Assembly: GCA_947167515.1 (NCBI GenBank)
Contig: CAMVIM010000024.1
Coordinates: forward strand, 1-56,969
Length of the DNA: 56,969 bases
Source of the DNA: an uncultured Prevotellaceae bacterium
GTDB lineage: Bacteria; Bacteroidota; Bacteroidia; Bacteroidales; Bacteroidaceae
Direction: 5' to 3'
How positions within the stretch are numbered: the first letter of the stretch is position 1; each line of letters opens with the position of its first letter. The notes under the pieces are model-generated. The model made no database searches, was not told the DNA's origin, and saw only the letters and a program-made list of their open reading frames with translations. The translations under genes were made by a program, and so were the position numbers. Of the stretch, positions 1-56,969 are shown piece by piece.

Positions 1-51
1 AGCACAACCTTGCCAAGGTTGGGGTCGCGAGTTCGAGTCTCGTTTTCCGCT
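1..51 (+). tRNA. tRNA-Gly (GCC), 5' part cut by window edge
   Basis: The 3' two thirds of a tRNA: anticodon arm with GCC, variable loop, T arm and the 3' acceptor strand TTTCCGC plus discriminator T. Every visible base matches the complete tRNA-Gly copy that starts at 122. The 5' acceptor strand and D arm lie outside the window. No CCA is encoded. It is the first of a tandem pair. Confidence 0.93.
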
Positions 52-121
52 CAAAATAATGGTTCATAATAAATTAAGGGATTTTTAGTGATTCCTGTTT
101 GTGAAAATAGAAATCACGTGT

Positions 122-194
122 GCGGAAATAGCTCAGTTGGTAGAGCACAACCTTGCCAAGGTTGGGGTCGCGAGTTCGAGTCTCGTTTTCCGCT
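122..194 (+). tRNA. tRNA-Gly (GCC)
   Basis: A complete cloverleaf can be drawn: acceptor GCGGAAA/TTTCCGC, a D arm starting GCTCAGTTGG, anticodon GCC in the loop CTTGCCAAG, and a T arm containing GTTCGAGTC. The length is 73 nt and CCA is not encoded. It is a tandem copy of the tRNA at 1-51, 70 bases downstream, and is followed by a hairpin terminator, so the pair is probably one transcript. Confidence 0.97.
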
Positions 195-228
195 CATCAT
201 TTAGACATTCGTTTTTTCATAGCATTCG

Positions 229-265
229 TGTATCAGAGGCCGTGAGGTTTCTGATACATTTTTTT
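229..265 (+). terminator. Terminator after the tRNA-Gly pair
   Basis: Perfect 9-bp stem (229-237 with 250-258) and 12-nt loop, followed by seven T residues on the plus strand. It sits between the tRNA-Gly genes and the convergent hisB gene. It fits an intrinsic terminator for the tRNA transcript; in the other direction there is no good T run. Confidence 0.85.
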
Positions 266-295
266 GCTTAACTCCACCGAAAAGATTCAAGTGGC

Positions 296-1396
296 TCACA
301 GCACCCCCTTACTGCTGGGGAGTTGAAACTTGTAGATGTCGCGCTTGACCGCCATCTTGATGCTGCGGGCAAGTGCTTTGAAGATTCCTTCGATTTTGTG
401 ATGCTCGTTGTCGCCTTCGGCCTTGATGTTAAGATTCATGCGGGCTGCATCACTAAAGGATTTGAAGAAGTGGAGGAACATTTCGGTAGGCATGTCCCCT
501 ACCCGCTCACGCTTGAAGTCAGCATTCCACACAAGCCAAGCACGGCCCCCGAAGTCAAGTGCCACCTGACAAAGGCAGTCATCCATCGGGAGCGTGTAGC
601 CGTAAGTGTCGGCGGTACCATTGAGGTCATAGCCATAACGCTCGATGCCACGCTTGTCACCCAATGCCTTGGCTATACATTCGCCAAGTGCAATGCCTGT
701 GTCCTCGATGGTGTGGTGCTCATCCACCTTGAGGTCACCTTTCACATGGATGCGGAGGTCTATGGAACCATGCTTGCCAATTTGCTCCAGCATGTGATCG
801 AAGAAGCCCAGTCCCGTGTTGATGTCGCACACCCCTGTTCCATCAAGATTGAGACTGATATCAATGTCCGTCTCTTTCGTGGTGCGACGCACGGAAGCCG
901 TTCGTTCACCCGCAAAGAGGATTTCGGTGATTTCATCCCACGACTGCACATTATCTCCCAAGATGAGATACTTGCAACCGAGGTTCAACGCCAGTTGCTT
1001 ATCTGTCTCGCGGTCGCCAATCACATAACAATTAGCCAAATCATACTCTCCCGTCATGTACTTGCCCAGCATGCCTGTTCCTGGCTTACGACTGGGCAGA
1101 TTGTCAGCTGGGAAAGAGCGGTCGATGAGGATGTCATCGAAGGTGACGCCTTCCCCCTTCAGCGTATTGAGCATGAGGTAATGTGTAGGCCAAAAGTCTT
1201 CTTCTGGATAGGAATCTGTGCCAAGCCCATCTTGATTGCTCACCATCACAAACTCAAAATCGAGCTTGGTGCGGATGAAGTTGAGGTTGCGAATCACACC
1301 TGGAACGAACTGAAACTTCTCGAAAGAATCAATTTGTTCGTCGGCAGGCTCTACAAGGATGGTACCGTCGCGGTCGATGAAAAGTGCTTGCTTCAT
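296..1396 (-). CDS. hisB: Bifunctional histidinol-phosphatase / imidazoleglycerol-phosphate dehydratase
   Basis: Catalyses two steps of histidine synthesis: dehydration of imidazole-glycerol phosphate and dephosphorylation of histidinol phosphate. Residues about 1-165 form a HAD phosphatase with the nucleophile motif FIDRDGT near residue 7. Residues about 170-366 form the IGPD domain, with metal-binding histidines in the [13 protein letters not shown] and DEHHTIED segments. At 366 aa it is close to the length of the fused enterobacterial enzyme. ATG start. It is the last gene of hisG-hisD-hisC-hisB, 18 bases after hisC. The fusion is well known in gammaproteobacteria and Bacteroidota. Confidence 0.97.
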
Positions 1397-1414
1397 TGAT
1401 AAATTCTCTTTTTA

Positions 1415-2452
1415 TTATACGTATTGCCTCAGCGCTGAAAGCAGTTTGGTGTTCTCATCTTTCGTACCTACCGTGATGCGGAGACAATCGCCACAAAGAT
1501 GAACCCGATTGCGGTTACGCACAACGACACCTTTCTGTACCAAATACCGATAGATGCTATCAGCATCCGTCACTTTCACCAAGATGAAGTTGGCATCAGT
1601 GGGGTAAACCTTCTTGCAGATTGGCAGAAGCCCCAGCGACTTGATGAGCGTCACACGTTCTTCAAGAATCATAGTGATGTGGCGTTGCAACAAGGTCACA
1701 TTGGTCAAGATCTCCATCGCCTTCTTCTGAGTGAGCACGTTGACATTATAAGGGTATTTTACCTTGTTGAACAAGGCTATGATGTCAGTACTGGCAAATG
1801 CCATACCCAATCGAATACCAGCTGCCCCCCATGCTTTTGAGAAGGTCGCCAATACAATCAGATTCGGATATTTCTGAAGGTCAAAGCGAAAAGGCTTCTG
1901 AACAGAGAAGTCGCTATATGCCTCATCCACAATCACAATGCCTTGAAAGTTTGAAATGACCTTTTCAATCTTCTCACGCTGAAAGGCATTGCCCGTCGGG
2001 TTGTTAGGCGAACAGATGAAAAGGAGTTTTGTGTTCTCGTCACATGCTGCCAGAAGTGCATCAGGATCAATGTCGTAGTGTTCATCCAACGAAACTTTGC
2101 GGTATTCAATATCGTTCACATCGGCACAGACCTCATACATGCCGTATGTTGGGTCTATCGCCACCACATTGTCTTTACCTGGACGACAGAAGATACGGAA
2201 AGGCAAGTCAATAGCCTCATCACTACCATTGCCCAGAAATATATGGTCAACAGGAACTCCCTTCAGCGGAGAAATCATCTGTTTCAACTGTTCTTGCAAA
2301 GGGTCGGGATAACGATTCACGCCATTAGAATACGGGTTCTCATTGGCATCAATGAAAACATCAGCCTTCAGTCCCTTAAACTCATCACGGGCGCAACTAT
2401 AAGGCTTAAGTGCCCAAATGTTGGGGCGCACCAATTCTTGCAAACTTTTCAT
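1415..2452 (-). CDS. hisC: Histidinol-phosphate aminotransferase
   Basis: PLP-dependent class I/II aminotransferase that converts imidazole-acetol phosphate to histidinol phosphate. The PLP lysine lies in [14 protein letters not shown] in the middle of the protein, and the C-terminal arginine region CLRITVGT is typical of HisC. Length 345 aa, ATG start. It follows hisD by 19 bases; that gap is made of reiterated TTAAGAATTA-like words rather than a ribosome-binding site. Third gene of the his operon. Confidence 0.97.
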
Positions 2453-2471
2453 TCTTCTTAATTCTTAACTC

Positions 2472-3758
2472 CTAATTCTTAATATCTTCCAGTCTTACAG
2501 TCATCGCATTCTTGTGAGCATCCAGCTGCTCAGCCGCTGCCATCAATTCGACCGCAGGTCCAATGATTCGGATGCCTTCAGCTGTCAACTCCTGAAAGGT
2601 AATCTTGCGGCAGAACGAATCGAGGTTCACACCACTATAAGCCTTCGCATAGCCGGAGGTAGGCAATGTGTGGTTGGTGCCAGAGGCATAGTCGCCAGCG
2701 GACTCACACGAATAGTTGCCAAGAAAAACGCTTCCCGCATTCACCACCCTCTCAGCAAAAGCCATATAATCCTTCACTGCCAGAATCAGGTGCTCGGGAG
2801 CATATTCGTTCGTCATCTCCACCACTTCCTCCATATCCTTCACAATGATGAGTTTAGAGTATTGCAAAGATTTCTCGGCAATCTCCTTGCGAGGCAACAA
2901 GGCAAGTTGTCTGTCCACTTCTACACTTACCTTCTCTGCCATCGCTTCGGAAGTCGTGATAAGAATCACCTGTGAATCAATTCCATGTTCTGCCTGAGAA
3001 AGCAAATCAGCTGCCACAAACACAGGATTGGCCGTTTCGTCAGCAACCACAGCCACCTCAGAAGGACCTGCAGGCATGTCTATCGCCACTTCGTGCAAAC
3101 TCACTTGCTGCTTGGCAGCCATTACGAACTGGTTGCCCGGACCAAAAATCTTGCTCACCTTCGGAACAGACTCAGTTCCGTATGCCATTGCACCGATGGC
3201 CTGAACACCACCAGCCTTGAATATCTTGTTCACACCTGCAATCTTGGCTGCCATCAGAATGGCAGGATTCACTTTGCCCTCACGGTTAGGAGGTGTACAA
3301 AGCACAATTTCCTTGCAACCGGCTATCTTGGCAGGAGTAGCCAACATCAGTACCGTTGAGAAAAGTGGCGCTGTACCACCAGGAATGTAAAGACCCACCT
3401 GCTCGATGGCCACCGACTTTTGCCAGCATACCACACCAGGAGCGGTCTCCACCTTCTCGCCTTCAAACTTCTGTGAGGCATGGAACTTCTCAATGTTGGC
3501 ATGAGCAAGCTTTAGCGCGTCTTTCAAATCTTCAGACACCAATCCTTTCGCCTCCGCCATCTCTGCTTCGGACACAGCCAATGAATCGAGCCGCACCTTG
3601 TCGAACTTTTCCTCAAAGGCCTTCACTGCCGAATCGCCATACTGCCGAATCTGATCGAGTACGGTCTGCACCGTTTCGCGCAGTTCTGAAGCATCACGAT
3701 GCGGACGTTCCAGTAAAGTAGTCCATTCGGTTCTGTTTGGATATTTTATGATGTTCAT
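2472..3758 (-). CDS. hisD: Histidinol dehydrogenase
   Basis: NAD-dependent, zinc-containing enzyme that oxidises histidinol to histidine, the final two steps of the pathway. It shows the family signature around AGPSEVAVVAD and the zinc/substrate region SQAEHGIDSQ, plus the C-terminal SGTNHTLPTSGYA block. Length 428 aa is standard. Its ATG shares one base with the hisG stop codon (TAATG), which suggests translational coupling. Confidence 0.97.
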   Translation of the reverse strand: MNIIKYPNRTEWTTLLERPHRDASELRETVQTVLDQIRQYGDSAVKAFEEKFDKVRLDSLAVSEAEMAEAKGLVSEDLKDALKLAHANIEKFHASQKFEGEKVETAPGVVCWQKSVAIEQVGLYIPGGTAPLFSTVLMLATPAKIAGCKEIVLCTPPNREGKVNPAILMAAKIAGVNKIFKAGGVQAIGAMAYGTESVPKVSKIFGPGNQFVMAAKQQVSLHEVAIDMPAGPSEVAVVADETANPVFVAADLLSQAEHGIDSQVILITTSEAMAEKVSVEVDRQLALLPRKEIAEKSLQYSKLIIVKDMEEVVEMTNEYAPEHLILAVKDYMAFAERVVNAGSVFLGNYSCESAGDYASGTNHTLPTSGYAKAYSGVNLDSFCRKITFQELTAEGIRIIGPAVELMAAAEQLDAHKNAMTVRLEDIKN

Positions 3759-4609
3759 TAGAGTATCATCTTTTCAATTGGTGTAACCAAAATACCTTCT
3801 GCACCCAAAGACTTCAACTGACCCACGATTTCCCAAAAATGTTTCTCGTCGAGTACGGCATGTACAGAACACCATTCTTCGTCTGCCAACGGGATGATAG
3901 TCGGACTTTTCAAGCCAGGCAACACTTTTACAATTTCGGCCAAACGAGCCTTGGGAGCATTCATGCGCACATATTTCTTGTCTTCGGCGATGAGCACTGA
4001 CTCAATGCGGAACAACAAGTCATCAAGAATGCCCTTCTTCTCTTCGTCCAGATTCTTGTTGCCAATCAGCAGAGCCTCACTCTTCATCACCACTTCCACT
4101 TCTTTCAAGTTGTTGCTAACCAGCGTGGAGCCAGAACTGACAATGTCAAAGATACCGTCGGCAAGTCCAATGCCCGGCGCAATTTCCACCGAACCTTGAA
4201 TAACGTGAATATCAGTCTTTACTCCTTTCTCATCCAAGAACTTCTTCAAAATGACAGGATAAGACGTGGCTATCGTCTTGCCATTGAACCATTCCACACC
4301 TGGATAATCAATCGCCTTTGGAATAGCTAGCGAGATACGACACTTGCTGAAGCCCAGACGCTTCACGACATCGGCATTTTCGCAACGCTCCACAAATTCA
4401 TTCTCGCCCACGATGCCCACATCAGCCACACCATCGGCCACCGTCTGTGGAATATCATCGTCGCGAAGGAAAAGCACTTCGAGCGGAAAGTTTGAAGCCT
4501 GAACAAGCAGTGTGCGCTTGCTTGAACCCACCTTGATACCTGTCTCTTTCAGAAGATTCATCGTATCTTCATAAAGACGGCCTTTTGATTGTACTGCTAT
4601 ACGTAACAT
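3758..4609 (-). CDS. hisG: ATP phosphoribosyltransferase, long form
   Basis: First and committed enzyme of histidine synthesis, joining ATP and PRPP. It starts LRIAVQSKGRL, has the DVGIVGENE segment and the PRPP-binding ASSGSTL-type loop (IVSSGSTLVSNN). At 283 aa it is the long form, with a C-terminal ACT-like regulatory domain (about residues 210-283) through which histidine usually inhibits the enzyme. ATG start. First gene of the his operon. The 80 bases upstream contain no clear TAnnTTTG promoter and no His-codon-rich leader peptide. Confidence 0.97.
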   Translation of the reverse strand: MLRIAVQSKGRLYEDTMNLLKETGIKVGSSKRTLLVQASNFPLEVLFLRDDDIPQTVADGVADVGIVGENEFVERCENADVVKRLGFSKCRISLAIPKAIDYPGVEWFNGKTIATSYPVILKKFLDEKGVKTDIHVIQGSVEIAPGIGLADGIFDIVSSGSTLVSNNLKEVEVVMKSEALLIGNKNLDEEKKGILDDLLFRIESVLIAEDKKYVRMNAPKARLAEIVKVLPGLKSPTIIPLADEEWCSVHAVLDEKHFWEIVGQLKSLGAEGILVTPIEKMIL

Positions 4610-4689
4610 ATATGTGTTGATTTTTAAATTCTTACTAATTACAAACTTCTTTGTTATAAATGTGAAGAGTTCACCCTATGCGAGCTGAC

Positions 4690-5862
4690 TCAATTGATAG
4701 CACCCTGAAGCAGCGTCATAATGGACTTGTTCGAAGGTATGTATGTGGCAATAAGTGGAGTCTGACGGTAAGGGCCGTCGTGTCGGAAGAACTCCAGAAT
4801 GGAACTGAAGGGATAACGACTCGTATCGAAAACAATGTAGTCATAGTCCCTGTACAGCACATCCGTGCTCGGCACATCACCCAGACGCGAATGGAATACA
4901 TCATACTTGAACCCATGCTTTTCGGCAATCTGTTTCATGTCATCAAGGTTTTGTCCATCGCTTACAATCAAGAATTTCTGCCGTTTCATCTTCATCTTCT
5001 TGCGCGACAAGGCGCGTGACTTCTGCATCAAGTAGGACATGACACCACGAAGGAACACCGTTAGGGTGATGAAGGCTGAGTAGATGGCACTGTAATGGGC
5101 GAAGTGTTTCTTGAAGAAAATCACCATCGCCTTATGGAAGGCATTCACATATTTGAGAGAATCCTTCTTTGTGCTCTCCCCCTTATAGTGAAGAATGTGG
5201 GTGGGCAGGTAATAGTTCTTATAGCCCGCCTTCAACACACGGTAGCTGAGGTCGATGTCCTCACCATACATGAAAAACGTCTCGTCCAGCAGCCCCACCT
5301 TATCCAACGCCGACCGGCGAATGAACATGAAAGCACCACTCACAATCTCTATCGGATTAATGGCCTGCTTGTTGAGGTACTGCATATAGTATCGGCCAAA
5401 CAAACGGCTTTTGGGAAACAACGAACCTAAGCCCGTCATCTTGCAGAACGCTACAAAAGGTGTCGGCACCCCACGACGAGACTCTGGCGCAAAAGAGCCA
5501 TCTGCACGCATCATTCCCACGCCACACATGCCTGCCTGTGGGTTCTTATCCATAAAATCAATACATTCCCTCAGGGTTCGCTCACCCACGAAGGTATCAG
5601 GATTCAACAGCAACACATACTCGCCACGAGCCTCCCGAATGGCTTGGTTGTTGGCGCGAGAGAAACCCACATTCTCCGAGTTCTCGATATAGCGCACCCA
5701 CGGAAACTTTGCCCGCAAATAGGGAACCGAATCATCCGTGCTATGATTGTCAACCACAAACACCTCACCTAACACTCCGACCAAAGCCTTTTCCACCGAG
5801 AGCAAGCACTGTTCAAGGTAATAGCGCACATTGTAGTTTACTATGACTATGGAAAGTTTCAT
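4690..5862 (-). CDS. Family 2 glycosyltransferase with C-terminal extension
   Basis: Predicted to transfer a sugar from a nucleotide donor to a cell-surface glycan; substrate unknown. The N-terminal GT-A fold has SIVIVNYN at residues 4-11, the metal-binding region LLNPDTF near residue 85, and the ED-containing acceptor region MYGEDIDLSYR near 205, as in rhamnosyltransferase-like GT2 proteins. A hydrophobic stretch (AFITLTVFLRGVMSYL) lies near residue 265. The last 100 residues form an extra, unrecognised domain starting near KFLIVSDG. It is 6 bases after the membrane protein and follows recR. Confidence 0.9.
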   Translation of the reverse strand: MKLSIVIVNYNVRYYLEQCLLSVEKALVGVLGEVFVVDNHSTDDSVPYLRAKFPWVRYIENSENVGFSRANNQAIREARGEYVLLLNPDTFVGERTLRECIDFMDKNPQAGMCGVGMMRADGSFAPESRRGVPTPFVAFCKMTGLGSLFPKSRLFGRYYMQYLNKQAINPIEIVSGAFMFIRRSALDKVGLLDETFFMYGEDIDLSYRVLKAGYKNYYLPTHILHYKGESTKKDSLKYVNAFHKAMVIFFKKHFAHYSAIYSAFITLTVFLRGVMSYLMQKSRALSRKKMKMKRQKFLIVSDGQNLDDMKQIAEKHGFKYDVFHSRLGDVPSTDVLYRDYDYIVFDTSRYPFSSILEFFRHDGPYRQTPLIATYIPSNKSIMTLLQGAIN

Positions 5863-5868
5863 CCTCGC

Positions 5869-6321
5869 TTATTCTTTATTCACTCCCTCCAGATAGGAAG
5901 AAATCTTTGCCCCCGATGGCCAGCAGTAAATCGTGGAACTGGCAGCAATCAACGCACAAAACGCACCACTCACACTCGTGGCAAGATAATAGACTACAAT
6001 GGAAAACACCGCTCCCAAGCACAAGATGCCCAGCCGCACGGCACTCCACACATGGTACGATTTCAATGCCTCCTCATTGTTCATGCGGCGCAGTCCTTTC
6101 GTCGTGTTCAGCGTAAAAAGCTTCAGAGCGACAGGAATACCAACCACCGTCAGCAGAATGGCCACCGTATTCAGCTGAAACTCATCCGTCGAATGTGGCA
6201 TCACCAACCCATTCGGTATCACATCTAATTCACCCAGCACAATCGCCGCCACCATCAGCAGCCAAGCCACGCCCATTTCTATTCTCAGAACACTCAATAA
6301 TTTCTGTATATATTTAACCAT
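5869..6321 (-). CDS. Unrecognised four-helix membrane protein
   Basis: A 150-aa protein with four hydrophobic segments (about residues 15-33, 48-66, 90-110 and 115-135). It resembles small Bacteroidales membrane proteins of unknown function; I cannot assign a family. ATG start. It lies between recR (27-base gap) and the glycosyltransferase (6-base gap), so it is probably co-transcribed with both. A role in envelope glycan assembly with the glycosyltransferase is only a guess from position. Confidence 0.8.
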   Translation of the reverse strand: MVKYIQKLLSVLRIEMGVAWLLMVAAIVLGELDVIPNGLVMPHSTDEFQLNTVAILLTVVGIPVALKLFTLNTTKGLRRMNNEEALKSYHVWSAVRLGILCLGAVFSIVVYYLATSVSGAFCALIAASSTIYCWPSGAKISSYLEGVNKE

Positions 6322-6348
6322 TGTTCAAAATTTCCTATTCCTGCTTTC

Positions 6349-6966
6349 TCACTTTCCAGTGAAAGGTACACGATTCACCAGCGAACGTCCCAAAGTCACC
6401 TCGTCGGTGTATTGCAATTCATCATTGATGCTCATGCCCCGCGCCAGCATCGTCAGCTTCACCTCTGGATAATCCTTCAGTTTCCGCGAGATGTAGAAAT
6501 TGGTTGAGTCGCCTTCCATCGTGGAACTCAAAGCGAAAATCACCTCTTCCACCCCACCCTGAGCCACGCGATCCACCAAACTGTCTATTTCCAGTTCGCC
6601 AGGACCCACTCCGTCCATCGGGGATATGACCCCACCCAGCACGTGATAAAGCCCTCGGTACTGCATCGTCTGCTCTATCGCCATCACGTCCTGAACATTC
6701 TCCACCACACAGATGGTCGATGCATCGCGCATGGGATTGGCACAGATTTGGCAAACATCCTCGTCACTGATATTGTGACACACACTACAGTAGTGCACTT
6801 CATGACACAACATCGAGACAGCATCCGTGAAAGCATCAATCTTGCCAACATCCAGACGCAGCATGTGAAGAACGAGTCGCATGGCGGTCTTGCGTCCGAC
6901 ACCAGGCAGTTTTGAAAACTCATCTACGGCACGTTCAAGCAATGCCGACGAATACTGCTGATTCAT
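6349..6966 (-). CDS. recR: Recombination mediator protein RecR
   Basis: Works with RecF/RecO to load RecA on gapped DNA. It has a helix-hairpin-helix near residue 20 ([12 protein letters not shown]), a four-cysteine zinc motif (CSVC...CQIC) near residues 57-72, and a TOPRIM domain beginning [10 protein letters not shown] near residue 80. The 205-aa length is standard. ATG start, with a TACCTTTG -7 box 33-40 bases upstream. It leads a three-gene transcript with a membrane protein and a glycosyltransferase. Confidence 0.97.
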
Positions 6967-6998
6967 GTCTCACTTTTGCTATATCCCAAATTTGAGTG

Positions 6999-7006
6999 CA
7001 AAGGTA
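6999..7006 (-). promoter_or_regulatory. -7 promoter box for recR
   Basis: Minus-strand TACCTTTG, matching the Bacteroidota TAnnTTTG element, about 33 bases before the recR ATG. No convincing -33 TTTG is present at the expected distance, so the call rests on the -7 element alone. Confidence 0.6.
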
Positions 7007-7025
7007 CGAAAAATAAGTGAAAACA

Positions 7026-7102
7026 GAAAAGTGAAAAGTGAAAAATCCATATTCACACCTCACGATATGAGGGAAACACTGATTTTTCACTTTTCACCTT
7101 TC
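7026..7102. repeat. 22-bp inverted repeat between the holin-like operon and recR
   Basis: Arms 7026-7047 and 7081-7102 are inverted copies with one mismatch, built from GTGAAAA words. The position, just after the last gene of the minus-strand operon (stop at 7124), makes it a candidate terminator or transcript-stabilising stem. The same GTGAAAA word recurs at 41506-41521 and at the GH8 start (52335-52350). Confidence 0.75.
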
Positions 7103-7123
7103 AATTCCGGACACACCCGCCCA

Positions 7124-7369
7124 CTACCTTCTTCTTCTCGAAAAAAATCCAAACACCCCTTTCAGAGTGGTGAACGTTTTATAGGCTGATATGGCGTATC
7201 CGATGTAGTTCATGTACTTATTGGAAGAGCGAAGGAAAATGCTGCTGGGCGACACAAAGCAGTCCTCAACATCATTCTTCACACGGTCAACCCCATAACG
7301 AATCTGGCGTTTCGTGTGCTCTTTCTCGATGCGGATGTCCTTTAGCGACCTGAATTCTGTGTCTCTCAT
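7124..7369 (-). CDS. Small basic protein, unrecognised
   Basis: An 81-aa protein rich in Lys/Arg with a C-terminal FFSRRRR tail and one weakly hydrophobic stretch near residues 50-72. Its start overlaps the end of the holin-like gene by 4 bases (ATGA), which supports it as a real translated gene in a YtxH-holin-small protein operon. No function can be assigned. Envelope association is suggested by its neighbours. Confidence 0.75.
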   Translation of the reverse strand: MRDTEFRSLKDIRIEKEHTKRQIRYGVDRVKNDVEDCFVSPSSIFLRSSNKYMNYIGYAISAYKTFTTLKGVFGFFSRRRR

Positions 7370-7818
7370 CGCCCACCTCCTTCCTCTTCATAGTCGTCCA
7401 ATTCCTGCACAAGACTCTCGGCCAGCTTGCGGATCTGCTCATCCTTAGGCCGTTTGCTCACCATCTGTTCCGTCAGAGTCGGCACATTCAGCAACTGCTC
7501 ACTGAACATTCTCACAAACGGATTCTCAATCAGAGGCTTGCGCAGCAAGAACACGAGCAGGATAATGAGCAGCAACGTACCGCCCACAATGTAGTAGCTC
7601 AGCATCTCGCTGCCCGTCAGCAGGGTCAGTGTCTTCACCAACCCTGTGCTTAGGAAGAAGATGGCGCTCGTTGCCAACGCCAGTATGACTGCAGCCAGCA
7701 CCACAAACGAGGTCACCACCGTCAGACGCTCCGTCGCCTCCAAGCGCAGATAACGCTCCACACGGTAGGCCAAACGGCGAAAGTCTTCGCTAAATCTATT
7801 GGATGTATCTACATTCAT
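7366..7818 (-). CDS. Phage-holin-like (Phage_holin_3_6 type) membrane protein
   Basis: A 150-aa protein with an N-terminal amphipathic region, two strong transmembrane segments (about residues 40-62 and 70-95) and a charged acidic C-terminal tail ending EEEGGGR. This is the layout of the putative Actinobacterial/Bacteroidetes holin family found next to YtxH proteins; it is not evidence of a prophage. The ATG at 7818 is preferred over an in-frame TTG at 7833. The gene overlaps the downstream 81-aa gene by 4 bases. Confidence 0.85.
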   Translation of the reverse strand: MNVDTSNRFSEDFRRLAYRVERYLRLEATERLTVVTSFVVLAAVILALATSAIFFLSTGLVKTLTLLTGSEMLSYYIVGGTLLLIILLVFLLRKPLIENPFVRMFSEQLLNVPTLTEQMVSKRPKDEQIRKLAESLVQELDDYEEEGGGR

Positions 7819-7858
7819 GTCCTGTCCAATCAAGATAAGACTTCAAAAGTCCACACTC

Positions 7859-8101
7859 CTACTCGGCATCAAAGTCCTCAGCAGGAACGGCCTCTTTCTT
7901 CTTGCCAATACTCTTGATCTCATCAACGAGTTTGTCAAAGCCTTCCTTGTCCAGCTTGATTCCACGCTTTTCCAGTGCTTCCTTGATTTTTGCACGCTGG
8001 TCTTCGCCTTTCTCAGGAGCAAAAAGAAGACCTACTGCTGCTCCTGCAATTGCACCGCCAAGAAATGCAGCGGCCAATGCAATACCATCACCTTTTGTCA
8101 T
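7859..8101 (-). CDS. YtxH domain protein
   Basis: An 80-aa protein with a short N-terminal glycine/alanine-rich hydrophobic segment (GAIAGAAVGLLFAPEKG, the YtxH hallmark) and a charged helical tail. YtxH proteins are small envelope or stress-associated proteins of unclear biochemical role. The ATG at 8101 is chosen over an upstream in-frame codon because the YtxH domain starts there and a TATCTTTG promoter box lies at 8156-8163. First gene of a three-gene operon. Confidence 0.88.
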   Translation of the reverse strand: MTKGDGIALAAAFLGGAIAGAAVGLLFAPEKGEDQRAKIKEALEKRGIKLDKEGFDKLVDEIKSIGKKKEAVPAEDFDAE

Positions 8102-8155
8102 AGTTCTTTGGGTTTTAAGATTAATAATATGAACAAATATTTTCAATTTTCGTGC

Positions 8156-8186
8156 CAAAGATACGACATTCTCCACAAAAAGCAAG
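8156..8186 (-). promoter_or_regulatory. Promoter of the YtxH operon
   Basis: Minus-strand TATCTTTG at 8156-8163, with a CTTG -33-like element at 8183-8186 and a 19-base spacer. It is divergent from the SPOR lipoprotein promoter, whose -33 box is 40 bases away. Confidence 0.6.
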
Positions 8187-8225
8187 ACATTTTCCCACGT
8201 TTAACTTTTTTTTGCACACATCTCT

Positions 8226-8256
8226 TTTGTCGTGTGACAAATATGCCCTAACTTTG
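8226..8256 (+). promoter_or_regulatory. Promoter of the SPOR lipoprotein gene
   Basis: TTTG at 8226-8229, 19-base spacer, TAACTTTG at 8249-8256: a close match to the Bacteroidota sigma consensus. It leaves a leader of about 65 bases before the ATG at 8328. Confidence 0.85.
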
Positions 8257-8327
8257 TACACAATCATGAAGCCTAAAGCTTCCGAACCCCGCAAAAAGAA
8301 ACCATCTAATTATAAATCGAGAAAATT

Positions 8328-8816
8328 ATGAAGAAAAATCTATTGATGGGTTTAGCACTCGTTGCAGCCCTTGCCTTCGTTTCATGTAAATCATCTGAAA
8401 GCAGCTATAAGAAGGCATACGAAAAAGCCAAAGCACAGGAAATGTCCAGAACTAACACAACCGACCAAGTGGAAACGGCTCCCGTTACGGTGACCCCCGT
8501 TGTCACCACCACCCCTGTCGCCACCGTTGAAGCCAACACAGCCAACGACCGCCAAGAGCGACTCACCGTCATGAATGGAGGAACCCTCAAGGCCTTCAAC
8601 GTAGTATGTGGTTCGTTCAGCAATGTTGACAACGCCAACAATCTGCGCAACACCCTCGTGGCTAAAGGCTATTCGGCTCAGGTGGCACAGAACCCTGAGA
8701 CAGGCATGTACCGCGTCATCGCCTCTTCTTTCGATGATCGCGCATCTGCCGTTCAATCTCGCGACCAGCTTCGTGGCACCTACCCCGATGCTTGGCTCCT
8801 CTACCGCACTTATTAA
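8328..8816 (+). CDS. SPOR domain lipoprotein
   Basis: Probable outer- or inner-membrane lipoprotein that binds denuded septal peptidoglycan glycans. The signal peptide ends in the lipobox AFVSC (Cys about residue 20). A Thr/Pro/Val-rich linker follows. The C-terminal SPOR domain spans about residues 85-160 (VVCGSFSNVDNANNLRNTL and MYRVIASSFD). Length 162 aa. It has its own promoter and terminator and so is monocistronic. The target site at the septum is inferred from the family. Confidence 0.92.
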   Translation: MKKNLLMGLALVAALAFVSCKSSESSYKKAYEKAKAQEMSRTNTTDQVETAPVTVTPVVTTTPVATVEANTANDRQERLTVMNGGTLKAFNVVCGSFSNVDNANNLRNTLVAKGYSAQVAQNPETGMYRVIASSFDDRASAVQSRDQLRGTYPDAWLLYRTY

Positions 8817-8831
8817 ATAACCCTTATAGAT

Positions 8832-8870
8832 AAAAGTGGCAACCTGCATCCGTGCAAGTTGCCACTTTTT
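8832..8870 (+). terminator. Terminator after the SPOR lipoprotein gene
   Basis: A 12-bp stem (8832-8843 with 8858-8869) closes a 14-nt loop and runs into a T-rich tract. It starts 15 bases after the stop codon. Confidence 0.88.
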
Positions 8871-8939
8871 GTTTTTGCCATTTCTTGAACCAAGATGCAT
8901 TTTTTTAAGACTTTTCAAGGGTTTTTAGTTGTTTTTTCC

Positions 8940-8947
8940 TACCTTTG
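8940..8947 (+). promoter_or_regulatory. -7 promoter box for the symporter gene
   Basis: TACCTTTG 88 bases before the ATG at 9035. The -33 region is T-rich but has no clean TTTG at the usual spacing. It probably drives both the symporter and the antiporter. Confidence 0.5.
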
Positions 8948-9034
8948 CAACGAAATTGAAAAAGTGAAACTTCAACCTCATTACAAAATCTTATAAAAAG
9001 ACTTTGTTTTTCCAAGAAACCTGACTTAACGGAT

Positions 9035-10426
9035 ATGGAGCAACTACTGCAAATAACAGAAGACATCAGCGCCTTCGTGTGGGGGTGGCCGATGATTGTT
9101 TTGTTGCTTGGCACACATATTTATTTGACCATCAGACTCAAACTTCCGCAGCGTAAAATATGGACAGCCATCCGGTTGTCGGTGCAGAGAGACAAAGACT
9201 CAACGGGCGACGTGAGCCAGTTCGCGGCGTTGGCTACATCGCTGGCTGCCACCATCGGAACGGGTAATATCATCGGTGTGGCTACGGCTGTGAGTCTGGG
9301 CGGTCCCGGAGCGGTGCTGTGGTGCTGGCTGACGGGGGTATTTGGCATTGCGACGAAATATGCTGAGGGGCTACTTGCCATCAAGTACCGTGTGAAGACG
9401 AAGGATGGCAGAATGTTGGGTGGCCCGATGTATGCGCTGGAGAAGGGTCTCGGTTACAAGTGGCTGGGCGTGCTGTTCTGCGTGTTTGCGGCGGTGGCGG
9501 CGTTCGGCATTGGCAACACGGTGCAGGCGAATGCCATCAGCGAGAATCTGTCGCAGGTGATGGCCGACTGGATGGAACCTGAACGCACGAAGATGTTCAC
9601 AGGCTTTTTGCTTGCCGCCGTGGTGGGCTTCGTGGTGATTGGCGGTGTGAAGAGCATCGCACGCTGGTGTACGGCACTGGTGCCGATGATGGCGTTGCTG
9701 TATGTGCTGGGCTGCATATATATATTATGTGTGAACCACAGTTATCTGGGTGAGGCGATGTCGCTCATCTTCAACGAGGCTTTCTCCTTGAAAGCTGTGG
9801 GTGGCGGTACGGCTGGCACAGTGCTGATGGTAGCAGCAAGATACGGTATTGCCCGAGGGCTCTTCTCGAACGAATCGGGTATGGGTTCGGCTCCCATTGT
9901 GGCAGCGGCAGCTCAGACAAGAAACCCTGTGCGCCAGGCATTGGTCTCATCGACAGGCACGTTTTGGGACACGGTGGTCATTTGTGCCGTGACGGGACTG
10001 GTCATCGTGTCGAGCATCATCGCATATCCTGACATCAGCCAAGAGGACGGGGGCATGCTGACCAAAAAAGCCTTTGGCATGATACCTTACGTAGGCACAC
10101 CTATCCTCACCTTCGGCATCCTCACCTTCTCCTTCTCCACCATCCTGGGGTGGAGTTATTATGGCGAAAGGGCGATGGAGTATCTGGCCGGAAAGAGGAG
10201 CATCGTGTTCTACCGCATCGTCTATATCCTGCTGGTGTTTGCCGGCTCCACCATGAGTCTGGCTCTGGTGTGGAATCTGGCCGACATCATGAATGCGCTG
10301 ATGGCCATCCCCAATCTGATATCGCTGCTACTCCTTTCGAGGGTGATAGCGAAAGAAACTCAGCACTACTTATGGAACAAAAACTTGGACGAAGAAGCAA
10401 AAAATGACGAATTGACCCCAGCTTGA
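9035..10426 (+). CDS. Amino acid:cation symporter, AGCS (alanine/glycine) family
   Basis: Inner-membrane carrier that takes up alanine or glycine with sodium or protons. At 463 aa it has about 10-11 hydrophobic segments. Family signature segments are visible: FAALATSLAATIGTGNIIGV near residue 65, a GGPMYALEKGLG motif near 130, and ARGLFSNESGMGSAPIVAAAA near 275. ATG start. The antiporter gene starts 70 bases downstream on the same strand with no terminator between, so they may be co-transcribed. Confidence 0.95.
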   Translation: MEQLLQITEDISAFVWGWPMIVLLLGTHIYLTIRLKLPQRKIWTAIRLSVQRDKDSTGDVSQFAALATSLAATIGTGNIIGVATAVSLGGPGAVLWCWLTGVFGIATKYAEGLLAIKYRVKTKDGRMLGGPMYALEKGLGYKWLGVLFCVFAAVAAFGIGNTVQANAISENLSQVMADWMEPERTKMFTGFLLAAVVGFVVIGGVKSIARWCTALVPMMALLYVLGCIYILCVNHSYLGEAMSLIFNEAFSLKAVGGGTAGTVLMVAARYGIARGLFSNESGMGSAPIVAAAAQTRNPVRQALVSSTGTFWDTVVICAVTGLVIVSSIIAYPDISQEDGGMLTKKAFGMIPYVGTPILTFGILTFSFSTILGWSYYGERAMEYLAGKRSIVFYRIVYILLVFAGSTMSLALVWNLADIMNALMAIPNLISLLLLSRVIAKETQHYLWNKNLDEEAKNDELTPA

Positions 10427-10496
10427 TGCTTTGCTCTAAGTTCCAATATTGCCATTACTGAGATGTTAACAAAAGAATCACAAAAGAATCAAGACT

Positions 10497-12398
10497 ATGA
10501 TAGAAGACCTTTGTATCATTATGCTGACAGCAGGCATCACGAGCCTGCTGTTCAAATTGCTGAAACAGCCAGTCGTACTGGGATACATTGTGGCAGGTAT
10601 GCTCGTCGGTCCCCACGTACTCGGCGAATCGTGGATTAACAACGAAGAAAACGCCGAGACTTGGGGCCAGATTGGTGTACTCTTCCTGCTGTTCAGCCTC
10701 GGACTTGAATTTTCCTTCAAGAAACTGCTCAAGGTGGGCAGTACTGCCGTCATCGGAGCAGGTGTCATCGTGGTCGGCATGATGGTGACGGGTATGGCGA
10801 CCGCCTATCTCTTAGGTTGGAGCAACATGAACGCTATCTTCCTGGGAGGTATGCTTTGCATGTCATCGACCACCATCGTCTTCAAGGCCATCGAAGAGGC
10901 TGGACTGCGCAGCCACCGCTTTTCTGGTGTGTGCTTCGGCATCCTCATTGTTGAAGACCTCTTTGCAGTGGTGCTCATGGTATTGCTCACTTCCATTGCT
11001 GTCAAGAATGAGTTTGAAGGCAAGGAACTGCTCTGGCAGGTGGGCAAGCTCATCATGTACATTGCTCTCTGGTTCGTGCTGGGCATCACGCTCATCCCCA
11101 CGTTTTTGCAAAAATTCAAGAAGCACCTCAACGACGAAACCCTCACCATCTTCTCCATCGGTATGTGCCTCGGCATGGTGTTGCTGGCCGTGCAGGCTGG
11201 ATTCAGCAGCGCACTCGGAGCCTTCATCATGGGTTCCGTGCTGGCCGAAACCATCGATGCAGAGCGCATTGAGCATCTGGTGCAGCCCATGAAGAACATC
11301 TTCGGTGCCATCTTCTTCGTGTCTGTCGGCATGATGATCAACCCTGCTCTATTGCTGCAATACTGGCTGCCCATCACCATCATCACTCTTGTAGTCATCG
11401 TGGGCCAAATCTTTTTCGGAAGTTTGGGCACCCTACTTTCTGGACAGCCGCTCCGAGTAGCATTGCAGACAGGCTTCTCGCTGGTGCAAATCGGAGAATT
11501 CGCCTTCATCATCGCCAGCCTCGGACAGAGCCTGCATGTGACAGACAAGAGCCTCTACCCCATCGTTGTGGCCGTCAGTGTCATCACCACCTTCCTCACT
11601 CCTTACATCATGAAGCTGGCCTACCCCACACTCGACTTCCTCGAAAAGCACATGAGCGAAAACACCAAGAAGATGCTGGACAGTTACACCGAAAAACGGC
11701 AAAACAAGGCGGGTTCCAAAAAGGCTTCGTGGTTCTCACCCACCCTTCGCATCATCAAGCTCGTCTTGCTCCACATTGCGATGGCACCTGGCATCAACCA
11801 GTTCCTCCGACTCTTCAACCAAAACCTCTATGCCCGCGAGCGGCTGGCCGAGTCGAAACGCGGTCTGGAGCGCGAGGTGGAAGATACACTCATCAGCCTT
11901 GAAATGAACATTGCCGAAGTGGAAGTGCCCATCAACTCCGCCTTTGCAGGAAAAGCCCTGAAAGAGCTCAGCATCCGCAACATCACAGGAGCCAACATCG
12001 TACGCATCATCCGTGGAGGCATCAACATCAACATCCCCGGCGGCAATCATCGGCTCTATCCTGGAGACCGCATCATATTGGCTGGTTCCGACACCGATGT
12101 GGCAGCCTTCCAGAAGATGCTGGAAACCAGTCTGGCCACAACTCCCGACCCCAACAGCATCAACACCAGCATTGTGCTTGACAACTTCACCATCACCGCA
12201 GACTCCCCTCTCCTCGGCAAGAGCATCCTCAAATCGGGTATTCGCGAACGTGGCAATTGCATCGTCATGGGCCTCGTTCGTCCCGCAGAAGATTTCTACA
12301 CCAACCCCGACCCCAACATCATCATACAAGAGGATGACATCATCATCGTGGCTGGCGAGAAACAGAAAATGCAGGAATTCTTTTCGTCAGCTTCTTAG
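10497..12398 (+). CDS. CPA2-type cation:proton antiporter with two RCK_C domains
   Basis: Inner-membrane K+ or Na+/H+ exchanger of the KefB/KefC-like CPA2 family. Residues about 1-385 form the exchanger domain, with KQPVVLGYIVAGMLVGPHV near residue 24 and GFSSALGAFIMGSVLAET near 240. A charged linker follows. Two TrkA-C (RCK_C) domains lie at about 470-545 and 560-632. The nucleotide-binding RCK_N domain of Kef proteins is absent, so regulation by glutathione or NAD in the Kef manner is unlikely. Length 633 aa; ATG start. Confidence 0.93.
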   Translation: MIEDLCIIMLTAGITSLLFKLLKQPVVLGYIVAGMLVGPHVLGESWINNEENAETWGQIGVLFLLFSLGLEFSFKKLLKVGSTAVIGAGVIVVGMMVTGMATAYLLGWSNMNAIFLGGMLCMSSTTIVFKAIEEAGLRSHRFSGVCFGILIVEDLFAVVLMVLLTSIAVKNEFEGKELLWQVGKLIMYIALWFVLGITLIPTFLQKFKKHLNDETLTIFSIGMCLGMVLLAVQAGFSSALGAFIMGSVLAETIDAERIEHLVQPMKNIFGAIFFVSVGMMINPALLLQYWLPITIITLVVIVGQIFFGSLGTLLSGQPLRVALQTGFSLVQIGEFAFIIASLGQSLHVTDKSLYPIVVAVSVITTFLTPYIMKLAYPTLDFLEKHMSENTKKMLDSYTEKRQNKAGSKKASWFSPTLRIIKLVLLHIAMAPGINQFLRLFNQNLYARERLAESKRGLEREVEDTLISLEMNIAEVEVPINSAFAGKALKELSIRNITGANIVRIIRGGININIPGGNHRLYPGDRIILAGSDTDVAAFQKMLETSLATTPDPNSINTSIVLDNFTITADSPLLGKSILKSGIRERGNCIVMGLVRPAEDFYTNPDPNIIIQEDDIIIVAGEKQKMQEFFSSAS

Positions 12399-12753
12399 TT
12401 ACAAATTCTGCGGAAACAAGACGCGAGAAGATGATTCCATCTCATGCAGATACAAAGCACCCCGGCTGAGTTCGTCCAGTCGGGGTGCTGCACTTCCATT
12501 TCCTCTATAGATGAGACTCCGTACAATATGCAATTGGTATGCTGTACAATATACAAATGAAACGGCATACCATTTGTATATGCAACGGCGTTGCCTTTAT
12601 GAGCCTATGCCCATAAAGCCCGCGAGCCTTGCTCCACTACCCCCATGAGCTTTACGGGTGTGTGGATGAAGAGGCATAACAATGAAAGGTTTACTCACCC
12701 ATCTCCACAGAAAAGGCGGAGGAGCACCGTTGAGTGCTCCTCCGCCTTTTCTG
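12399..12753. other. Gene-free, structured stretch between the antiporter gene and tmRNA
   Basis: No convincing ORF. It holds, in order, the antiporter terminator hairpin (12456-12489), two mutually exclusive hairpins around 12531-12579, the short palindrome CAACGGCGTTG at 12583-12593, a pair of competing stems that use the same CATAAAG strand (12595-12658), and the long tmRNA-end inverted repeat (12699-12762). It may be a decayed repeat element or a structured RNA; nothing matches a family I know. Confidence 0.6.
12456..12489 (+). terminator. Hairpin after the antiporter gene
   Basis: Perfect 9-bp GC-rich stem (12456-12464 with 12481-12489), 58 bases after the antiporter stop. There is no strong T run, only a pyrimidine-rich tail, so it may be a weak terminator or a 3'-end protecting hairpin. 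Confidence 0.6.
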
Positions 12754-12762
12754 TGGAGATGG
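12699..12762. repeat. Perfect 29-bp inverted repeat reaching into the tmRNA 3' end
   Basis: Arms 12699-12727 and 12734-12762 are exact inverted copies around a 6-nt loop. The GC-rich inner 13 bp followed by TTTT in the minus direction act as the tmRNA terminator. The outer part of the right arm is the last nine nucleotides of the mature tmRNA, so the left arm is an antisense copy of the acceptor 3' strand. Confidence 0.9.
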
Positions 12763-13150
12763 AGGGGATTGAACCCTCGTCCAAACAAGGAAGCCATACG
12801 CTTTCTACATGCTTATCTTGGCCTTCATTTTTCGTGCCGTGACAAGACCCAAGCCACCAATCACGACCTTATCCTCTAAAATTTCATTGGCAGCACGAGG
12901 CTACTGTCAACTATTCCCGATTTTATAGCACCGCTGATCAGAACGCTTCAGGACAAGTAGCTTTCTGGGCGATGTCTCGTTCCCCTGTCTAACAAGGGAA
13001 TTAGGCTCGATTTACTAAGCTTCGATCAAGCAGCGAGAGCGTAACGAGTTTCGCCAATTAATTCTTTGATGTCTGAGATTTGAGAGAGGGGCATCGACTC
13101 TCTGCATGCTTACGTACCACCTCATCTTGCTGTCAAATCCAGTCATCCCC
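12754..13150 (-). ncRNA. ssrA: tmRNA (transfer-messenger RNA)
   Basis: Rescues stalled ribosomes and tags the nascent peptide. The 5' end starts GGGGATGACTGGATTTGACA at 13150. The 3' tRNA-like part ends with a T arm (GGGTTCAATCC) and the acceptor strand CATCTCC plus A at 12754, pairing with GGGGATG through one G-U pair. CCA is not encoded. The tag reading frame at 13026-13055 starts at resume codon GGC and reads GETRYALAA then TGA. That is a Bacteroidota-type tag with the usual ALAA end. Length 397 nt. tRNA-Cys lies 103 bases upstream on the same strand. Confidence 0.96.
13026..13055 (-). other. tmRNA proteolysis-tag reading frame
   Basis: Ten codons on the minus strand, GGC to TGA, encode GETRYALAA. 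The first residue added by alanyl-tmRNA is not encoded here. The C-terminal ALAA is the end recognised by ClpXP-type proteases. Confidence 0.9.
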
Positions 13151-13204
13151 GACTTTCACTTGCAGCGCTTTGCGGCACTCCGCCAAGCCTCTGGTGATAA
13201 GTAT

Positions 13205-13231
13205 GGCTCAACCAGCATTGCCAATTGAGCC
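13205..13231. repeat. Hairpin between tRNA-Cys and tmRNA
   Basis: GGCTCAA and TTGAGCC (13205-13211 and 13225-13231) form a 7-bp stem around a 13-nt loop. It lacks a T run in the minus direction, so it may be a processing or pausing site rather than a terminator. Confidence 0.5.
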
Positions 13232-13250
13232 GTCTTCTTTTCTCGTTCTT

Positions 13251-13325
13251 TGGAGGTGCGTACCCGATTCGAACGGGTGTACACGGTTTTGCAGACCGTT
13301 GACTAAGCCACTCATCCAACGCACC
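13251..13325 (-). tRNA. tRNA-Cys (GCA)
   Basis: Acceptor stem GGTGCGT/ACGCACC, anticodon GCA in the loop CTGCAAA, T arm with GTTCGAATC, and discriminator T at 13254, the base expected for cysteine. Here CCA is encoded (13251-13253), unlike in the tRNA-Gly and tRNA-Arg genes of this window. A strong promoter lies just upstream. Confidence 0.96.
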
Positions 13326-13354
13326 AGATAGGGTCGCTTTTGTTTTAGCGAGTG

Positions 13355-13385
13355 CAAAGGTAGTGTAAATTGTACAATCAGCAAA
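13355..13385 (-). promoter_or_regulatory. Promoter of tRNA-Cys (and possibly tmRNA)
   Basis: Minus-strand TACCTTTG at 13355-13362 and TTTG at 13382-13385 with a 19-base spacer. It is 30 bases before the tRNA-Cys 5' end. No comparable box precedes tmRNA, so tmRNA may be read from this promoter too. Confidence 0.85.
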
Positions 13386-13401
13386 GTTTTTGGAGATTTT
13401 T

Positions 13402-13433
13402 TTTGCAAGAGAAATGTTTTTTTTCTAAATTTG
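13402..13433 (+). promoter_or_regulatory. Promoter of tilS, almost leaderless
   Basis: TTTG at 13402-13405, 20-base spacer, TAAATTTG at 13426-13433. The ATG is at 13443, so the transcript should start only a few bases before the start codon. It is divergent from the tRNA-Cys promoter; the two -33 boxes are 16 bases apart. Confidence 0.8.
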
Positions 13434-13442
13434 TGCCACTTT

Positions 13443-14750
13443 ATGAAGATTTTGCAAGAGAAAGTAGAGCGTTTTATCCGCACCAACGCACTTTTAAACG
13501 AAGGAGCACGAGTGGTGGTCGGCTTGAGTGGTGGCCCCGATTCGGTGTGTCTGGCAAGAATGCTGGACAGCATGGGCTATCAGGTGGTGGCAGTGCATTG
13601 CAACTTCCATCTTCGGGGCGAAGAAAGCATGAGGGACGAAGAGTTTGTCTCAGCACTTTGCCAAAAGATGAGATGGAAACTCCACAAGACCGACTTCGAC
13701 ACAGAGGGGTATGCCCGAGAACAGAAAATGAGCATAGAGATGGCGGCAAGAGAACTGAGGTATGAGCACTTTCAGATGCTCATGAAAGAGACGGAAAGTG
13801 AAGCCGTTGCCGTCGGTCACCATCAAGATGACAATGTGGAAACGATGCTGCTGAATGCAGTGAGAGGCACCGGCATCCGGGGGCTATGCGGTATGCAACC
13901 CAAAAACGGTGAGGTGGTGCGCCCGCTGCTGTGCCTGACAAGGCAGGAAATCCTCACCTATCTGGAAAGCATCGGACAGGACTATGTGACTGACCACACA
14001 AACTTAGAGGACAACTATGCCCGCAACAAAGTGAGGCTGGATGTGCTTCCGCTGCTGGAAAGCATCAATCTGGGGGCGGCAAAGAACCTAACCTCAACGA
14101 TGGAGAACCTGAACGAAGTGATGAAGATATATGAAGAAGCCATGAGGAATGCCATAGACCTGTGCGTGGAGAAGAAAGTTAACGGAGAGATTTTCATTTC
14201 CATAGAGAAACTACGAGGTACGCCCTCCCCCATTTCTGTGTTACATGAGGTACTTTCCCCATTGGGATTCAACAAAGTGCAGATGATTGAGTTACTGTCT
14301 GCACTGAACGAAAGCGGAAAAGTGTTTGTGGTTGGAGAAAAAAGGATGCTGGTTGATAGACAATACATCATCGTGGAGACCGAGCACACCCCCAATCCCA
14401 TGATTTCCCTCATCCGCAAGGAGGTGGTAGCCAAAGAGAACCTTCACATCCAGAAAGACGCTCGTTTTGCCTATCTCGATGCCGACAAACTACATGGAGA
14501 ACTCACCCTGCGCATGCCGCAAGAAGGTGACACATTTGCTCCCTTCGGCATGGGCGGAAGACGGAAACTTCTCAGCGACTTCCTCACCGACCAGAAGCTC
14601 AACCTCTTTGAAAAAGAAAAGCAACCTCTTCTTATGGATGGAGAAGAAATTGCTTGGGTGGTGGGTCGAAGAAGTTCTGAACTCTATCGAGTGGATGATG
14701 ACACAAAGAAAGTCATCGTTTTGTTCTATGACACAGAGAGTGAACGATAG
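13443..14750 (+). CDS. tilS: tRNA(Ile)-lysidine synthetase
   Basis: Modifies C34 of tRNA-Ile(CAU) to lysidine so that it reads AUA. The PP-loop SGGPDS is near residue 28, with the HCNFHLRG segment near 52 and GHHQDDNVET near 127. The C-terminal third has the TilS-C domain around FAPFGMGGRRKLLSDFL. About 435 aa from the ATG at 13443; an upstream in-frame TTG at 13431 lies inside the -7 box and is rejected. Confidence 0.96.
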   Translation: MKILQEKVERFIRTNALLNEGARVVVGLSGGPDSVCLARMLDSMGYQVVAVHCNFHLRGEESMRDEEFVSALCQKMRWKLHKTDFDTEGYAREQKMSIEMAARELRYEHFQMLMKETESEAVAVGHHQDDNVETMLLNAVRGTGIRGLCGMQPKNGEVVRPLLCLTRQEILTYLESIGQDYVTDHTNLEDNYARNKVRLDVLPLLESINLGAAKNLTSTMENLNEVMKIYEEAMRNAIDLCVEKKVNGEIFISIEKLRGTPSPISVLHEVLSPLGFNKVQMIELLSALNESGKVFVVGEKRMLVDRQYIIVETEHTPNPMISLIRKEVVAKENLHIQKDARFAYLDADKLHGELTLRMPQEGDTFAPFGMGGRRKLLSDFLTDQKLNLFEKEKQPLLMDGEEIAWVVGRRSSELYRVDDDTKKVIVLFYDTESER

Positions 14751-14762
14751 CACCTCTATCGT
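14744..14762. terminator. Short hairpin at the tilS stop codon
   Basis: ACGATAG and CTATCGT form a perfect 7-bp stem around a 5-nt loop that includes the tilS stop codon. There is no T run. It may mark the end of the convergent tilS and oxidoreductase transcripts. Confidence 0.35.
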
Positions 14763-14789
14763 GGGGTTACATTCTCTCTCCCAGCATGT

Positions 14790-15815
14790 TCATTTGATTT
14801 TTGACAAGGTTTCGTATGTGGATCGCAAAGCCGCAAGGTCTGTAACAATGTTTGAATGACCATGTTCGATGGCTGAGACAAATGCTTCAACTTCATTGAA
14901 ATAACCTTGCGAATATATTTGGTTGTTCACCAAAATGGGTGTGAAGTTGTTGCGCTGATAGAGATATTCTTTTGAGGGATGATGCTGACGCAGTTTTTCC
15001 GAAGGAAGGCCGAAGACACTGGGTGGCTTTGGCACGAAAGCCAGTTCCTCCATTTGCTGCATGAGATAAGTGCCTGAATGAGTACAAACTTTCAGCGTTT
15101 CTTCTGCATCCGTCCAACTATAGGCGGTGGACAGTTCAAGTGTACCAACCACTTGACCGTGTTGAAGCATGAGTACGTATGAATTCTTGGCAACCTCCTT
15201 ACATGAAAGAATTTCAGGCTGACCAAAAAGATGACAGACCAAATCAATGGGATGAATATAAAGATCAAGCAACGCATCACCTTCTGGATAATCACCTGTA
15301 AGATAATGCAAATCATAGTTGAGCAGTCGTTCTTTGCCTAATTTTTTCTTCAATAGTTGAACAGCTGGAGCGTAACGCTTTTGCAATCCCGCCATCGCAA
15401 CAGGGGACTTGTGATGTTGTTGCAAAGCAATCAGCGTGTTAAGTTCGTCCAAAGTCAGGCAGGGCGGTTTCTCAACAAACAAAGACTTTCCACTTTTCAG
15501 TATTTGCGAAGTGATGGAGAAATGAGCAGAGGGAGAAGCCGATACAAAGACACCTTTTATTTCTTTATCTTCCAGAATGGTGGAGAGCGACGTCGTGGCT
15601 TTCACGCCTGGATACTTTTGTTCAATCATCCTTGCTTTGGGTTCCGACGTGACGCAGATGTATTTCAACGGCACACCAAGGTAATGAAGCACGGGATAAA
15701 GATTGGTCAGCGAGTGCTGACCCATACCCACGAAAGCATATTGACACTGGGGCGTTTGGCGCAGGAAGGCCATGCTCCGTATTCGTTTGTAGCGGTCTAT
15801 CAGTCTCTGTATCAT
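14790..15815 (-). CDS. Gfo/Idh/MocA family oxidoreductase
   Basis: NAD(P)-dependent dehydrogenase of the glucose-fructose oxidoreductase type. The N-terminal Rossmann fold starts YAFVGMGQHSLTNL near residue 27 and the family EKP motif (FVEKPPCLTLDEL) is near 115. The second domain carries the YIHPIDLVCHLFG histidine segment near 205, typical of the substrate site. Length 341 aa. Its ATG overlaps the radical SAM stop codon (ATGA), so the two are translationally coupled. The substrate is unknown, probably a sugar or cyclitol. Confidence 0.88.
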   Translation of the reverse strand: MIQRLIDRYKRIRSMAFLRQTPQCQYAFVGMGQHSLTNLYPVLHYLGVPLKYICVTSEPKARMIEQKYPGVKATTSLSTILEDKEIKGVFVSASPSAHFSITSQILKSGKSLFVEKPPCLTLDELNTLIALQQHHKSPVAMAGLQKRYAPAVQLLKKKLGKERLLNYDLHYLTGDYPEGDALLDLYIHPIDLVCHLFGQPEILSCKEVAKNSYVLMLQHGQVVGTLELSTAYSWTDAEETLKVCTHSGTYLMQQMEELAFVPKPPSVFGLPSEKLRQHHPSKEYLYQRNNFTPILVNNQIYSQGYFNEVEAFVSAIEHGHSNIVTDLAALRSTYETLSKIK

Positions 15816-16870
15816 TGTATTGCTTTAAGATGTTCCCGGTAGGTGGTTCGTGGGTTGGATGTCCATTGATAGTGCCCATAGAAACGTTCAATGAGCGACT
15901 TCGGCATCAGACGTTCAAAGTTACGCAAGAGGATGATGTCATATTTACGATGGAAGTTAATCCAGCAATCGTTGCACTCATGCGAATATTGGCATTGGGT
16001 CTTGCTGGCAGCACTGCCGTTGAAAATCTCGTCGAGCGATTGCTGATGAACATTTCCCAGCACCACGTCAAGATTCTGGCAAATCGGCACATCGCCATTG
16101 CTATGAATGACAAGGCTGCTCAAAATGCTCTGGCAACGCAAACGCAGATTTCCTTTTCGCCACTCGTCGTAGAGAGCCACGAAATCGTAATTTTCCTGTG
16201 TCTCATGGATGCGTTGGGGTATTTGCTTCACGAAATCATCTGCCGCCAACAATTCACTGGTCGTATCAAAGAAAGCCATGGTACCGTAGATGCCAATGCG
16301 CACATCCACTTGATAACGCTTTGCCACGTCTATCACGAACTCCATATCCTTGAAGTCATTCCAAGGCGAAAGGCAGAACATGAGCGATATGGGCACTTCA
16401 TCCTTTAGAGCCTCTATCACTTCTATCACTTTGTCATAACCATCCCTTCCTCGCATTCGCTGATAGGTTTCACGTCCACCATCGAGAGAAACGTAAAGGT
16501 GGCGAGGCTTGTAGTTTCGCACAGCATCTATGACACGGCTAGGCGTGAGGCAATTCGACAAAAGCGTGTAGTTGGGATGATTCTTTTGAAACCAAGTCAT
16601 GATCTCATTTGCCTGAGGGTGAAGGATAAATTCACCACCTTCCAATCCTACGGTCGTCCGTTTTGTGACACACCGACTTTGCATGATTCGCTGAATGTCT
16701 TCAAGCGACAAATGTTCCACAGGCTTCTGCCAGATGTTGCAGTGCTTGCAACGTGACTGACAGATGGTGGTGGAATAAATCATCAATTGCGAAAGTCGCT
16801 TATGTCGGGGACGAATGATATTGTTCAGGTATAGAAGGCCATTATAGGCATAATCATAAATGCTATACAT
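15812..16870 (-). CDS. Radical SAM protein with SPASM-type C-terminus
   Basis: A radical S-adenosylmethionine enzyme. The CxxxCxxC cluster motif CQSRCKHC is near residue 38, and the GGE-like segment GLEGGEFILHP is near 75. The C-terminal part has several cysteines (CQSILSS, VPICQNLD, CQYSHECNDCW) that fit an auxiliary iron-sulphur cluster of the SPASM/Twitch type. Length 352 aa; ATG start. It is coupled to a Gfo/Idh/MocA oxidoreductase, which points to a two-step modification of a small molecule, lipid or peptide. The substrate cannot be read from the sequence. Confidence 0.88.
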   Translation of the reverse strand: MYSIYDYAYNGLLYLNNIIRPRHKRLSQLMIYSTTICQSRCKHCNIWQKPVEHLSLEDIQRIMQSRCVTKRTTVGLEGGEFILHPQANEIMTWFQKNHPNYTLLSNCLTPSRVIDAVRNYKPRHLYVSLDGGRETYQRMRGRDGYDKVIEVIEALKDEVPISLMFCLSPWNDFKDMEFVIDVAKRYQVDVRIGIYGTMAFFDTTSELLAADDFVKQIPQRIHETQENYDFVALYDEWRKGNLRLRCQSILSSLVIHSNGDVPICQNLDVVLGNVHQQSLDEIFNGSAASKTQCQYSHECNDCWINFHRKYDIILLRNFERLMPKSLIERFYGHYQWTSNPRTTYREHLKAIQ

Positions 16871-17064
16871 ATAAAATAGTCGTTGCGGTTTTTATTCTCT
16901 CTGAATTGGATATAATTGAACAAATCTGTAATTATTACTCTTTTTCCGCTGCAAAATTATAACTAATTATTAAGATGGCATAGAAAAAAGAACGAAAAAT
17001 CATTTTTTCCGTCAAATTGGCAGCTGAGCTGAAGCGTCTATTCGCAAGGTGACACTCGTCGTGT

Positions 17065-17757
17065 CTATTCAGTCCCTAAAGTCATGGCAAAGATGAGGAC
17101 ACCGATGTAGTTAAAGAAGACGATGGTCATGAAGGTGTCCATGTCACTCTTAAGATACCCCGTAGGAGTGAATTGCTCTGAAACAAAACGCTTGAGACCA
17201 ATGCGCGGGTGGATATAGCGTTCCATCAGCCAATAGAACACGAATCCAAGAATAGCACCCACGATGAAGCCTACTGTAACATCGCCCAGATAGTGTACAC
17301 CTAAATAAAGCCGAGTGAAGGTGGTGCTGAATGACCAGAAGAAGAGTGTGGCGGTGACTTTGCCGCTACGGAAAAGGCAGGAAAGAAACATGGCCATACA
17401 CATGGTGTTGCAGGCATGACCTGAAAAGAACCCAAAACGACCGCCACGATAGTTGCGCACCACATCTACCAAATACATGAGTTGAGGGTCTTGCGTCGGA
17501 CGCCACCGTTCCACCATTGGCTTGACAAGGCCAGAACATATACGATCTGCGACAAAAATGAGGAGAGCCATAGTGACATACACCATCACGGACTCTTTCC
17601 AATTGTTGTTCTTAAAGATGATGATTAACAATGTGATGATGACCAATGACCACGAAAAAGTATCGGTCACGGTGTACATCACATTGTCCCAAAAGAGGCT
17701 GTCGCTACCATTGATGGCTAGCGTAAGCTGGTGGTCCAGTTCGTTGATTTCGTTCAT
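17065..17757 (-). CDS. PAP2 family membrane phosphatase
   Basis: Membrane phosphatase for lipid phosphates such as undecaprenyl pyrophosphate or phosphatidylglycerol phosphate. The three acid-phosphatase motifs are present: KPMVERWRP near residue 85, FFSGHA near 113 and TRLYLGVHYLGD near 155, within about six membrane segments. The ATG at 17757 (230 aa) is preferred over an in-frame TTG at 17778. It lies 53 bases after batE and may be the last gene of the Bat transcript. Confidence 0.92.
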   Translation of the reverse strand: MNEINELDHQLTLAINGSDSLFWDNVMYTVTDTFSWSLVIITLLIIIFKNNNWKESVMVYVTMALLIFVADRICSGLVKPMVERWRPTQDPQLMYLVDVVRNYRGGRFGFFSGHACNTMCMAMFLSCLFRSGKVTATLFFWSFSTTFTRLYLGVHYLGDVTVGFIVGAILGFVFYWLMERYIHPRIGLKRFVSEQFTPTGYLKSDMDTFMTIVFFNYIGVLIFAMTLGTE

Positions 17758-17810
17758 CTTTCTATTGACTAAGGACAACGGTCAACAGACAGCCGTCCCA
17801 ATTTTTACCA

Positions 17811-18557
17811 TCATATCACTTCAAGAGCCTTGATTGGCACCCATCCTTGCTTTCCTTCCTCAAACTTCACCTCCATCCATTCTTTCATCGACCCATCCAA
17901 AATCTCCACTTTTGAACCTTCGTGGATGAGAAACAGGTCTGTACTCTTTTCGCTGGGCGAACTCTTAACTGTCACGGCTGGAGACAGGATAATGGCAGTG
18001 TCGCGATGGGTCTGGCTGATATGCTGCGACACGGCGGCAAGATTGGCAATGACTGCCACAACTAGCAAAACCATAGCACCGTAGATACCCACCTTACGAA
18101 CTCCCAAGTGAGAAACGAACATATAGGCTAATATGCCAAAAAGCATTAGGACAAACGAAACTATGCCAAGAATGGCCCACTCGTTCATGCTCATGCAGTT
18201 AGTCAGGTCGCGCCACCATGTGACGAAGAACATTTCGGAAGGAGGAACCACCTTATCAATTGTTTTACCACGGGCCAAAGCCAGATTGGCACGAATGTCA
18301 CCATCGCCAGGGTCAAGCAGGAAAGCACGTTCGTAGTTGAGTACAGCAAGAGGAATTTTGTCCTGTTTATAGTAGCAGTTGCCAAGGTTGTAATATACTT
18401 CAGCTGCTACACCTTGTGTCTTCTGCACACTTTCGTAGGCTGCGGCTGCTTCTGTATAATTCTCTTTTTCATAGAGTGCATCAGCCTCAGCCTTCGTTGC
18501 CGCAAAGGATGCTAAAAAAGAAAAACTAATGATAAAAAGTGACCATATTTTTTTCAT
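17811..18557 (-). CDS. batE: BatE, TPR and SH3-like domain protein
   Basis: Last of the Bat (Bacteroides aerotolerance) proteins. It has a signal peptide (about 1-19), TPR repeats from about residue 22 to 95 (AEVYYNLGNCYYKQDKIPLA), two transmembrane segments (about 125-148 and 158-178), and a C-terminal bacterial SH3-like domain (about 190-248). Length 248 aa. Its ATG overlaps the batD stop codon. The topology suggests a membrane anchor with periplasmic TPR and SH3 parts. Confidence 0.93.
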   Translation of the reverse strand: MKKIWSLFIISFSFLASFAATKAEADALYEKENYTEAAAAYESVQKTQGVAAEVYYNLGNCYYKQDKIPLAVLNYERAFLLDPGDGDIRANLALARGKTIDKVVPPSEMFFVTWWRDLTNCMSMNEWAILGIVSFVLMLFGILAYMFVSHLGVRKVGIYGAMVLLVVAVIANLAAVSQHISQTHRDTAIILSPAVTVKSSPSEKSTDLFLIHEGSKVEILDGSMKEWMEVKFEEGKQGWVPIKALEVI

Positions 18558-20401
18558 AGGTTGTCCTCCATTTTACTAATGGCACTAATGGCACTATTAT
18601 ACACATTCTCCATATTCTCATTCACGTCACCTGGCGCATAGCGAGCAAACTCGCAGTCGTTCAGCACTTTCATGAACTGCTGTATCTGCTCATTGGGTAC
18701 GTTGCGCGAAGTAAGTGACTGCTCGATGTTTTCTTTATTCAGCGACTCTTGCGACATATTGAACTTATCACCCACATAGCCCCAAAGAGCACGGAGCACT
18801 TCGTCATAGAACTTACCAGTATCGTGACTATCGAGAAGCTTCTTAGCGGTATTCATCCTTCGAAGAGCCACCTTATTGGCTTTCTTTCCACGCGACAAAG
18901 CAACATTGGCATTGGCTTTCATCCGCTTACGCCCCATCACTATGAACAGGACAAAGAAGAGAAGTGGCAAAAGATAGGCTGCCCAATACTTCCATGTACC
19001 AAAAAACGTATCTCCTTGCTGATGCAAAGCCACGTCGCCGGTCTTGATGAAACGGATGTCTTGGTTCAGTTGTTGCACGTCTTGCTGCTGACCGCTGTAG
19101 TTGGACACACTCTGCCCTGCCCCACCCTTACCTTTATTTACCTTAATTGTATAGGCTTCAGTTGTAAGGGTTTTGTAGGTACGAGCATCTGTATCAAAGT
19201 AAGTGAACTTAACCGCCGGTATTTCATAAGTACCTGCATGTCTTGGCACAAAAAGGTATTCAAAGTCCTTGTTGCCAGCTAATCCTGCGGGGGTAAGCTG
19301 AAAATTGTCATTTACCTTAGCGTCATAAGTGTCAAAATCTTTTGGGAAATTCACCTCTGGGGTGGCTATCAGTTTCATGTTACCACTACCCTTTACACTG
19401 ATTTTCAAAGTGACAGCCTCATTCGCATCTACCTCTTTTGTACTGAGGCTAGAAGAAAGCGAGAACTTACCCACTGCTCCAGAGAAGTCGGAAGGCTTAT
19501 TAGGAAGAGGTGACACGTTAATGGTGAGCATGGGTGTGGTTATTTTCTTTTTCAGCTCCATCAAACCGCTCTGACCATTAAAGAAGGCTTCAATCGGGTC
19601 AAGGTTCTGGTTTCGTGTCACAACCAAACCTTCATAAGTGATAGACGGGATAGTCAGTTTACCCGATTTCTGCGGGAAGAGCAGATACTGACTCCACACT
19701 ACGGTACGATAGTTCCGACCATTATATTGCTCTAAAGAAAACTCCTTAGTACGTGGCAAAGGAATCTCTTGAATCTGAAAACCATCAAGTGTTGGTAACT
19801 TACCATCCATTTGGCGAAGATCGACCAAGGTGTAAATCTTATAGGTAAGAAGTATGGCTTCCTGCTCATGCACCGAAGTGCGTGATGCTGTTGCTGTCAT
19901 GAAGAGATCCTTAGATGTGACTCCTTGACCTGTTGTGACAGGCACTGTTGACTGACGTCCACTGGCAGAGCCATTGCTGTTGGAACTGCCACCGCCATAA
20001 GTAGAGCCACCAGCTCCAGCAGGAAGCACACGCACTTGGACGGGTTTCGACCGCACGGTCTTCCCTTCCACTTGCACAGACGCACTACCAATGGTGTAAG
20101 TGCCTTGCACATCACTCAATAGCACATAAGTGTAAATGATACTGCTGCTCTGCGATGTACGCCCATTGATCATTTGAAAACTGCTCTGCGACGAAGTGGC
20201 TGGGCCGTAAATCACCTCAAAACCTTTGAAGTCTGGAGCGATGAAGCTAGAAACATTCTGCGTGTTGACAGTGAACTGCACCCTGAATTTACCCCCGGCT
20301 TCAACTGTGGAGGGAGCTGAAACACGAAGCACCACATCTCCATCGGCTAACGCACTGATGGAGAATGCCACGAATATAAATATATGTAGTAATCGTTTCA
20401 T
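18554..20401 (-). CDS. batD: BatD, large periplasmic membrane-anchored protein
   Basis: A 615-aa protein with a signal peptide, several beta-rich repeats (start VVLRVSAPSTVEAGGKFRVQ near residue 25), a transmembrane segment near residue 480 (YWAAYLLPLLFFVLFIVM) and a cytoplasmic tail. This is the BatD/oxygen-tolerance layout. The ATG at 20401 is preferred over a TTG at 20410. It starts 2 bases after the batC stop and overlaps batE. It is thought to form the periplasmic part of the Bat complex. Confidence 0.93.
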   Translation of the reverse strand: MKRLLHIFIFVAFSISALADGDVVLRVSAPSTVEAGGKFRVQFTVNTQNVSSFIAPDFKGFEVIYGPATSSQSSFQMINGRTSQSSSIIYTYVLLSDVQGTYTIGSASVQVEGKTVRSKPVQVRVLPAGAGGSTYGGGSSNSNGSASGRQSTVPVTTGQGVTSKDLFMTATASRTSVHEQEAILLTYKIYTLVDLRQMDGKLPTLDGFQIQEIPLPRTKEFSLEQYNGRNYRTVVWSQYLLFPQKSGKLTIPSITYEGLVVTRNQNLDPIEAFFNGQSGLMELKKKITTPMLTINVSPLPNKPSDFSGAVGKFSLSSSLSTKEVDANEAVTLKISVKGSGNMKLIATPEVNFPKDFDTYDAKVNDNFQLTPAGLAGNKDFEYLFVPRHAGTYEIPAVKFTYFDTDARTYKTLTTEAYTIKVNKGKGGAGQSVSNYSGQQQDVQQLNQDIRFIKTGDVALHQQGDTFFGTWKYWAAYLLPLLFFVLFIVMGRKRMKANANVALSRGKKANKVALRRMNTAKKLLDSHDTGKFYDEVLRALWGYVGDKFNMSQESLNKENIEQSLTSRNVPNEQIQQFMKVLNDCEFARYAPGDVNENMENVYNSAISAISKMEDNL

Positions 20402-20403
20402 CT

Positions 20404-21162
20404 TTACCAATCTTTCTCTAAGCTGCGACGTTTACTATTCTGATTATTATTGACTTTACGTTGCACCGCTTTCTCATCTTGTTGAGCGGAATTAAGCAGT
20501 TGTTCAGCCGCTTGATCACTCATCTCGTCTTTCTTCTGTTCAGACGGTTGTTGCCGTTGTTGCTGCTGCTCCTCCTTTTTCTGTTCATCTTCCTTCTGCT
20601 GGTCTTGTTGCTGTTGCTGCTTCTGCTGCTGTTTTTCTTGCTCTTTCTTATCTTGATTCTGGTCGTTGTTACCACCGTTCTTCTGTTGATCTTGATTCTT
20701 TTTCAGCTGATGCTGAGCCATCGCCAAATTATAGCGAGTTTCGTTGTCATCAGGATTACAACGCAAAGAACTCTTGTAATAGTTAACCGCATTCTGAAAG
20801 GCTGCCACAGCATTACCTCCCTGCTGACGAGAGGCTCCCATGCCTTGTGCGTACCAAATATTCCCCATGTTGTGATAGTTACGCGCCTTACGAATGGGGT
20901 CTGCCGTGCCAATGGAGTCTGCCTTTTTGTAATTCTCAAACGCTGTCGAATCCTTCATCTGCATCACATACGCATTGCCTAAATTGTAGTATGCCTCGAA
21001 AGAAGGATTCTTCGCCACCGACTTTAGGTAAAGGGTTTCAGCCTTATCATACTGCTTCTCACGATAGGCCTTATTACCCATACGGATGAAGTCACGGGCA
21101 CTCTGAGCAACCACAGGTAAGACAACCATCAACAGTATTATGCTAAAGAAATATCTTCTCAT
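20404..21162 (-). CDS. batC: BatC, TPR protein with glutamine/lysine-rich tail
   Basis: A 252-aa protein with a signal peptide (about 1-19) and TPR repeats (about 24-150, e.g. FEAYYNLGNAYVMQMKDSTA). The tail at about 155-230 is a low-complexity QQ/EE/KK region. The tail coding sequence is dominated by CAG/CAA and GAA/AAG codons and is likely disordered and length-variable. It is between batB and batD. Confidence 0.92.
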   Translation of the reverse strand: MRRYFFSIILLMVVLPVVAQSARDFIRMGNKAYREKQYDKAETLYLKSVAKNPSFEAYYNLGNAYVMQMKDSTAFENYKKADSIGTADPIRKARNYHNMGNIWYAQGMGASRQQGGNAVAAFQNAVNYYKSSLRCNPDDNETRYNLAMAQHQLKKNQDQQKNGGNNDQNQDKKEQEKQQQKQQQQQDQQKEDEQKKEEQQQQRQQPSEQKKDEMSDQAAEQLLNSAQQDEKAVQRKVNNNQNSKRRSLEKDW

Positions 21163-21202
21163 CGAACAAAAGGTTTGAATTTTCTGCTATATTGATTTTA
21201 GA

Positions 21203-22216
21203 TTAACTGAAAAGTTTGAACTTACCAAGCCAACGATTCTTTCTTTCCATCACACACAACTCCACTACCAGCACGATGAAGAGCAACAAGGCAACTGCCA
21301 CAAACTGCTCGTCATACTCTGAATACATCGACTGCGAGATGTCTTCTTTCTGCATCTTCTCAATCTCCTTTTCCAAGAGGGACTGAGCCAAGTTTGTCTG
21401 GTCAACATGAACATACATGCCTCCACCTGCTTGTGCAATACTCTTTCCTATTTGCTCGTTCAGTTTGGTGGTCACCACATTGCCCGAAAGGTCTTTCTTA
21501 AATCCATCCCCCATAGGAATGGGACCACCCTCTGCTGTTCCGACAGAAAGGACAAAGATTTGGATTCCCTCTTTTCGGGCTTGTTTAGCAGCTTCAATAG
21601 CACCAGGTTCGTTGTCCTCTGCATCAGTAATGAGAATGAGGGCTCGTCCCACATTGGTTTTCTTTGAAAAACCGGCTGTGGCACGAGTGATAGCTTCCGC
21701 CATATTAGTTCCCTGAATAGAAATGGTGGCAGGATTAAGTTGATCAAGAAACATCTTGGCAGACACATAATCGCTGGTCATTGGCAAAAGAGTGATGGCA
21801 CTTCCAGCAAAAGCAACCAGCCCCACCTTGTCTTCATCGAATTGTTCAACCAATTTGCTGACAATCATCTTCGATTTATCCAAACGACTCGGACTCACAT
21901 CCTTACAAAGCATAGAGTTAGACACATCGACAGCGATAGCCACTTCTATACCAGAACGCTTCACTTCCTCATTCCTTGTGCCGTATTGAGGACGAGCTAA
22001 GACAACAACCAACAATCCCAATGCCAGCATCATAAGAGAGAACTTGACATGTCGGCGGAAAGGCGACACATCTGGCATCAAGTCACGCATCAGTTTGAAA
22101 TCACCAAACTTTTTCAGTTGTTGCTTCATCCGATACTGAACCAGCGCATAGATTGCCGTCAGTATCGGGATGAGAATCAACAGATAAAAATATATTGGGC
22201 TTGCAAATCTAAACAC
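21203..22216 (-). CDS. batB: BatB, VWA-domain membrane protein
   Basis: A 337-aa membrane protein: N-terminal transmembrane segments (about 7-25 and 58-76), a von Willebrand A domain (about 88-290) with MIDAS motif AVDVSNSML and the downstream threonine/aspartate motif, and a C-terminal transmembrane segment (about 308-325). The start is GTG at 22216; the conserved BatB N-terminus FRFASPIYFYLL begins there. It lies 35 bases after batA. Confidence 0.94.
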   Translation of the reverse strand: MFRFASPIYFYLLILIPILTAIYALVQYRMKQQLKKFGDFKLMRDLMPDVSPFRRHVKFSLMMLALGLLVVVLARPQYGTRNEEVKRSGIEVAIAVDVSNSMLCKDVSPSRLDKSKMIVSKLVEQFDEDKVGLVAFAGSAITLLPMTSDYVSAKMFLDQLNPATISIQGTNMAEAITRATAGFSKKTNVGRALILITDAEDNEPGAIEAAKQARKEGIQIFVLSVGTAEGGPIPMGDGFKKDLSGNVVTTKLNEQIGKSIAQAGGGMYVHVDQTNLAQSLLEKEIEKMQKEDISQSMYSEYDEQFVAVALLLFIVLVVELCVMERKNRWLGKFKLFS

Positions 22217-22251
22217 CTTCTTATTTCCTTTTTAATCATTTACATTTCTAT

Positions 22252-23241
22252 TTATGGCAAACGTTTCAACACCACAGTTCGCAACAAAATCTCAAGCAAC
22301 AGCACCACCAAAGCCGCAATGGCAAAAGGTTGATACAATTCTCCGCGACGACTGAACTGCTTGACATTAAACTTAGTACGTTCCATCTTGTCGATATCCT
22401 GATAGACAGCGTCCAATTCATCATTTTTCTGTGCGCGGAAATACTGTCCACCTGTTTCCGTCGAAATCTTTGTCATTGTCTGTTCGTCAATCTCTACAGG
22501 CAACATGGCTGTTCCACCCGTCGGCAGTGGATAAGGAGCCATGCCATTACGACCAATTCCGATCGTATAGATGCGGATGCCATATTTTTTAGCGATCTCT
22601 GCAGCCGTCTGCGGAGAGATGTTACCAGAGTTGTTAACACCATCAGTCAAAAGGATGATGACCTTCGACTTTGCCTGACTCTCCTTTAGACGAAGAATGG
22701 AATTCATAATGCCGTCACCAATAGCAGTACCATCGTCTATAATACCACGAGCCGCCATATTGCAATCCACACTATTGTAAAGATTCATCAGCACTGTGTG
22801 ATCCGTCGTGAGCGGGCACTGCGTATAAGCTTCACCCGCAAACATAGTCAGACCGATATTGTCATTCGGACGCTTCTCAATGAATCGCTGGGCAATCTCC
22901 TTCAAAGCCTCCACACGGTTAGGTTTAAAGTCCTGAGCCAACATCGAAGTTGAGACATCCACCGACAGCATGATGTCAATGCCCTCTACATCAGTATCAC
23001 TCCATGAGTGCTTGCTCTGTGGACGCGCCATTATGCACACCACCAAAGAAATCAGCACTATGCGCAACAGAAATGGCAAGTGCATCAGGTACAGACGGAA
23101 CGTCTTGGGCACCTTCACATATTTGGTGGTGTCAGGCACTTTCAGCGATGGCAGACTCTGCTTAAATCGCATCACATACCACACAATGTATGGTATCAGC
23201 ACCAGCAACAGCAGGAAAGATAAAGGATTCTTAAATTCCAT
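22252..23241 (-). CDS. batA: BatA, VWA-domain membrane protein
   Basis: A 329-aa protein with the same plan as BatB: N-terminal membrane segments, VWA domain with MIDAS motif SVDVSTSML near residue 92 and a second metal-site region ILLTDGVNNSG near 195, and a C-terminal membrane segment. ATG start; it begins 1 base after the stop of the preceding membrane-protein gene. BatA and BatB are paralogues, probably by duplication. Confidence 0.94.
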   Translation of the reverse strand: MEFKNPLSFLLLLVLIPYIVWYVMRFKQSLPSLKVPDTTKYVKVPKTFRLYLMHLPFLLRIVLISLVVCIMARPQSKHSWSDTDVEGIDIMLSVDVSTSMLAQDFKPNRVEALKEIAQRFIEKRPNDNIGLTMFAGEAYTQCPLTTDHTVLMNLYNSVDCNMAARGIIDDGTAIGDGIMNSILRLKESQAKSKVIILLTDGVNNSGNISPQTAAEIAKKYGIRIYTIGIGRNGMAPYPLPTGGTAMLPVEIDEQTMTKISTETGGQYFRAQKNDELDAVYQDIDKMERTKFNVKQFSRRGELYQPFAIAALVVLLLEILLRTVVLKRLP

Positions 23242-23242
23242 C

Positions 23243-24334
23243 TTATAACGTCAACATGTAAATTCTATAACCTATAAATATCAGCACTCCCAGCAGCACG
23301 AGGCTTGCCACAACAATGCTTCCAATCAGCGTCCACTTTGCCACTTTCGAACGCTTTTCTTCCACCACAATCACTTCAGGCTGTGGCTTCTGTTCGGGTT
23401 CTTCAAGTTTGGTCTGGTTGATGTACTCAATGGCATTCACCAGATTGCGGTCGTTCTCATTGATGAGAGTACTATATTTCGCAAACTTCACAAGGTCAGC
23501 CGTCTGGAAGAGTTCACGAAGTTCATTGATGGCATCTTCATCATTCACCTCCTGCAACTTCTGAATAATCTCGTAAGATGTCATCTCCATCGCATTGAAC
23601 CCATAACGTTCCTTGATGTAATTACGCAGGGTATCTGTCAGTTGCGTATAGTATTCCTTCGAGTCTTCGCTCTGCCACATCTTGTCTTCCTTAATCTGCT
23701 CAATCTTTTGCATAGCAACCTTGTGAGGAGCCAGACGTTTCTTGTTACGGATACGGCGAATAATGGGCTTATTCGTCTTCAGGCGATAAATCACATATCC
23801 TAACAAACCAGCAATCAACAACGACAAGACTGAAAACCAGATGACTTGCTCCCACTCTGCCCAATCAAACGGAGGAGCCAACTCTTCCTTGATGCCAAAG
23901 ATACTGTCAGCATGAAGCGTGTCAACATCAAAGGTCAGAACCTTCAGAGCCAACCGTTTCGACTGATACTCCTTGCCATCCACTTTCACGTTCAGTTCGG
24001 GAATGAGATAAAGGGCTGAATCGAACGAGGTAAAGTAGTAACGCCGAGAAAGCATCATACGCTTGCCATCATTCAGAATACTCGTGTCGGCTTTCTCGGC
24101 ACGTACAAATTCCAGTCCAGGCGTCACCTGCTGCAGAGAATCCCATTCAGGCAACACAACATCCTTACCTGCATCAGCACTCACCTCCAACGTCAATCCA
24201 ATACGCTGCCCAATAAAAATGCCTGCAGAGTCCAGTTTAGCATCTACTGTCACCTGAGCATTTGCTTCTACAAAACACAACAAGCAACAGATAAACAAAA
24301 CCATATAATTTCCCAAAAGCCTCATGGCCACCAT
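23243..24334 (-). CDS. Bat-operon membrane protein (BatD/DUF4381-like)
   Basis: A 363-aa protein with a signal peptide, a beta-rich periplasmic part (about 27-150), a transmembrane segment near 165-185 (IWFSVLSLLIAGLLGYVIY), a charged cytoplasmic helical region with a YYTQLTDTLRNYIKERYG segment near 230, and a C-terminal membrane segment near 340. This matches the protein usually found between the DUF58 and batA genes. It lies 59 bases after DUF58. Confidence 0.85.
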   Translation of the reverse strand: MVAMRLLGNYMVLFICCLLCFVEANAQVTVDAKLDSAGIFIGQRIGLTLEVSADAGKDVVLPEWDSLQQVTPGLEFVRAEKADTSILNDGKRMMLSRRYYFTSFDSALYLIPELNVKVDGKEYQSKRLALKVLTFDVDTLHADSIFGIKEELAPPFDWAEWEQVIWFSVLSLLIAGLLGYVIYRLKTNKPIIRRIRNKKRLAPHKVAMQKIEQIKEDKMWQSEDSKEYYTQLTDTLRNYIKERYGFNAMEMTSYEIIQKLQEVNDEDAINELRELFQTADLVKFAKYSTLINENDRNLVNAIEYINQTKLEEPEQKPQPEVIVVEEKRSKVAKWTLIGSIVVASLVLLGVLIFIGYRIYMLTL

Positions 24335-24393
24335 TCTTATTATCTTCCTATTCGTAAACTTTCTTATTCATCTAATTCGTTTCGGCTGATGCC

Positions 24394-25263
24394 TTATGCG
24401 CGTCTTCTGAACAGATTCATCAGTGCCCGAACATAATCCTCATCTGTACGCACTGAGATATTATCAATATTGGAACGCGTGAAAGCACTCTTGAGCCACG
24501 ACTGATGCGCCACCCACCATTCATGATGAGAACGACGAACTGCTGCAGATGACGTGTCTATGAAAGCATCGCGACCAGTTTCCGCATCCAGCATCTTTAC
24601 GATGCCCACATCGGGCAGTTCCACCATACGGCGATCATAAATCTGCACAGCCACCACATCATGACGGCTATTAGCGATGGTCAACTGGTTCGTGTAGTCC
24701 TTCGGATCAAAGAAGTCGCTCAACAAAAAGACCGTACAACGTTTCTTAATGGCATTAGTCATAAACTCCACGGCCTGCCCCACATCAGTCTTCTGACTTT
24801 CAGGTTGAAATGTCAGCAGTTCTCTGATGATGAAAAGGATATGTTTTCTCCCCTTCTTAGGAGGAATGAACTTTTCCACCTTGTCAGAGAAGAAAATCAC
24901 ACCAATCTTATCATTGTTCAAGATCGCAGAAAAAGCCAATGTAGCCGCAATTTCGGTGAGCAGCTGACGCTTCGACTGAACTTGCGTACCGAAATCGAGA
25001 GAGCCTGACACATCGACCAAAAGCATCACAGTCAATTCACGCTCCTCTTCAAAGACTTTCACATAGGGCTTGCCAAAACGAGCGGTCACATTCCAGTCAA
25101 TGTCGCGAACATCGTCTCCATACTGATATTCACGTACCTCACTGAATGCCATACCCCTACCCTTGAAGGCACTATGATATTCGCCTGCAAAGATATTATT
25201 CGAGAGCCCCTTCGTCTTGATCTCGATTTTCCTGACCTTCTGTAACAGTTCTTCCGTTTCCAT
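24394..25263 (-). CDS. DUF58 protein of the Bat operon
   Basis: A 289-aa cytoplasmic protein with the DUF58 signature FKGRGMAFSEVREYQYGDD near residue 33, a VWA-like fold with MIDAS motif LLVDVSGSLDFG near 83, and LLSDFFDP near 180. DUF58 proteins nearly always accompany MoxR ATPases. The ATG shares a base with the moxR stop codon (TAATG). Confidence 0.93.
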   Translation of the reverse strand: METEELLQKVRKIEIKTKGLSNNIFAGEYHSAFKGRGMAFSEVREYQYGDDVRDIDWNVTARFGKPYVKVFEEERELTVMLLVDVSGSLDFGTQVQSKRQLLTEIAATLAFSAILNNDKIGVIFFSDKVEKFIPPKKGRKHILFIIRELLTFQPESQKTDVGQAVEFMTNAIKKRCTVFLLSDFFDPKDYTNQLTIANSRHDVVAVQIYDRRMVELPDVGIVKMLDAETGRDAFIDTSSAAVRRSHHEWWVAHQSWLKSAFTRSNIDNISVRTDEDYVRALMNLFRRRA

Positions 25264-26258
25264 TATGGAACTTCCACCTTATTCAGAATCTTGCTAATAA
25301 TTTCCTCGCTCGTCACATTGCTTGCCTCAGCTTCGTAGGTAAGGCCGATGCGGTGACGCAACACATCCTGAGCCACAGCACGCACATCCTCAGGAATCAC
25401 GTAACCGCGATGTTTGATGAAAGCGTAGGCACGGGATGCCAATGCTAAATTGATAGATGCACGCGGAGAACCGCCAAAACCTATCAACCCTTTCAATTCC
25501 TTCAAGTTGTATTTCTCGGGATAACGGGTAGCAAACACGATGTCTGTAATGTATTGTTCAATCTTTTCGTCGAGATATACTTCACAAACAACCTTGCGAG
25601 CATCTTCTATTTCTTTTGTTCCCATAATAGGCTGAATCCGTTGGTGCTCACCACCTATATTCAGACGAATAATCTTTTTCTCCTCCTCCAATTTAGGGTA
25701 GTCAATCACAACTTTCAGCATAAAACGGTCCACTTGAGCTTCTGGCAGAGGATAGGTCCCTTCCTGTTCGATAGGGTTCTGGGTAGCCAACACAAGGAAA
25801 GGTTTGGGCAGTTCGTAGGTCTGAGTGGAGATGGTCACTTGACGTTCCTGCATAGCTTCGAGCAATGCACTCTGCACCTTCGCTGGAGCGCGGTTAATTT
25901 CATCCGCCAACACAAAATTGGCAAACACAGGCCCCTTCTTCGCCTTAAACTCGCCATCTTTCTGAGAATAAATCATCGTACCAATAACATCAGCAGGCAA
26001 CAAGTCGGGTGTAAACTGAATGCGGCTGAATTGCGCATCAATCAAAGAAGCCAATGTCTTGATGGCCTTTGTCTTTGCCAAACCAGGCACACCTTCGAGC
26101 AACACATGCCCATCAGCAAGAAGTCCCAGCAAAAGGGACTCCACCAAGTGTTTCTGACCGATGATGGCTTGATCCATACCTGCCATCAAGTTTGTCACGA
26201 ACGCACTATGACGTTCGATTCGCTCATTCAACTCGCGAATATCAATAGATTCTGCCAT
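25263..26258 (-). CDS. moxR: MoxR-family AAA+ ATPase
   Basis: A 331-aa AAA+ ATPase, thought to act as a chaperone that inserts metal or assembles complexes together with VWA proteins. Walker A is GVPGLAKTKA near residue 55, Walker B LADEINRAPAKVQS near 115, sensor 1 LATQNPIEQEGTYPLPEAQ near 155. ATG start, first gene of the Bat operon, with a TATCTTTG box 31-38 bases upstream. Confidence 0.96.
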   Translation of the reverse strand: MAESIDIRELNERIERHSAFVTNLMAGMDQAIIGQKHLVESLLLGLLADGHVLLEGVPGLAKTKAIKTLASLIDAQFSRIQFTPDLLPADVIGTMIYSQKDGEFKAKKGPVFANFVLADEINRAPAKVQSALLEAMQERQVTISTQTYELPKPFLVLATQNPIEQEGTYPLPEAQVDRFMLKVVIDYPKLEEEKKIIRLNIGGEHQRIQPIMGTKEIEDARKVVCEVYLDEKIEQYITDIVFATRYPEKYNLKELKGLIGFGGSPRASINLALASRAYAFIKHRGYVIPEDVRAVAQDVLRHRIGLTYEAEASNVTSEEIISKILNKVEVP

Positions 26259-26288
26259 ATTTTTATTGTTTTATTTGCTTATCTTATG

Positions 26289-26296
26289 CAAAGATA
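26289..26296 (-). promoter_or_regulatory. -7 box for the Bat operon
   Basis: Minus-strand TATCTTTG 31 bases before the moxR ATG. A possible -33 TTTG at 26325-26328 is too far away (28-base spacer), so the -33 element is uncertain. Confidence 0.6.
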
Positions 26297-26420
26297 CGCC
26301 TTTCTATCCACTTCTCCCCTTTCTCAAATGTGAAAAAACCTTGTATCGTGCCGTTTTTAAGAATAGTTAAAAGTTCGGGCGCGCGAAAAGCGGGATGAAA
26401 GAACTGCTTTAGTTCTATTA

Positions 26421-26452
26421 CAAAAAAGAATCGACGTAAGAAACGCCGATTC
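26421..26452 (-). terminator. Terminator after the HU-LysM gene
   Basis: A 10-bp stem with one mismatch (26428-26437 and 26443-26452), 5-nt loop, followed in the minus direction by a T6 tract. It closes the ftsY-rimO-HU-HU/LysM operon just before the Bat promoter. Confidence 0.85.
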
Positions 26453-26510
26453 CCTATGAAAGAAAATCTCTTTTTAGAACCTTATTTTTGAAGTCTTTAC
26501 AAAAGCACTA

Positions 26511-27968
26511 TCACGGAAGTTTAATCACATAGCCCAGAGGCACATTATCAGGATCTTTCAGTTTGTTCTTACGAATGATTGCCTGAACGGAATCCTTCGT
26601 TCCATAATACTTTTGAGAAACACGGGTGAGAGATTCGCCTCGCTGCATCACATGAGTGGAAGGGCGAGATGGTTTCTGTGCAGATTTATCCGTGGATTTC
26701 TGCGCAAGTTTCTCAGCAGGTTTCTGTTCCACCTTCTTCTGTTCAAATTTCTTCTGTTCAGCTTTCTTCTCATCCTTTTGGGGTGAAATGATCTTGTCTT
26801 GCTGCTGTGTTGGCTGGACAGGCTTTGCTAGCTGAGGTTTCGGTTCAATGGGTTGAGTTTTCGGATTAACGGGCCGAGCTACATGCTCTGTATGCTGTTC
26901 CGCTTTTGCAGATTCCGTTGACTTTCTCGATGATTCAGAAGGTTTCGTGGACTGCACCACAGGCGTTGCAGCTACGGGCTTTACTGGCTGCACTTTAGGC
27001 TTTGCGAGCGTTTTTGTGGGTTGTTCCACAATAGCAACCTCCTCTACAGCTTCAATGTTTCGAAAAATTTGATAAAGCAGCAAACCTATGACAACCACAA
27101 ACGCAACAATAGAAATCGTCCAAAAACGCTTTGTCTTCTTTTCTTTTTGAGGAACTACGTCAGTCTTCGAAGGCTCTTTCATCAGTCTTTCAAATGCCTC
27201 CTGACGTTTTTCCTCTCCAGACTTTTCTTCTGACAGATTTTCCCCGCTTGGCAGCTCATTCTCCGTGCTTTCATTAGGGGCAAGCACCTCTACCGCATCT
27301 TTCTCATCCTTGGGAGCTTCCATACTTTCTGGCACAGTATGAGCTTCCAGTCTTTCAAGCAATTTCTCCAGCCGCACCTTTTCAGCATTAGCCTTCCGAG
27401 CTTCCTCCACAGCCACCTCCATCTTCTCCTTAGCTTGCTCATACAGTCGGCGAACTTCCTCCACACTTTCTGGCGTAGAAATAATCATGTCTATTCCTGC
27501 AAAAGCATCTTTGGGTTTCTCCACTCGTTCAGGATCTGACACCTGAATAAGTTCTTCAATGGTCTTCGCTTCTTCTACTACAGGTGCCTCCTCGGCCGCA
27601 GGTTTCGCATCTGCAGAAGGCTTCTCCTTAACAGCTGGAGTCTCTTTTATAGCAGGAGTTTCATCCTCCCCTGCATTCTTTCCATTCAGAAACTCAATCA
27701 CTCTTTCTTCTGGGGTAAACGCAACTTTCTTATACCCAGGAATGACAAATCTCTCTCCATTCGACACATTCACGCTTTCACGGCTACCTACAGCCACCAA
27801 CTTGAATGTGCCAAGTCCTTTCACCTTGACTGACTCATCGCCTGCATCAAGTGTCTCTGTAATCGTATCGAAAAAAGCTTTTGCAAATGCGTCTGCAGCC
27901 TTCTTCGAAATGTCTGCTTTTAGAGCAATCAAATCAACTATATTCTGGAATGAAAGTTTCTCGTTCAT
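26511..27968 (-). CDS. HU-like DNA-binding domain fused to a membrane segment and LysM
   Basis: A 485-aa fusion. Residues 1-95 are an HU/IHF-type DNA-binding domain (KVKGLGTFKLV and the arm region through IPGYKKVAFTPE). A low-complexity acidic stretch and a short coiled coil follow (about 170-215). One transmembrane segment lies at about 281-301 (FWTISIVAFVVVIGLLLYQIF). A Lys/Pro/Gln-rich linker then leads to a C-terminal LysM domain (about 435-485). The inferred topology puts HU in the cytoplasm and LysM in the periplasm, so the protein could tie DNA to peptidoglycan. It starts 1 base after a normal HU gene. Confidence 0.9.
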   Translation of the reverse strand: MNEKLSFQNIVDLIALKADISKKAADAFAKAFFDTITETLDAGDESVKVKGLGTFKLVAVGSRESVNVSNGERFVIPGYKKVAFTPEERVIEFLNGKNAGEDETPAIKETPAVKEKPSADAKPAAEEAPVVEEAKTIEELIQVSDPERVEKPKDAFAGIDMIISTPESVEEVRRLYEQAKEKMEVAVEEARKANAEKVRLEKLLERLEAHTVPESMEAPKDEKDAVEVLAPNESTENELPSGENLSEEKSGEEKRQEAFERLMKEPSKTDVVPQKEKKTKRFWTISIVAFVVVIGLLLYQIFRNIEAVEEVAIVEQPTKTLAKPKVQPVKPVAATPVVQSTKPSESSRKSTESAKAEQHTEHVARPVNPKTQPIEPKPQLAKPVQPTQQQDKIISPQKDEKKAEQKKFEQKKVEQKPAEKLAQKSTDKSAQKPSRPSTHVMQRGESLTRVSQKYYGTKDSVQAIIRKNKLKDPDNVPLGYVIKLP

Positions 27969-27969
27969 A

Positions 27970-28248
27970 TTACTTCGTATTAAGCCTATCTTTCAGAATC
28001 GCACTCATTTTATAGCCGACCGTTTTCTTAGGAGCAACCACCATATAAGTTTTCGTCGTAGGATTATAAATCTTGCGACTCGCTTTCTCACGCGGTTCAA
28101 ACGAACCAAATCCCTGTATCGACACCGAGTTGCCATCAGATATACCTTCCAGCACAGCATCGATGAGAGAGGAAGAAAGTTTCTTCACCTCGTCCATCCC
28201 GAAGTTTGTCTTCCGAGACAACTTTTCCAATAAATCCTTGTTTGTCAT
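27970..28248 (-). CDS. HU-family DNA-binding protein
   Basis: A 92-aa histone-like protein with the HU core: VSIQGFGSFEPREK near residue 43 and the arm region KIYNPTTKTYMVVAPKKT, then the C-terminal helix. It bends and compacts DNA. ATG start. It is 53 bases downstream of rimO and 1 base upstream of the HU-LysM fusion gene. Confidence 0.95.
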   Translation of the reverse strand: MTNKDLLEKLSRKTNFGMDEVKKLSSSLIDAVLEGISDGNSVSIQGFGSFEPREKASRKIYNPTTKTYMVVAPKKTVGYKMSAILKDRLNTK

Positions 28249-28301
28249 CTATTTGGTTGTAATTTGAAGATTGTTATTGATTACCTTTCTCGGTGTTACT
28301 T

Positions 28302-29612
28302 TCACCCATTAGGACGGCAGACTTTTCCATACAGGTCAAAATCGTCGGAATCAACGATTTGCACATTGTAGAAGCATCCTTTCCTCAATGCCCCGTCTGC
28401 CACAGGTATAAGCACTTCGGGGTCAACTTCTGGCGAATCAAACTCAGTTCTTCCCACGTAATACTCGCCTTCCTTTCTGTCGATTATTACCTTCAGCATC
28501 TTTCCAACTTTCTCTGCCTGCACCTCAGCAGAAATGCCTTGTTGCAAGTCCATCAATTCGCTCAACCTCCGTTGCTTCACCTCGTCTGGCACCTCATCCG
28601 TGAAGTTCTTCTGGGCCGGCGTTCCTTCTTCCTCTGAATAAGCAAAAGCGCCCATCCTGTCGAAGCGTGCCCAACGCACAAACTCCTTCAATTCCTCAAA
28701 CTCTGCCTCACCTTCTCCAGGGAAACCCACCATCAAAGTGGTACGCAATGCAATGCCTGGCACTTCCCTTCTGATGCGTTCTATCAACTCGTAGGTCCCT
28801 TCCTTGTTCACATGCCTCTGCATGTTGGTAAGCACCTTCGTGCTGATGTGCTGCAAAGCAATGTCGAGATACTTGCACACATTCTTCCGCTCACGAATCA
28901 CCTTCAACAGTTCCCAAGGGAAATTCATCGGATAGGCATAGTGCAGACGTATCCATTTCACTCCCTTCACATCACTAATCCTCCCCACCAGTTCTGCTAT
29001 CTTCTGTTCGCCATAAAGGTCTAATCCATAATAAGTCAGTTCCTGCGCAATCACCTGAAATTCCTTCACGCCCTCACTCACCAGATGCTCCACTTCTGCC
29101 ACTATATCCTCCATAGGACGGCTCTGATGACGACCCGTAATCAACGGAATGGCACAATAGGCACAATGACGGTCACATCCTTCCGAAATCTTCAGGTAGG
29201 CATAGTGCTTCGGCGTGGTCAAACGCCGTTCATACTGACGTTCCTTCTGATACACCTTGCCCAAGTCATTAAGCAATTCCGTCCAGTTGAATTTGCCGTA
29301 GAACTTGTCTACCTGCGGAATCTCATGCCCCAACTCCTTCATGAAGCGTTGAGACAGACATCCCATCACATACACCTGCTTCACTCTCCCCTTCTCCTTT
29401 GCCTGACACAGTTCGAGAATCATGTTCACACTCTCCTCCTGAGCATCGGCAATAAATCCGCACGTGTTCACCACTACAATCTCACCCTGCGGGTTATCAC
29501 TGTCATGCGTCACATGATAGCCATTCAGCTCCAACTGACGAATCAGTCTTTCCGAATCCACCAGATTCTTCGAGCAACCCAGCGTGATGATATCTATCGT
29601 ATTCTTTCTCAA
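28302..29612 (-). CDS. rimO: Ribosomal protein S12 methylthiotransferase
   Basis: Radical SAM enzyme that adds a methylthio group to an aspartate of ribosomal protein S12. The N-terminal MTTase domain has LGCSKNLVDSE near residue 12, the radical SAM motif SEGCDRHCAYCAIP is near 145, and a TRAM domain is at the C-terminus. Length 436 aa. The start codon is TTG: no in-frame ATG upstream is open, and the conserved N-terminus begins here. Confidence 0.95.
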   Translation of the reverse strand: MRKNTIDIITLGCSKNLVDSERLIRQLELNGYHVTHDSDNPQGEIVVVNTCGFIADAQEESVNMILELCQAKEKGRVKQVYVMGCLSQRFMKELGHEIPQVDKFYGKFNWTELLNDLGKVYQKERQYERRLTTPKHYAYLKISEGCDRHCAYCAIPLITGRHQSRPMEDIVAEVEHLVSEGVKEFQVIAQELTYYGLDLYGEQKIAELVGRISDVKGVKWIRLHYAYPMNFPWELLKVIRERKNVCKYLDIALQHISTKVLTNMQRHVNKEGTYELIERIRREVPGIALRTTLMVGFPGEGEAEFEELKEFVRWARFDRMGAFAYSEEEGTPAQKNFTDEVPDEVKQRRLSELMDLQQGISAEVQAEKVGKMLKVIIDRKEGEYYVGRTEFDSPEVDPEVLIPVADGALRKGCFYNVQIVDSDDFDLYGKVCRPNG

Positions 29613-29668
29613 CTTTATTTTTCAATTTTCAATCTTCAATCATGACCTTCGCCCAGCGCGTGGGCTGG

Positions 29669-30625
29669 TTACTCTCCAAACAGACTCTCCACAAACGCCT
29701 TCCGATTGAATGCCTGCAAGTCCTCCATGCCCTCACCCAATCCGATGTAGCGAACAGGAATCTTGAACTGGTCGCTGATGCCGATGACCACACCACCCTT
29801 GGCAGTTCCGTCCAACTTCGTGATAGCCATCGAAGTGACTTCTGTCGCCTTCGTGAATTGCTTTGCCTGTTCAAAGGCATTCTGTCCTGTCGAACCATCC
29901 AGTATCAGCATCACGTCATCTGCCTCATAACCAGCAGCCTTCTTCACGGCATTCTTAATCTTCGTCAACTCATTCATCAAGCCCACCTTATTGTGCAGAC
30001 GACCCGCCGTATCAATCAGCACCACATCTGCACCATTTGCCTTCGCTGAGCTGACAGCATCGAAAGCCACAGCGGTAGGATCACTACCCATCTGCTGCTT
30101 CACCACTGGCACACCCACCCTTTCACCCCAGATGCAAATCTGCTCAACAGCAGCAGCACGGAACGTGTCGGCAGCACCGAGATACACCTTCAAGCCTGCC
30201 TGTTTGAACTGATAAGCCAACTTACCAATCGTGGTCGTCTTGCCCACACCATTCACACCCACCACCAAGATGATGTAAGGCTTGTGAGCCCCTTCGGGAA
30301 TCTGGAAACCTTCCGTATCATCCGTATTGTTTTCGGTCAACAGACCTGCAATCTCCTCACGCAGAATCCTGTTCAGTTCATCTGTACCCACATACTTGTC
30401 ACGAGCCACACGCTCCTCTATCCTGCGGATAATCTCCAACGTAGTGTCCACGCCCACATCACTCGTAATCAGCACCTCCTCCAGATTGTCCAGCACATCA
30501 TCATCCACTTTCGACTTACCAGCCACAGCACGGGCAATCTTGCCAAACACGCTTTCTTTCGTCTTTGCCAATCCGTTATCCAGCGTCTCCTTCTTCTTCT
30601 TGGAGAACATATCAAAAAATCCCAT
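29669..30625 (-). CDS. ftsY: Signal recognition particle receptor FtsY
   Basis: GTPase that docks SRP-ribosome complexes at the inner membrane. Residues about 1-100 form the charged N domain. The G domain shows G1 VGVNGVGKTTT near residue 115, the DTFRAAAVEQ segment near 145, G3 DTAGR near 195, and TKLDGTAKGG near 265. At 318 aa it lacks a long acidic A domain, as is usual outside enterobacteria. It has its own strong promoter (30715-30746). Confidence 0.97.
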   Translation of the reverse strand: MGFFDMFSKKKKETLDNGLAKTKESVFGKIARAVAGKSKVDDDVLDNLEEVLITSDVGVDTTLEIIRRIEERVARDKYVGTDELNRILREEIAGLLTENNTDDTEGFQIPEGAHKPYIILVVGVNGVGKTTTIGKLAYQFKQAGLKVYLGAADTFRAAAVEQICIWGERVGVPVVKQQMGSDPTAVAFDAVSSAKANGADVVLIDTAGRLHNKVGLMNELTKIKNAVKKAAGYEADDVMLILDGSTGQNAFEQAKQFTKATEVTSMAITKLDGTAKGGVVIGISDQFKIPVRYIGLGEGMEDLQAFNRKAFVESLFGE

Positions 30626-30714
30626 ATCTCTTTCCTTTTAATTCTTACTACTTATGATGCGATTCTTTCGTTCCGAAGTCATCCGCATAGGAACAGCTTC
30701 ACCTATTAAAGTTA

Positions 30715-30746
30715 CAAAGATACAGAGTTTCTGTAATAAAAACAAA
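30715..30746 (-). promoter_or_regulatory. Promoter of ftsY, overlapping the upstream terminator
   Basis: Minus-strand TATCTTTG at 30715-30722 and TTTG at 30743-30746, spacer 20. The -33 box lies inside the T tract of the terminator at 30743-30773. Confidence 0.85.
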
Positions 30747-30773
30747 AAAACCTCCCCAAAAATTGGAGAGGTT
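30743..30773 (-). terminator. Terminator after the rpmB-rpmG-DUF4295 genes
   Basis: A 10-bp stem with one mismatch (30749-30758 and 30764-30773) followed in the minus direction by a long T-rich tract. It lies 112 bases after the DUF4295 stop. T residues also follow on the plus strand, so it could work both ways. Confidence 0.85.
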
Positions 30774-30885
30774 CCATTTTTTTGCGTTGAACACCTAAAA
30801 TATGTCCAACAACCGTATGTTTTCAACGTTCCTCATCGACGTGTCAACCCACGAGTCGGCACCGTCAAATCAGAGGACTGTCCGA

Positions 30886-31038
30886 TTACTTCTTCAGATA
30901 ATCCTTCACCAACTCGGCAGGAATCATCTTCTCATCAAATGCATATGCACCAGTCTTAGGAGACTTGAACATCTTGATGACCTTCGTATAAGAACGACCA
31001 TCCTTGTTCTGGAGGGTTGCGACGGTTTTTTTTGCCAT
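30886..31038 (-). CDS. DUF4295 family small basic protein
   Basis: A 50-aa protein, starting MAKKTVATLQNKDGRSYTKV and ending ELVKDYLKK, with a TAA stop at 30886-30888. It is the small basic protein that follows rpmG in Bacteroidota; its role is unknown, but the position suggests ribosome association. It starts 9 bases after the rpmG stop. It is easily missed because it is short. Confidence 0.9.
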   Translation of the reverse strand: MAKKTVATLQNKDGRSYTKVIKMFKSPKTGAYAFDEKMIPAELVKDYLKK

Positions 31039-31047
31039 AGTCTAAAC

Positions 31048-31236
31048 TTATTTGATTTCCTTGTGCACAGTCATGCGCTTCAGGATGGGGTTATACTTCT
31101 TCAGCTCCAAACGGTCTGGAGTGTTCTTGCGGTTCTTTGTAGTGATGTATCTTGATGTGCCTGGAAGACCGCTATCCTTCATTTCTGTGCACTCGAGGAT
31201 GACCTGCACACGATTGCCTTTAGCTTTCTTTGCCAT
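31048..31236 (-). CDS. rpmG: 50S ribosomal protein L33
   Basis: A 62-aa bL33 protein, starting [18 protein letters not shown] and ending VHKEIK. It has the [20 protein letters not shown] core. It lacks the CxxC zinc motifs of the C+ form (only one Cys), so it is the zinc-independent type. It follows rpmB by 48 bases; the gap holds reiterated AATTGAAAA words. Confidence 0.97.
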
Positions 31237-31284
31237 AATTCTTCAATTTTTCAATTTTCCAATTTTTCAATTCTCTTCTGAAGA

Positions 31285-31545
31285 TTAGCCAATAACCTGG
31301 ATGTCTTTCCATTCGCAGTGACCCTTAGCGACAGCCTGCTTCAGAGCAGCGTCGAGACCAATGCGGTTGATGATACGCAAACCTGCGGCGCTCACCTTGA
31401 GCACAATCCAGCAATCTTCCTCTACATAGTAGAACTTCTTAGTGAACAGGTTGACGTCGAAACGTCTCTTTGTTCTGCGAAGTGAGTGAGACACGTTGTT
31501 GCCCACTACCGACTTCTTACCTGTAATCTGACAAATTTTTGACAT
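31285..31545 (-). CDS. rpmB: 50S ribosomal protein L28
   Basis: An 86-aa bL28 protein with the family start [11 protein letters not shown], then [10 protein letters not shown] and the C-terminal [13 protein letters not shown]. Only one Cys is visible in the N-terminal motif region, consistent with a C- form. ATG start. It leads the rpmB-rpmG-DUF4295 block. The 220-base leader towards tRNA-Arg has small hairpins but no clear known riboregulator. Confidence 0.97.
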
Positions 31546-31768
31546 TTTCTTATTATACTTTTTTAATTTTCAAATCTAATTTTACTTGGAGAAGTACAGG
31601 TCTTCACAGTTCCGGCAGGCCCGCAATGCCCACCTCGCGAAATTTGGAACGCTCAACCCTTTTTGTTTTTGAAAATTAGGGGTGTTTCTTATTATCCATC
31701 TAACAAATTCTCTTTTTCTCTTTCAGAACTGTAAGCAAGCTTCCGTTCTTCATTTCAAAGAGTCTTTG

Positions 31769-31842
31769 TGATCCGGTTGGGATTCGAACCCAAGACCCAC
31801 AGCTTAGAAGGCTGTTGCTCTATCCAGCTGAGCTACCGGACC
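31769..31842 (-). tRNA. tRNA-Arg (TCT)
   Basis: Acceptor stem GGTCCGG/CCGGATC, D arm AGCTCAGCTGGATAGAGC, anticodon TCT in the loop CTTCTAA, and T arm with GGTTCGAATCC. 74 nt, CCA not encoded. It reads AGA. A promoter lies about 115 bases upstream. Confidence 0.96.
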
Positions 31843-31954
31843 ATCCTCTCATGGACTTCTGTCCTTCTCTCAGGTCTCATCCACTCAGAGTTTTACGCAT
31901 GGCTCAGCCACACAAAACATCATGCACGGACATAGCCCACGCAATTTGCGGATG

Positions 31955-31986
31955 CAAAGGTACGCTTTTTCCTCGAACCACACAAA
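31955..31986 (-). promoter_or_regulatory. Promoter of tRNA-Arg
   Basis: Minus-strand TACCTTTG at 31955-31962 and TTTG at 31983-31986 with a 20-base spacer. The distance to the tRNA 5' end leaves a leader of roughly 105 bases. Confidence 0.75.
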
Positions 31987-32028
31987 TAAATTTCAAAATA
32001 TTTTTCTTGGTGAGACAATTTTTGTGTC

Positions 32029-32069
32029 AAAGAGAGTGAAAGCCACACAAAGCGACCTCCACTCTCTTT
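32029..32069 (-). terminator. Terminator after the VWA gene
   Basis: Perfect 10-bp stem (32029-32038 and 32060-32069) with a 21-nt loop, 39 bases after the VWA stop. Weak T-rich tails exist on both sides. Confidence 0.6.
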
Positions 32070-32107
32070 TATAAGACTGTCATTTGTCATTTATCATCCG
32101 ATTAATG

Positions 32108-32749
32108 TCAACTCCTTTCATCGTCATCGAAGAACTTGTCGGATTGCAAACGAGAGAAATCGCAACCTTCGCTCAGTTTGCTGTAGAAAGCGCTACGGGC
32201 CTTTTTCTCTTTCCGGAACATCTCTCTCGTGCCTTCGATGTCGGCATCAAAGTTCAGGCTGTGGTCTATGCCCATATCCTTGGCAACCGCCATGGCGTCT
32301 TGGTTAGCACCGATATAGGTAAAAAGCCAGTTACCCCTCTTCAGTTCCTCAACCAGCTGGAAGACACGTTGGTGATTCCACTCCATCGAGGAATTCTCAT
32401 AACCATCCGTGATGATGGTTACCAACACGTTGTCGCCCTTGTCGATATATTGACGCAGATGGGTGATGGAATTTCCCATTGCGTCGTAGAGCGGCGTGTT
32501 GTCGGTGGGCTGATAGTCGTTCTCGTTCAAGTCGGGCACCTTGGTGATGGGCATGCGGTCATAGACGGTGGAAATACGACGCCCGTTGAAGACCACCAGA
32601 CTGAACAGCTGTTCCTGATTGGGACTCTCCGCTTGTGCTGTACGGATGGTTTGAACCGTTTCCACCACACCTGCGATGGCTTCTCTGCGGATGGAATACA
32701 TGGAGCCAGAGGCATCCAGAACGATGAGGTTGTAAACTTTCTGTGTCAT
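32108..32749 (-). CDS. VWA-domain protein, TerY-like
   Basis: A 213-aa soluble protein that is almost entirely one VWA domain: MIDAS motif VLDASGSMYSIR near residue 9, the TPLYDAMGNSI threonine region near 83, and TIITDGYENSS near 111. There is no signal peptide or membrane segment, unlike BatA/B, and its sequence is closer to TerY-like proteins. It lies downstream of two unrecognised genes on the same strand. Its partner is unknown. Confidence 0.85.
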   Translation of the reverse strand: MTQKVYNLIVLDASGSMYSIRREAIAGVVETVQTIRTAQAESPNQEQLFSLVVFNGRRISTVYDRMPITKVPDLNENDYQPTDNTPLYDAMGNSITHLRQYIDKGDNVLVTIITDGYENSSMEWNHQRVFQLVEELKRGNWLFTYIGANQDAMAVAKDMGIDHSLNFDADIEGTREMFRKEKKARSAFYSKLSEGCDFSRLQSDKFFDDDERS

Positions 32750-32830
32750 GTCGCTTGAGATTTTAAGTGGTTAAATGTAATAAGTGATTAAAGTTTTGAC
32801 TTTGTCATGCTAAAGATGCAGAAGTGAGCA

Positions 32831-33247
32831 TTATGCCTTCTTTACATAAATGTAAGCCGGATACTTTCCCAGCACGAAGAGGGTGACGGGACAGAGCCAA
32901 ATCCTCTGAGTGAATCCGTCCAGCCCTCTCACCGCGTAGTGTGCTCCACCTGTGAGCGAGTGGTCGAGTCGGCGCAATTCGGCATAGCCTTGGAGTTTTT
33001 CCTGCTTGGAAGTGGGAATCACCTTGACGCGTGTTTCCACATCATCGTTGGAGAGGTAAGCACAGAGCAGGTCGGCGCCAGCCACCATCATCAGGTTGTG
33101 ATGTTCGAAAGGCCAGCCGGGGAAATCCACATACCAGCATCCGTCTGCCTCGTGGTTGAATTTCAGGTCATACTCGCGCTTCTTTCCGAATACGCTCTTC
33201 TGAATCAAAACTGCTGCGTTCTTCAAATCTTTCAATGAATAATCCAT
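32831..33247 (-). CDS. Unrecognised 138-aa protein
   Basis: A 138-aa soluble protein, starting MDYSLKDLKNAAVLIQKSVF, with aromatic-rich segments (CWYVDFPGWPFEHHNLMMVA) and no signal peptide. The ATG at 33247 is chosen because upstream in-frame sequence is promoter and terminator DNA. It has its own -7 box at 33293-33300, lies upstream of the VWA gene (81-base gap) and is probably co-transcribed with it. No family can be assigned. Confidence 0.8.
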   Translation of the reverse strand: MDYSLKDLKNAAVLIQKSVFGKKREYDLKFNHEADGCWYVDFPGWPFEHHNLMMVAGADLLCAYLSNDDVETRVKVIPTSKQEKLQGYAELRRLDHSLTGGAHYAVRGLDGFTQRIWLCPVTLFVLGKYPAYIYVKKA

Positions 33248-33292
33248 AATTAAAACAATTTTTAGAGGTTTGACAAAAAACTTTTGACGATG

Positions 33293-33300
33293 CAAAGTTA
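33293..33300 (-). promoter_or_regulatory. -7 box for the 138-aa protein and VWA gene
   Basis: Minus-strand TAACTTTG 46 bases before the ATG at 33247. No clear -33 TTTG is seen at the expected distance. Confidence 0.55.
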
Positions 33301-33324
33301 CTATATAATAGACTGCACATGAAA

Positions 33325-33365
33325 ATCCCTGCAAGCCTTGCAAACGTCGCAAGCCTTGCAGGGAT
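33325..33365 (-). terminator. Terminator after the 410-aa gene
   Basis: An inverted repeat with arms of about 17 bp and one mismatch inside the paired part, followed in the minus direction by ATTTTC. It is 29 bases after the stop of the gene at 33394-34626 and separates it from the promoter at 33293. Confidence 0.75.
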
Positions 33366-33393
33366 ACTGCTTATTTTATTATGGATAAGGCAA

Positions 33394-34626
33394 TTAACGG
33401 AAATTTTCCCAAACAATCAAGTCTTGAGGCAAAAGGATTTTCTTAGCTTCTCCCCTTTCACCAGTGATGTAGTAGTTGCGGGCGATGCTGTCGTCGAAAA
33501 CCCTCAGGAATGCCTGCTTGATTCGGGAGCATTTCTCGTTGATGGAGTTGCGTGTGGGGTCGGTCACATCGTCGATGCTCCTGCGGATGTCCTCACGGTT
33601 GTCGCGTCCCGAAATCATTTCGTACATGGAGAGGAGTTCCTTGCGGTAATCGGGCAGATAGGAAAACTTGATGCCTTCGGGATGGTGCAGATAGAGCAGG
33701 TAGATGGCTTTCGAGAGCGGAGGCATTTTGATTTCCACATTATTGTAATCGGGCAGGAAGATGCGTCCATAGCGCACATGCAGACGGCTCAGTTTCTGTG
33801 TGGGTTGGAAAAGCTGCTGAAGCGCCCATTCGCCCACCCCACTCTGGCGAAGACGTTCCACGAGCATCTGCACCTCACTCATCACGGCTTCTACATCCTC
33901 CTCCTGCGGCAACGAACGGCACTCGTCACAGCAAGCGTCATTTTCTCGAATGACCATCCTTTCAGAGTTGGAAGTCCTTCTATGTGGAGCTAGCCTCTCC
34001 TTGAAAGCCGACGTCAGCCTGCCGAACAGGGATGGTGTGGAAGGAGATTCCGCACACGCTTCTTCGCAAAACGCCTCTTCTATCTGCATTTGCTGAAGCT
34101 GTTCCTCTTCGTACCTCAGACGGTCAAATTGCCTATCATGTCTCCTGCCGAAGAAATCATCACTGACCCCATGAATGCGTATGTAGTTCTCCGCCATTTC
34201 GTAGGGTGACAGTGAGTAAACATCCGTCATGGGCGTGAACGCATAGATGTAGGTGTCCTCCTCGTCAAAATCCGCACCCTTATATTGAATCAGTCCGGGC
34301 TGAAGGCGTCTTTCGTCGAAGCCAGCAACGACATATTTCAACAGGTCACTATCACGGTAATGGCTGGCATAAGGAATGGCGGCATTCTCATCGGCATCGG
34401 GATTGAAATAGCGGTAAATCTTGCCGAGATCCATGTCGTGCGCAATCATCGGCAGGAAACAGAATTCCAGTCCGCCACGCCTAAACGCCTCCACAAGCAT
34501 GTCATAATGCTCATAGAGAATCTCATAATACTTTTTTACGCCAATGTTCATCGCATCAAAATAGATGACCACGTTGGTTTTGGGTTTGAACGGAAGTCGG
34601 TTTTTATAAAAGCTGATGTATTGCAT
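33394..34626 (-). CDS. Unrecognised 410-aa protein with possible C-terminal winged helix
   Basis: A soluble protein of 410 aa from the ATG at 34626 (a GTG lies two codons upstream). The N-terminal half (YFDAMNIGVKKYYEILYEHY near residue 25) is unlike families I know. A charged linker with a CCDEC cysteine group is near residue 235. The C-terminal 130 residues, from PPLSKAIYLLYLHHPEGI, have the spacing of an OmpR-like winged helix (a NSINEKCSRIKQAF recognition-helix-like segment, then YYITGERGEAKKI). That comparison is by eye. It is upstream of the 138-aa and VWA genes. Confidence 0.8.
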   Translation of the reverse strand: MQYISFYKNRLPFKPKTNVVIYFDAMNIGVKKYYEILYEHYDMLVEAFRRGGLEFCFLPMIAHDMDLGKIYRYFNPDADENAAIPYASHYRDSDLLKYVVAGFDERRLQPGLIQYKGADFDEEDTYIYAFTPMTDVYSLSPYEMAENYIRIHGVSDDFFGRRHDRQFDRLRYEEEQLQQMQIEEAFCEEACAESPSTPSLFGRLTSAFKERLAPHRRTSNSERMVIRENDACCDECRSLPQEEDVEAVMSEVQMLVERLRQSGVGEWALQQLFQPTQKLSRLHVRYGRIFLPDYNNVEIKMPPLSKAIYLLYLHHPEGIKFSYLPDYRKELLSMYEMISGRDNREDIRRSIDDVTDPTRNSINEKCSRIKQAFLRVFDDSIARNYYITGERGEAKKILLPQDLIVWENFR

Positions 34627-34696
34627 ATTCACTCAGTGTTGAAAAGTCCTATTTTATCTCTGCCACCTACAAAACGCCCCATCTTTTTCTTGTTTG

Positions 34697-34704
34697 CAAA
34701 GATA
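34697..34704 (-). promoter_or_regulatory. -7 box for the 410-aa gene
   Basis: Minus-strand TATCTTTG 71 bases before the ATG at 34626. The -33 element is not clear. Confidence 0.5.
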
Positions 34705-35002
34705 CGAAAAAAAGCATGCAACCACTACACATTTCATAGAAAAAACACACCCTTCCACTGCATTTTTTGTTTTCTGCGCTCTCATCCTCCCATCCAGAAA
34801 CCCCTCCATCACACTATGCTTGATGTCTCCACATACACAAACTTTCAATCTGCTATTTTTCACATTATTGAAATTCAGGGGAAAAGTCTTCCTCGTTCTC
34901 CCATTCGATGGTGTACCTTAAGCCTCCATTCCTTCTCTTTCAGAACCTTCAAGACTCCTTGCCGTAAGCTCCTATGGTGTGTATGGGTGGTCCTCTAAAG
35001 TA

Positions 35003-35153
35003 TTTAGCTTTGGAACAAAAAGTGATTTAGCTTTGGAACAAAAAGTGATTTAGCGTTGGGACACAAATGTATTCCAACGCTAAACTGAATCGTGTCCCAA
35101 CGCTAAATTAAAATTTGTAATAAGGCTAAATTGATTCTTATGCTAAAGCTAAA
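35003..35153. repeat. Mirrored array of seven 23-bp repeat units
   Basis: Units begin with TTTAGC. Three lie on the plus strand at 35003, 35026 and 35049; four on the minus strand start at 35084, 35107, 35130 and 35153. The period is exactly 23 bp in both halves. Units 1 and 2 are identical. The core is TTTAGCnTTGGnACA, and the two outer minus units are degenerate after TTTAGC. The two halves face each other, and the central pair forms an 11-bp perfect inverted repeat (35049-35059 and 35074-35084). It is not a CRISPR: the variable part is only about 8 bases. Confidence 0.93.
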
Positions 35154-35269
35154 TGCTTTAACATCTGTGGAAGACACAACGCTGGGGCATACTCCTACAC
35201 CGCATGGAACCGATGAAGGGAGAAGACGACACACAAAAAGGATAATCGGCATTTTTTTGATGAATTTCT

Positions 35270-35299
35270 TTTGTCGTACGTAAATAATCCGTACATTTG
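35270..35299 (+). promoter_or_regulatory. Promoter of the MBL-fold lipoprotein gene
   Basis: TTTG at 35270-35273, 18-base spacer, TACATTTG at 35292-35299, 27 bases before the ATG. Confidence 0.75.
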
Positions 35300-35325
35300 T
35301 CAGCACAAACCAAATATGTTACAAC

Positions 35326-36072
35326 ATGAAGAAGACAATCGCATCAATCATGGTGATGCTGGGGCTGGGTTCCTCGGCATGCAGCCAGACACCTCGGCAG
35401 CCGGAGGTGGACACCTTCGAGACGGAGAGTGGGAAAATGGTGAAGTTTCACGCGCTGGTGCATTCGAGCATCCGCATCGAGTATGGGGACATGGAGCTGT
35501 ACATCGACCCTGTCACCAAGTTGGGCAATCGCACCATCGACTACACCAGCATGCCTCAGGCGAACTTTATTTTCGTCACGCACGAGCATGGCGACCACTA
35601 CGACAAGGAGGCTATCAAGCGGCTGACGAAGGTGGGCACTCGGTTCATCACCAACCAGCGATGTGCCGACATGCAGGGCTATGGGCTTGTGATGAAGAAT
35701 GGCGACAAGGAAGACCTCAACTCGGGCATCAAGGTGGAGGCCGTACCTGCCTACAACACGTCGGAAGGGCGCACCCAGTTCCATCCCAAAGGACGTGACA
35801 ACGGCTACATCCTCACGCTTGACGGCTTGCGCATCTACATCGCAGGTGACACGGAGGACATTCCAGAAATAGCTGGCATACAAGACATTGACATTGCTTT
35901 CCTGCCTTGTAACCAGCCATACACCATGACTCCAGAGCAGCTCATCAGGGCTGCCCGCATCGTCAAACCCAAAGTGCTCTTCCCTTATCACTACGGACAG
36001 ACGGATGTGAGCACCCTACCTGCCTCGCTGAAGGCAGACGGGATTGACGTGAGAATCAGACATTACGAATAG
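35326..36072 (+). CDS. MBL-fold metallo-hydrolase lipoprotein
   Basis: A 248-aa metallo-beta-lactamase-fold hydrolase of the UlaG/YtnP-like group. The signal peptide ends in the lipobox-like SSAC near residue 19. The metal motif THEHGDHYD is near residue 83, a GDTED motif near 168 and a YHYG histidine near 222. Substrate unknown; export to the envelope is inferred from the signal peptide. Monocistronic, with its own promoter; convergent with the MFS gene. Confidence 0.9.
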   Translation: MKKTIASIMVMLGLGSSACSQTPRQPEVDTFETESGKMVKFHALVHSSIRIEYGDMELYIDPVTKLGNRTIDYTSMPQANFIFVTHEHGDHYDKEAIKRLTKVGTRFITNQRCADMQGYGLVMKNGDKEDLNSGIKVEAVPAYNTSEGRTQFHPKGRDNGYILTLDGLRIYIAGDTEDIPEIAGIQDIDIAFLPCNQPYTMTPEQLIRAARIVKPKVLFPYHYGQTDVSTLPASLKADGIDVRIRHYE

Positions 36073-36074
36073 TT

Positions 36075-36138
36075 TTTTCTTCGGCGACTTGTCGCAACAA
36101 TTCACGTTCTTCGACGACTTGCCGCTACATTTCACGTT
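36075..36138. repeat. Tandem 30-bp palindrome-containing repeat
   Basis: Two imperfect 30-base units start at 36079 and 36109 (CTTCGGCGACTTGTCGCAAC and CTTCGACGACTTGCCGCTAC, each ending TTCACGTT). The GCGAC/GTCGC arms form a small hairpin. The second unit runs into the 3' end of the MFS gene. A close relative lies at 41475-41510. Confidence 0.85.
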
Positions 36139-37301
36139 TTCTTGATGCTGTAGGTGATGCCGAGGCTGAGGGCATAGAGGGCTGCCAGCACGATGAAGAG
36201 CACCACGTAGTCAAGGCCGAGGGTGTTGACCAAGAGGTTGGAGAGCTGGTTGCCGCTGAGTCCTGCCCAAGCCCAAGCGGAGAGGGCAAGTCCGTGGATG
36301 GTGCTAATTTTCTCCATGCCGAACTTGCTCTGCAACAAGGTGGGCAACGTAGAGAATCCGCCGCCATAACCTGCGTTGACGGTCATGAGCATCACCACCA
36401 CAGGTACCAGAGTGTAGGACACAGAGGCCAAAGCCATCACAATCAGCGAGCTGGCAAAGATAATCTTGTAGATGGTCTCCTTGCGTTGGGTGTAGTCGGA
36501 GGACATCGAATAGAAGAAACGGCCAGCCGTATTGAAGAAGGCTGTGGCCGAGGCGAGCAAGGCGATGAAAGCCGTGCCAACACCGATGTCAACTGCGATG
36601 CTCTTCTCGAAGGCGATGAGGGCAAGGCCGCAGGTGATGTTCAGATAGAACACAATCCAAATCTTGATATAGGTGGGATTCTGCAGCACCCGGTAGTATT
36701 CCTGAATCTTGAAAGGTGTCTTGGGTTCCTTCCAATGGAGGGGTTTCTTGATGAGCAGAGCCGCCAATCCGATGCACACCACGGAGATGGCGCAGATGAG
36801 GGCAAGGGTGGTTTTCACGCCATAAGCCACGTTGCACCATTCGATGAAGGGTGAGAAGAGCACCTTGGAGAGTCCGAAGCCAGAAATGGCGATGCCCGTC
36901 GCCAGTCCCTTGTGTTCGCTAAACCACAGCATGAGGGTCTTGACGGGTGACAGATAGCCGATGCCCAACCCCACCCCCATCAGACATCCATAGCCCAACA
37001 TGAGGAGGTTGACATCCTTGAAGTTGATGGCAAGGATGGACACCTGCAACCCTGCTCCGAAGAAGAGTCCGGAAGTGATGGTGGCCAAGGTGACATTCTT
37101 CTCCACAAAGCGTCCGCCAAATGCTGCCGACATGCCGAGGAAGAAGATGGCCAAGGAGAAGGCGAACTCGATAGACGAGACAGGGCACTCCATTAGAGAG
37201 GCGATGTCTGCCTTGAGCAAACTCCAGCAATAAACGCTGCCGATGCAGGAGTGGATGAGCAAGGCTGGAATGGCAGCACGAAACCATTTGTTGTTGAGCA
37301 T
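36132..37301 (-). CDS. MFS transporter, oxalate/formate-antiporter-like (OFA)
   Basis: A 389-aa, 12-segment major facilitator protein. The N-terminal CIGSVYCWSLLKADI and GMGIGYLSPVKTLMLWF-like central segment (VGLGIGYLSPVKTLMLWF, near residue 115) are features of the OFA family, which moves small organic acids. The real substrate cannot be read. ATG start. Its stop codon lies inside a dispersed repeat. Confidence 0.88.
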   Translation of the reverse strand: MLNNKWFRAAIPALLIHSCIGSVYCWSLLKADIASLMECPVSSIEFAFSLAIFFLGMSAAFGGRFVEKNVTLATITSGLFFGAGLQVSILAINFKDVNLLMLGYGCLMGVGLGIGYLSPVKTLMLWFSEHKGLATGIAISGFGLSKVLFSPFIEWCNVAYGVKTTLALICAISVVCIGLAALLIKKPLHWKEPKTPFKIQEYYRVLQNPTYIKIWIVFYLNITCGLALIAFEKSIAVDIGVGTAFIALLASATAFFNTAGRFFYSMSSDYTQRKETIYKIIFASSLIVMALASVSYTLVPVVVMLMTVNAGYGGGFSTLPTLLQSKFGMEKISTIHGLALSAWAWAGLSGNQLSNLLVNTLGLDYVVLFIVLAALYALSLGITYSIKKT

Positions 37302-37387
37302 AGAGAGGAGAGTTTTTTATAAAAAATGTTGGCACCGACCCCTTTCTCGAGGCCTGTGCCAACAAAAGGTGTCCATTTCGTGATTCC

Positions 37388-38563
37388 TTACCCAATCAGC
37401 GCGTCTGCCAGCACTTTCAGGTCTTCAATCGTCTTGGCTTTCACGGTGGATTCAACGGTGACAAGTGGCTCGATGATGGTGATGTTCTTCATCGCTTCCA
37501 TCTGCTCGCGCATCTTCTTGCCTGACGCTGGTGCCCAAGTACCGTTCTCGACGAATGCCACCTTGCGATTCTGATAGGTTTTGATGCGCAGATGATTGAT
37601 GAAGTCCTCCATGATAGGCATGATGCCACCATCGTAAGTAGGTGCACAGAGCACCATGCGGTCATAACGGAAAGCATCTTCGACGGCTTCGTGCAGGTCA
37701 TCACGGGCAATGTCGGAGGTAGATACCTTCACATTGCTCTTTTCTTTGATGATGTCTGCCAACTTCAAAGCAGCCTGTGCCGTGTTGCCATGCAGAGAAC
37801 AGTAAGCAATAAAAATTCCCTCATTCTCAGGCTCATACTTGCTCCATGTGTCGTAGAGGCCGATGTAGTAGCCAAGGTCTTCGGAAAGAACAGGACCATG
37901 TAACGGACAAATCTGCTGGATGTCGAGCGTGGCAGCCTTCTTCAAAAGATTCTGCACCATCGCACCATACTTACCCACGATGTTGAAGTAGTAGCGACGA
38001 GCCTCACATGCCCATCCTTCATCGTCCTCTTCCTCCTTGCAAAGCGCACCAAACTTGCCGAAACCGTCGGCAGAGAAGAGTATCTTGCTCTTCTGGTCGT
38101 AAGTGACCATCACCTCTGGCCAATGCACCATCGGAGCCATGAAAAACTGCAAGGTGTGCTGTCCCAACGAGAGGGTTTCACCCTCCTTCACCACCTGAAT
38201 ACGTGCTGAGAAATCCGTCTCGAAGAAACGCTTGAACATCGCCACAGCCTTCTGCGAGCACACAGCCGTCATGTTGGGATATTTCTCCATGATGAACTGC
38301 ACGCTGCCCCCATGATCGGGTTCCAAATGCTGCACAATCAGATAGTCAGGTGTCTTACCTCCGAGTGCTGCCTCCAGGTTTTTCTCCCATTCAGCAGTCT
38401 TCGTGGCATCTACCGTATCCATGATGGCGACTTTCTCATCGTCAATCAGATAGGAGTTGTAGGACACACCCAGCGGCACGTCGTACTGACCTTCGAAGAG
38501 GTCTATGTCAAGGTCATCCACACCGATGTACTTCACATCCGGTGCAATCATGTCGTATTTCAT
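37388..38563 (-). CDS. Flavodiiron protein (FprA family, NO or O2 reductase)
   Basis: A 391-aa soluble enzyme that reduces oxygen or nitric oxide in anaerobes. The N-terminal metallo-beta-lactamase domain carries the diiron ligands HLEPDHGG (HxExDH, near residue 82); a second His region is MVHWPEVM near 145. The C-terminal flavodoxin domain begins EGIFIAYCSLHGNTAQAALK near residue 250. The ATG at 38563 is preferred; an upstream ORF extension is unsupported. It stands alone between the MFS gene and pgi. Confidence 0.94.
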   Translation of the reverse strand: MKYDMIAPDVKYIGVDDLDIDLFEGQYDVPLGVSYNSYLIDDEKVAIMDTVDATKTAEWEKNLEAALGGKTPDYLIVQHLEPDHGGSVQFIMEKYPNMTAVCSQKAVAMFKRFFETDFSARIQVVKEGETLSLGQHTLQFFMAPMVHWPEVMVTYDQKSKILFSADGFGKFGALCKEEEDDEGWACEARRYYFNIVGKYGAMVQNLLKKAATLDIQQICPLHGPVLSEDLGYYIGLYDTWSKYEPENEGIFIAYCSLHGNTAQAALKLADIIKEKSNVKVSTSDIARDDLHEAVEDAFRYDRMVLCAPTYDGGIMPIMEDFINHLRIKTYQNRKVAFVENGTWAPASGKKMREQMEAMKNITIIEPLVTVESTVKAKTIEDLKVLADALIG

Positions 38564-38638
38564 CTTTCTATCAATAATATTATATATTAATGTGTAAATT
38601 GTGTTTCTGCTCCTTCGCCTCCTTCTGAGGCTTGGAAA

Positions 38639-38744
38639 AACAATAATTACCAATAATTGGCTACGCCGAGCTGAAGGTTGACAATAATTTTATCCAATAA
38701 TATTATTGGAACCAATTTTTGGTAATTATTGGCAATTATTGTTT
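38639..38744. repeat. AT-rich inverted repeat before the flavodiiron gene
   Basis: Arms near 38639-38660 and 38722-38744 share AACAATAATTxCCAATAATT in inverse orientation. It occupies much of the 230-base gap between pgi (stop 38794) and the flavodiiron gene, with a small palindrome ATAATATTAT at 38695-38704 inside. No promoter box was found in it. Confidence 0.7.
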
Positions 38745-38793
38745 GAAAACGATGCGGCTTGCCGCATTACATCACAATTCGCTTCGTGTCACC

Positions 38794-40128
38794 TTACTTC
38801 AAGCGCTCCTGAATGGCTTTGCTCTCTGCCTCATATCCAGGCTTGTTGAGGAGGGCGAACATGTTCTTCTTGTAGGCCTCCACACCTGGCTGATTGAACG
38901 GATTGACACCGAGGATGAGACCTGAGATGCCACAACCCTTCTCGAAGAAGTAGATGAGTTGACCAATGTTGTACTCGTCGAGTTTCTCAATGCTGATCTT
39001 GATGTTGGGCACACCACCGTCCACATGAGCGAGTTGAGTGCCGAGTTCTGCCATCTTGTTCACTTCGTCGATGCGCTTGCCTGCGAGGAAGTTCAAGCCA
39101 TCGAGGTTTTCTGCATCAGAAGGAACAGCGAGAGAGGTGTTAGGCTTCTCTACAGAAATGACGGTTTCGAAGATGGTACGTTCGCCATCCTGAATCCATT
39201 GGCCCATCGAGTGGAGGTCAGTCGTGAGGTCGACAGATGCAGGGAAGATGCCCTTGCCGTCCTTACCCTCGCTCTCACCGTAGAGTTGCTTCCACCATTC
39301 ACCGAGGTTATGGAGTTTTGGCTGATAGTTCGCCATGATTTCAATCTTCTTGCCACTCTGATAGATGGCGTTGCGAGTAGCGGCATAAACAGCAGCAGGG
39401 TTCTCAGCACAAGGCACATCAAGTGCACATTGCTTCTCCATATCCTGTGCACCCTTCACGAGTGCCGCGATGTCATATCCAGCCACAGCGATAGGCAGCA
39501 AGCCTACAGGAGTCAGCACAGAGAAACGACCACCCACGTTGTCGGGGATGATGAAGGACTTGTAACCCTCCTTATCTGCAGTCGTGCGGGCAGCACCCTT
39601 CTTGGCATCCGTAATCGCCACAATCACCTTCTTTGCCTCGTCCTTGCCACGCTGGTCTTCACACATCTTCTTGAGGAGACGGAACGTGATGGCTGTCTCC
39701 GTTGTGGTGCCTGACTTCGAAATGTTGATGACACCAAACTTCACACCCTTCAGGTAGTCAATCAGCTCCGAGAGGTAGTCCTCGCCGATGTTGTTGCCTG
39801 CAAACAGGATGCGTGGAGTCTTCGAAGGCTTCAGCCATCCGAACGTGTTGCTCAGGGCATCAATCACCATGCGGGCACCCAGATAGGAGCCGCCAATACC
39901 AGCCACCACCACAGCTTCACAATTCTCCTGCAGCACCTTGGCCGTGGCATTCAACTCAGCAATAAACTCGGGGGTGATGGAACTTGGGAGGTGCATCCAT
40001 CCCAAGAAATCGTTACCAGCACAAGTGCCCTCTTCCAGAGCCTTCTGTGCAGCCTTCACCTGAGGCTCCAAAGCCTCAATCGCTCCTGCCTTCACAAACG
40101 AGGCAGCCTTCGTAATGTCAATTTTCAT
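38794..40128 (-). CDS. pgi: Glucose-6-phosphate isomerase
   Basis: Interconverts glucose-6-phosphate and fructose-6-phosphate. The 444-aa length is the short bacterial form. SIS domain features are visible: [16 protein letters not shown] near residue 78, [12 protein letters not shown] near 135 and the [14 protein letters not shown] signature near 200. ATG start. Last gene of lysS-gpsA-pgi; the 142-base gap to gpsA contains a C/G-rich inverted repeat. Confidence 0.97.
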
Positions 40129-40136
40129 AGTTAGAG

Positions 40137-40266
40137 CCCCCCGTCCCCCGAAGGGGGCGTGCCATTCGGTTGGGGGTAAAATGGCTTTATGGTTATTATT
40201 ATTTTTTGAAAATTCGATTGTTATTTTTACGCACCGCGTCAGTCCTCCCCCTTTGGGGGTTGGGGG
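40137..40266. repeat. C/G-rich inverted repeat between gpsA and pgi
   Basis: The two ends of the gap hold inverted GC blocks: CCCCCCGTCCCCCGAAGGGG near 40137-40158 and CTCCCCCTTTGGGGGTTGGG near 40247-40267, separated by an AT-rich middle. Each block is itself a short hairpin. The family looks related to the sequence inserted in the GH43 gene at 54499-54552. Confidence 0.75.
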
Positions 40267-40270
40267 GTTC

Positions 40271-41272
40271 CTATCTCAGCGAGTCACTCAATATCTTAAT
40301 CTCCACGCTGGGAGAAATCTTCTCGTAGAGGATGTTGTACACCGCATCCAGGATGGGCATGTTCACGTGATAGCGCTTGTTGAGGATTTTCATACAGTTG
40401 GTGCCGTAGTAACCCTCGGCAATCATTTCCATTTCCAGTTGCGCGGTCTTGACAGAATATCCCTGTCCAATCATCGTACCGAACACACGGTTGCGGGAGA
40501 AGTTCGAGTACATCGTCACGAGCAGGTCGCCCAGATAGGCAGAATCACTCACGTGGCGGTCTTCGGGTTGAACGGCACGGAGGAAACGCTTCATCTCCTG
40601 CAGGGCATTCGACACCAGCACCGCCTGGAAGTTGTCACCCAGCTTCAAGCCGTGACAGATGCCCGCCGCGATAGCATAGACGTTCTTCAGCACCGACGAA
40701 TACTCAATTCCCTCAATATCGGGCGACACGTTGGTCTTCACATACTTATTGGCCAGCAAGTCGGCCACCACCTGCGCATTCTCCAAATCACGGCATCCTA
40801 CGGTCAAATAGCACAAACGGTCGAGTGCCACTTCCTCAGCATGACTGGGGCCACCGATGCACGCCACCTGTTCCTCAGGCACGTTGTACTGCCGCTGGAA
40901 GTATCGGCTCACGGTGAGGCTTTCCTCGGGCACGATACCCTTGATGGCCGTCACCACCATCTTCTCCCTCATGTTCGTCTTCAGCTTCTTCAGGTGGTTC
41001 TTGATGTAGGGCGACGGAATGACGAAGATGAGCGTGTCGTTGTTCTTCACCACCTCGTTCAGGTCGCTGGAGAAGGTGATTCTGTCCACATCGAAATGCA
41101 CACCCGTCAGGTAGGCAGGGTTGTGGTGCATGCGCTTAAAGTCCTCGATGCGGTCATCCCTGCGCATATACCACGTTATTTTTTCTTCATGGTGCATGAC
41201 AATCTTGGCAATAGCCGTTGCCCAGCTACCACCTCCCAAAACTGCCACTCTGCCACAAGATTGAAACTGCAT
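40271..41272 (-). CDS. gpsA: Glycerol-3-phosphate dehydrogenase [NAD(P)+]
   Basis: Makes sn-glycerol-3-phosphate for phospholipid synthesis. The N-terminal Rossmann motif is [14 protein letters not shown] near residue 9. The family signature [11 protein letters not shown] is near 105, GPSHAEEVA near 140, and the [13 protein letters not shown] segment near 195 contains the catalytic lysine. Length 333 aa, ATG start. It is between lysS and pgi. Confidence 0.97.
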
Positions 41273-41313
41273 ATTACACTAATTTGAGTCAGATATTTGG
41301 TTACCGTAAGCCG

Positions 41314-41487
41314 CCGAAGAAAAAACAGGTAAAAACAAGTAAAAAATAAAGAAAAAACATATTGCTGCGCAATAATTGAACGAATTAGAACGAATTATTA
41401 TTGATTGGAATAAATTTGTTTAATTTGCCCGAAGGGCGATGTTTATTTTTATCTATTTTTACTTGTTTTTTATTATTTTTTCTTCGG
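41314..41487. repeat. Long imperfect inverted repeat between lysS and gpsA
   Basis: The ends are exact 12-bp inverted copies (41314-41325 and 41476-41487, CCGAAGAAAAAA). A second 11-bp pair lies inside (41335-41345 and 41456-41466), and a GCCCGAAGGGC hairpin near 41427-41437. The rest is AT-rich. The right end is a copy of the dispersed repeat also found at 36075-36138. Confidence 0.8.
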
Positions 41488-41502
41488 TGACCCGTCGCAA
41501 TT

Positions 41503-43263
41503 CTATTCACTTTTCACTTTCGCGATAATCTCGTTCAGTTGGTCAACTGACGGTTTCTGAATGTCCAACTTGTACTTCTTCAGCACCTCGCCAATCTGCT
41601 GTTGAATCTTCTGGGCGTTGCCACCTTCGAGGTCGCTCACGAGGTTGTAACCCACCTTGTAGAGCACAGGCACGATGTCCTCGCTGAATCCGAGTGCCAC
41701 AAACTTGTCCACGCCGTCACGAGGTGCCTTCTTCTCAGGCTTCATGGTGGGGAACAAGAGCACTTCCTGAATGGTGGGTTGACCGGTCATGAGGATGGCC
41801 AGACGGTCGATGCCGATGCCGATGCCCGATGTGGGAGGCATGCCATATTGCAGGGCGCGCAGGAAGTCGTGGTCAATCACCATCGCCTCGTCGTCACCCT
41901 TGTCGGCCAGCTTCATCTGCTCCACGAAACGCTCCTCCTGATCAATCGGGTCGTTCAGCTCAGAGTAAGCGTTGGCCAACTCCTTGCCGTTCACCATCAG
42001 CTCGAAACGCTCGGTGAGACCTGCCTTCGAACGGTGCATCTTGGTCAGCGGCGACATCTCCACAGGATAGTCGGTGATGAAGGTCGGCTGGATGAACGAG
42101 CCCTCGCAGAACTCGCCAAACAACTCGTCAATCAGCTTACCTTTACCCATCGTCTCGTCCACTTCCATCCCTTTCTGCAGGCAGAATGCACGGATTTCCT
42201 CCTCTGACTTGCCTTCGCAGTCAAAGCCTGTCTTCTCCTTGATGGCATCCAAAATGGGCAGACGACGATAAGGCGCCTTGAAGCTCACCACCTGGTCGCC
42301 AATCTTCACATCAGTTGTGCCGTTCACAGCCACACAAATCCGCTCCAGCAACTGCTCCGTGAACGACATCATCCAGTTATAGTCCTTATACGACACATAC
42401 AGCTCCATGCACGTGAACTCAGGGTTGTGGCTTCTGTCCATACCCTCGTTGCGGAAGTTTCTGCCAATCTCATACACACCCTCGAAACCACCCACGATGA
42501 GGCGCTTCAAGTACAGCTCCGTAGCGATGCGCAGATACAAATCCACGTTCAGGGCATTATGGTGCGTGATGAACGGACGAGCCGATGCACCACCTGCAAT
42601 CTGCTGAAGAATAGGCGTCTCCACCTCCGTAAAACCTGCCTCGTCAAACACCTGGCGCATCGTGCGGAGAATCGTGGCACGCTTCAGAAACGTGTCCTTC
42701 ACGCCGTTGTTCACAATCAAGTCCACATACCTCTGACGGTAACGGAGTTCCGGGTCTTCAAACGCATCAAACACCTGTCCGTCCTTCTCCTTCACCACAG
42801 GCAGCGGCTTCAAGCTCTTGGCCAACACCGTCAACTCCTTGGCATGCACGCTGATTTCGCCCGTCTGAGTGCGGAACACAAAGCCCTTCACACCAATAAA
42901 GTCGCCCAGATCGAGCAACTTCTTGAACACCACGTTATACAAATCCTTGTTCTCCTCAGGGCAGATGTCATCCCTGGTCACATACACCTGAATCCTGCCC
43001 TTCGAATCCTGCAACTCCACAAAACTTGCCTTGCCCATCACACGACGGCTCATCATGCGCCCGGCGATGCACACCTCACGAAGCGGTTCCGTGGGCTTAC
43101 CCTCCTCGTCCACCTCGGGGTCTTTGAAGTTTGTTATGATTTCCGTTGAAAAAGCGTCAGTTGGATACTCAGCGGCAGGATACGGATTGATGCCCATCTC
43201 CTTCAATGCCTGGAGATTCGCCCTACGGTTCATCTCCTGTTCCGAAAGTTCAAGTACGTTCAT
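41503..43263 (-). CDS. lysS: Lysyl-tRNA synthetase, class II, with C-terminal extension
   Basis: Charges tRNA-Lys. The N-terminal OB-fold anticodon domain is at about 55-170 and the class II core follows: motif 2 ([20 protein letters not shown] near 265) and motif 3 ([15 protein letters not shown] near 482). At 586 aa it is about 80 residues longer than the enterobacterial enzyme; the extra C-terminus (from about 505) looks like a helix-rich, helix-hairpin-helix-type domain common in Bacteroidota LysS. The final codons fall in the reiterated GTGAAAA words. Confidence 0.97.
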
Positions 43264-43314
43264 GTTTTTTCTCTACTATATAATAATAAGTGCTGTATAT
43301 AACATACCACGATG

Positions 43315-43346
43315 CAAAGGTACGGATAAGTGAGAGAAAAAACAAA
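43315..43346 (-). promoter_or_regulatory. Promoter of lysS-gpsA-pgi
   Basis: Minus-strand TACCTTTG at 43315-43322 and TTTG at 43343-43346, spacer 20. The -33 box is 4 bases from the -33 box of the divergent rmuC promoter. Confidence 0.88.
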
Positions 43347-43350
43347 TTTA

Positions 43351-43383
43351 TTTGAGATTTTCCGAACGAAATCCGTATCTTTG
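43351..43383 (+). promoter_or_regulatory. Promoter of rmuC
   Basis: TTTG at 43351-43354, 21-base spacer, TATCTTTG at 43376-43383, 28 bases before the ATG at 43412. Confidence 0.87.
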
Positions 43384-43411
43384 CAGCGTTTTTTAGAAAT
43401 AATTGTATTGT

Positions 43412-44827
43412 ATGATGGAAATGGTTTATTTGGCAATCGGAGTGGCTGTAGGTGCCTTCGCGGGCTGGCTAATGGCTAACAGCAAGCGGAAGGATGCGGA
43501 TGCTGGTCTTCTGCTGGCGAAGCAGCAACTGGAGCAGGAGAGGAAGATGAGGCAGCAGGCGGAAGTGGCGGCGGAACATTTGAAGAAGGAGCTGGAAAGT
43601 GTGCAGAACCTGTTGCAAGAGGCGCGATTAGGACAGGAACGGGTCACCACGCAGTTGAAAGCTGAACAGGAGCGGTCAGCAAGTGAGGCAAGGATGAAGG
43701 AGGAACGATTTGCCGAACAGCAACGGACGTTGAGGGAGCAGTTTGCGGAACAGTTGAAGACGGTGCAGGAACAGTTTCAGAATCTGGCCACAAAGGTGCT
43801 GGATCAGCAGGCTGATAAGTTGAAGATGCAGAATGCTGAGTCGATGCAGGCGCTGACGAACCCGCTGCGGCAACATATTGAAGAATTGCAGAAGGCTATC
43901 CATAACACGAACGCGGAAACGGCGAAACATACGGCCTCGCTGTCGGAGCAACTGAGGTCGATGGCTGAACAGACCACGAAGATTAACGAGACTGCCACTC
44001 ATTTGACGAATGTAATGAAGGGCGGCAACAAGATTCAAGGCAACTGGGGTGAGATTACGCTGAAGAACTTGCTGGAAAGTCAGGGGTTGGTGTTGGGACG
44101 TGACTTCGACTTGCAGAACACACTGACGGACGAGTACGGGAACCCTGTGCTGAACGAGGACAGCGGAGCGAAGATGGTGCCCGATGCGATTCTGCACTAC
44201 CCGAACAATGAGGACGTGATTATCGATGCGAAGATGTCGATTGATGCTTACGCAAAGTATGTGGAGACGGATGACGAAGGGCAGCGGAAGGTGCTGGCCA
44301 AGGAGGTGGTGAGGAGCGTGAGGGAGCAGTTCAAGAAGCTTTCTGCCAAGGAGTACAGCCGCTATGTGAAGGCTCCACGCACGACGGTGGATTTTGTCAT
44401 CATGTACATCCCCTACGAGGGTGCGCTGCAACTGGCTTTGGCAACGGAGCCTGGGTTATGGAACGAGGCGTTCGGCAAGAAAATCTTCATCACGGGGCAG
44501 CAGAACCTGATGGCGATTCTGACCATGATTCATGCGGCTTGGCGGCAGTATTTGCAGAACGAGAACGAGAAACAGGTATTTGTGATGGCAGAGGAACTAC
44601 TGAAGCGTGTGGGTGCATTCATTAAGGAGTTTGACACTCTGAAAGAGCACCTGCGTCGTGCCAACGATGATTGTGCCGAGCTGGAGGCTAAGTACAACGG
44701 CCGCATGGGCATCGTGCAGAAGGCTAACCAACTGAAGAAGTTGGGTGTGAAAGAGAATGTGAAATATCCGATTCCGGAAGAGGAGGAGAAAGAGTTAGGA
44801 GTTGAGGAGTTAGGAATTAAGAGCTAA
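43412..44827 (+). CDS. rmuC: DNA recombination protein RmuC
   Basis: A 471-aa protein of the RmuC family, which limits DNA inversions and has a nuclease-like fold. It has an N-terminal membrane segment (about 5-22), a long coiled coil (about 30-190), and a PD-(D/E)XK-like C-terminal domain: NWGEITLKNLLESQGL near 210 and VIIDAKMSIDAYAKY near 270. The ATG at 43412 is preferred to a TTG at 43403. The stop is in the TTAGGAATTAAGAG word array before the MscS gene. Confidence 0.95.
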   Translation: MMEMVYLAIGVAVGAFAGWLMANSKRKDADAGLLLAKQQLEQERKMRQQAEVAAEHLKKELESVQNLLQEARLGQERVTTQLKAEQERSASEARMKEERFAEQQRTLREQFAEQLKTVQEQFQNLATKVLDQQADKLKMQNAESMQALTNPLRQHIEELQKAIHNTNAETAKHTASLSEQLRSMAEQTTKINETATHLTNVMKGGNKIQGNWGEITLKNLLESQGLVLGRDFDLQNTLTDEYGNPVLNEDSGAKMVPDAILHYPNNEDVIIDAKMSIDAYAKYVETDDEGQRKVLAKEVVRSVREQFKKLSAKEYSRYVKAPRTTVDFVIMYIPYEGALQLALATEPGLWNEAFGKKIFITGQQNLMAILTMIHAAWRQYLQNENEKQVFVMAEELLKRVGAFIKEFDTLKEHLRRANDDCAELEAKYNGRMGIVQKANQLKKLGVKENVKYPIPEEEEKELGVEELGIKS

Positions 44828-44886
44828 AAGTTAGGAATTAAGAGCTGAGAGTTAAGCTCATAACCGCAAAATGATGAATTAAATAT

Positions 44887-45786
44887 ATGGAAGAAGCAAT
44901 CATGGGCACAACGAGTGCAGACAATACTATCGGCACGGGAAATGACATCGTGTCGGAACTGAGCAATTTGGATTTCAGCAAGATAGCCATAAGCGACATC
45001 ATCGGCTATCTGGTGCAGTTTGGCAAGAATGTTCTCTTGGCCATCATCGTCTATTTCGTGGGACGATTTATCATCAAGTATACGATAAAGGCGCTGAGGG
45101 CCGTGACTCAAAAACGAGGTGTGGAGGCCTCGCTCACGTCGTTTCTCAACAGTCTCATCTCCATCTCGCTCAATCTTCTGCTCACCATTATCATCATCGG
45201 CATTTTAGGCATCGACACCAGTTCGTTCCTGGCAGTGTTTGCTTCGGCGGGCATTGCCGTCGGCATGGCCTTGAGTGGCACGTTGCAGAACTTCGCGGGT
45301 GGTGTGCTGATACTGATACTGAAGCCCTACAAGGTGGGCGACTTCATCGAGGCACAGGGATTTGCTGGAACGGTGAGGGAAATTCAGATTTTCAACACGG
45401 TGCTCACCACGCCCGACAATCAAACCATTATCATCCCCAATGGGCCACTAGCGACGGGAAGCCTAAAGAACTCGACGAAAGCACCTATCCGACGAGTAGA
45501 TATCGACGTGGAGGTGGCTTACGGCACTGACCCTGACGAGGTGAGGAGGGTGCTGAACGCCATCATCGATACCGACGAGCGCATCATGAAGACTCCTGCC
45601 GACAAGGCCCCCTACCTGCCCATGACAACGATGGGGACAAGCAGCATCACGTTCCAGATGCGTGTGTGGGCCAAAGCTGCCGACTTTTGGCCGGTGAAGT
45701 TTGAGACCACGGAGAAGGTGTACAGAGAACTGGGCAAGGCAGGCATCGAGATTCCATTCCAGCAGATTGATGTACACATGAAATGA
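44887..45786 (+). CDS. Small-conductance mechanosensitive channel, MscS family
   Basis: A 299-aa channel protein that releases solutes during osmotic downshock. Three membrane segments lie at about 40-60, 85-108 and 115-140; the pore-lining helix has ASAGIAVGMALSGTLQNFAGG near residue 117. The C-terminal beta and alpha domain includes YKVGDFIEAQGFAGTVREIQ near 148. ATG at 44887; an internal ATG five codons later is also possible. Probably co-transcribed with rmuC and the HAD gene. Confidence 0.94.
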   Translation: MEEAIMGTTSADNTIGTGNDIVSELSNLDFSKIAISDIIGYLVQFGKNVLLAIIVYFVGRFIIKYTIKALRAVTQKRGVEASLTSFLNSLISISLNLLLTIIIIGILGIDTSSFLAVFASAGIAVGMALSGTLQNFAGGVLILILKPYKVGDFIEAQGFAGTVREIQIFNTVLTTPDNQTIIIPNGPLATGSLKNSTKAPIRRVDIDVEVAYGTDPDEVRRVLNAIIDTDERIMKTPADKAPYLPMTTMGTSSITFQMRVWAKAADFWPVKFETTEKVYRELGKAGIEIPFQQIDVHMK

Positions 45787-45834
45787 TGTACCATCAGACA
45801 AATGACCATGTATAATTGACCATATAGCGAAAAG

Positions 45835-46533
45835 ATGATCAAAAACATTATATTTGACTTAGGAGGTGTGTTGCTCGACATCGACCTCTTATACTGCATG
45901 CGCCAAATGGAGGCGTTGGGTGTTGACTTGAAGGCGTTGGAAACGAAGGGAGGCCCCACCCCTGCTGGTGTGAAGGGCGCTGTGCTGGGCGAAGGATTGG
46001 TGGCAAACGGTGTGATGCACCTCTATCAGGTGGGTGGCATCTCGACGGAGGAGTTTCTGGAGGGCGTGAGAAGGCATTGCCGTCCTGGCACCACACGTGA
46101 GGAGGTGCTGAAGGCTTGGAACACCTGCTGCATAGGCATTCCGCAGTACCGGCTGGACCAAATTGCACAGTTACGTCAGCAGGGCTATCGCATCTTCATG
46201 CTGTCGAACACGAATGACGCACATTGGCAGGACATCAAGACACGTTGCATGGGAGGACAAGCCAACATGGACAAATATTTCGACCAAGTGTTCCTCTCGC
46301 AGGAGATGCACATGGCAAAGCCTAACGATGACATCTTTCTGAAGGTGCTGGAAGACATCGGCGCGAAAGCTGAGGATTGCCTTTTCCTCGATGACTCGAC
46401 TGCCAATGTGGAGGCGGCAAGGGCATTGGGGTTCCATGCCACGAAGGTGGAGGTGTCGAAGACTCAAAATGGAAAGGTCGTTGCCCCACCCTCAGAAGAT
46501 TGGACAACGACCATCAATCAGATACTTGAATAA
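45835..46533 (+). CDS. HAD-family hydrolase
   Basis: A 232-aa HAD phosphatase of the epoxide-hydrolase-like/YihX group. The nucleophile motif IIFDLGGVLLDID is at residues 6-18, motif II LSNTNDAHW near 128, the motif III lysine in AKPNDDIF near 162, and motif IV CLFLDDSTANVEAA near 180. Its substrate is unknown. ATG start, 48 bases after the MscS gene. Confidence 0.92.
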   Translation: MIKNIIFDLGGVLLDIDLLYCMRQMEALGVDLKALETKGGPTPAGVKGAVLGEGLVANGVMHLYQVGGISTEEFLEGVRRHCRPGTTREEVLKAWNTCCIGIPQYRLDQIAQLRQQGYRIFMLSNTNDAHWQDIKTRCMGGQANMDKYFDQVFLSQEMHMAKPNDDIFLKVLEDIGAKAEDCLFLDDSTANVEAARALGFHATKVEVSKTQNGKVVAPPSEDWTTTINQILE

Positions 46534-46569
46534 GAGTTTGACTTCGTCGAACGGAAGGTTCTCTATTTT

Positions 46570-49116
46570 TCAGAACTTCACAGTGACTTTCTTGCCCGAG
46601 TAAGTCACTGTTTTTTGTGTGCCATCGGGCAGAACGACCTGGAAGGTGCGGGTGTTGAGCATGCCCTTGTAGGCTCCCTGACGGGCAGCAAGGGTGAGGG
46701 TGCGCTTGGCATCATTCCACGTCATACGGATGGTGGTGAACTGACCCTGCTCATAGTGATAGTTGGTGCCTTCGTCCTCGTAGAGAGTAAACTCGGCATC
46801 ATTGCCAGGATAGACACGAAGCGTCATCTTTTCATCCACCTGCTGAGCGGAAGATTGGCGGTCGGCTCCGATGGGGAGGATGCTGCCAGCCTTCACAAAG
46901 ACAGGAATGGAGGCTCGAGTGACGGGCGCATCAATGGAGGTGCCACTTTCGTGGTGAGTGCTTGTGGCATAGTTGTACCAACCGCCACGATTCTTGGGCA
47001 GGTAGGTCTTCCACTGGGTTGCACCTGCCTCTGTGACTGGATTGATGAGGAGGGCACGACCAAACATGTATTCGTTCTGTTGATTGAGGGCGGTCTCATC
47101 GTAGGCGAAGTCGAAAATAAGCGGACGCATGAGGGTGCTGCCTTTCATGGACACTTCGGCTGCGTTAGAATAGATGTAGGGCAGGAGGCGATAACGCTCA
47201 CGGATGCACTGGGTAATGATGTCTTGTGCCTCCTTGCCGTAACGCCAAGGCTCCGTGTCGCTCATATATCCGTGTACACGCATCAAGGGGAGATAGACGC
47301 TGCACTCAATCCAGCGAAGCATACGCTCGATGTAGGCAGGGTCGTTGTATTGATTGCCAGGACGAAAGAAACCACCTGCATCGTAAGTCCACCAAGGCAG
47401 GCCTGCTGCCTGCATGCCGAGTCCTGACGAAATTTGGATGCGGAGGGTCTCAAAATCATTGCCCACATCGCCACTCCACATGGCAGCTCCATAACGCTGA
47501 ATGCCAGGGAAGCCGCAACGAGTGAGAATCATCGCACGGTGTTCGGGAGCATCGTGGCGCGAACCTTCAAAGACGGTCTTGTTGACCAGCAAGGGATAGA
47601 CATTGCGGAACTGTTCGCCAGCATACTTTCCGCCCCACACTCTCCTGCCCTTCAGGTCATCATTCTCTGGCTCGGTAGCGTCCTGCCACCATGCGTCAAT
47701 GCCATAAGGCTGCAAAAGTTTGGTAGAGAAGTTATGCCAATAGGCTGCGGCGGCATCGGGGTTGAAGAAGTCAATCCAGTCGGTGCCAGGAATGTAGTAG
47801 CCTTGTTCCTGCATGGAACGTCCCACATCGGAACGCTTGTCAATCTTCGACCACACGGAGAGCATTAGGCGTACATCCATCTGGTGCAGGCCTTCGACAA
47901 GTTTGTGTGGGTCGGGATAGTGGTCTTCATCGAACTTCATGGCGTTCCAACCATACTTACCCCACCACTGCCAGTCTTGCACGATGAGGTCGAGAGGAAT
48001 CTGCTCATTACGAAAACGCTGGGCAGTCTTCACAATCTCGTCGGAACTATGGAAACGCTCACGACAGTGAATGTAGCCAAGAGCCCATTTGGGCATCATG
48101 GGAGCAGGGCCTGTTGTCTGGCGATAGGCAGCTATGATTTCGTCTGGTGAACCGACGAACACAGTATAATCGACAGCATTGGCAACAGGCGAGCGGAGCA
48201 CGGTGGCATCCTGCACAGGCTGATAGTAGAGCACGGGCTTGTCGCCACGTTCCAGTTCTGCCTCGACGGTGTGGATGCCAGCGGTGAGACGGCAGAGGAT
48301 GGACACTGTGGGTGGAAGCCATACATTGCGATGGTCGATGAGAGTCTGTCCGTCGATGCAGAGATTGTGGCGACGCGCCATCGTCTGCCCCACATCGAGC
48401 AGGAGGGAATAAATGCCATCGGCAGGAACGGTGAAAGTACCCTTGAAGATATTGCGCACACGCACCTCGCTCTTACCACCAGTGGTAGAAGTGACGTTCA
48501 CCACTTCCTGCACACCCTCCCCTTCCTGCTTGGTGAGTGCAACCTGCTGGTCAGAAGGGTTAAACTCTGTCATACCGTAGTTGTTCCACAAAACACCATA
48601 ACCCTTGCTCGACAGGAACATGGGAACGGCTATCTGCGTGTTCACCTGAGTGAGGCGACGCGAAATGCCACGCACATCAGTGTAGCCATCCTGAAACTGC
48701 CCCAAACCGAAGAGGTGCTCGTCGGCAGGAGAGTTCATTTTCAGAGTAGCCACATAAGTGGGTTCGCCAGAGAGTGAGGAGGACTGAAGAGAGTGCTCGG
48801 TGGCACGGAACACTTCCTTGCCAGTCTTGTCGGCAACACTGACGGTCAGAAGGTCGGCATCGACACGGAGCACAACACCAGCCGATGAAGTCAGAGTAGT
48901 TAAATGTCCCTGCACTTTCTTCTTGAGCGACACCGAAGCTTCATTCACATAAATCCATTCGGGCAACTCACGCATGGCCTCCTCCTCGTACTGAATACGG
49001 AAAGCCGTGGGAGTGAGTGCGGTAATGGTCAACTTCCCTTTCCCGAAGGGAAGGCTCTCTGCACTGACCATCAGACAGAACAGGAGCATTGTCAACAAAC
49101 AAAGTTTTCTTTTCAT
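46570..49116 (-). CDS. Secreted GH31 alpha-glycosidase, alpha-xylosidase-like, with PA14 domain
   Basis: An 848-aa exo-acting enzyme. The signal peptide is about residues 1-19. The N-terminal GH31 beta domain is interrupted by a PA14-like domain at about 225-305, as in the Bacteroides xyloglucan alpha-xylosidase BoGH31A. The catalytic nucleophile is in AWWQDATEPEND near residue 479 and the acid/base region WSGDVGNDF near 547. Alpha-xylosidase is therefore preferred over alpha-glucosidase. It is the last gene of the GH operon, 18 bases after GH97. Confidence 0.92.
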   Translation of the reverse strand: MKRKLCLLTMLLFCLMVSAESLPFGKGKLTITALTPTAFRIQYEEEAMRELPEWIYVNEASVSLKKKVQGHLTTLTSSAGVVLRVDADLLTVSVADKTGKEVFRATEHSLQSSSLSGEPTYVATLKMNSPADEHLFGLGQFQDGYTDVRGISRRLTQVNTQIAVPMFLSSKGYGVLWNNYGMTEFNPSDQQVALTKQEGEGVQEVVNVTSTTGGKSEVRVRNIFKGTFTVPADGIYSLLLDVGQTMARRHNLCIDGQTLIDHRNVWLPPTVSILCRLTAGIHTVEAELERGDKPVLYYQPVQDATVLRSPVANAVDYTVFVGSPDEIIAAYRQTTGPAPMMPKWALGYIHCRERFHSSDEIVKTAQRFRNEQIPLDLIVQDWQWWGKYGWNAMKFDEDHYPDPHKLVEGLHQMDVRLMLSVWSKIDKRSDVGRSMQEQGYYIPGTDWIDFFNPDAAAAYWHNFSTKLLQPYGIDAWWQDATEPENDDLKGRRVWGGKYAGEQFRNVYPLLVNKTVFEGSRHDAPEHRAMILTRCGFPGIQRYGAAMWSGDVGNDFETLRIQISSGLGMQAAGLPWWTYDAGGFFRPGNQYNDPAYIERMLRWIECSVYLPLMRVHGYMSDTEPWRYGKEAQDIITQCIRERYRLLPYIYSNAAEVSMKGSTLMRPLIFDFAYDETALNQQNEYMFGRALLINPVTEAGATQWKTYLPKNRGGWYNYATSTHHESGTSIDAPVTRASIPVFVKAGSILPIGADRQSSAQQVDEKMTLRVYPGNDAEFTLYEDEGTNYHYEQGQFTTIRMTWNDAKRTLTLAARQGAYKGMLNTRTFQVVLPDGTQKTVTYSGKKVTVKF
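46581..46616 (+). terminator. Plus-strand terminator hidden in the GH31 3' end
   Basis: CAGTGAC and GTCACTG (46581-46587, 46604-46610) form a 7-bp stem with a 16-nt loop followed by TTTTTT. It is 47 bases after the HAD stop codon, but it lies inside the last codons of the convergent GH31 gene, so the two functions share the bases. Confidence 0.75.
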
Positions 49117-49134
49117 CTTGATATATCTATTATT

Positions 49135-51024
49135 TTATTTTTCATTAAGAATCATGACACAGCCTCCTCGTGGCTTCAAGTCAACACTCTGAGGCAAGAC
49201 TGGCGTTTCATACACATTCCAAGGAGCCACGGAGCGTCCACTGTCGGCATAAACTCTCACACGCTTTGCCTTACTCTTGAGACGCGACCAATTAATGCTG
49301 ATGGTCTTGTCAGCATCGGTGCCGTTAATCATCGCCACGTACCAAGTTGCACCTTTGCGACGTGCCAACACCACATATTCACCAATAGAGCCACCCAAGA
49401 GTTTGGTGTCATCCCACACATTGGGCAACTGAGAAAGGAAGTCCTGCACGGTTTTCGGCTGTGCAAGGAAACTCTCTGGACGGTCTGCCAGATGCTGCAA
49501 GCCAGACTCGAACAGCACGGTGAGTGCCAGTTCATGGGCATGAGTGGTAATGTGAGGATGTTGTGAATCGGAAAAGGCGCATGGGGTGTAATCCATCGGA
49601 CCAATGACATTACGGGTGAATGGCAAGGTAGCATTGTGTGCAGCCGCCTTGTTCGTGAAAGAGCCTACATTATTATACCATTCAGCCCCATACACCCCCT
49701 CTGTGGAAAGAAGGTTCGGATAAGTGCGTTGCCAACCACGAGGGATGGGAGCACCATGGAAATTCACCGTTAGATGATGCTTGGCAGCTGACTCTAAGAG
49801 GTCCATGCAGTAGTCCATATTCATCTGATTGTCACCCGAAAAAAAATCTATCTTCACGCCAGCCACCCCAATCTTCTCACACCATGCAAACTCTTTCTCA
49901 CGGTCTTCGGGCTTGTTCAGACGGAACTTAGGACCTGGCGCCCCGTTAATCCACCCAACAGAAGAATTGTACCAGATCAGTGGTTTCACACCCTTGGAAT
50001 TGGCATAGGCAACAGCATCCTCGATGGTCTTGCCTTCGTTAGATGCCACCTTGTCCATCTCGTCCCATTCGGCATCGATGAGCACATATGGCAGATGCAG
50101 GGTGACAGCCATATCCACATACTTCTTGATGATATTGAAGTCGTTGGAGCCGTGATTATATGCCCAATACACCCATGAAACAACGCCTGGCTTAATCCAT
50201 TGGGTGTCGGTCAGTTGGTTGGGTTCAGAGACATCGGTGACAAGGGTCGACTCCACTACATCAGCCAACGAACCGATGATGATGACGCGCCAAGGAGTGT
50301 GCCATTCGCCACTCAAAGAGAGGTCGTTCTGGTCTTGCTTCACGTTGAAGAGTTCGCCTTTATTAAACAGGCTCGAAGCACTCTGCCGACGTTCGATGTT
50401 GGCCTCGGTGATGAGGGCAAACACACCGTCAGCAGGTTCCATCAGCAAAGGATAGCCCCAATGAGTGTTGAGGTCGTTTTGAGGCACAGAACCGCCAAAG
50501 CCACCCAGCGTTTTCACGTTGGCAGTGGTGGACATAGGGTAGAATCCCTCATAGCCATCACTCCATTGCAACATCCAGCGCTTGATTCCTTCAGGGATGA
50601 AGTAGGTGGTCTTTTCCTCTTTCAACTTTTCTTCCTTCAAGTCCGACAATTCATAGCGGAAGGCGATGCCATCATTGTAAAGACGCATGACCAACCGCAT
50701 CGGAGAGCCATCAGCATACTGATATTGGAAATCATACTCGTTAGCTTTATTGGTACACGATGTCCGCTTACCCGACAGCATCTGATAATCGGCTTTCACC
50801 TTCTTTCCCTTATTCATCCGCAAGAAGGTCAACCCCTCCTTTGCCGAAGTGGAAACACCGATAGCAGAAAGGTTCAGCACTTTCTTTCCCATATACTGGA
50901 TTTCGTAGGCTTCACCCTTCTTCTCTAATGAAATCTTGCCATTAGGCGACTGTACGTTCTGAGCGAAGGCACTGCACACAATGGCCAGGTCTATACAAAC
51001 TGAAAAAAATCTCTTATACATCAT
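49135..51024 (-). CDS. Secreted GH97 alpha-glycosidase (retaining type)
   Basis: A 629-aa SusB-type protein: signal peptide (about 1-22), N-terminal beta-sandwich, central (beta/alpha)8 barrel and C-terminal beta domain. The barrel shows VGVAGVKIDFFSGDNQ-like GVAGVKIDFFSGD near residue 391 with an aspartate where retaining GH97 members (alpha-galactosidase type) carry the nucleophile, followed by NFHGAPIPRGWQRTYPN and the acidic STEGVYGAEW. The inverting SusB type uses glutamates instead, so a retaining alpha-galactosidase-like activity is favoured. The start ATGATG overlaps the GH8 stop. Confidence 0.9.
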   Translation of the reverse strand: MMYKRFFSVCIDLAIVCSAFAQNVQSPNGKISLEKKGEAYEIQYMGKKVLNLSAIGVSTSAKEGLTFLRMNKGKKVKADYQMLSGKRTSCTNKANEYDFQYQYADGSPMRLVMRLYNDGIAFRYELSDLKEEKLKEEKTTYFIPEGIKRWMLQWSDGYEGFYPMSTTANVKTLGGFGGSVPQNDLNTHWGYPLLMEPADGVFALITEANIERRQSASSLFNKGELFNVKQDQNDLSLSGEWHTPWRVIIIGSLADVVESTLVTDVSEPNQLTDTQWIKPGVVSWVYWAYNHGSNDFNIIKKYVDMAVTLHLPYVLIDAEWDEMDKVASNEGKTIEDAVAYANSKGVKPLIWYNSSVGWINGAPGPKFRLNKPEDREKEFAWCEKIGVAGVKIDFFSGDNQMNMDYCMDLLESAAKHHLTVNFHGAPIPRGWQRTYPNLLSTEGVYGAEWYNNVGSFTNKAAAHNATLPFTRNVIGPMDYTPCAFSDSQHPHITTHAHELALTVLFESGLQHLADRPESFLAQPKTVQDFLSQLPNVWDDTKLLGGSIGEYVVLARRKGATWYVAMINGTDADKTISINWSRLKSKAKRVRVYADSGRSVAPWNVYETPVLPQSVDLKPRGGCVMILNEK

Positions 51025-52346
51025 TTCTGTTCAGGAATTATTATCCGATAATGACCACTCAAATGCATGAAAGCAAACAAACGCAACAACCCATCATAGT
51101 AAGCATCGAAATAGCCATCCTCGAACGGCACATGCTTGGCATTCCACAGGGCATCCACAAACTCCTTGCTCTTCGGATGGCTGCACATCATGGATGCAGC
51201 TGCGGTTGTAGCCACAAGGCCAATGGAATGACGCAACTTGCGGAATCCACCTGCCTGAAGAATCTCATCCTCTTCGGGGAGCGACCCATCCACACGGTAC
51301 TGGTCAACGAAGTCATTCACTCCCTGCGAATAGAAGAAGTTCTGAATCTTCTCACCATACTGCTGTTGCCACTCGCGGTCGGCACAGCTCCACTCATAGT
51401 CGAGCGCGATGTTCATCGGCACACGCCATGAGTCATAGCGGAAATTGTTACCTCCGTTTCGGCGACCGCCCCACCCTTGCATCTCACCTCCATCATACTG
51501 ACACATATCAGGGTTCAGACCTGTTTTTTCATCACAAGCTTTATGCAGGAATGCACGCGACTTCTCAGCACATTCCGTCCAATAAGCGGAACGTCCATCA
51601 TCTGCCCACTTCGCCCACACTTCATAGAATGCAGGAATGTGGTAAGAAGGGTCGGTGAAACGCTGTCCAAATCCATCAGGCGTGAAAGTGATGAGCTTTG
51701 TCTCGGGGTCAATCAGGAAAATCGTCTGCTTCTCCAGTTTCGGTTCCCCTTGTAGCTCACCAAATCTGCGAGGGGCAGGCATTTCGGCCTCACGAGGCAT
51801 CGTGCAATCGAGGATGCGCTTCGCCTCAGCCTTGTAGTTGATGCCCGTATCATTGCCCCAACGGTTGGAAGCGAAGATGAGTGCCGTGATGAAATAGAGT
51901 TCACCATCGGACGCAGCCCCCGCAGCATTTCGGGTTCCGTCGGTCTTGCAGCTCCAGGCAAAATAGCCCTCACGAGCTCCCTCCTGATGCTGCATGTACT
52001 TCTTGCTCCAGCGCCACAGACGGTCGAAGATATCCTTCTTGTCGAACTGCACGGCAATCATCATGCCATACGACATGCCTTCCGTGCGGGCATCGTGGTT
52101 CTTGATGTCAGACACATAACCCATCGAATCGCCCACCTCGAAATACACCTTGTTGGGGCCATAGAAGACGTCGTTGAACACCTCCTGCACTTTGGCTTCC
52201 ACGTCTTTCTCGGAGTAGCCCATCTCGACAAAGAGGTTGCGATACTTCTTCGTCTCAAAGGCACCTTTGTCCCAAGGTTTGTACGTTTGTGCCTGGGCAC
52301 CTATCGCCAAGCACGTCAGCATCATGAGCAGTAGCAAATTTTTCAC
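51021..52346 (-). CDS. Secreted GH8 exo-oligoxylanase, Rex-like
   Basis: A 441-aa GH8 protein with a signal peptide (about 1-19). The catalytic acid lies in HDARTEGMSYGMM near residue 89, and the RYDSWRVPMNIALDY segment near 305 is typical of the family. It resembles reducing-end xylose-releasing exo-oligoxylanases. The start is GTG at 52346; no ATG precedes it, and the GTG is part of a repeated GTGAAAA word. It starts 16 bases after the GH43 stop codon. Confidence 0.9.
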   Translation of the reverse strand: MKNLLLLMMLTCLAIGAQAQTYKPWDKGAFETKKYRNLFVEMGYSEKDVEAKVQEVFNDVFYGPNKVYFEVGDSMGYVSDIKNHDARTEGMSYGMMIAVQFDKKDIFDRLWRWSKKYMQHQEGAREGYFAWSCKTDGTRNAAGAASDGELYFITALIFASNRWGNDTGINYKAEAKRILDCTMPREAEMPAPRRFGELQGEPKLEKQTIFLIDPETKLITFTPDGFGQRFTDPSYHIPAFYEVWAKWADDGRSAYWTECAEKSRAFLHKACDEKTGLNPDMCQYDGGEMQGWGGRRNGGNNFRYDSWRVPMNIALDYEWSCADREWQQQYGEKIQNFFYSQGVNDFVDQYRVDGSLPEEDEILQAGGFRKLRHSIGLVATTAAASMMCSHPKSKEFVDALWNAKHVPFEDGYFDAYYDGLLRLFAFMHLSGHYRIIIPEQK

Positions 52347-52362
52347 TTTTCACTCTTCACTT

Positions 52363-55224
52363 TTAGTTTTGAAACTGCCACCAATCGAAGTTGAAGGTGC
52401 CGTTCAGATTCTCGAAGTGCAGGTAGAGGTCGTGAACACCCTTCACGCCATTCACCTTGCCGCTGACGGTCGTGAACTTCTCGTCGGCTCCTGTGGCCTT
52501 CACAGCCACACGTCCAATCTCCTGACCCTCAATGCCATCGATGCGCAGGACAATGTTGCCGCTGCCCTTGGCCGATGCCACGCTGGCGAGGAACTTCTTG
52601 GCACCAACGCTGCCGAAGTCGACACCACGCACTCGGATGTACTCACCCTCGTCGATGTCGGTGATGTACATGTTGATGCGTCCTTGCGAGTAAGGCATAT
52701 CCTTCACGATGCCCGTGTTCTTGAAGCCCATCTTCGAGCTCTTCAAGCCCAAGCCCCAAGCCATCGTCTCTGCCTCCACACGCTTGTAGGGATTGAGGTT
52801 CTCAATCTGCTTCATGGGCTCCTGGTCGAGCCAGTAAGGAAGCTCCTGAATGGTGCCGTCGGCATTGTAGGTAATCTCCTGACCGCTCACAGAACGGCGC
52901 TCGTGGTGCTCCCATGTGTCGATGTGCATGAAGTCGTAGTTCTGACCGAAGACGTAGCTCTTGCCCTTGTAGTCGCAAATGCCAGGATGGTTGCCGCGGT
53001 CACGCTCCGTCGGACGCATGATGTAACCCATCTCCGTCCACTTTCCGTTGGGGTTGTCAGCCATCGCATAACCCAAAGCCTCAGGACAGCAGGTGGAAGC
53101 GTAGGCCATGTAATAGTGGCCATTGCGCTTGTAGAACCAGGGGCCTTCCTGATAGTGCTGCACAGCCCAAGTGGACTTCTCCGACCAAGGCACCCGGAGG
53201 TTAATCTTCGAACCTTCCTCCTTCACGGGACGCATCATGCCGTCCTTCTGATTGAGCACGTAGATGTCGCCATCAGTCGAAATCATGTCTTCGTTCAGCT
53301 TCACATAGTAGGTGTGGGGGTTGCCCCAGAACATGTATGCCTGTCCGTCCTCGTCGATGAACACAGATGGGTCGATGTCATCCCAATGCTCCTTCTGCCA
53401 CACGAGCGGCTGACCCAGCGGGTCTTTGAAGGGGCCATAAGGAGAATCTGCCACCAACACGCCGATACCATGTCCGTGGAGGGGTGCATAAAGATAGTAC
53501 TTGCCGTTGCGCTCCACGGTCTGGATGGCCCAAGCACCATTCTCGCGGCTGCGCCATTCGAAGTCACGAAGGGAAGCCACAGCACCATGCTCTGTCCAGT
53601 TCACCATATCGGTCGTCGACCACAGCAGCCAGTCGTACATGAAGAAACCTGCGGAGTTCTTCTCGTTCTGGTCGTGGATGTCCTCAGGATGAGAGTCGTG
53701 AGAGGTGTAGAGGAACAAGGTGTCGCCCACCACCAAGGGAGAGGGGTCGGCGGTATACTTTGTAGTGAAGAGCGGCATGTTGCACTCTTCGATGCCACGG
53801 AACTTCCACCAGTCGAAGTTCATCACTTTCACACCCTTACGGCCACGGAACACGAAGTAGAGGTCGTGCACACCCACCACAGGAGTGCGGAGGTCAACCA
53901 CCTTCTCTTCCCACTTCTCCCAGCCACCTGTGTGACCCACTTCGAGACGTGCGATGACCTTGCCGTCGAGGCTGTCGATGCGCACTTCGATGGCACCACC
54001 TCTGAGGGCACTTGCCACGCTGGCTGTGAAGGTGCGAGGAATCTTCTTGCCAAAGTTCACAGCTTGCAACTTGATGTAGTCGCCATCATGAGTTTCAGAA
54101 ATATACACACCAGTCTCGTCGTTCCACTCGCTCTTGATGCCCTTGGAGAAAGCCATCGTCTCGGCTTCCACACGCTCGTAGGGATTCAGCGTGCCAACGG
54201 GGTCAACACCCTTGTCGGTAGGTTGAATGGTTGGGAACGTGCCATCTGGATTGAACTTGAACTCTTCCACAGCCACACTACGACCAAAGCCGCCACCACC
54301 AGGGAGCTTGCCCGTGTGGTAGAAGAAGTAGTCGTGACCCTTGAAGTGCTCGTAGCCACAATGGTTGGTGAAGGAACCTGTGCCGCCCTCGGGCATGATG
54401 GTGCCCTTGTATGTCCAGGGACCCGTTGGTGTGGGAGCTTCGGAATAGGCAATGTGCTCAGGCACACCACCTGCTGCATAGAGGAGGTAGTAGCGTCCAG
54501 CAGGCTTGCCAGCTGTTGGCTTCCCTCCCCTCTTGGGGGAGATGGAGGGGGCTTTCATAATCCAAGGACCCTCGGTATAGGTGTCCTTATACTTCTTGCC
54601 CTTCTCGCGCTTGGTCATGTCGGGAGCACCAAAGCCCTCTTCGGTCATCTCCAGATTGAACACTTCGCCAGCAAGGCTCACCATGTCCTCGTTCAGCTTC
54701 ACACAATACACTCGTGGATTGCCCCAATAGAGCCACGCCTGGCCATCGTCGTCGATGAATACGGTGGGGTCGATGTGATCCCAGCTGCCGTTCTCATAGA
54801 GAGGTTTGCCAATGGCATCGCGGTAAGGACCTTCTGGCTTGTCGGCCACAGCCACACCAATGGCCATTCCATTCGACAGACGGGAGTGGGCACAGATGTA
54901 CCAGTAGAACTTGCCATTCCGCTCGATGCATTGGCTTGCCCATGCGCGGTCGTCTGCCCAACTGAAACTTTCCAAAGCCAAAGGGCTTCCATGATCTGTC
55001 CAGTTCACCATGTCGGCCGAACTGTACACACGCCACTCCTGCATCCAGAAGAAGTCAGCCTTGTCCTCGTCATGCCCTGTGTAAACATAAATTCTGTCGC
55101 CATGCACCATCGGCGCAGGGTCGGATGTGCACCATGTCTGCACAAAAGGGTTCTGTGCTGACGCCGTTCCGACAGCACCCCAAAGCGAGAGGCTCAAAGC
55201 CCCCAAAGTCAATAGTTTTCTCAT
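52363..55224 (-). CDS. Secreted double GH43-CBM6-like enzyme
   Basis: A 953-aa protein of duplicated architecture: signal peptide, GH43 (about 30-330), CBM6-like (about 345-480), GH43 (about 487-800), CBM6-like (about 810-953). Both GH43 copies keep the three acidic residues: base Asp in SDPAPMV / ADPSPLV, pKa-modulating Asp in HIDPTVF / DIDPSVF and acid Glu in TEGPW / QEGPW. The likely activity is arabinofuranosidase or beta-xylosidase. The ATG at 55224 is preferred to a TTG at 55230. Residues about 225-242 of the first domain look like an inserted repeat. Confidence 0.9.
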   Translation of the reverse strand: MRKLLTLGALSLSLWGAVGTASAQNPFVQTWCTSDPAPMVHGDRIYVYTGHDEDKADFFWMQEWRVYSSADMVNWTDHGSPLALESFSWADDRAWASQCIERNGKFYWYICAHSRLSNGMAIGVAVADKPEGPYRDAIGKPLYENGSWDHIDPTVFIDDDGQAWLYWGNPRVYCVKLNEDMVSLAGEVFNLEMTEEGFGAPDMTKREKGKKYKDTYTEGPWIMKAPSISPKRGGKPTAGKPAGRYYLLYAAGGVPEHIAYSEAPTPTGPWTYKGTIMPEGGTGSFTNHCGYEHFKGHDYFFYHTGKLPGGGGFGRSVAVEEFKFNPDGTFPTIQPTDKGVDPVGTLNPYERVEAETMAFSKGIKSEWNDETGVYISETHDGDYIKLQAVNFGKKIPRTFTASVASALRGGAIEVRIDSLDGKVIARLEVGHTGGWEKWEEKVVDLRTPVVGVHDLYFVFRGRKGVKVMNFDWWKFRGIEECNMPLFTTKYTADPSPLVVGDTLFLYTSHDSHPEDIHDQNEKNSAGFFMYDWLLWSTTDMVNWTEHGAVASLRDFEWRSRENGAWAIQTVERNGKYYLYAPLHGHGIGVLVADSPYGPFKDPLGQPLVWQKEHWDDIDPSVFIDEDGQAYMFWGNPHTYYVKLNEDMISTDGDIYVLNQKDGMMRPVKEEGSKINLRVPWSEKSTWAVQHYQEGPWFYKRNGHYYMAYASTCCPEALGYAMADNPNGKWTEMGYIMRPTERDRGNHPGICDYKGKSYVFGQNYDFMHIDTWEHHERRSVSGQEITYNADGTIQELPYWLDQEPMKQIENLNPYKRVEAETMAWGLGLKSSKMGFKNTGIVKDMPYSQGRINMYITDIDEGEYIRVRGVDFGSVGAKKFLASVASAKGSGNIVLRIDGIEGQEIGRVAVKATGADEKFTTVSGKVNGVKGVHDLYLHFENLNGTFNFDWWQFQN
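54499..54552 (-). repeat. Palindromic repeat apparently inserted in frame in the GH43 gene
   Basis: It encodes 18 residues (APSISPKRGGKPTAGKPA) between EGPWIMK and GRYYLLY of the first GH43 domain. The second GH43 domain has only RNG there. The DNA is a C/G-rich palindrome (54520-54553) like the intergenic blocks at 40137-40267. The reading frame is kept. Confidence 0.75.
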
Positions 55225-55252
55225 TGTCAAAATAGGATTTTGGTTTTGTGTG

Positions 55253-55260
55253 CAAAGATA
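55253..55260 (-). promoter_or_regulatory. -7 box for the glycoside hydrolase operon
   Basis: Minus-strand TATCTTTG, 29 bases before the GH43 ATG. No clear -33 TTTG at the usual distance, which may mean activator dependence. Confidence 0.6.
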
Positions 55261-55333
55261 CGCCTTCCGTCTTCAACCCGCTTTTGTGTATGTTTCCAAA
55301 ACTTCAAATCGTGTTACATGGACAGCGCTGCGC

Positions 55334-55540
55334 TAAATGATAAATGACTAAAGTTTCGCAAGCTCCACTTTTTTGAAGTTAAAGAAGTTAGAGAAGTTAA
55401 AGAAGTTAGAGACGAATGTCATGCTGCTGTATTCATTGTCAGAAGGTATCGTCTTTAACTTCTAAGCGAAGCGATAACTTCTTTAACTTCTATAACTTCT
55501 ACAACTTGCGAAAGTTGAGTAAATGATAAATGATAAATGA
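55334..55540. repeat. MITE-like inverted repeat of GAAGTTA words
   Basis: Left arm (about 55344-55414): CTAAAGTTTCGCAAG then tandem GAAGTTAAAGAA/GAAGTTAGAGAA units. Right arm (about 55449-55520): inverted TTCTTTAACTTC units then CTTGCGAAAGTTGAG. Spacer about 35 bases. AAATGATAAATGAC words flank it as direct repeats at both ends. No coding capacity. Confidence 0.75.
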
Positions 55541-55542
55541 CA

Positions 55543-56724
55543 TTATCTCAGCCTGTTCCTGATAAAATGCCGCTTCACATATATAAAATAGAAGAGCACA
55601 CCCAGCATGTTGACCGCAAAGGCAAACCAGAAGGCGGAAGAGTAGCCAGTGTGGTGGATAGCCAAACCGCCAAGCACGACACCGAGTCCCATGCCGATGT
55701 CCCAGCAGGTCAGTTGCGAGGAGTTGGCCGTGCCACGCTTGTTGTTGGGGGCAAGATTGATGAACATCGTCTGCATGCCAGGCCAGATGTGACCATTGCC
55801 AAGACCGATGATGAGGGCTGCCGCATAGAAGGCGACGGGACTTTTCCAGGCGGCAAAGAGCAGGTAACCAAAGAGACTGATGAGGATGCCGTGATTGACA
55901 TTCTGCACCACCCTCCCCTTGCGGAGCGAACGGGCACCGACCAGACGGGACAGGATGAGCCCTCCGCTCAGGACGGCAAACCATGCGCCTGTTCCAGCAG
56001 TCATGCCCAGCACCTCCTTCCCATAGATGGCCAGATAGGTCGCCAGCACTCCGTAGGATGCACCGACACACACCATCACCGCCCCTTCACTCCATCCCTT
56101 CAGCAGGAAAAAGCGGTCGAGCGAGATGGGGTCTTTGTTGGGAACGATTTCCTTCGTGGGGAAATGCACGGTGGCATTCACCGTAAGTCCGATTCCTGCC
56201 GCACAAAGGGCAATGAGAAAAATGATGTTGTAGTTGCCGATGGTGTCGTAGATAAGCAATCCCACCGTGGGTGCAATGCTCGTGGCCAGATTGTTGGAAA
56301 GACCATAATAGCCAATGCCTTCCGCACGGCGCGAGGAAGGCAGCACATCGATGGCGGAGGTGCTGTTGGCCACCGTGACCGCCCCCATCGGTGCCCCATG
56401 TGCGGTGCGGATGATGGCAAAGAGGGTCATGGTGCCTGCTATCAGATAGCCAGCAAACAGGGCAAAGAAGAGGAAGTAGCAGGTGAGCAGCACCACCTTG
56501 CGCGGAAAGCTATCGACCAAGAATCCCGAGAACGGACGTGCCAGCAGAGCCGTAAGCGTGTAGCCCGACAGCACAAAACCGATGGTTTCCTTGTCGGCCT
56601 GATAGGTCTCGCTCAGATAGAGCGGCAGCAAGGGTGTCACAATCATGAACGAAAAGAAAATCATGAAGTTCGCCACCCACACCTTCACATAATTCGCATT
56701 CCAAAGTCTTTCCTGCTGTGTCAT
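55543..56724 (-). CDS. MFS transporter
   Basis: A 393-aa protein with 12 predicted membrane segments. The loop GFLVDSFPRKV near residue 65 matches the DxxxRR-type MFS signature. The family resembles Bacteroidota sugar or drug efflux MFS carriers; the substrate is not clear. ATG start at 56724. A full promoter ends only a few bases upstream. It is upstream of the GH operon on the same strand, separated by a 312-base repeat-filled gap, so a functional link is a guess. Confidence 0.9.
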   Translation of the reverse strand: MTQQERLWNANYVKVWVANFMIFFSFMIVTPLLPLYLSETYQADKETIGFVLSGYTLTALLARPFSGFLVDSFPRKVVLLTCYFLFFALFAGYLIAGTMTLFAIIRTAHGAPMGAVTVANSTSAIDVLPSSRRAEGIGYYGLSNNLATSIAPTVGLLIYDTIGNYNIIFLIALCAAGIGLTVNATVHFPTKEIVPNKDPISLDRFFLLKGWSEGAVMVCVGASYGVLATYLAIYGKEVLGMTAGTGAWFAVLSGGLILSRLVGARSLRKGRVVQNVNHGILISLFGYLLFAAWKSPVAFYAAALIIGLGNGHIWPGMQTMFINLAPNNKRGTANSSQLTCWDIGMGLGVVLGGLAIHHTGYSSAFWFAFAVNMLGVLFYFIYVKRHFIRNRLR

Positions 56725-56732
56725 AACGAGTG

Positions 56733-56764
56733 CAAAGTTACTGAAAAGTCAAGAGAAGTACAAA
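56733..56764 (-). promoter_or_regulatory. Promoter of the MFS gene, nearly leaderless
   Basis: Minus-strand TAACTTTG at 56733-56740 and TTTG at 56761-56764, spacer 20. The ATG begins at 56724, so the predicted transcript start is within about 5 bases of it. Confidence 0.8.
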
Positions 56765-56811
56765 AGAAAGCCCCTTTTCTTTTTTTATTTCCGAAATGAA
56801 GCAGGATGGAA

Positions 56812-56855
56812 AAATGACAAAATGACAAAGTTACAAAATGACAAAGTTACAAAAA
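56812..56855. repeat. Reiterated ATGACAAA/GTTACAAA words
   Basis: Short tandem words ATGACAAA and GTTACAAA repeat several times upstream of the MFS promoter. They resemble other low-complexity words between genes in this window. Confidence 0.8.
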
Positions 56856-56969
56856 AAAGATGGCTACATTCCCATGCAACCATCCCTCCAAAAAGAATGT
56901 CTAAAAAAAATGACTGAGCCCACTTTAAAAAGTAAGGCATATTAAAATTGTTTGCTTTTGCACTAAAAT

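What the first reader, a model, noticed from the sequence alone, without database searches (positions are those of the whole stretch)
35003..35153. Mirrored array of seven 23-bp units facing a central palindrome
Seen directly: seven units beginning TTTAGC, three on the plus strand (35003, 35026, 35049) and four on the minus strand (35084, 35107, 35130, 35153), every step exactly 23 bp. Units 1-2 are identical; the outer minus units have drifted. The halves meet in a 36-bp palindrome. An exact 23-bp period with inversion about a centre suits a binding array for a dimeric protein, a recombination or replication site, or RNA with a mirrored stem. I know no described family with this layout.
Basis: seen in the sequence. 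Interest (0 to 1): 0.78.

Follow-up and report, generated by a model that had tools for sequence, protein, structure and literature searches.

The report
Mirrored DNA-binding-site array for HU-like protein
A block of seven 23-letter DNA repeats, arranged as two halves facing each other, belongs to a repeated family found in several related bacteria and is most likely a set of docking sites for a pair of HU-like DNA-binding proteins whose genes can carry the same kind of block just upstream.

Summary
In detail: units start at 35003, 35026, 35049 (+) and 35084, 35107, 35130, 35153 (-), step 23, inner start-to-start distance 35. It is one of a family: 31 mirrored TTTRGC-type arrays tabulated in 6 genomes of the genus keep the 23-bp step and the 35-bp centre while unit counts vary. 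Some arrays lie just upstream of tandem HU-HIG (PF18291) genes. A 23-bp periodic array lies upstream of 13 of 20 such pairs, against 0 of 18 single HU-HIG genes and 7 of 169 random windows; without four pairs reached from arrays, 9 of 16. Unit follows protein: the seven ORF1s with TTTRGC units form one clade; other pairs carry unrelated 23-bp units, in one genome also dispersed and mirrored. Best explanation: a cooperative operator array for a cognate, probably autoregulated HU-HIG pair; gene-less copies such as the window's are dispersed copies of that regulatory region. Binding is inferred, not shown. A selfish, BrickBuilt-like repeat is the main rival; RNA hairpin and recombination readings are weaker.

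The parts
35002..35154 (.). whole mirrored array, 3 + 4 units of 23 bp
   Evidence: similar to the C41, C6, C1 and C4 copies in the same genome
35003..35025 (+). plus unit 1
35026..35048 (+). plus unit 2, identical to unit 1
35049..35071 (+). plus unit 3, inner; its 15-bp core is 35049-35063
35049..35084 (.). central 36-bp near-palindrome: 15-bp core, 6 bp, 15-bp core; start-to-start 35
35062..35084 (-). minus unit 1, inner; its core is 35070-35084
35085..35107 (-). minus unit 2
35108..35130 (-). minus unit 3, degenerate (TTTAGCCTTATTACA); the same variant stands third from the centre in the C41 copy
35131..35153 (-). minus unit 4, degenerate
33394..34632 (-). left neighbour ORF (412 aa, no Pfam match at E 0.01), reading away from the array
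35326..36072 (+). right neighbour ORF, metallo-beta-lactamase fold (PF13483, PF12706), reading away from the array

Best explanation
The array is a cooperative binding-site array (operator) for a dedicated, sequence-specific, IHF-like pair of HU-HIG proteins encoded elsewhere in the same genome (contig C4, about 162.79-163.66 kb). That gene pair has its own 4+4 array of the same units about 70 bp upstream. Inferred mechanism: a dimer, perhaps a heterodimer of ORF1 and ORF2, occupies the central inverted pair (core centres 21 bp apart, two helical turns). Further dimers load on the direct 23-bp units on either side, wrapping the DNA and controlling the promoter next to the array, which gives autoregulation at the gene pair. 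The window's copy is a gene-less dispersed copy, able in principle to bring the divergent flanking genes under HU-HIG control or to titrate the protein. Shown: the array, its family, the kept geometry, the position upstream of HU-HIG pairs, unit type following protein clade, and copying of the leader region in two related genomes, in G014 and on C14. Inferred: binding, autoregulation, any effect at the window.
For: 23-bp step and centre 35 in the 31 mirrored TTTRGC arrays tabulated (anchors were set by me). HU-HIG (PF18291) genes adjacent to some arrays. 23-bp periodicity (score 28 or more) in 600 bp upstream of 13 of 20 HU-HIG pairs against 0 of 18 single HU-HIG genes and 7 of 169 random windows; excluding the four pairs reached from arrays, 9 of 16; tests run before one negative pair was added gave p=1e-5 (13 of 19) and 1.3e-4 (9 of 15). 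Of two genomes where I expected arrays from the protein alone, G007 had one. Close ORF1 relatives (48% identity or more) in 6 of 45 genus genomes; pattern-detected arrays in 5 of 45, all among those 6 (p=5e-6). ORF1s with TTTRGC units are one clade, support 100/99. A TAnnTTTG box within 90 bp on the gene side of 8 of 8 mirrored pair-linked arrays. An unrelated unit found only through an HU-HIG pair (G014) is also dispersed and mirrored in that genome. Dispersed arrays in G017/G026 share flanks with the L140 HU-HIG leader. The ORF1 profile matches HU and IHF chains in the PDB.
Against: No binding data. The window copy has no HU-HIG gene beside it and no TAnnTTTG box next to it. 7 of 20 pairs show no 23-bp array at the cut-off (G035:C35, G000:C2, G013:C5, G009:C40, G037:C56, G037:C40; G039:C90). 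G013, where I also expected an array, scored 23. The cut-off of 28 was chosen after seeing the scores; at 26 it is 14 of 20 pairs and 1 of 18 singles (G000:C3, score 27, period 23 ranked first). In G014 and G000:C72 another period scores as high or higher. In G020 the dispersed units (TTTAGCGTTGGGACA) differ from the unit upstream of its close pair (TTTGGCTTGAATACA), though that genome is 81% complete. Several pair-linked arrays are direct-only. Neighbours of the dispersed arrays whose ORFs I listed share no clear theme. The 48% identity line was set after seeing the scores.
Confidence: 0.6

Rival explanations
1. A selfish, MITE-like dispersed minisatellite: a non-autonomous element that carries a 23-bp repeat and is copied by an unidentified transposase or by recombination. 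The repeats have no host function, and the HU-HIG link is hitch-hiking.
For: Multi-copy and copied with flanks: C41 and C6 share 422 bp at 85%; C14 is a 99% copy over 322 bp of the C72 array region without the gene; G014 copies carry truncated ORF1 starts. BrickBuilt of Porphyromonas gingivalis is a 23-nt precedent (PMC4596501).
Against: I found no consistent ends or terminal inverted repeats (not searched exhaustively). The link to HU-HIG pairs recurs with unrelated unit sequences. Unit type follows protein clade. The centre is kept while counts drift.
Confidence: 0.22
2. A transcribed long hairpin (RNA stem, attenuator or double-stranded RNA source).
For: The + strand of 34996-35160 folds at -68.3 kcal/mol, z -11.1, 0 of 200 shuffles as low; the - strand at -57.7, z -9.9.
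Against: Any mirrored array would fold so. Mirror-partner units are hardly more alike than non-partners (core 0.730 against 0.698, tails 0.424 against 0.413), while same-side neighbours are more alike (0.818, 0.519). One-sided or direct-only arrays exist (L062 with 1+6, L092, L136). The only Rfam match is far below its gathering score.
Confidence: 0.07
3. A site for recombination, replication or chromosome segregation, used by a protein other than HU-HIG.
For: Core-6 bp-core looks like a tyrosine-recombinase core site and the arrays like iterons (recalled resemblance). Several copies per genome. One array locus (L057) has a tyrosine-recombinase-like ORF nearby (my reading).
Against: In the loci whose ORFs I listed, no recombinase or initiator recurs. 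HU-HIG is the only recurrent neighbour found.
Confidence: 0.08

Closest known systems
BrickBuilt minisatellite MITE of Porphyromonas gingivalis (PMC4596501; outline with abstract, first two of nine parts of the text, section 7 part 1 and section 10 read)
   Same: 23-nt period without spacers, latter half of the unit less conserved, 19 intergenic copies in ATCC 33277, unit number varies between strains at one locus, one copy next to a PF00216 (HU-family) gene, promoter activity in both directions in E. coli
   Different: described in what I read as direct repeats with leader and tail, no mirrored plan; unit AGAYCATARTATCCTCTCRTRTG unrelated; IS5-type terminal inverted repeats not seen here; no HU-HIG pair system described in what I read
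IHF/HU binding sites and IHF-like heterodimers (recalled)
   Same: two paralogous HU-family genes, profile match to HU and IHF, a centre of about 35 bp like an IHF footprint (recalled)
   Different: arrays of many phased sites in mirrored order are not typical of IHF (recalled); HU-HIG has an N-terminal extension (AF2 model)
Plasmid partition operons with upstream centromere repeats, such as parC of R1 (recalled)
   Same: repeat array directly upstream of the candidate binding protein's own genes
   Different: on chromosomal contigs, dispersed, no motor ATPase noticed next to the pairs whose ORFs I listed

Membership tests
TTTRGC mirrored-array family linked to HU-HIG pairs (defined here) | 23-bp step and 35-bp inner start-to-start distance | tested here: met
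TTTRGC mirrored-array family linked to HU-HIG pairs (defined here) | HU-HIG gene of the matching clade in the same genome | tested here: met
   G000:C4
TTTRGC mirrored-array family linked to HU-HIG pairs (defined here) | HU-HIG gene pair beside this copy | tested here: not met
   tblastn of nine HU-HIG proteins against window 30001-41000 gave nothing at E 0.05
TTTRGC mirrored-array family linked to HU-HIG pairs (defined here) | protein binds the units | not testable with these tools
   needs EMSA or DAP-seq
BrickBuilt MITE | 23-nt repeat, intergenic, multi-copy | tested here: met
   window copy intergenic; copies elsewhere in the genome
BrickBuilt MITE | unit consensus AGAYCATARTATCCTCTCRTRTG | tested here: not met
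   window units differ; 0 of 393 order genomes, own genome included, match the tandem form at 3 mismatches
BrickBuilt MITE | terminal inverted repeats like GAGACCTTTGCA | tested here: not met
   within 500 bp, 2 of 35 arrays (L061, L094) have a site at 2 mismatches; not the window
BrickBuilt MITE | direct repeats | tested here: not met
   mirrored
Known RNA family (Rfam 15) | covariance model match above gathering score | tested here: not met
   only match up to E 1 is MIR7533, 28.3 bits against a gathering score of 230
REP element with RAYT transposase | RAYT gene in the genome | not tested
   no search was made

The most novel reading that the evidence does not exclude
Each tandem HU-HIG pair in this genus is a private, sequence-specific IHF-like heterodimer with its own 23-bp 'word'. 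The pair and its array form an autoregulated cassette, and copies of the array spread through the chromosome as nucleation sites, giving one cell several orthogonal nucleoid or regulatory codes that evolve new words.
Probability: 0.3. Interest if true: 0.82.

Novelty: new variant of a known kind. Interest (0 to 1): 0.62.

Why it matters
HU-HIG genes occur in every one of the 45 genus genomes searched, and the paper searches listed nothing on their DNA targets (the library lacks most subscription papers). A defined array of phased sites next to its candidate binding protein makes that directly testable. If true, it would show HU-fold proteins gaining sequence specificity and diverging into several private recognition codes within one genome, and would give a mechanistic reason for a 23-bp period in dispersed minisatellites.

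Tried and rejected
Looser DNA pattern in other collections: genome contigs gave 20 stretches. Six belong to two genus genomes already known (G020 and G035, by equal contig lengths). One search read 15 of the 20 plus the single viral contigs stretch: one of the 15 is from G035, the rest show direct 23-bp minisatellites or low-complexity repeats with other units. No mirrored half appeared, but that script would miss a lone opposite unit. These were dropped.

Empty-site test: the right neighbour gene was followed into 45 genomes (35 matched, own included). I compared 30 loci (own included) by BLAST and read six upstream stretches. G017 has another gene between the two flanks; no clean empty site was seen, so no target-site duplication could be read.

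Metallo-beta-lactamase-fold genes flank three of the first five arrays (window, L011, L012). I took this as coincidence.

Capsule or antiterminator context (L057, L059, L060) was noted but is not general.

Geometry alone: a score of 31 or more for 23/35 occurs 3 times in 105 kb of unselected genus DNA (mean 0.86, maximum 3, over 56 other geometries) and 0 times in 103 kb around single HU-HIG genes. It is not significant there, and single hits (L209, L218, L228) are not claimed. For unrelated units the '35' depends on where the unit is taken to start, so only the 23-bp period and the mirrored order are compared across unit types.

Rows dropped or doubtful in the pair count: G017:C43, G017:C61 and G012:C155 were left out (contig starts). 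G037:C56 and C40 were counted as negatives although another HU-HIG piece lies upstream at the contig end. G000:C72 was counted as a pair although only one gene is on the contig. Of 20 single-gene stretches fetched, two (L184, L190) were dropped for short upstream DNA.

BrickBuilt was sought in 393 order genomes without a hit; P. gingivalis may not be among them.

Full report
What is there. The array at 35002-35154 is as described: three plus units and four minus units, 23 bp apart within each half, with the inner starts 35 bp apart. The central 36 bp is 15-bp core, 6 bp, inverted 15-bp core; 13 of 15 arm positions match. It lies between two ORFs that read away from it (33394-34632 on the minus strand, no Pfam match; 35326-36072 on the plus strand, metallo-beta-lactamase fold). 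Eight core matches at up to 2 mismatches, seven of them the array, compare with 1.42 expected and none of 100 shuffles; the mirrored score of 41 compares with none of 28 or more in 20 first-order shuffles of the window. Rfam gives only one far sub-threshold match.

It is one of a family. In the same genome, arrays of the same kind lie on contigs C1, C4, C6 and C41 and, degenerate, at the start of C16; a second subtype (TTTAGCTTGATTACA) lies on C2, C23 and C25. A double-unit pattern matched 8 of 101 genomes, of which five have a single hit that I judged chance. A looser three-unit pattern matched 6 of 45 genomes of the genus, of which 5 hold arrays: G000, G020, G035, G017, G026 (I did not take the single G024 hit for an array). 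In the 31 mirrored TTTRGC arrays that I tabulated, in six genomes, the step is 23 and the distance 35 was the best inner distance, or second only to 58 (35 + 23), in every one, while units per half run from 1 to 10 by the counting rule used. Two further arrays (L091, L092) have no centre. At the same locus in G017 and G026 the unit number differs (L093 and L095, L090 and L098), so arrays grow and shrink while the centre stays.

The partner. Four of the loci (L010, L084, L087, L092) shared about 0.6-0.9 kb of neighbouring DNA: two tandem HU-HIG genes (PF18291 in L010). The first protein, searched in 45 genus genomes, matched in all 45, and its best matches come as tandem pairs. From this I expected arrays in two genomes where the DNA pattern had found none, G007 and G013: G007:C55 has one (3+2), G013:C5 shows none above background. 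G020:C14 and G026:C38 also carry TTTRGC arrays upstream of pairs. Other pairs carry 23-bp arrays with unrelated units. With one statistic (best 46-bp window at period 23, score 28 or more, 600 bp upstream), 13 of 20 pairs are positive against 0 of 18 single HU-HIG genes and 7 of 169 random 600-bp windows. Four of the 13 had been reached from arrays; without them it is 9 of 16. The cut-off was set after seeing the scores; at 26 it would be 14 of 20 and 1 of 18 (G000:C3, score 27). The tests were run before one negative pair was added (9 of 15 against 0 of 18, p=1.3e-4; 13 of 19, p=1e-5). Negatives: G035:C35, G000:C2, G013:C5, G009:C40 (score 26), G037:C56, G037:C40, G039:C90. The two G037 cases are poor tests, since another HU-HIG piece sits upstream at the contig end. 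In G014:C51 and G000:C72 a period other than 23 scores higher or equal.

Unit follows protein. The seven ORF1 proteins with TTTRGC units form one clade of the 19 compared, support 100/99. Among 45 genomes, 6 hold ORF1 at 48% identity or more to the C4 protein, and the 5 pattern-positive array genomes are among them (p=5e-6; the line was drawn after seeing the scores). Outside the genus, matches to the ORF1 profile are fewer and weaker: 42 of 301 family genomes reach E 1e-15, 28 of them outside the window's genus, and no adjacent pair is listed among those 28 at that threshold, 4 of 294 other order genomes reach 1e-12. The ORF1 profile finds HU and IHF chains in the PDB (best E 2.4e-6); the predicted model (pLDDT 85, pTM 0.64) shows two strands before the HU-like part.

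An independent second case. The unit upstream of the G014 pair (TGACTTCCGCACAGAC...), found only through the protein, was then searched in G014 and found at four further places. Three of these are mirrored with the same step; the fourth holds a run of N. Two copies carry a truncated start of ORF1 (47 and 58 aa at 94-97% identity), one only the first eight codons, close to the array. In G017 and G026 eight dispersed arrays were aligned with the leader of the HU-HIG operon in L140: by eye, seven share the distal flank and six the gene-side flank, including the region of its TTAACTTTGCACGG box, which is degenerate in the copies. In the window's own genome, C14 carries a 99% copy over 322 bp of the C72 array region without the gene. 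So dispersed arrays are, where recent enough to tell, copies of the regulatory region of HU-HIG genes. A box of the form TAnnTTTG (the Bacteroidetes -7 element, recalled) lies within 90 bp on the gene side of 8 of 8 mirrored pair-linked arrays; over both sides of 35 arrays it is 16 of 70 against 8 of 204 control windows. The window copy has none.

Mechanism. The simplest reading is an operator: an HU-fold dimer binds the 15-bp core; two inverted cores with centres 21 bp apart give a symmetrical nucleation site; direct units at 23 bp extend it on either side. Conservation in 265 units is concentrated at positions 1-3, 5-6, 8 and 13-15, about one helical turn apart, with a variable tail at 16-23, as expected for DNA contacts. 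Mirror partners are hardly more alike than non-partners (core 0.730, n=77, against 0.698, n=233; tail 0.424 against 0.413), whereas same-side neighbours are (0.818; 0.519; n=227), so halves seem to grow by tandem duplication and the stem is not evidently maintained. The RNA stem is nevertheless very stable when folded, which speaks for that rival. Binding, heterodimer formation, wrapping and regulation of the window's neighbours are inferred.

Compared with what is known. BrickBuilt of P. gingivalis (PMC4596501; outline with abstract, first two of nine parts of the text, section 7 part 1 and section 10 read) is the nearest described repeat that I found: 23 nt, intergenic, 19 copies, variable number, one copy beside a PF00216 gene, promoter activity. 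It has another unit, IS5-type ends and no mirrored plan in what I read. Membership fails on unit, ends and plan; the likeness in period is striking and untested. A paper that I recall as the source of the HU-HIG name (Burroughs and colleagues 2017) is not held. Searches for HU-HIG or PF18291, for HU proteins with upstream repeats in Bacteroidetes, and for Prevotella repeats listed nothing on this by title and abstract start; the library lacks most subscription papers, so absence is weak.

Limits. G020 contradicts simple pairing of unit and gene (dispersed TTTAGCGTTGGGACA, pair-linked TTTGGCTTGAATACA). The '35' cannot be compared across unrelated units, and geometry alone in unselected DNA is not significant. 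Interest is set at 0.62: a well supported new family with a named candidate partner, whose central claim, binding, still has to be shown.

Noticed in passing
window 12513-12594: Second candidate 2+2 mirrored 23-bp array between ORFs, units like GCAACGCCGTTGCATATACAAAT; similar sequence in the same genome near C17:7845, C28:24260, C30:21711 and C6:113496. Other axes score higher than 35 there, so it may be a separate family.
   Followed up: partly
window 27970-28248 (minus strand): A 92-aa ORF that reads like a canonical HU protein lies about 7 kb left of the array (my reading; not tested for a link).
   Followed up: no
L262 1982-2086 (G000:C5, about 95.6 kb): Another 23-bp mirrored array with unit ACACGCCCCATGTAGCAACTGCT; its best axis is of even spacing.
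   Followed up: no
L014 1962-1984 (G000:C5, about 37.46 kb): A lone outer unit with a left flank like that of the C1 array, next to a sequence that I read as resembling a KilA-N-type gene: a possible truncated copy.
   Followed up: no
L057, L059, L060 (G020): Arrays close to NusG/UpxY-like antiterminator ORFs and polysaccharide genes (my reading of ORF translations); may be chance or a regulatory link to capsule loci.
   Followed up: no
L084 456-2230 (G035:C32): The array plus HU-HIG pair lies beside ORFs that look like Cas6 and a WYL-type regulator (my reading).
   Followed up: no
L143, L144 (G017:C43, C61): HU-HIG pairs at contig starts with repeats of period 14, 21, 28 upstream instead of 23.
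   Followed up: no
L149, L146 and L134, upstream of the HU-HIG genes: Distal flanks of these loci look alike by eye: a G-rich stretch (TAGGGGG), then an ATATATTATATA tract, then a CGCACGG- or CCGCACGA-like motif; possibly the other end of a mobile unit.
   Followed up: no
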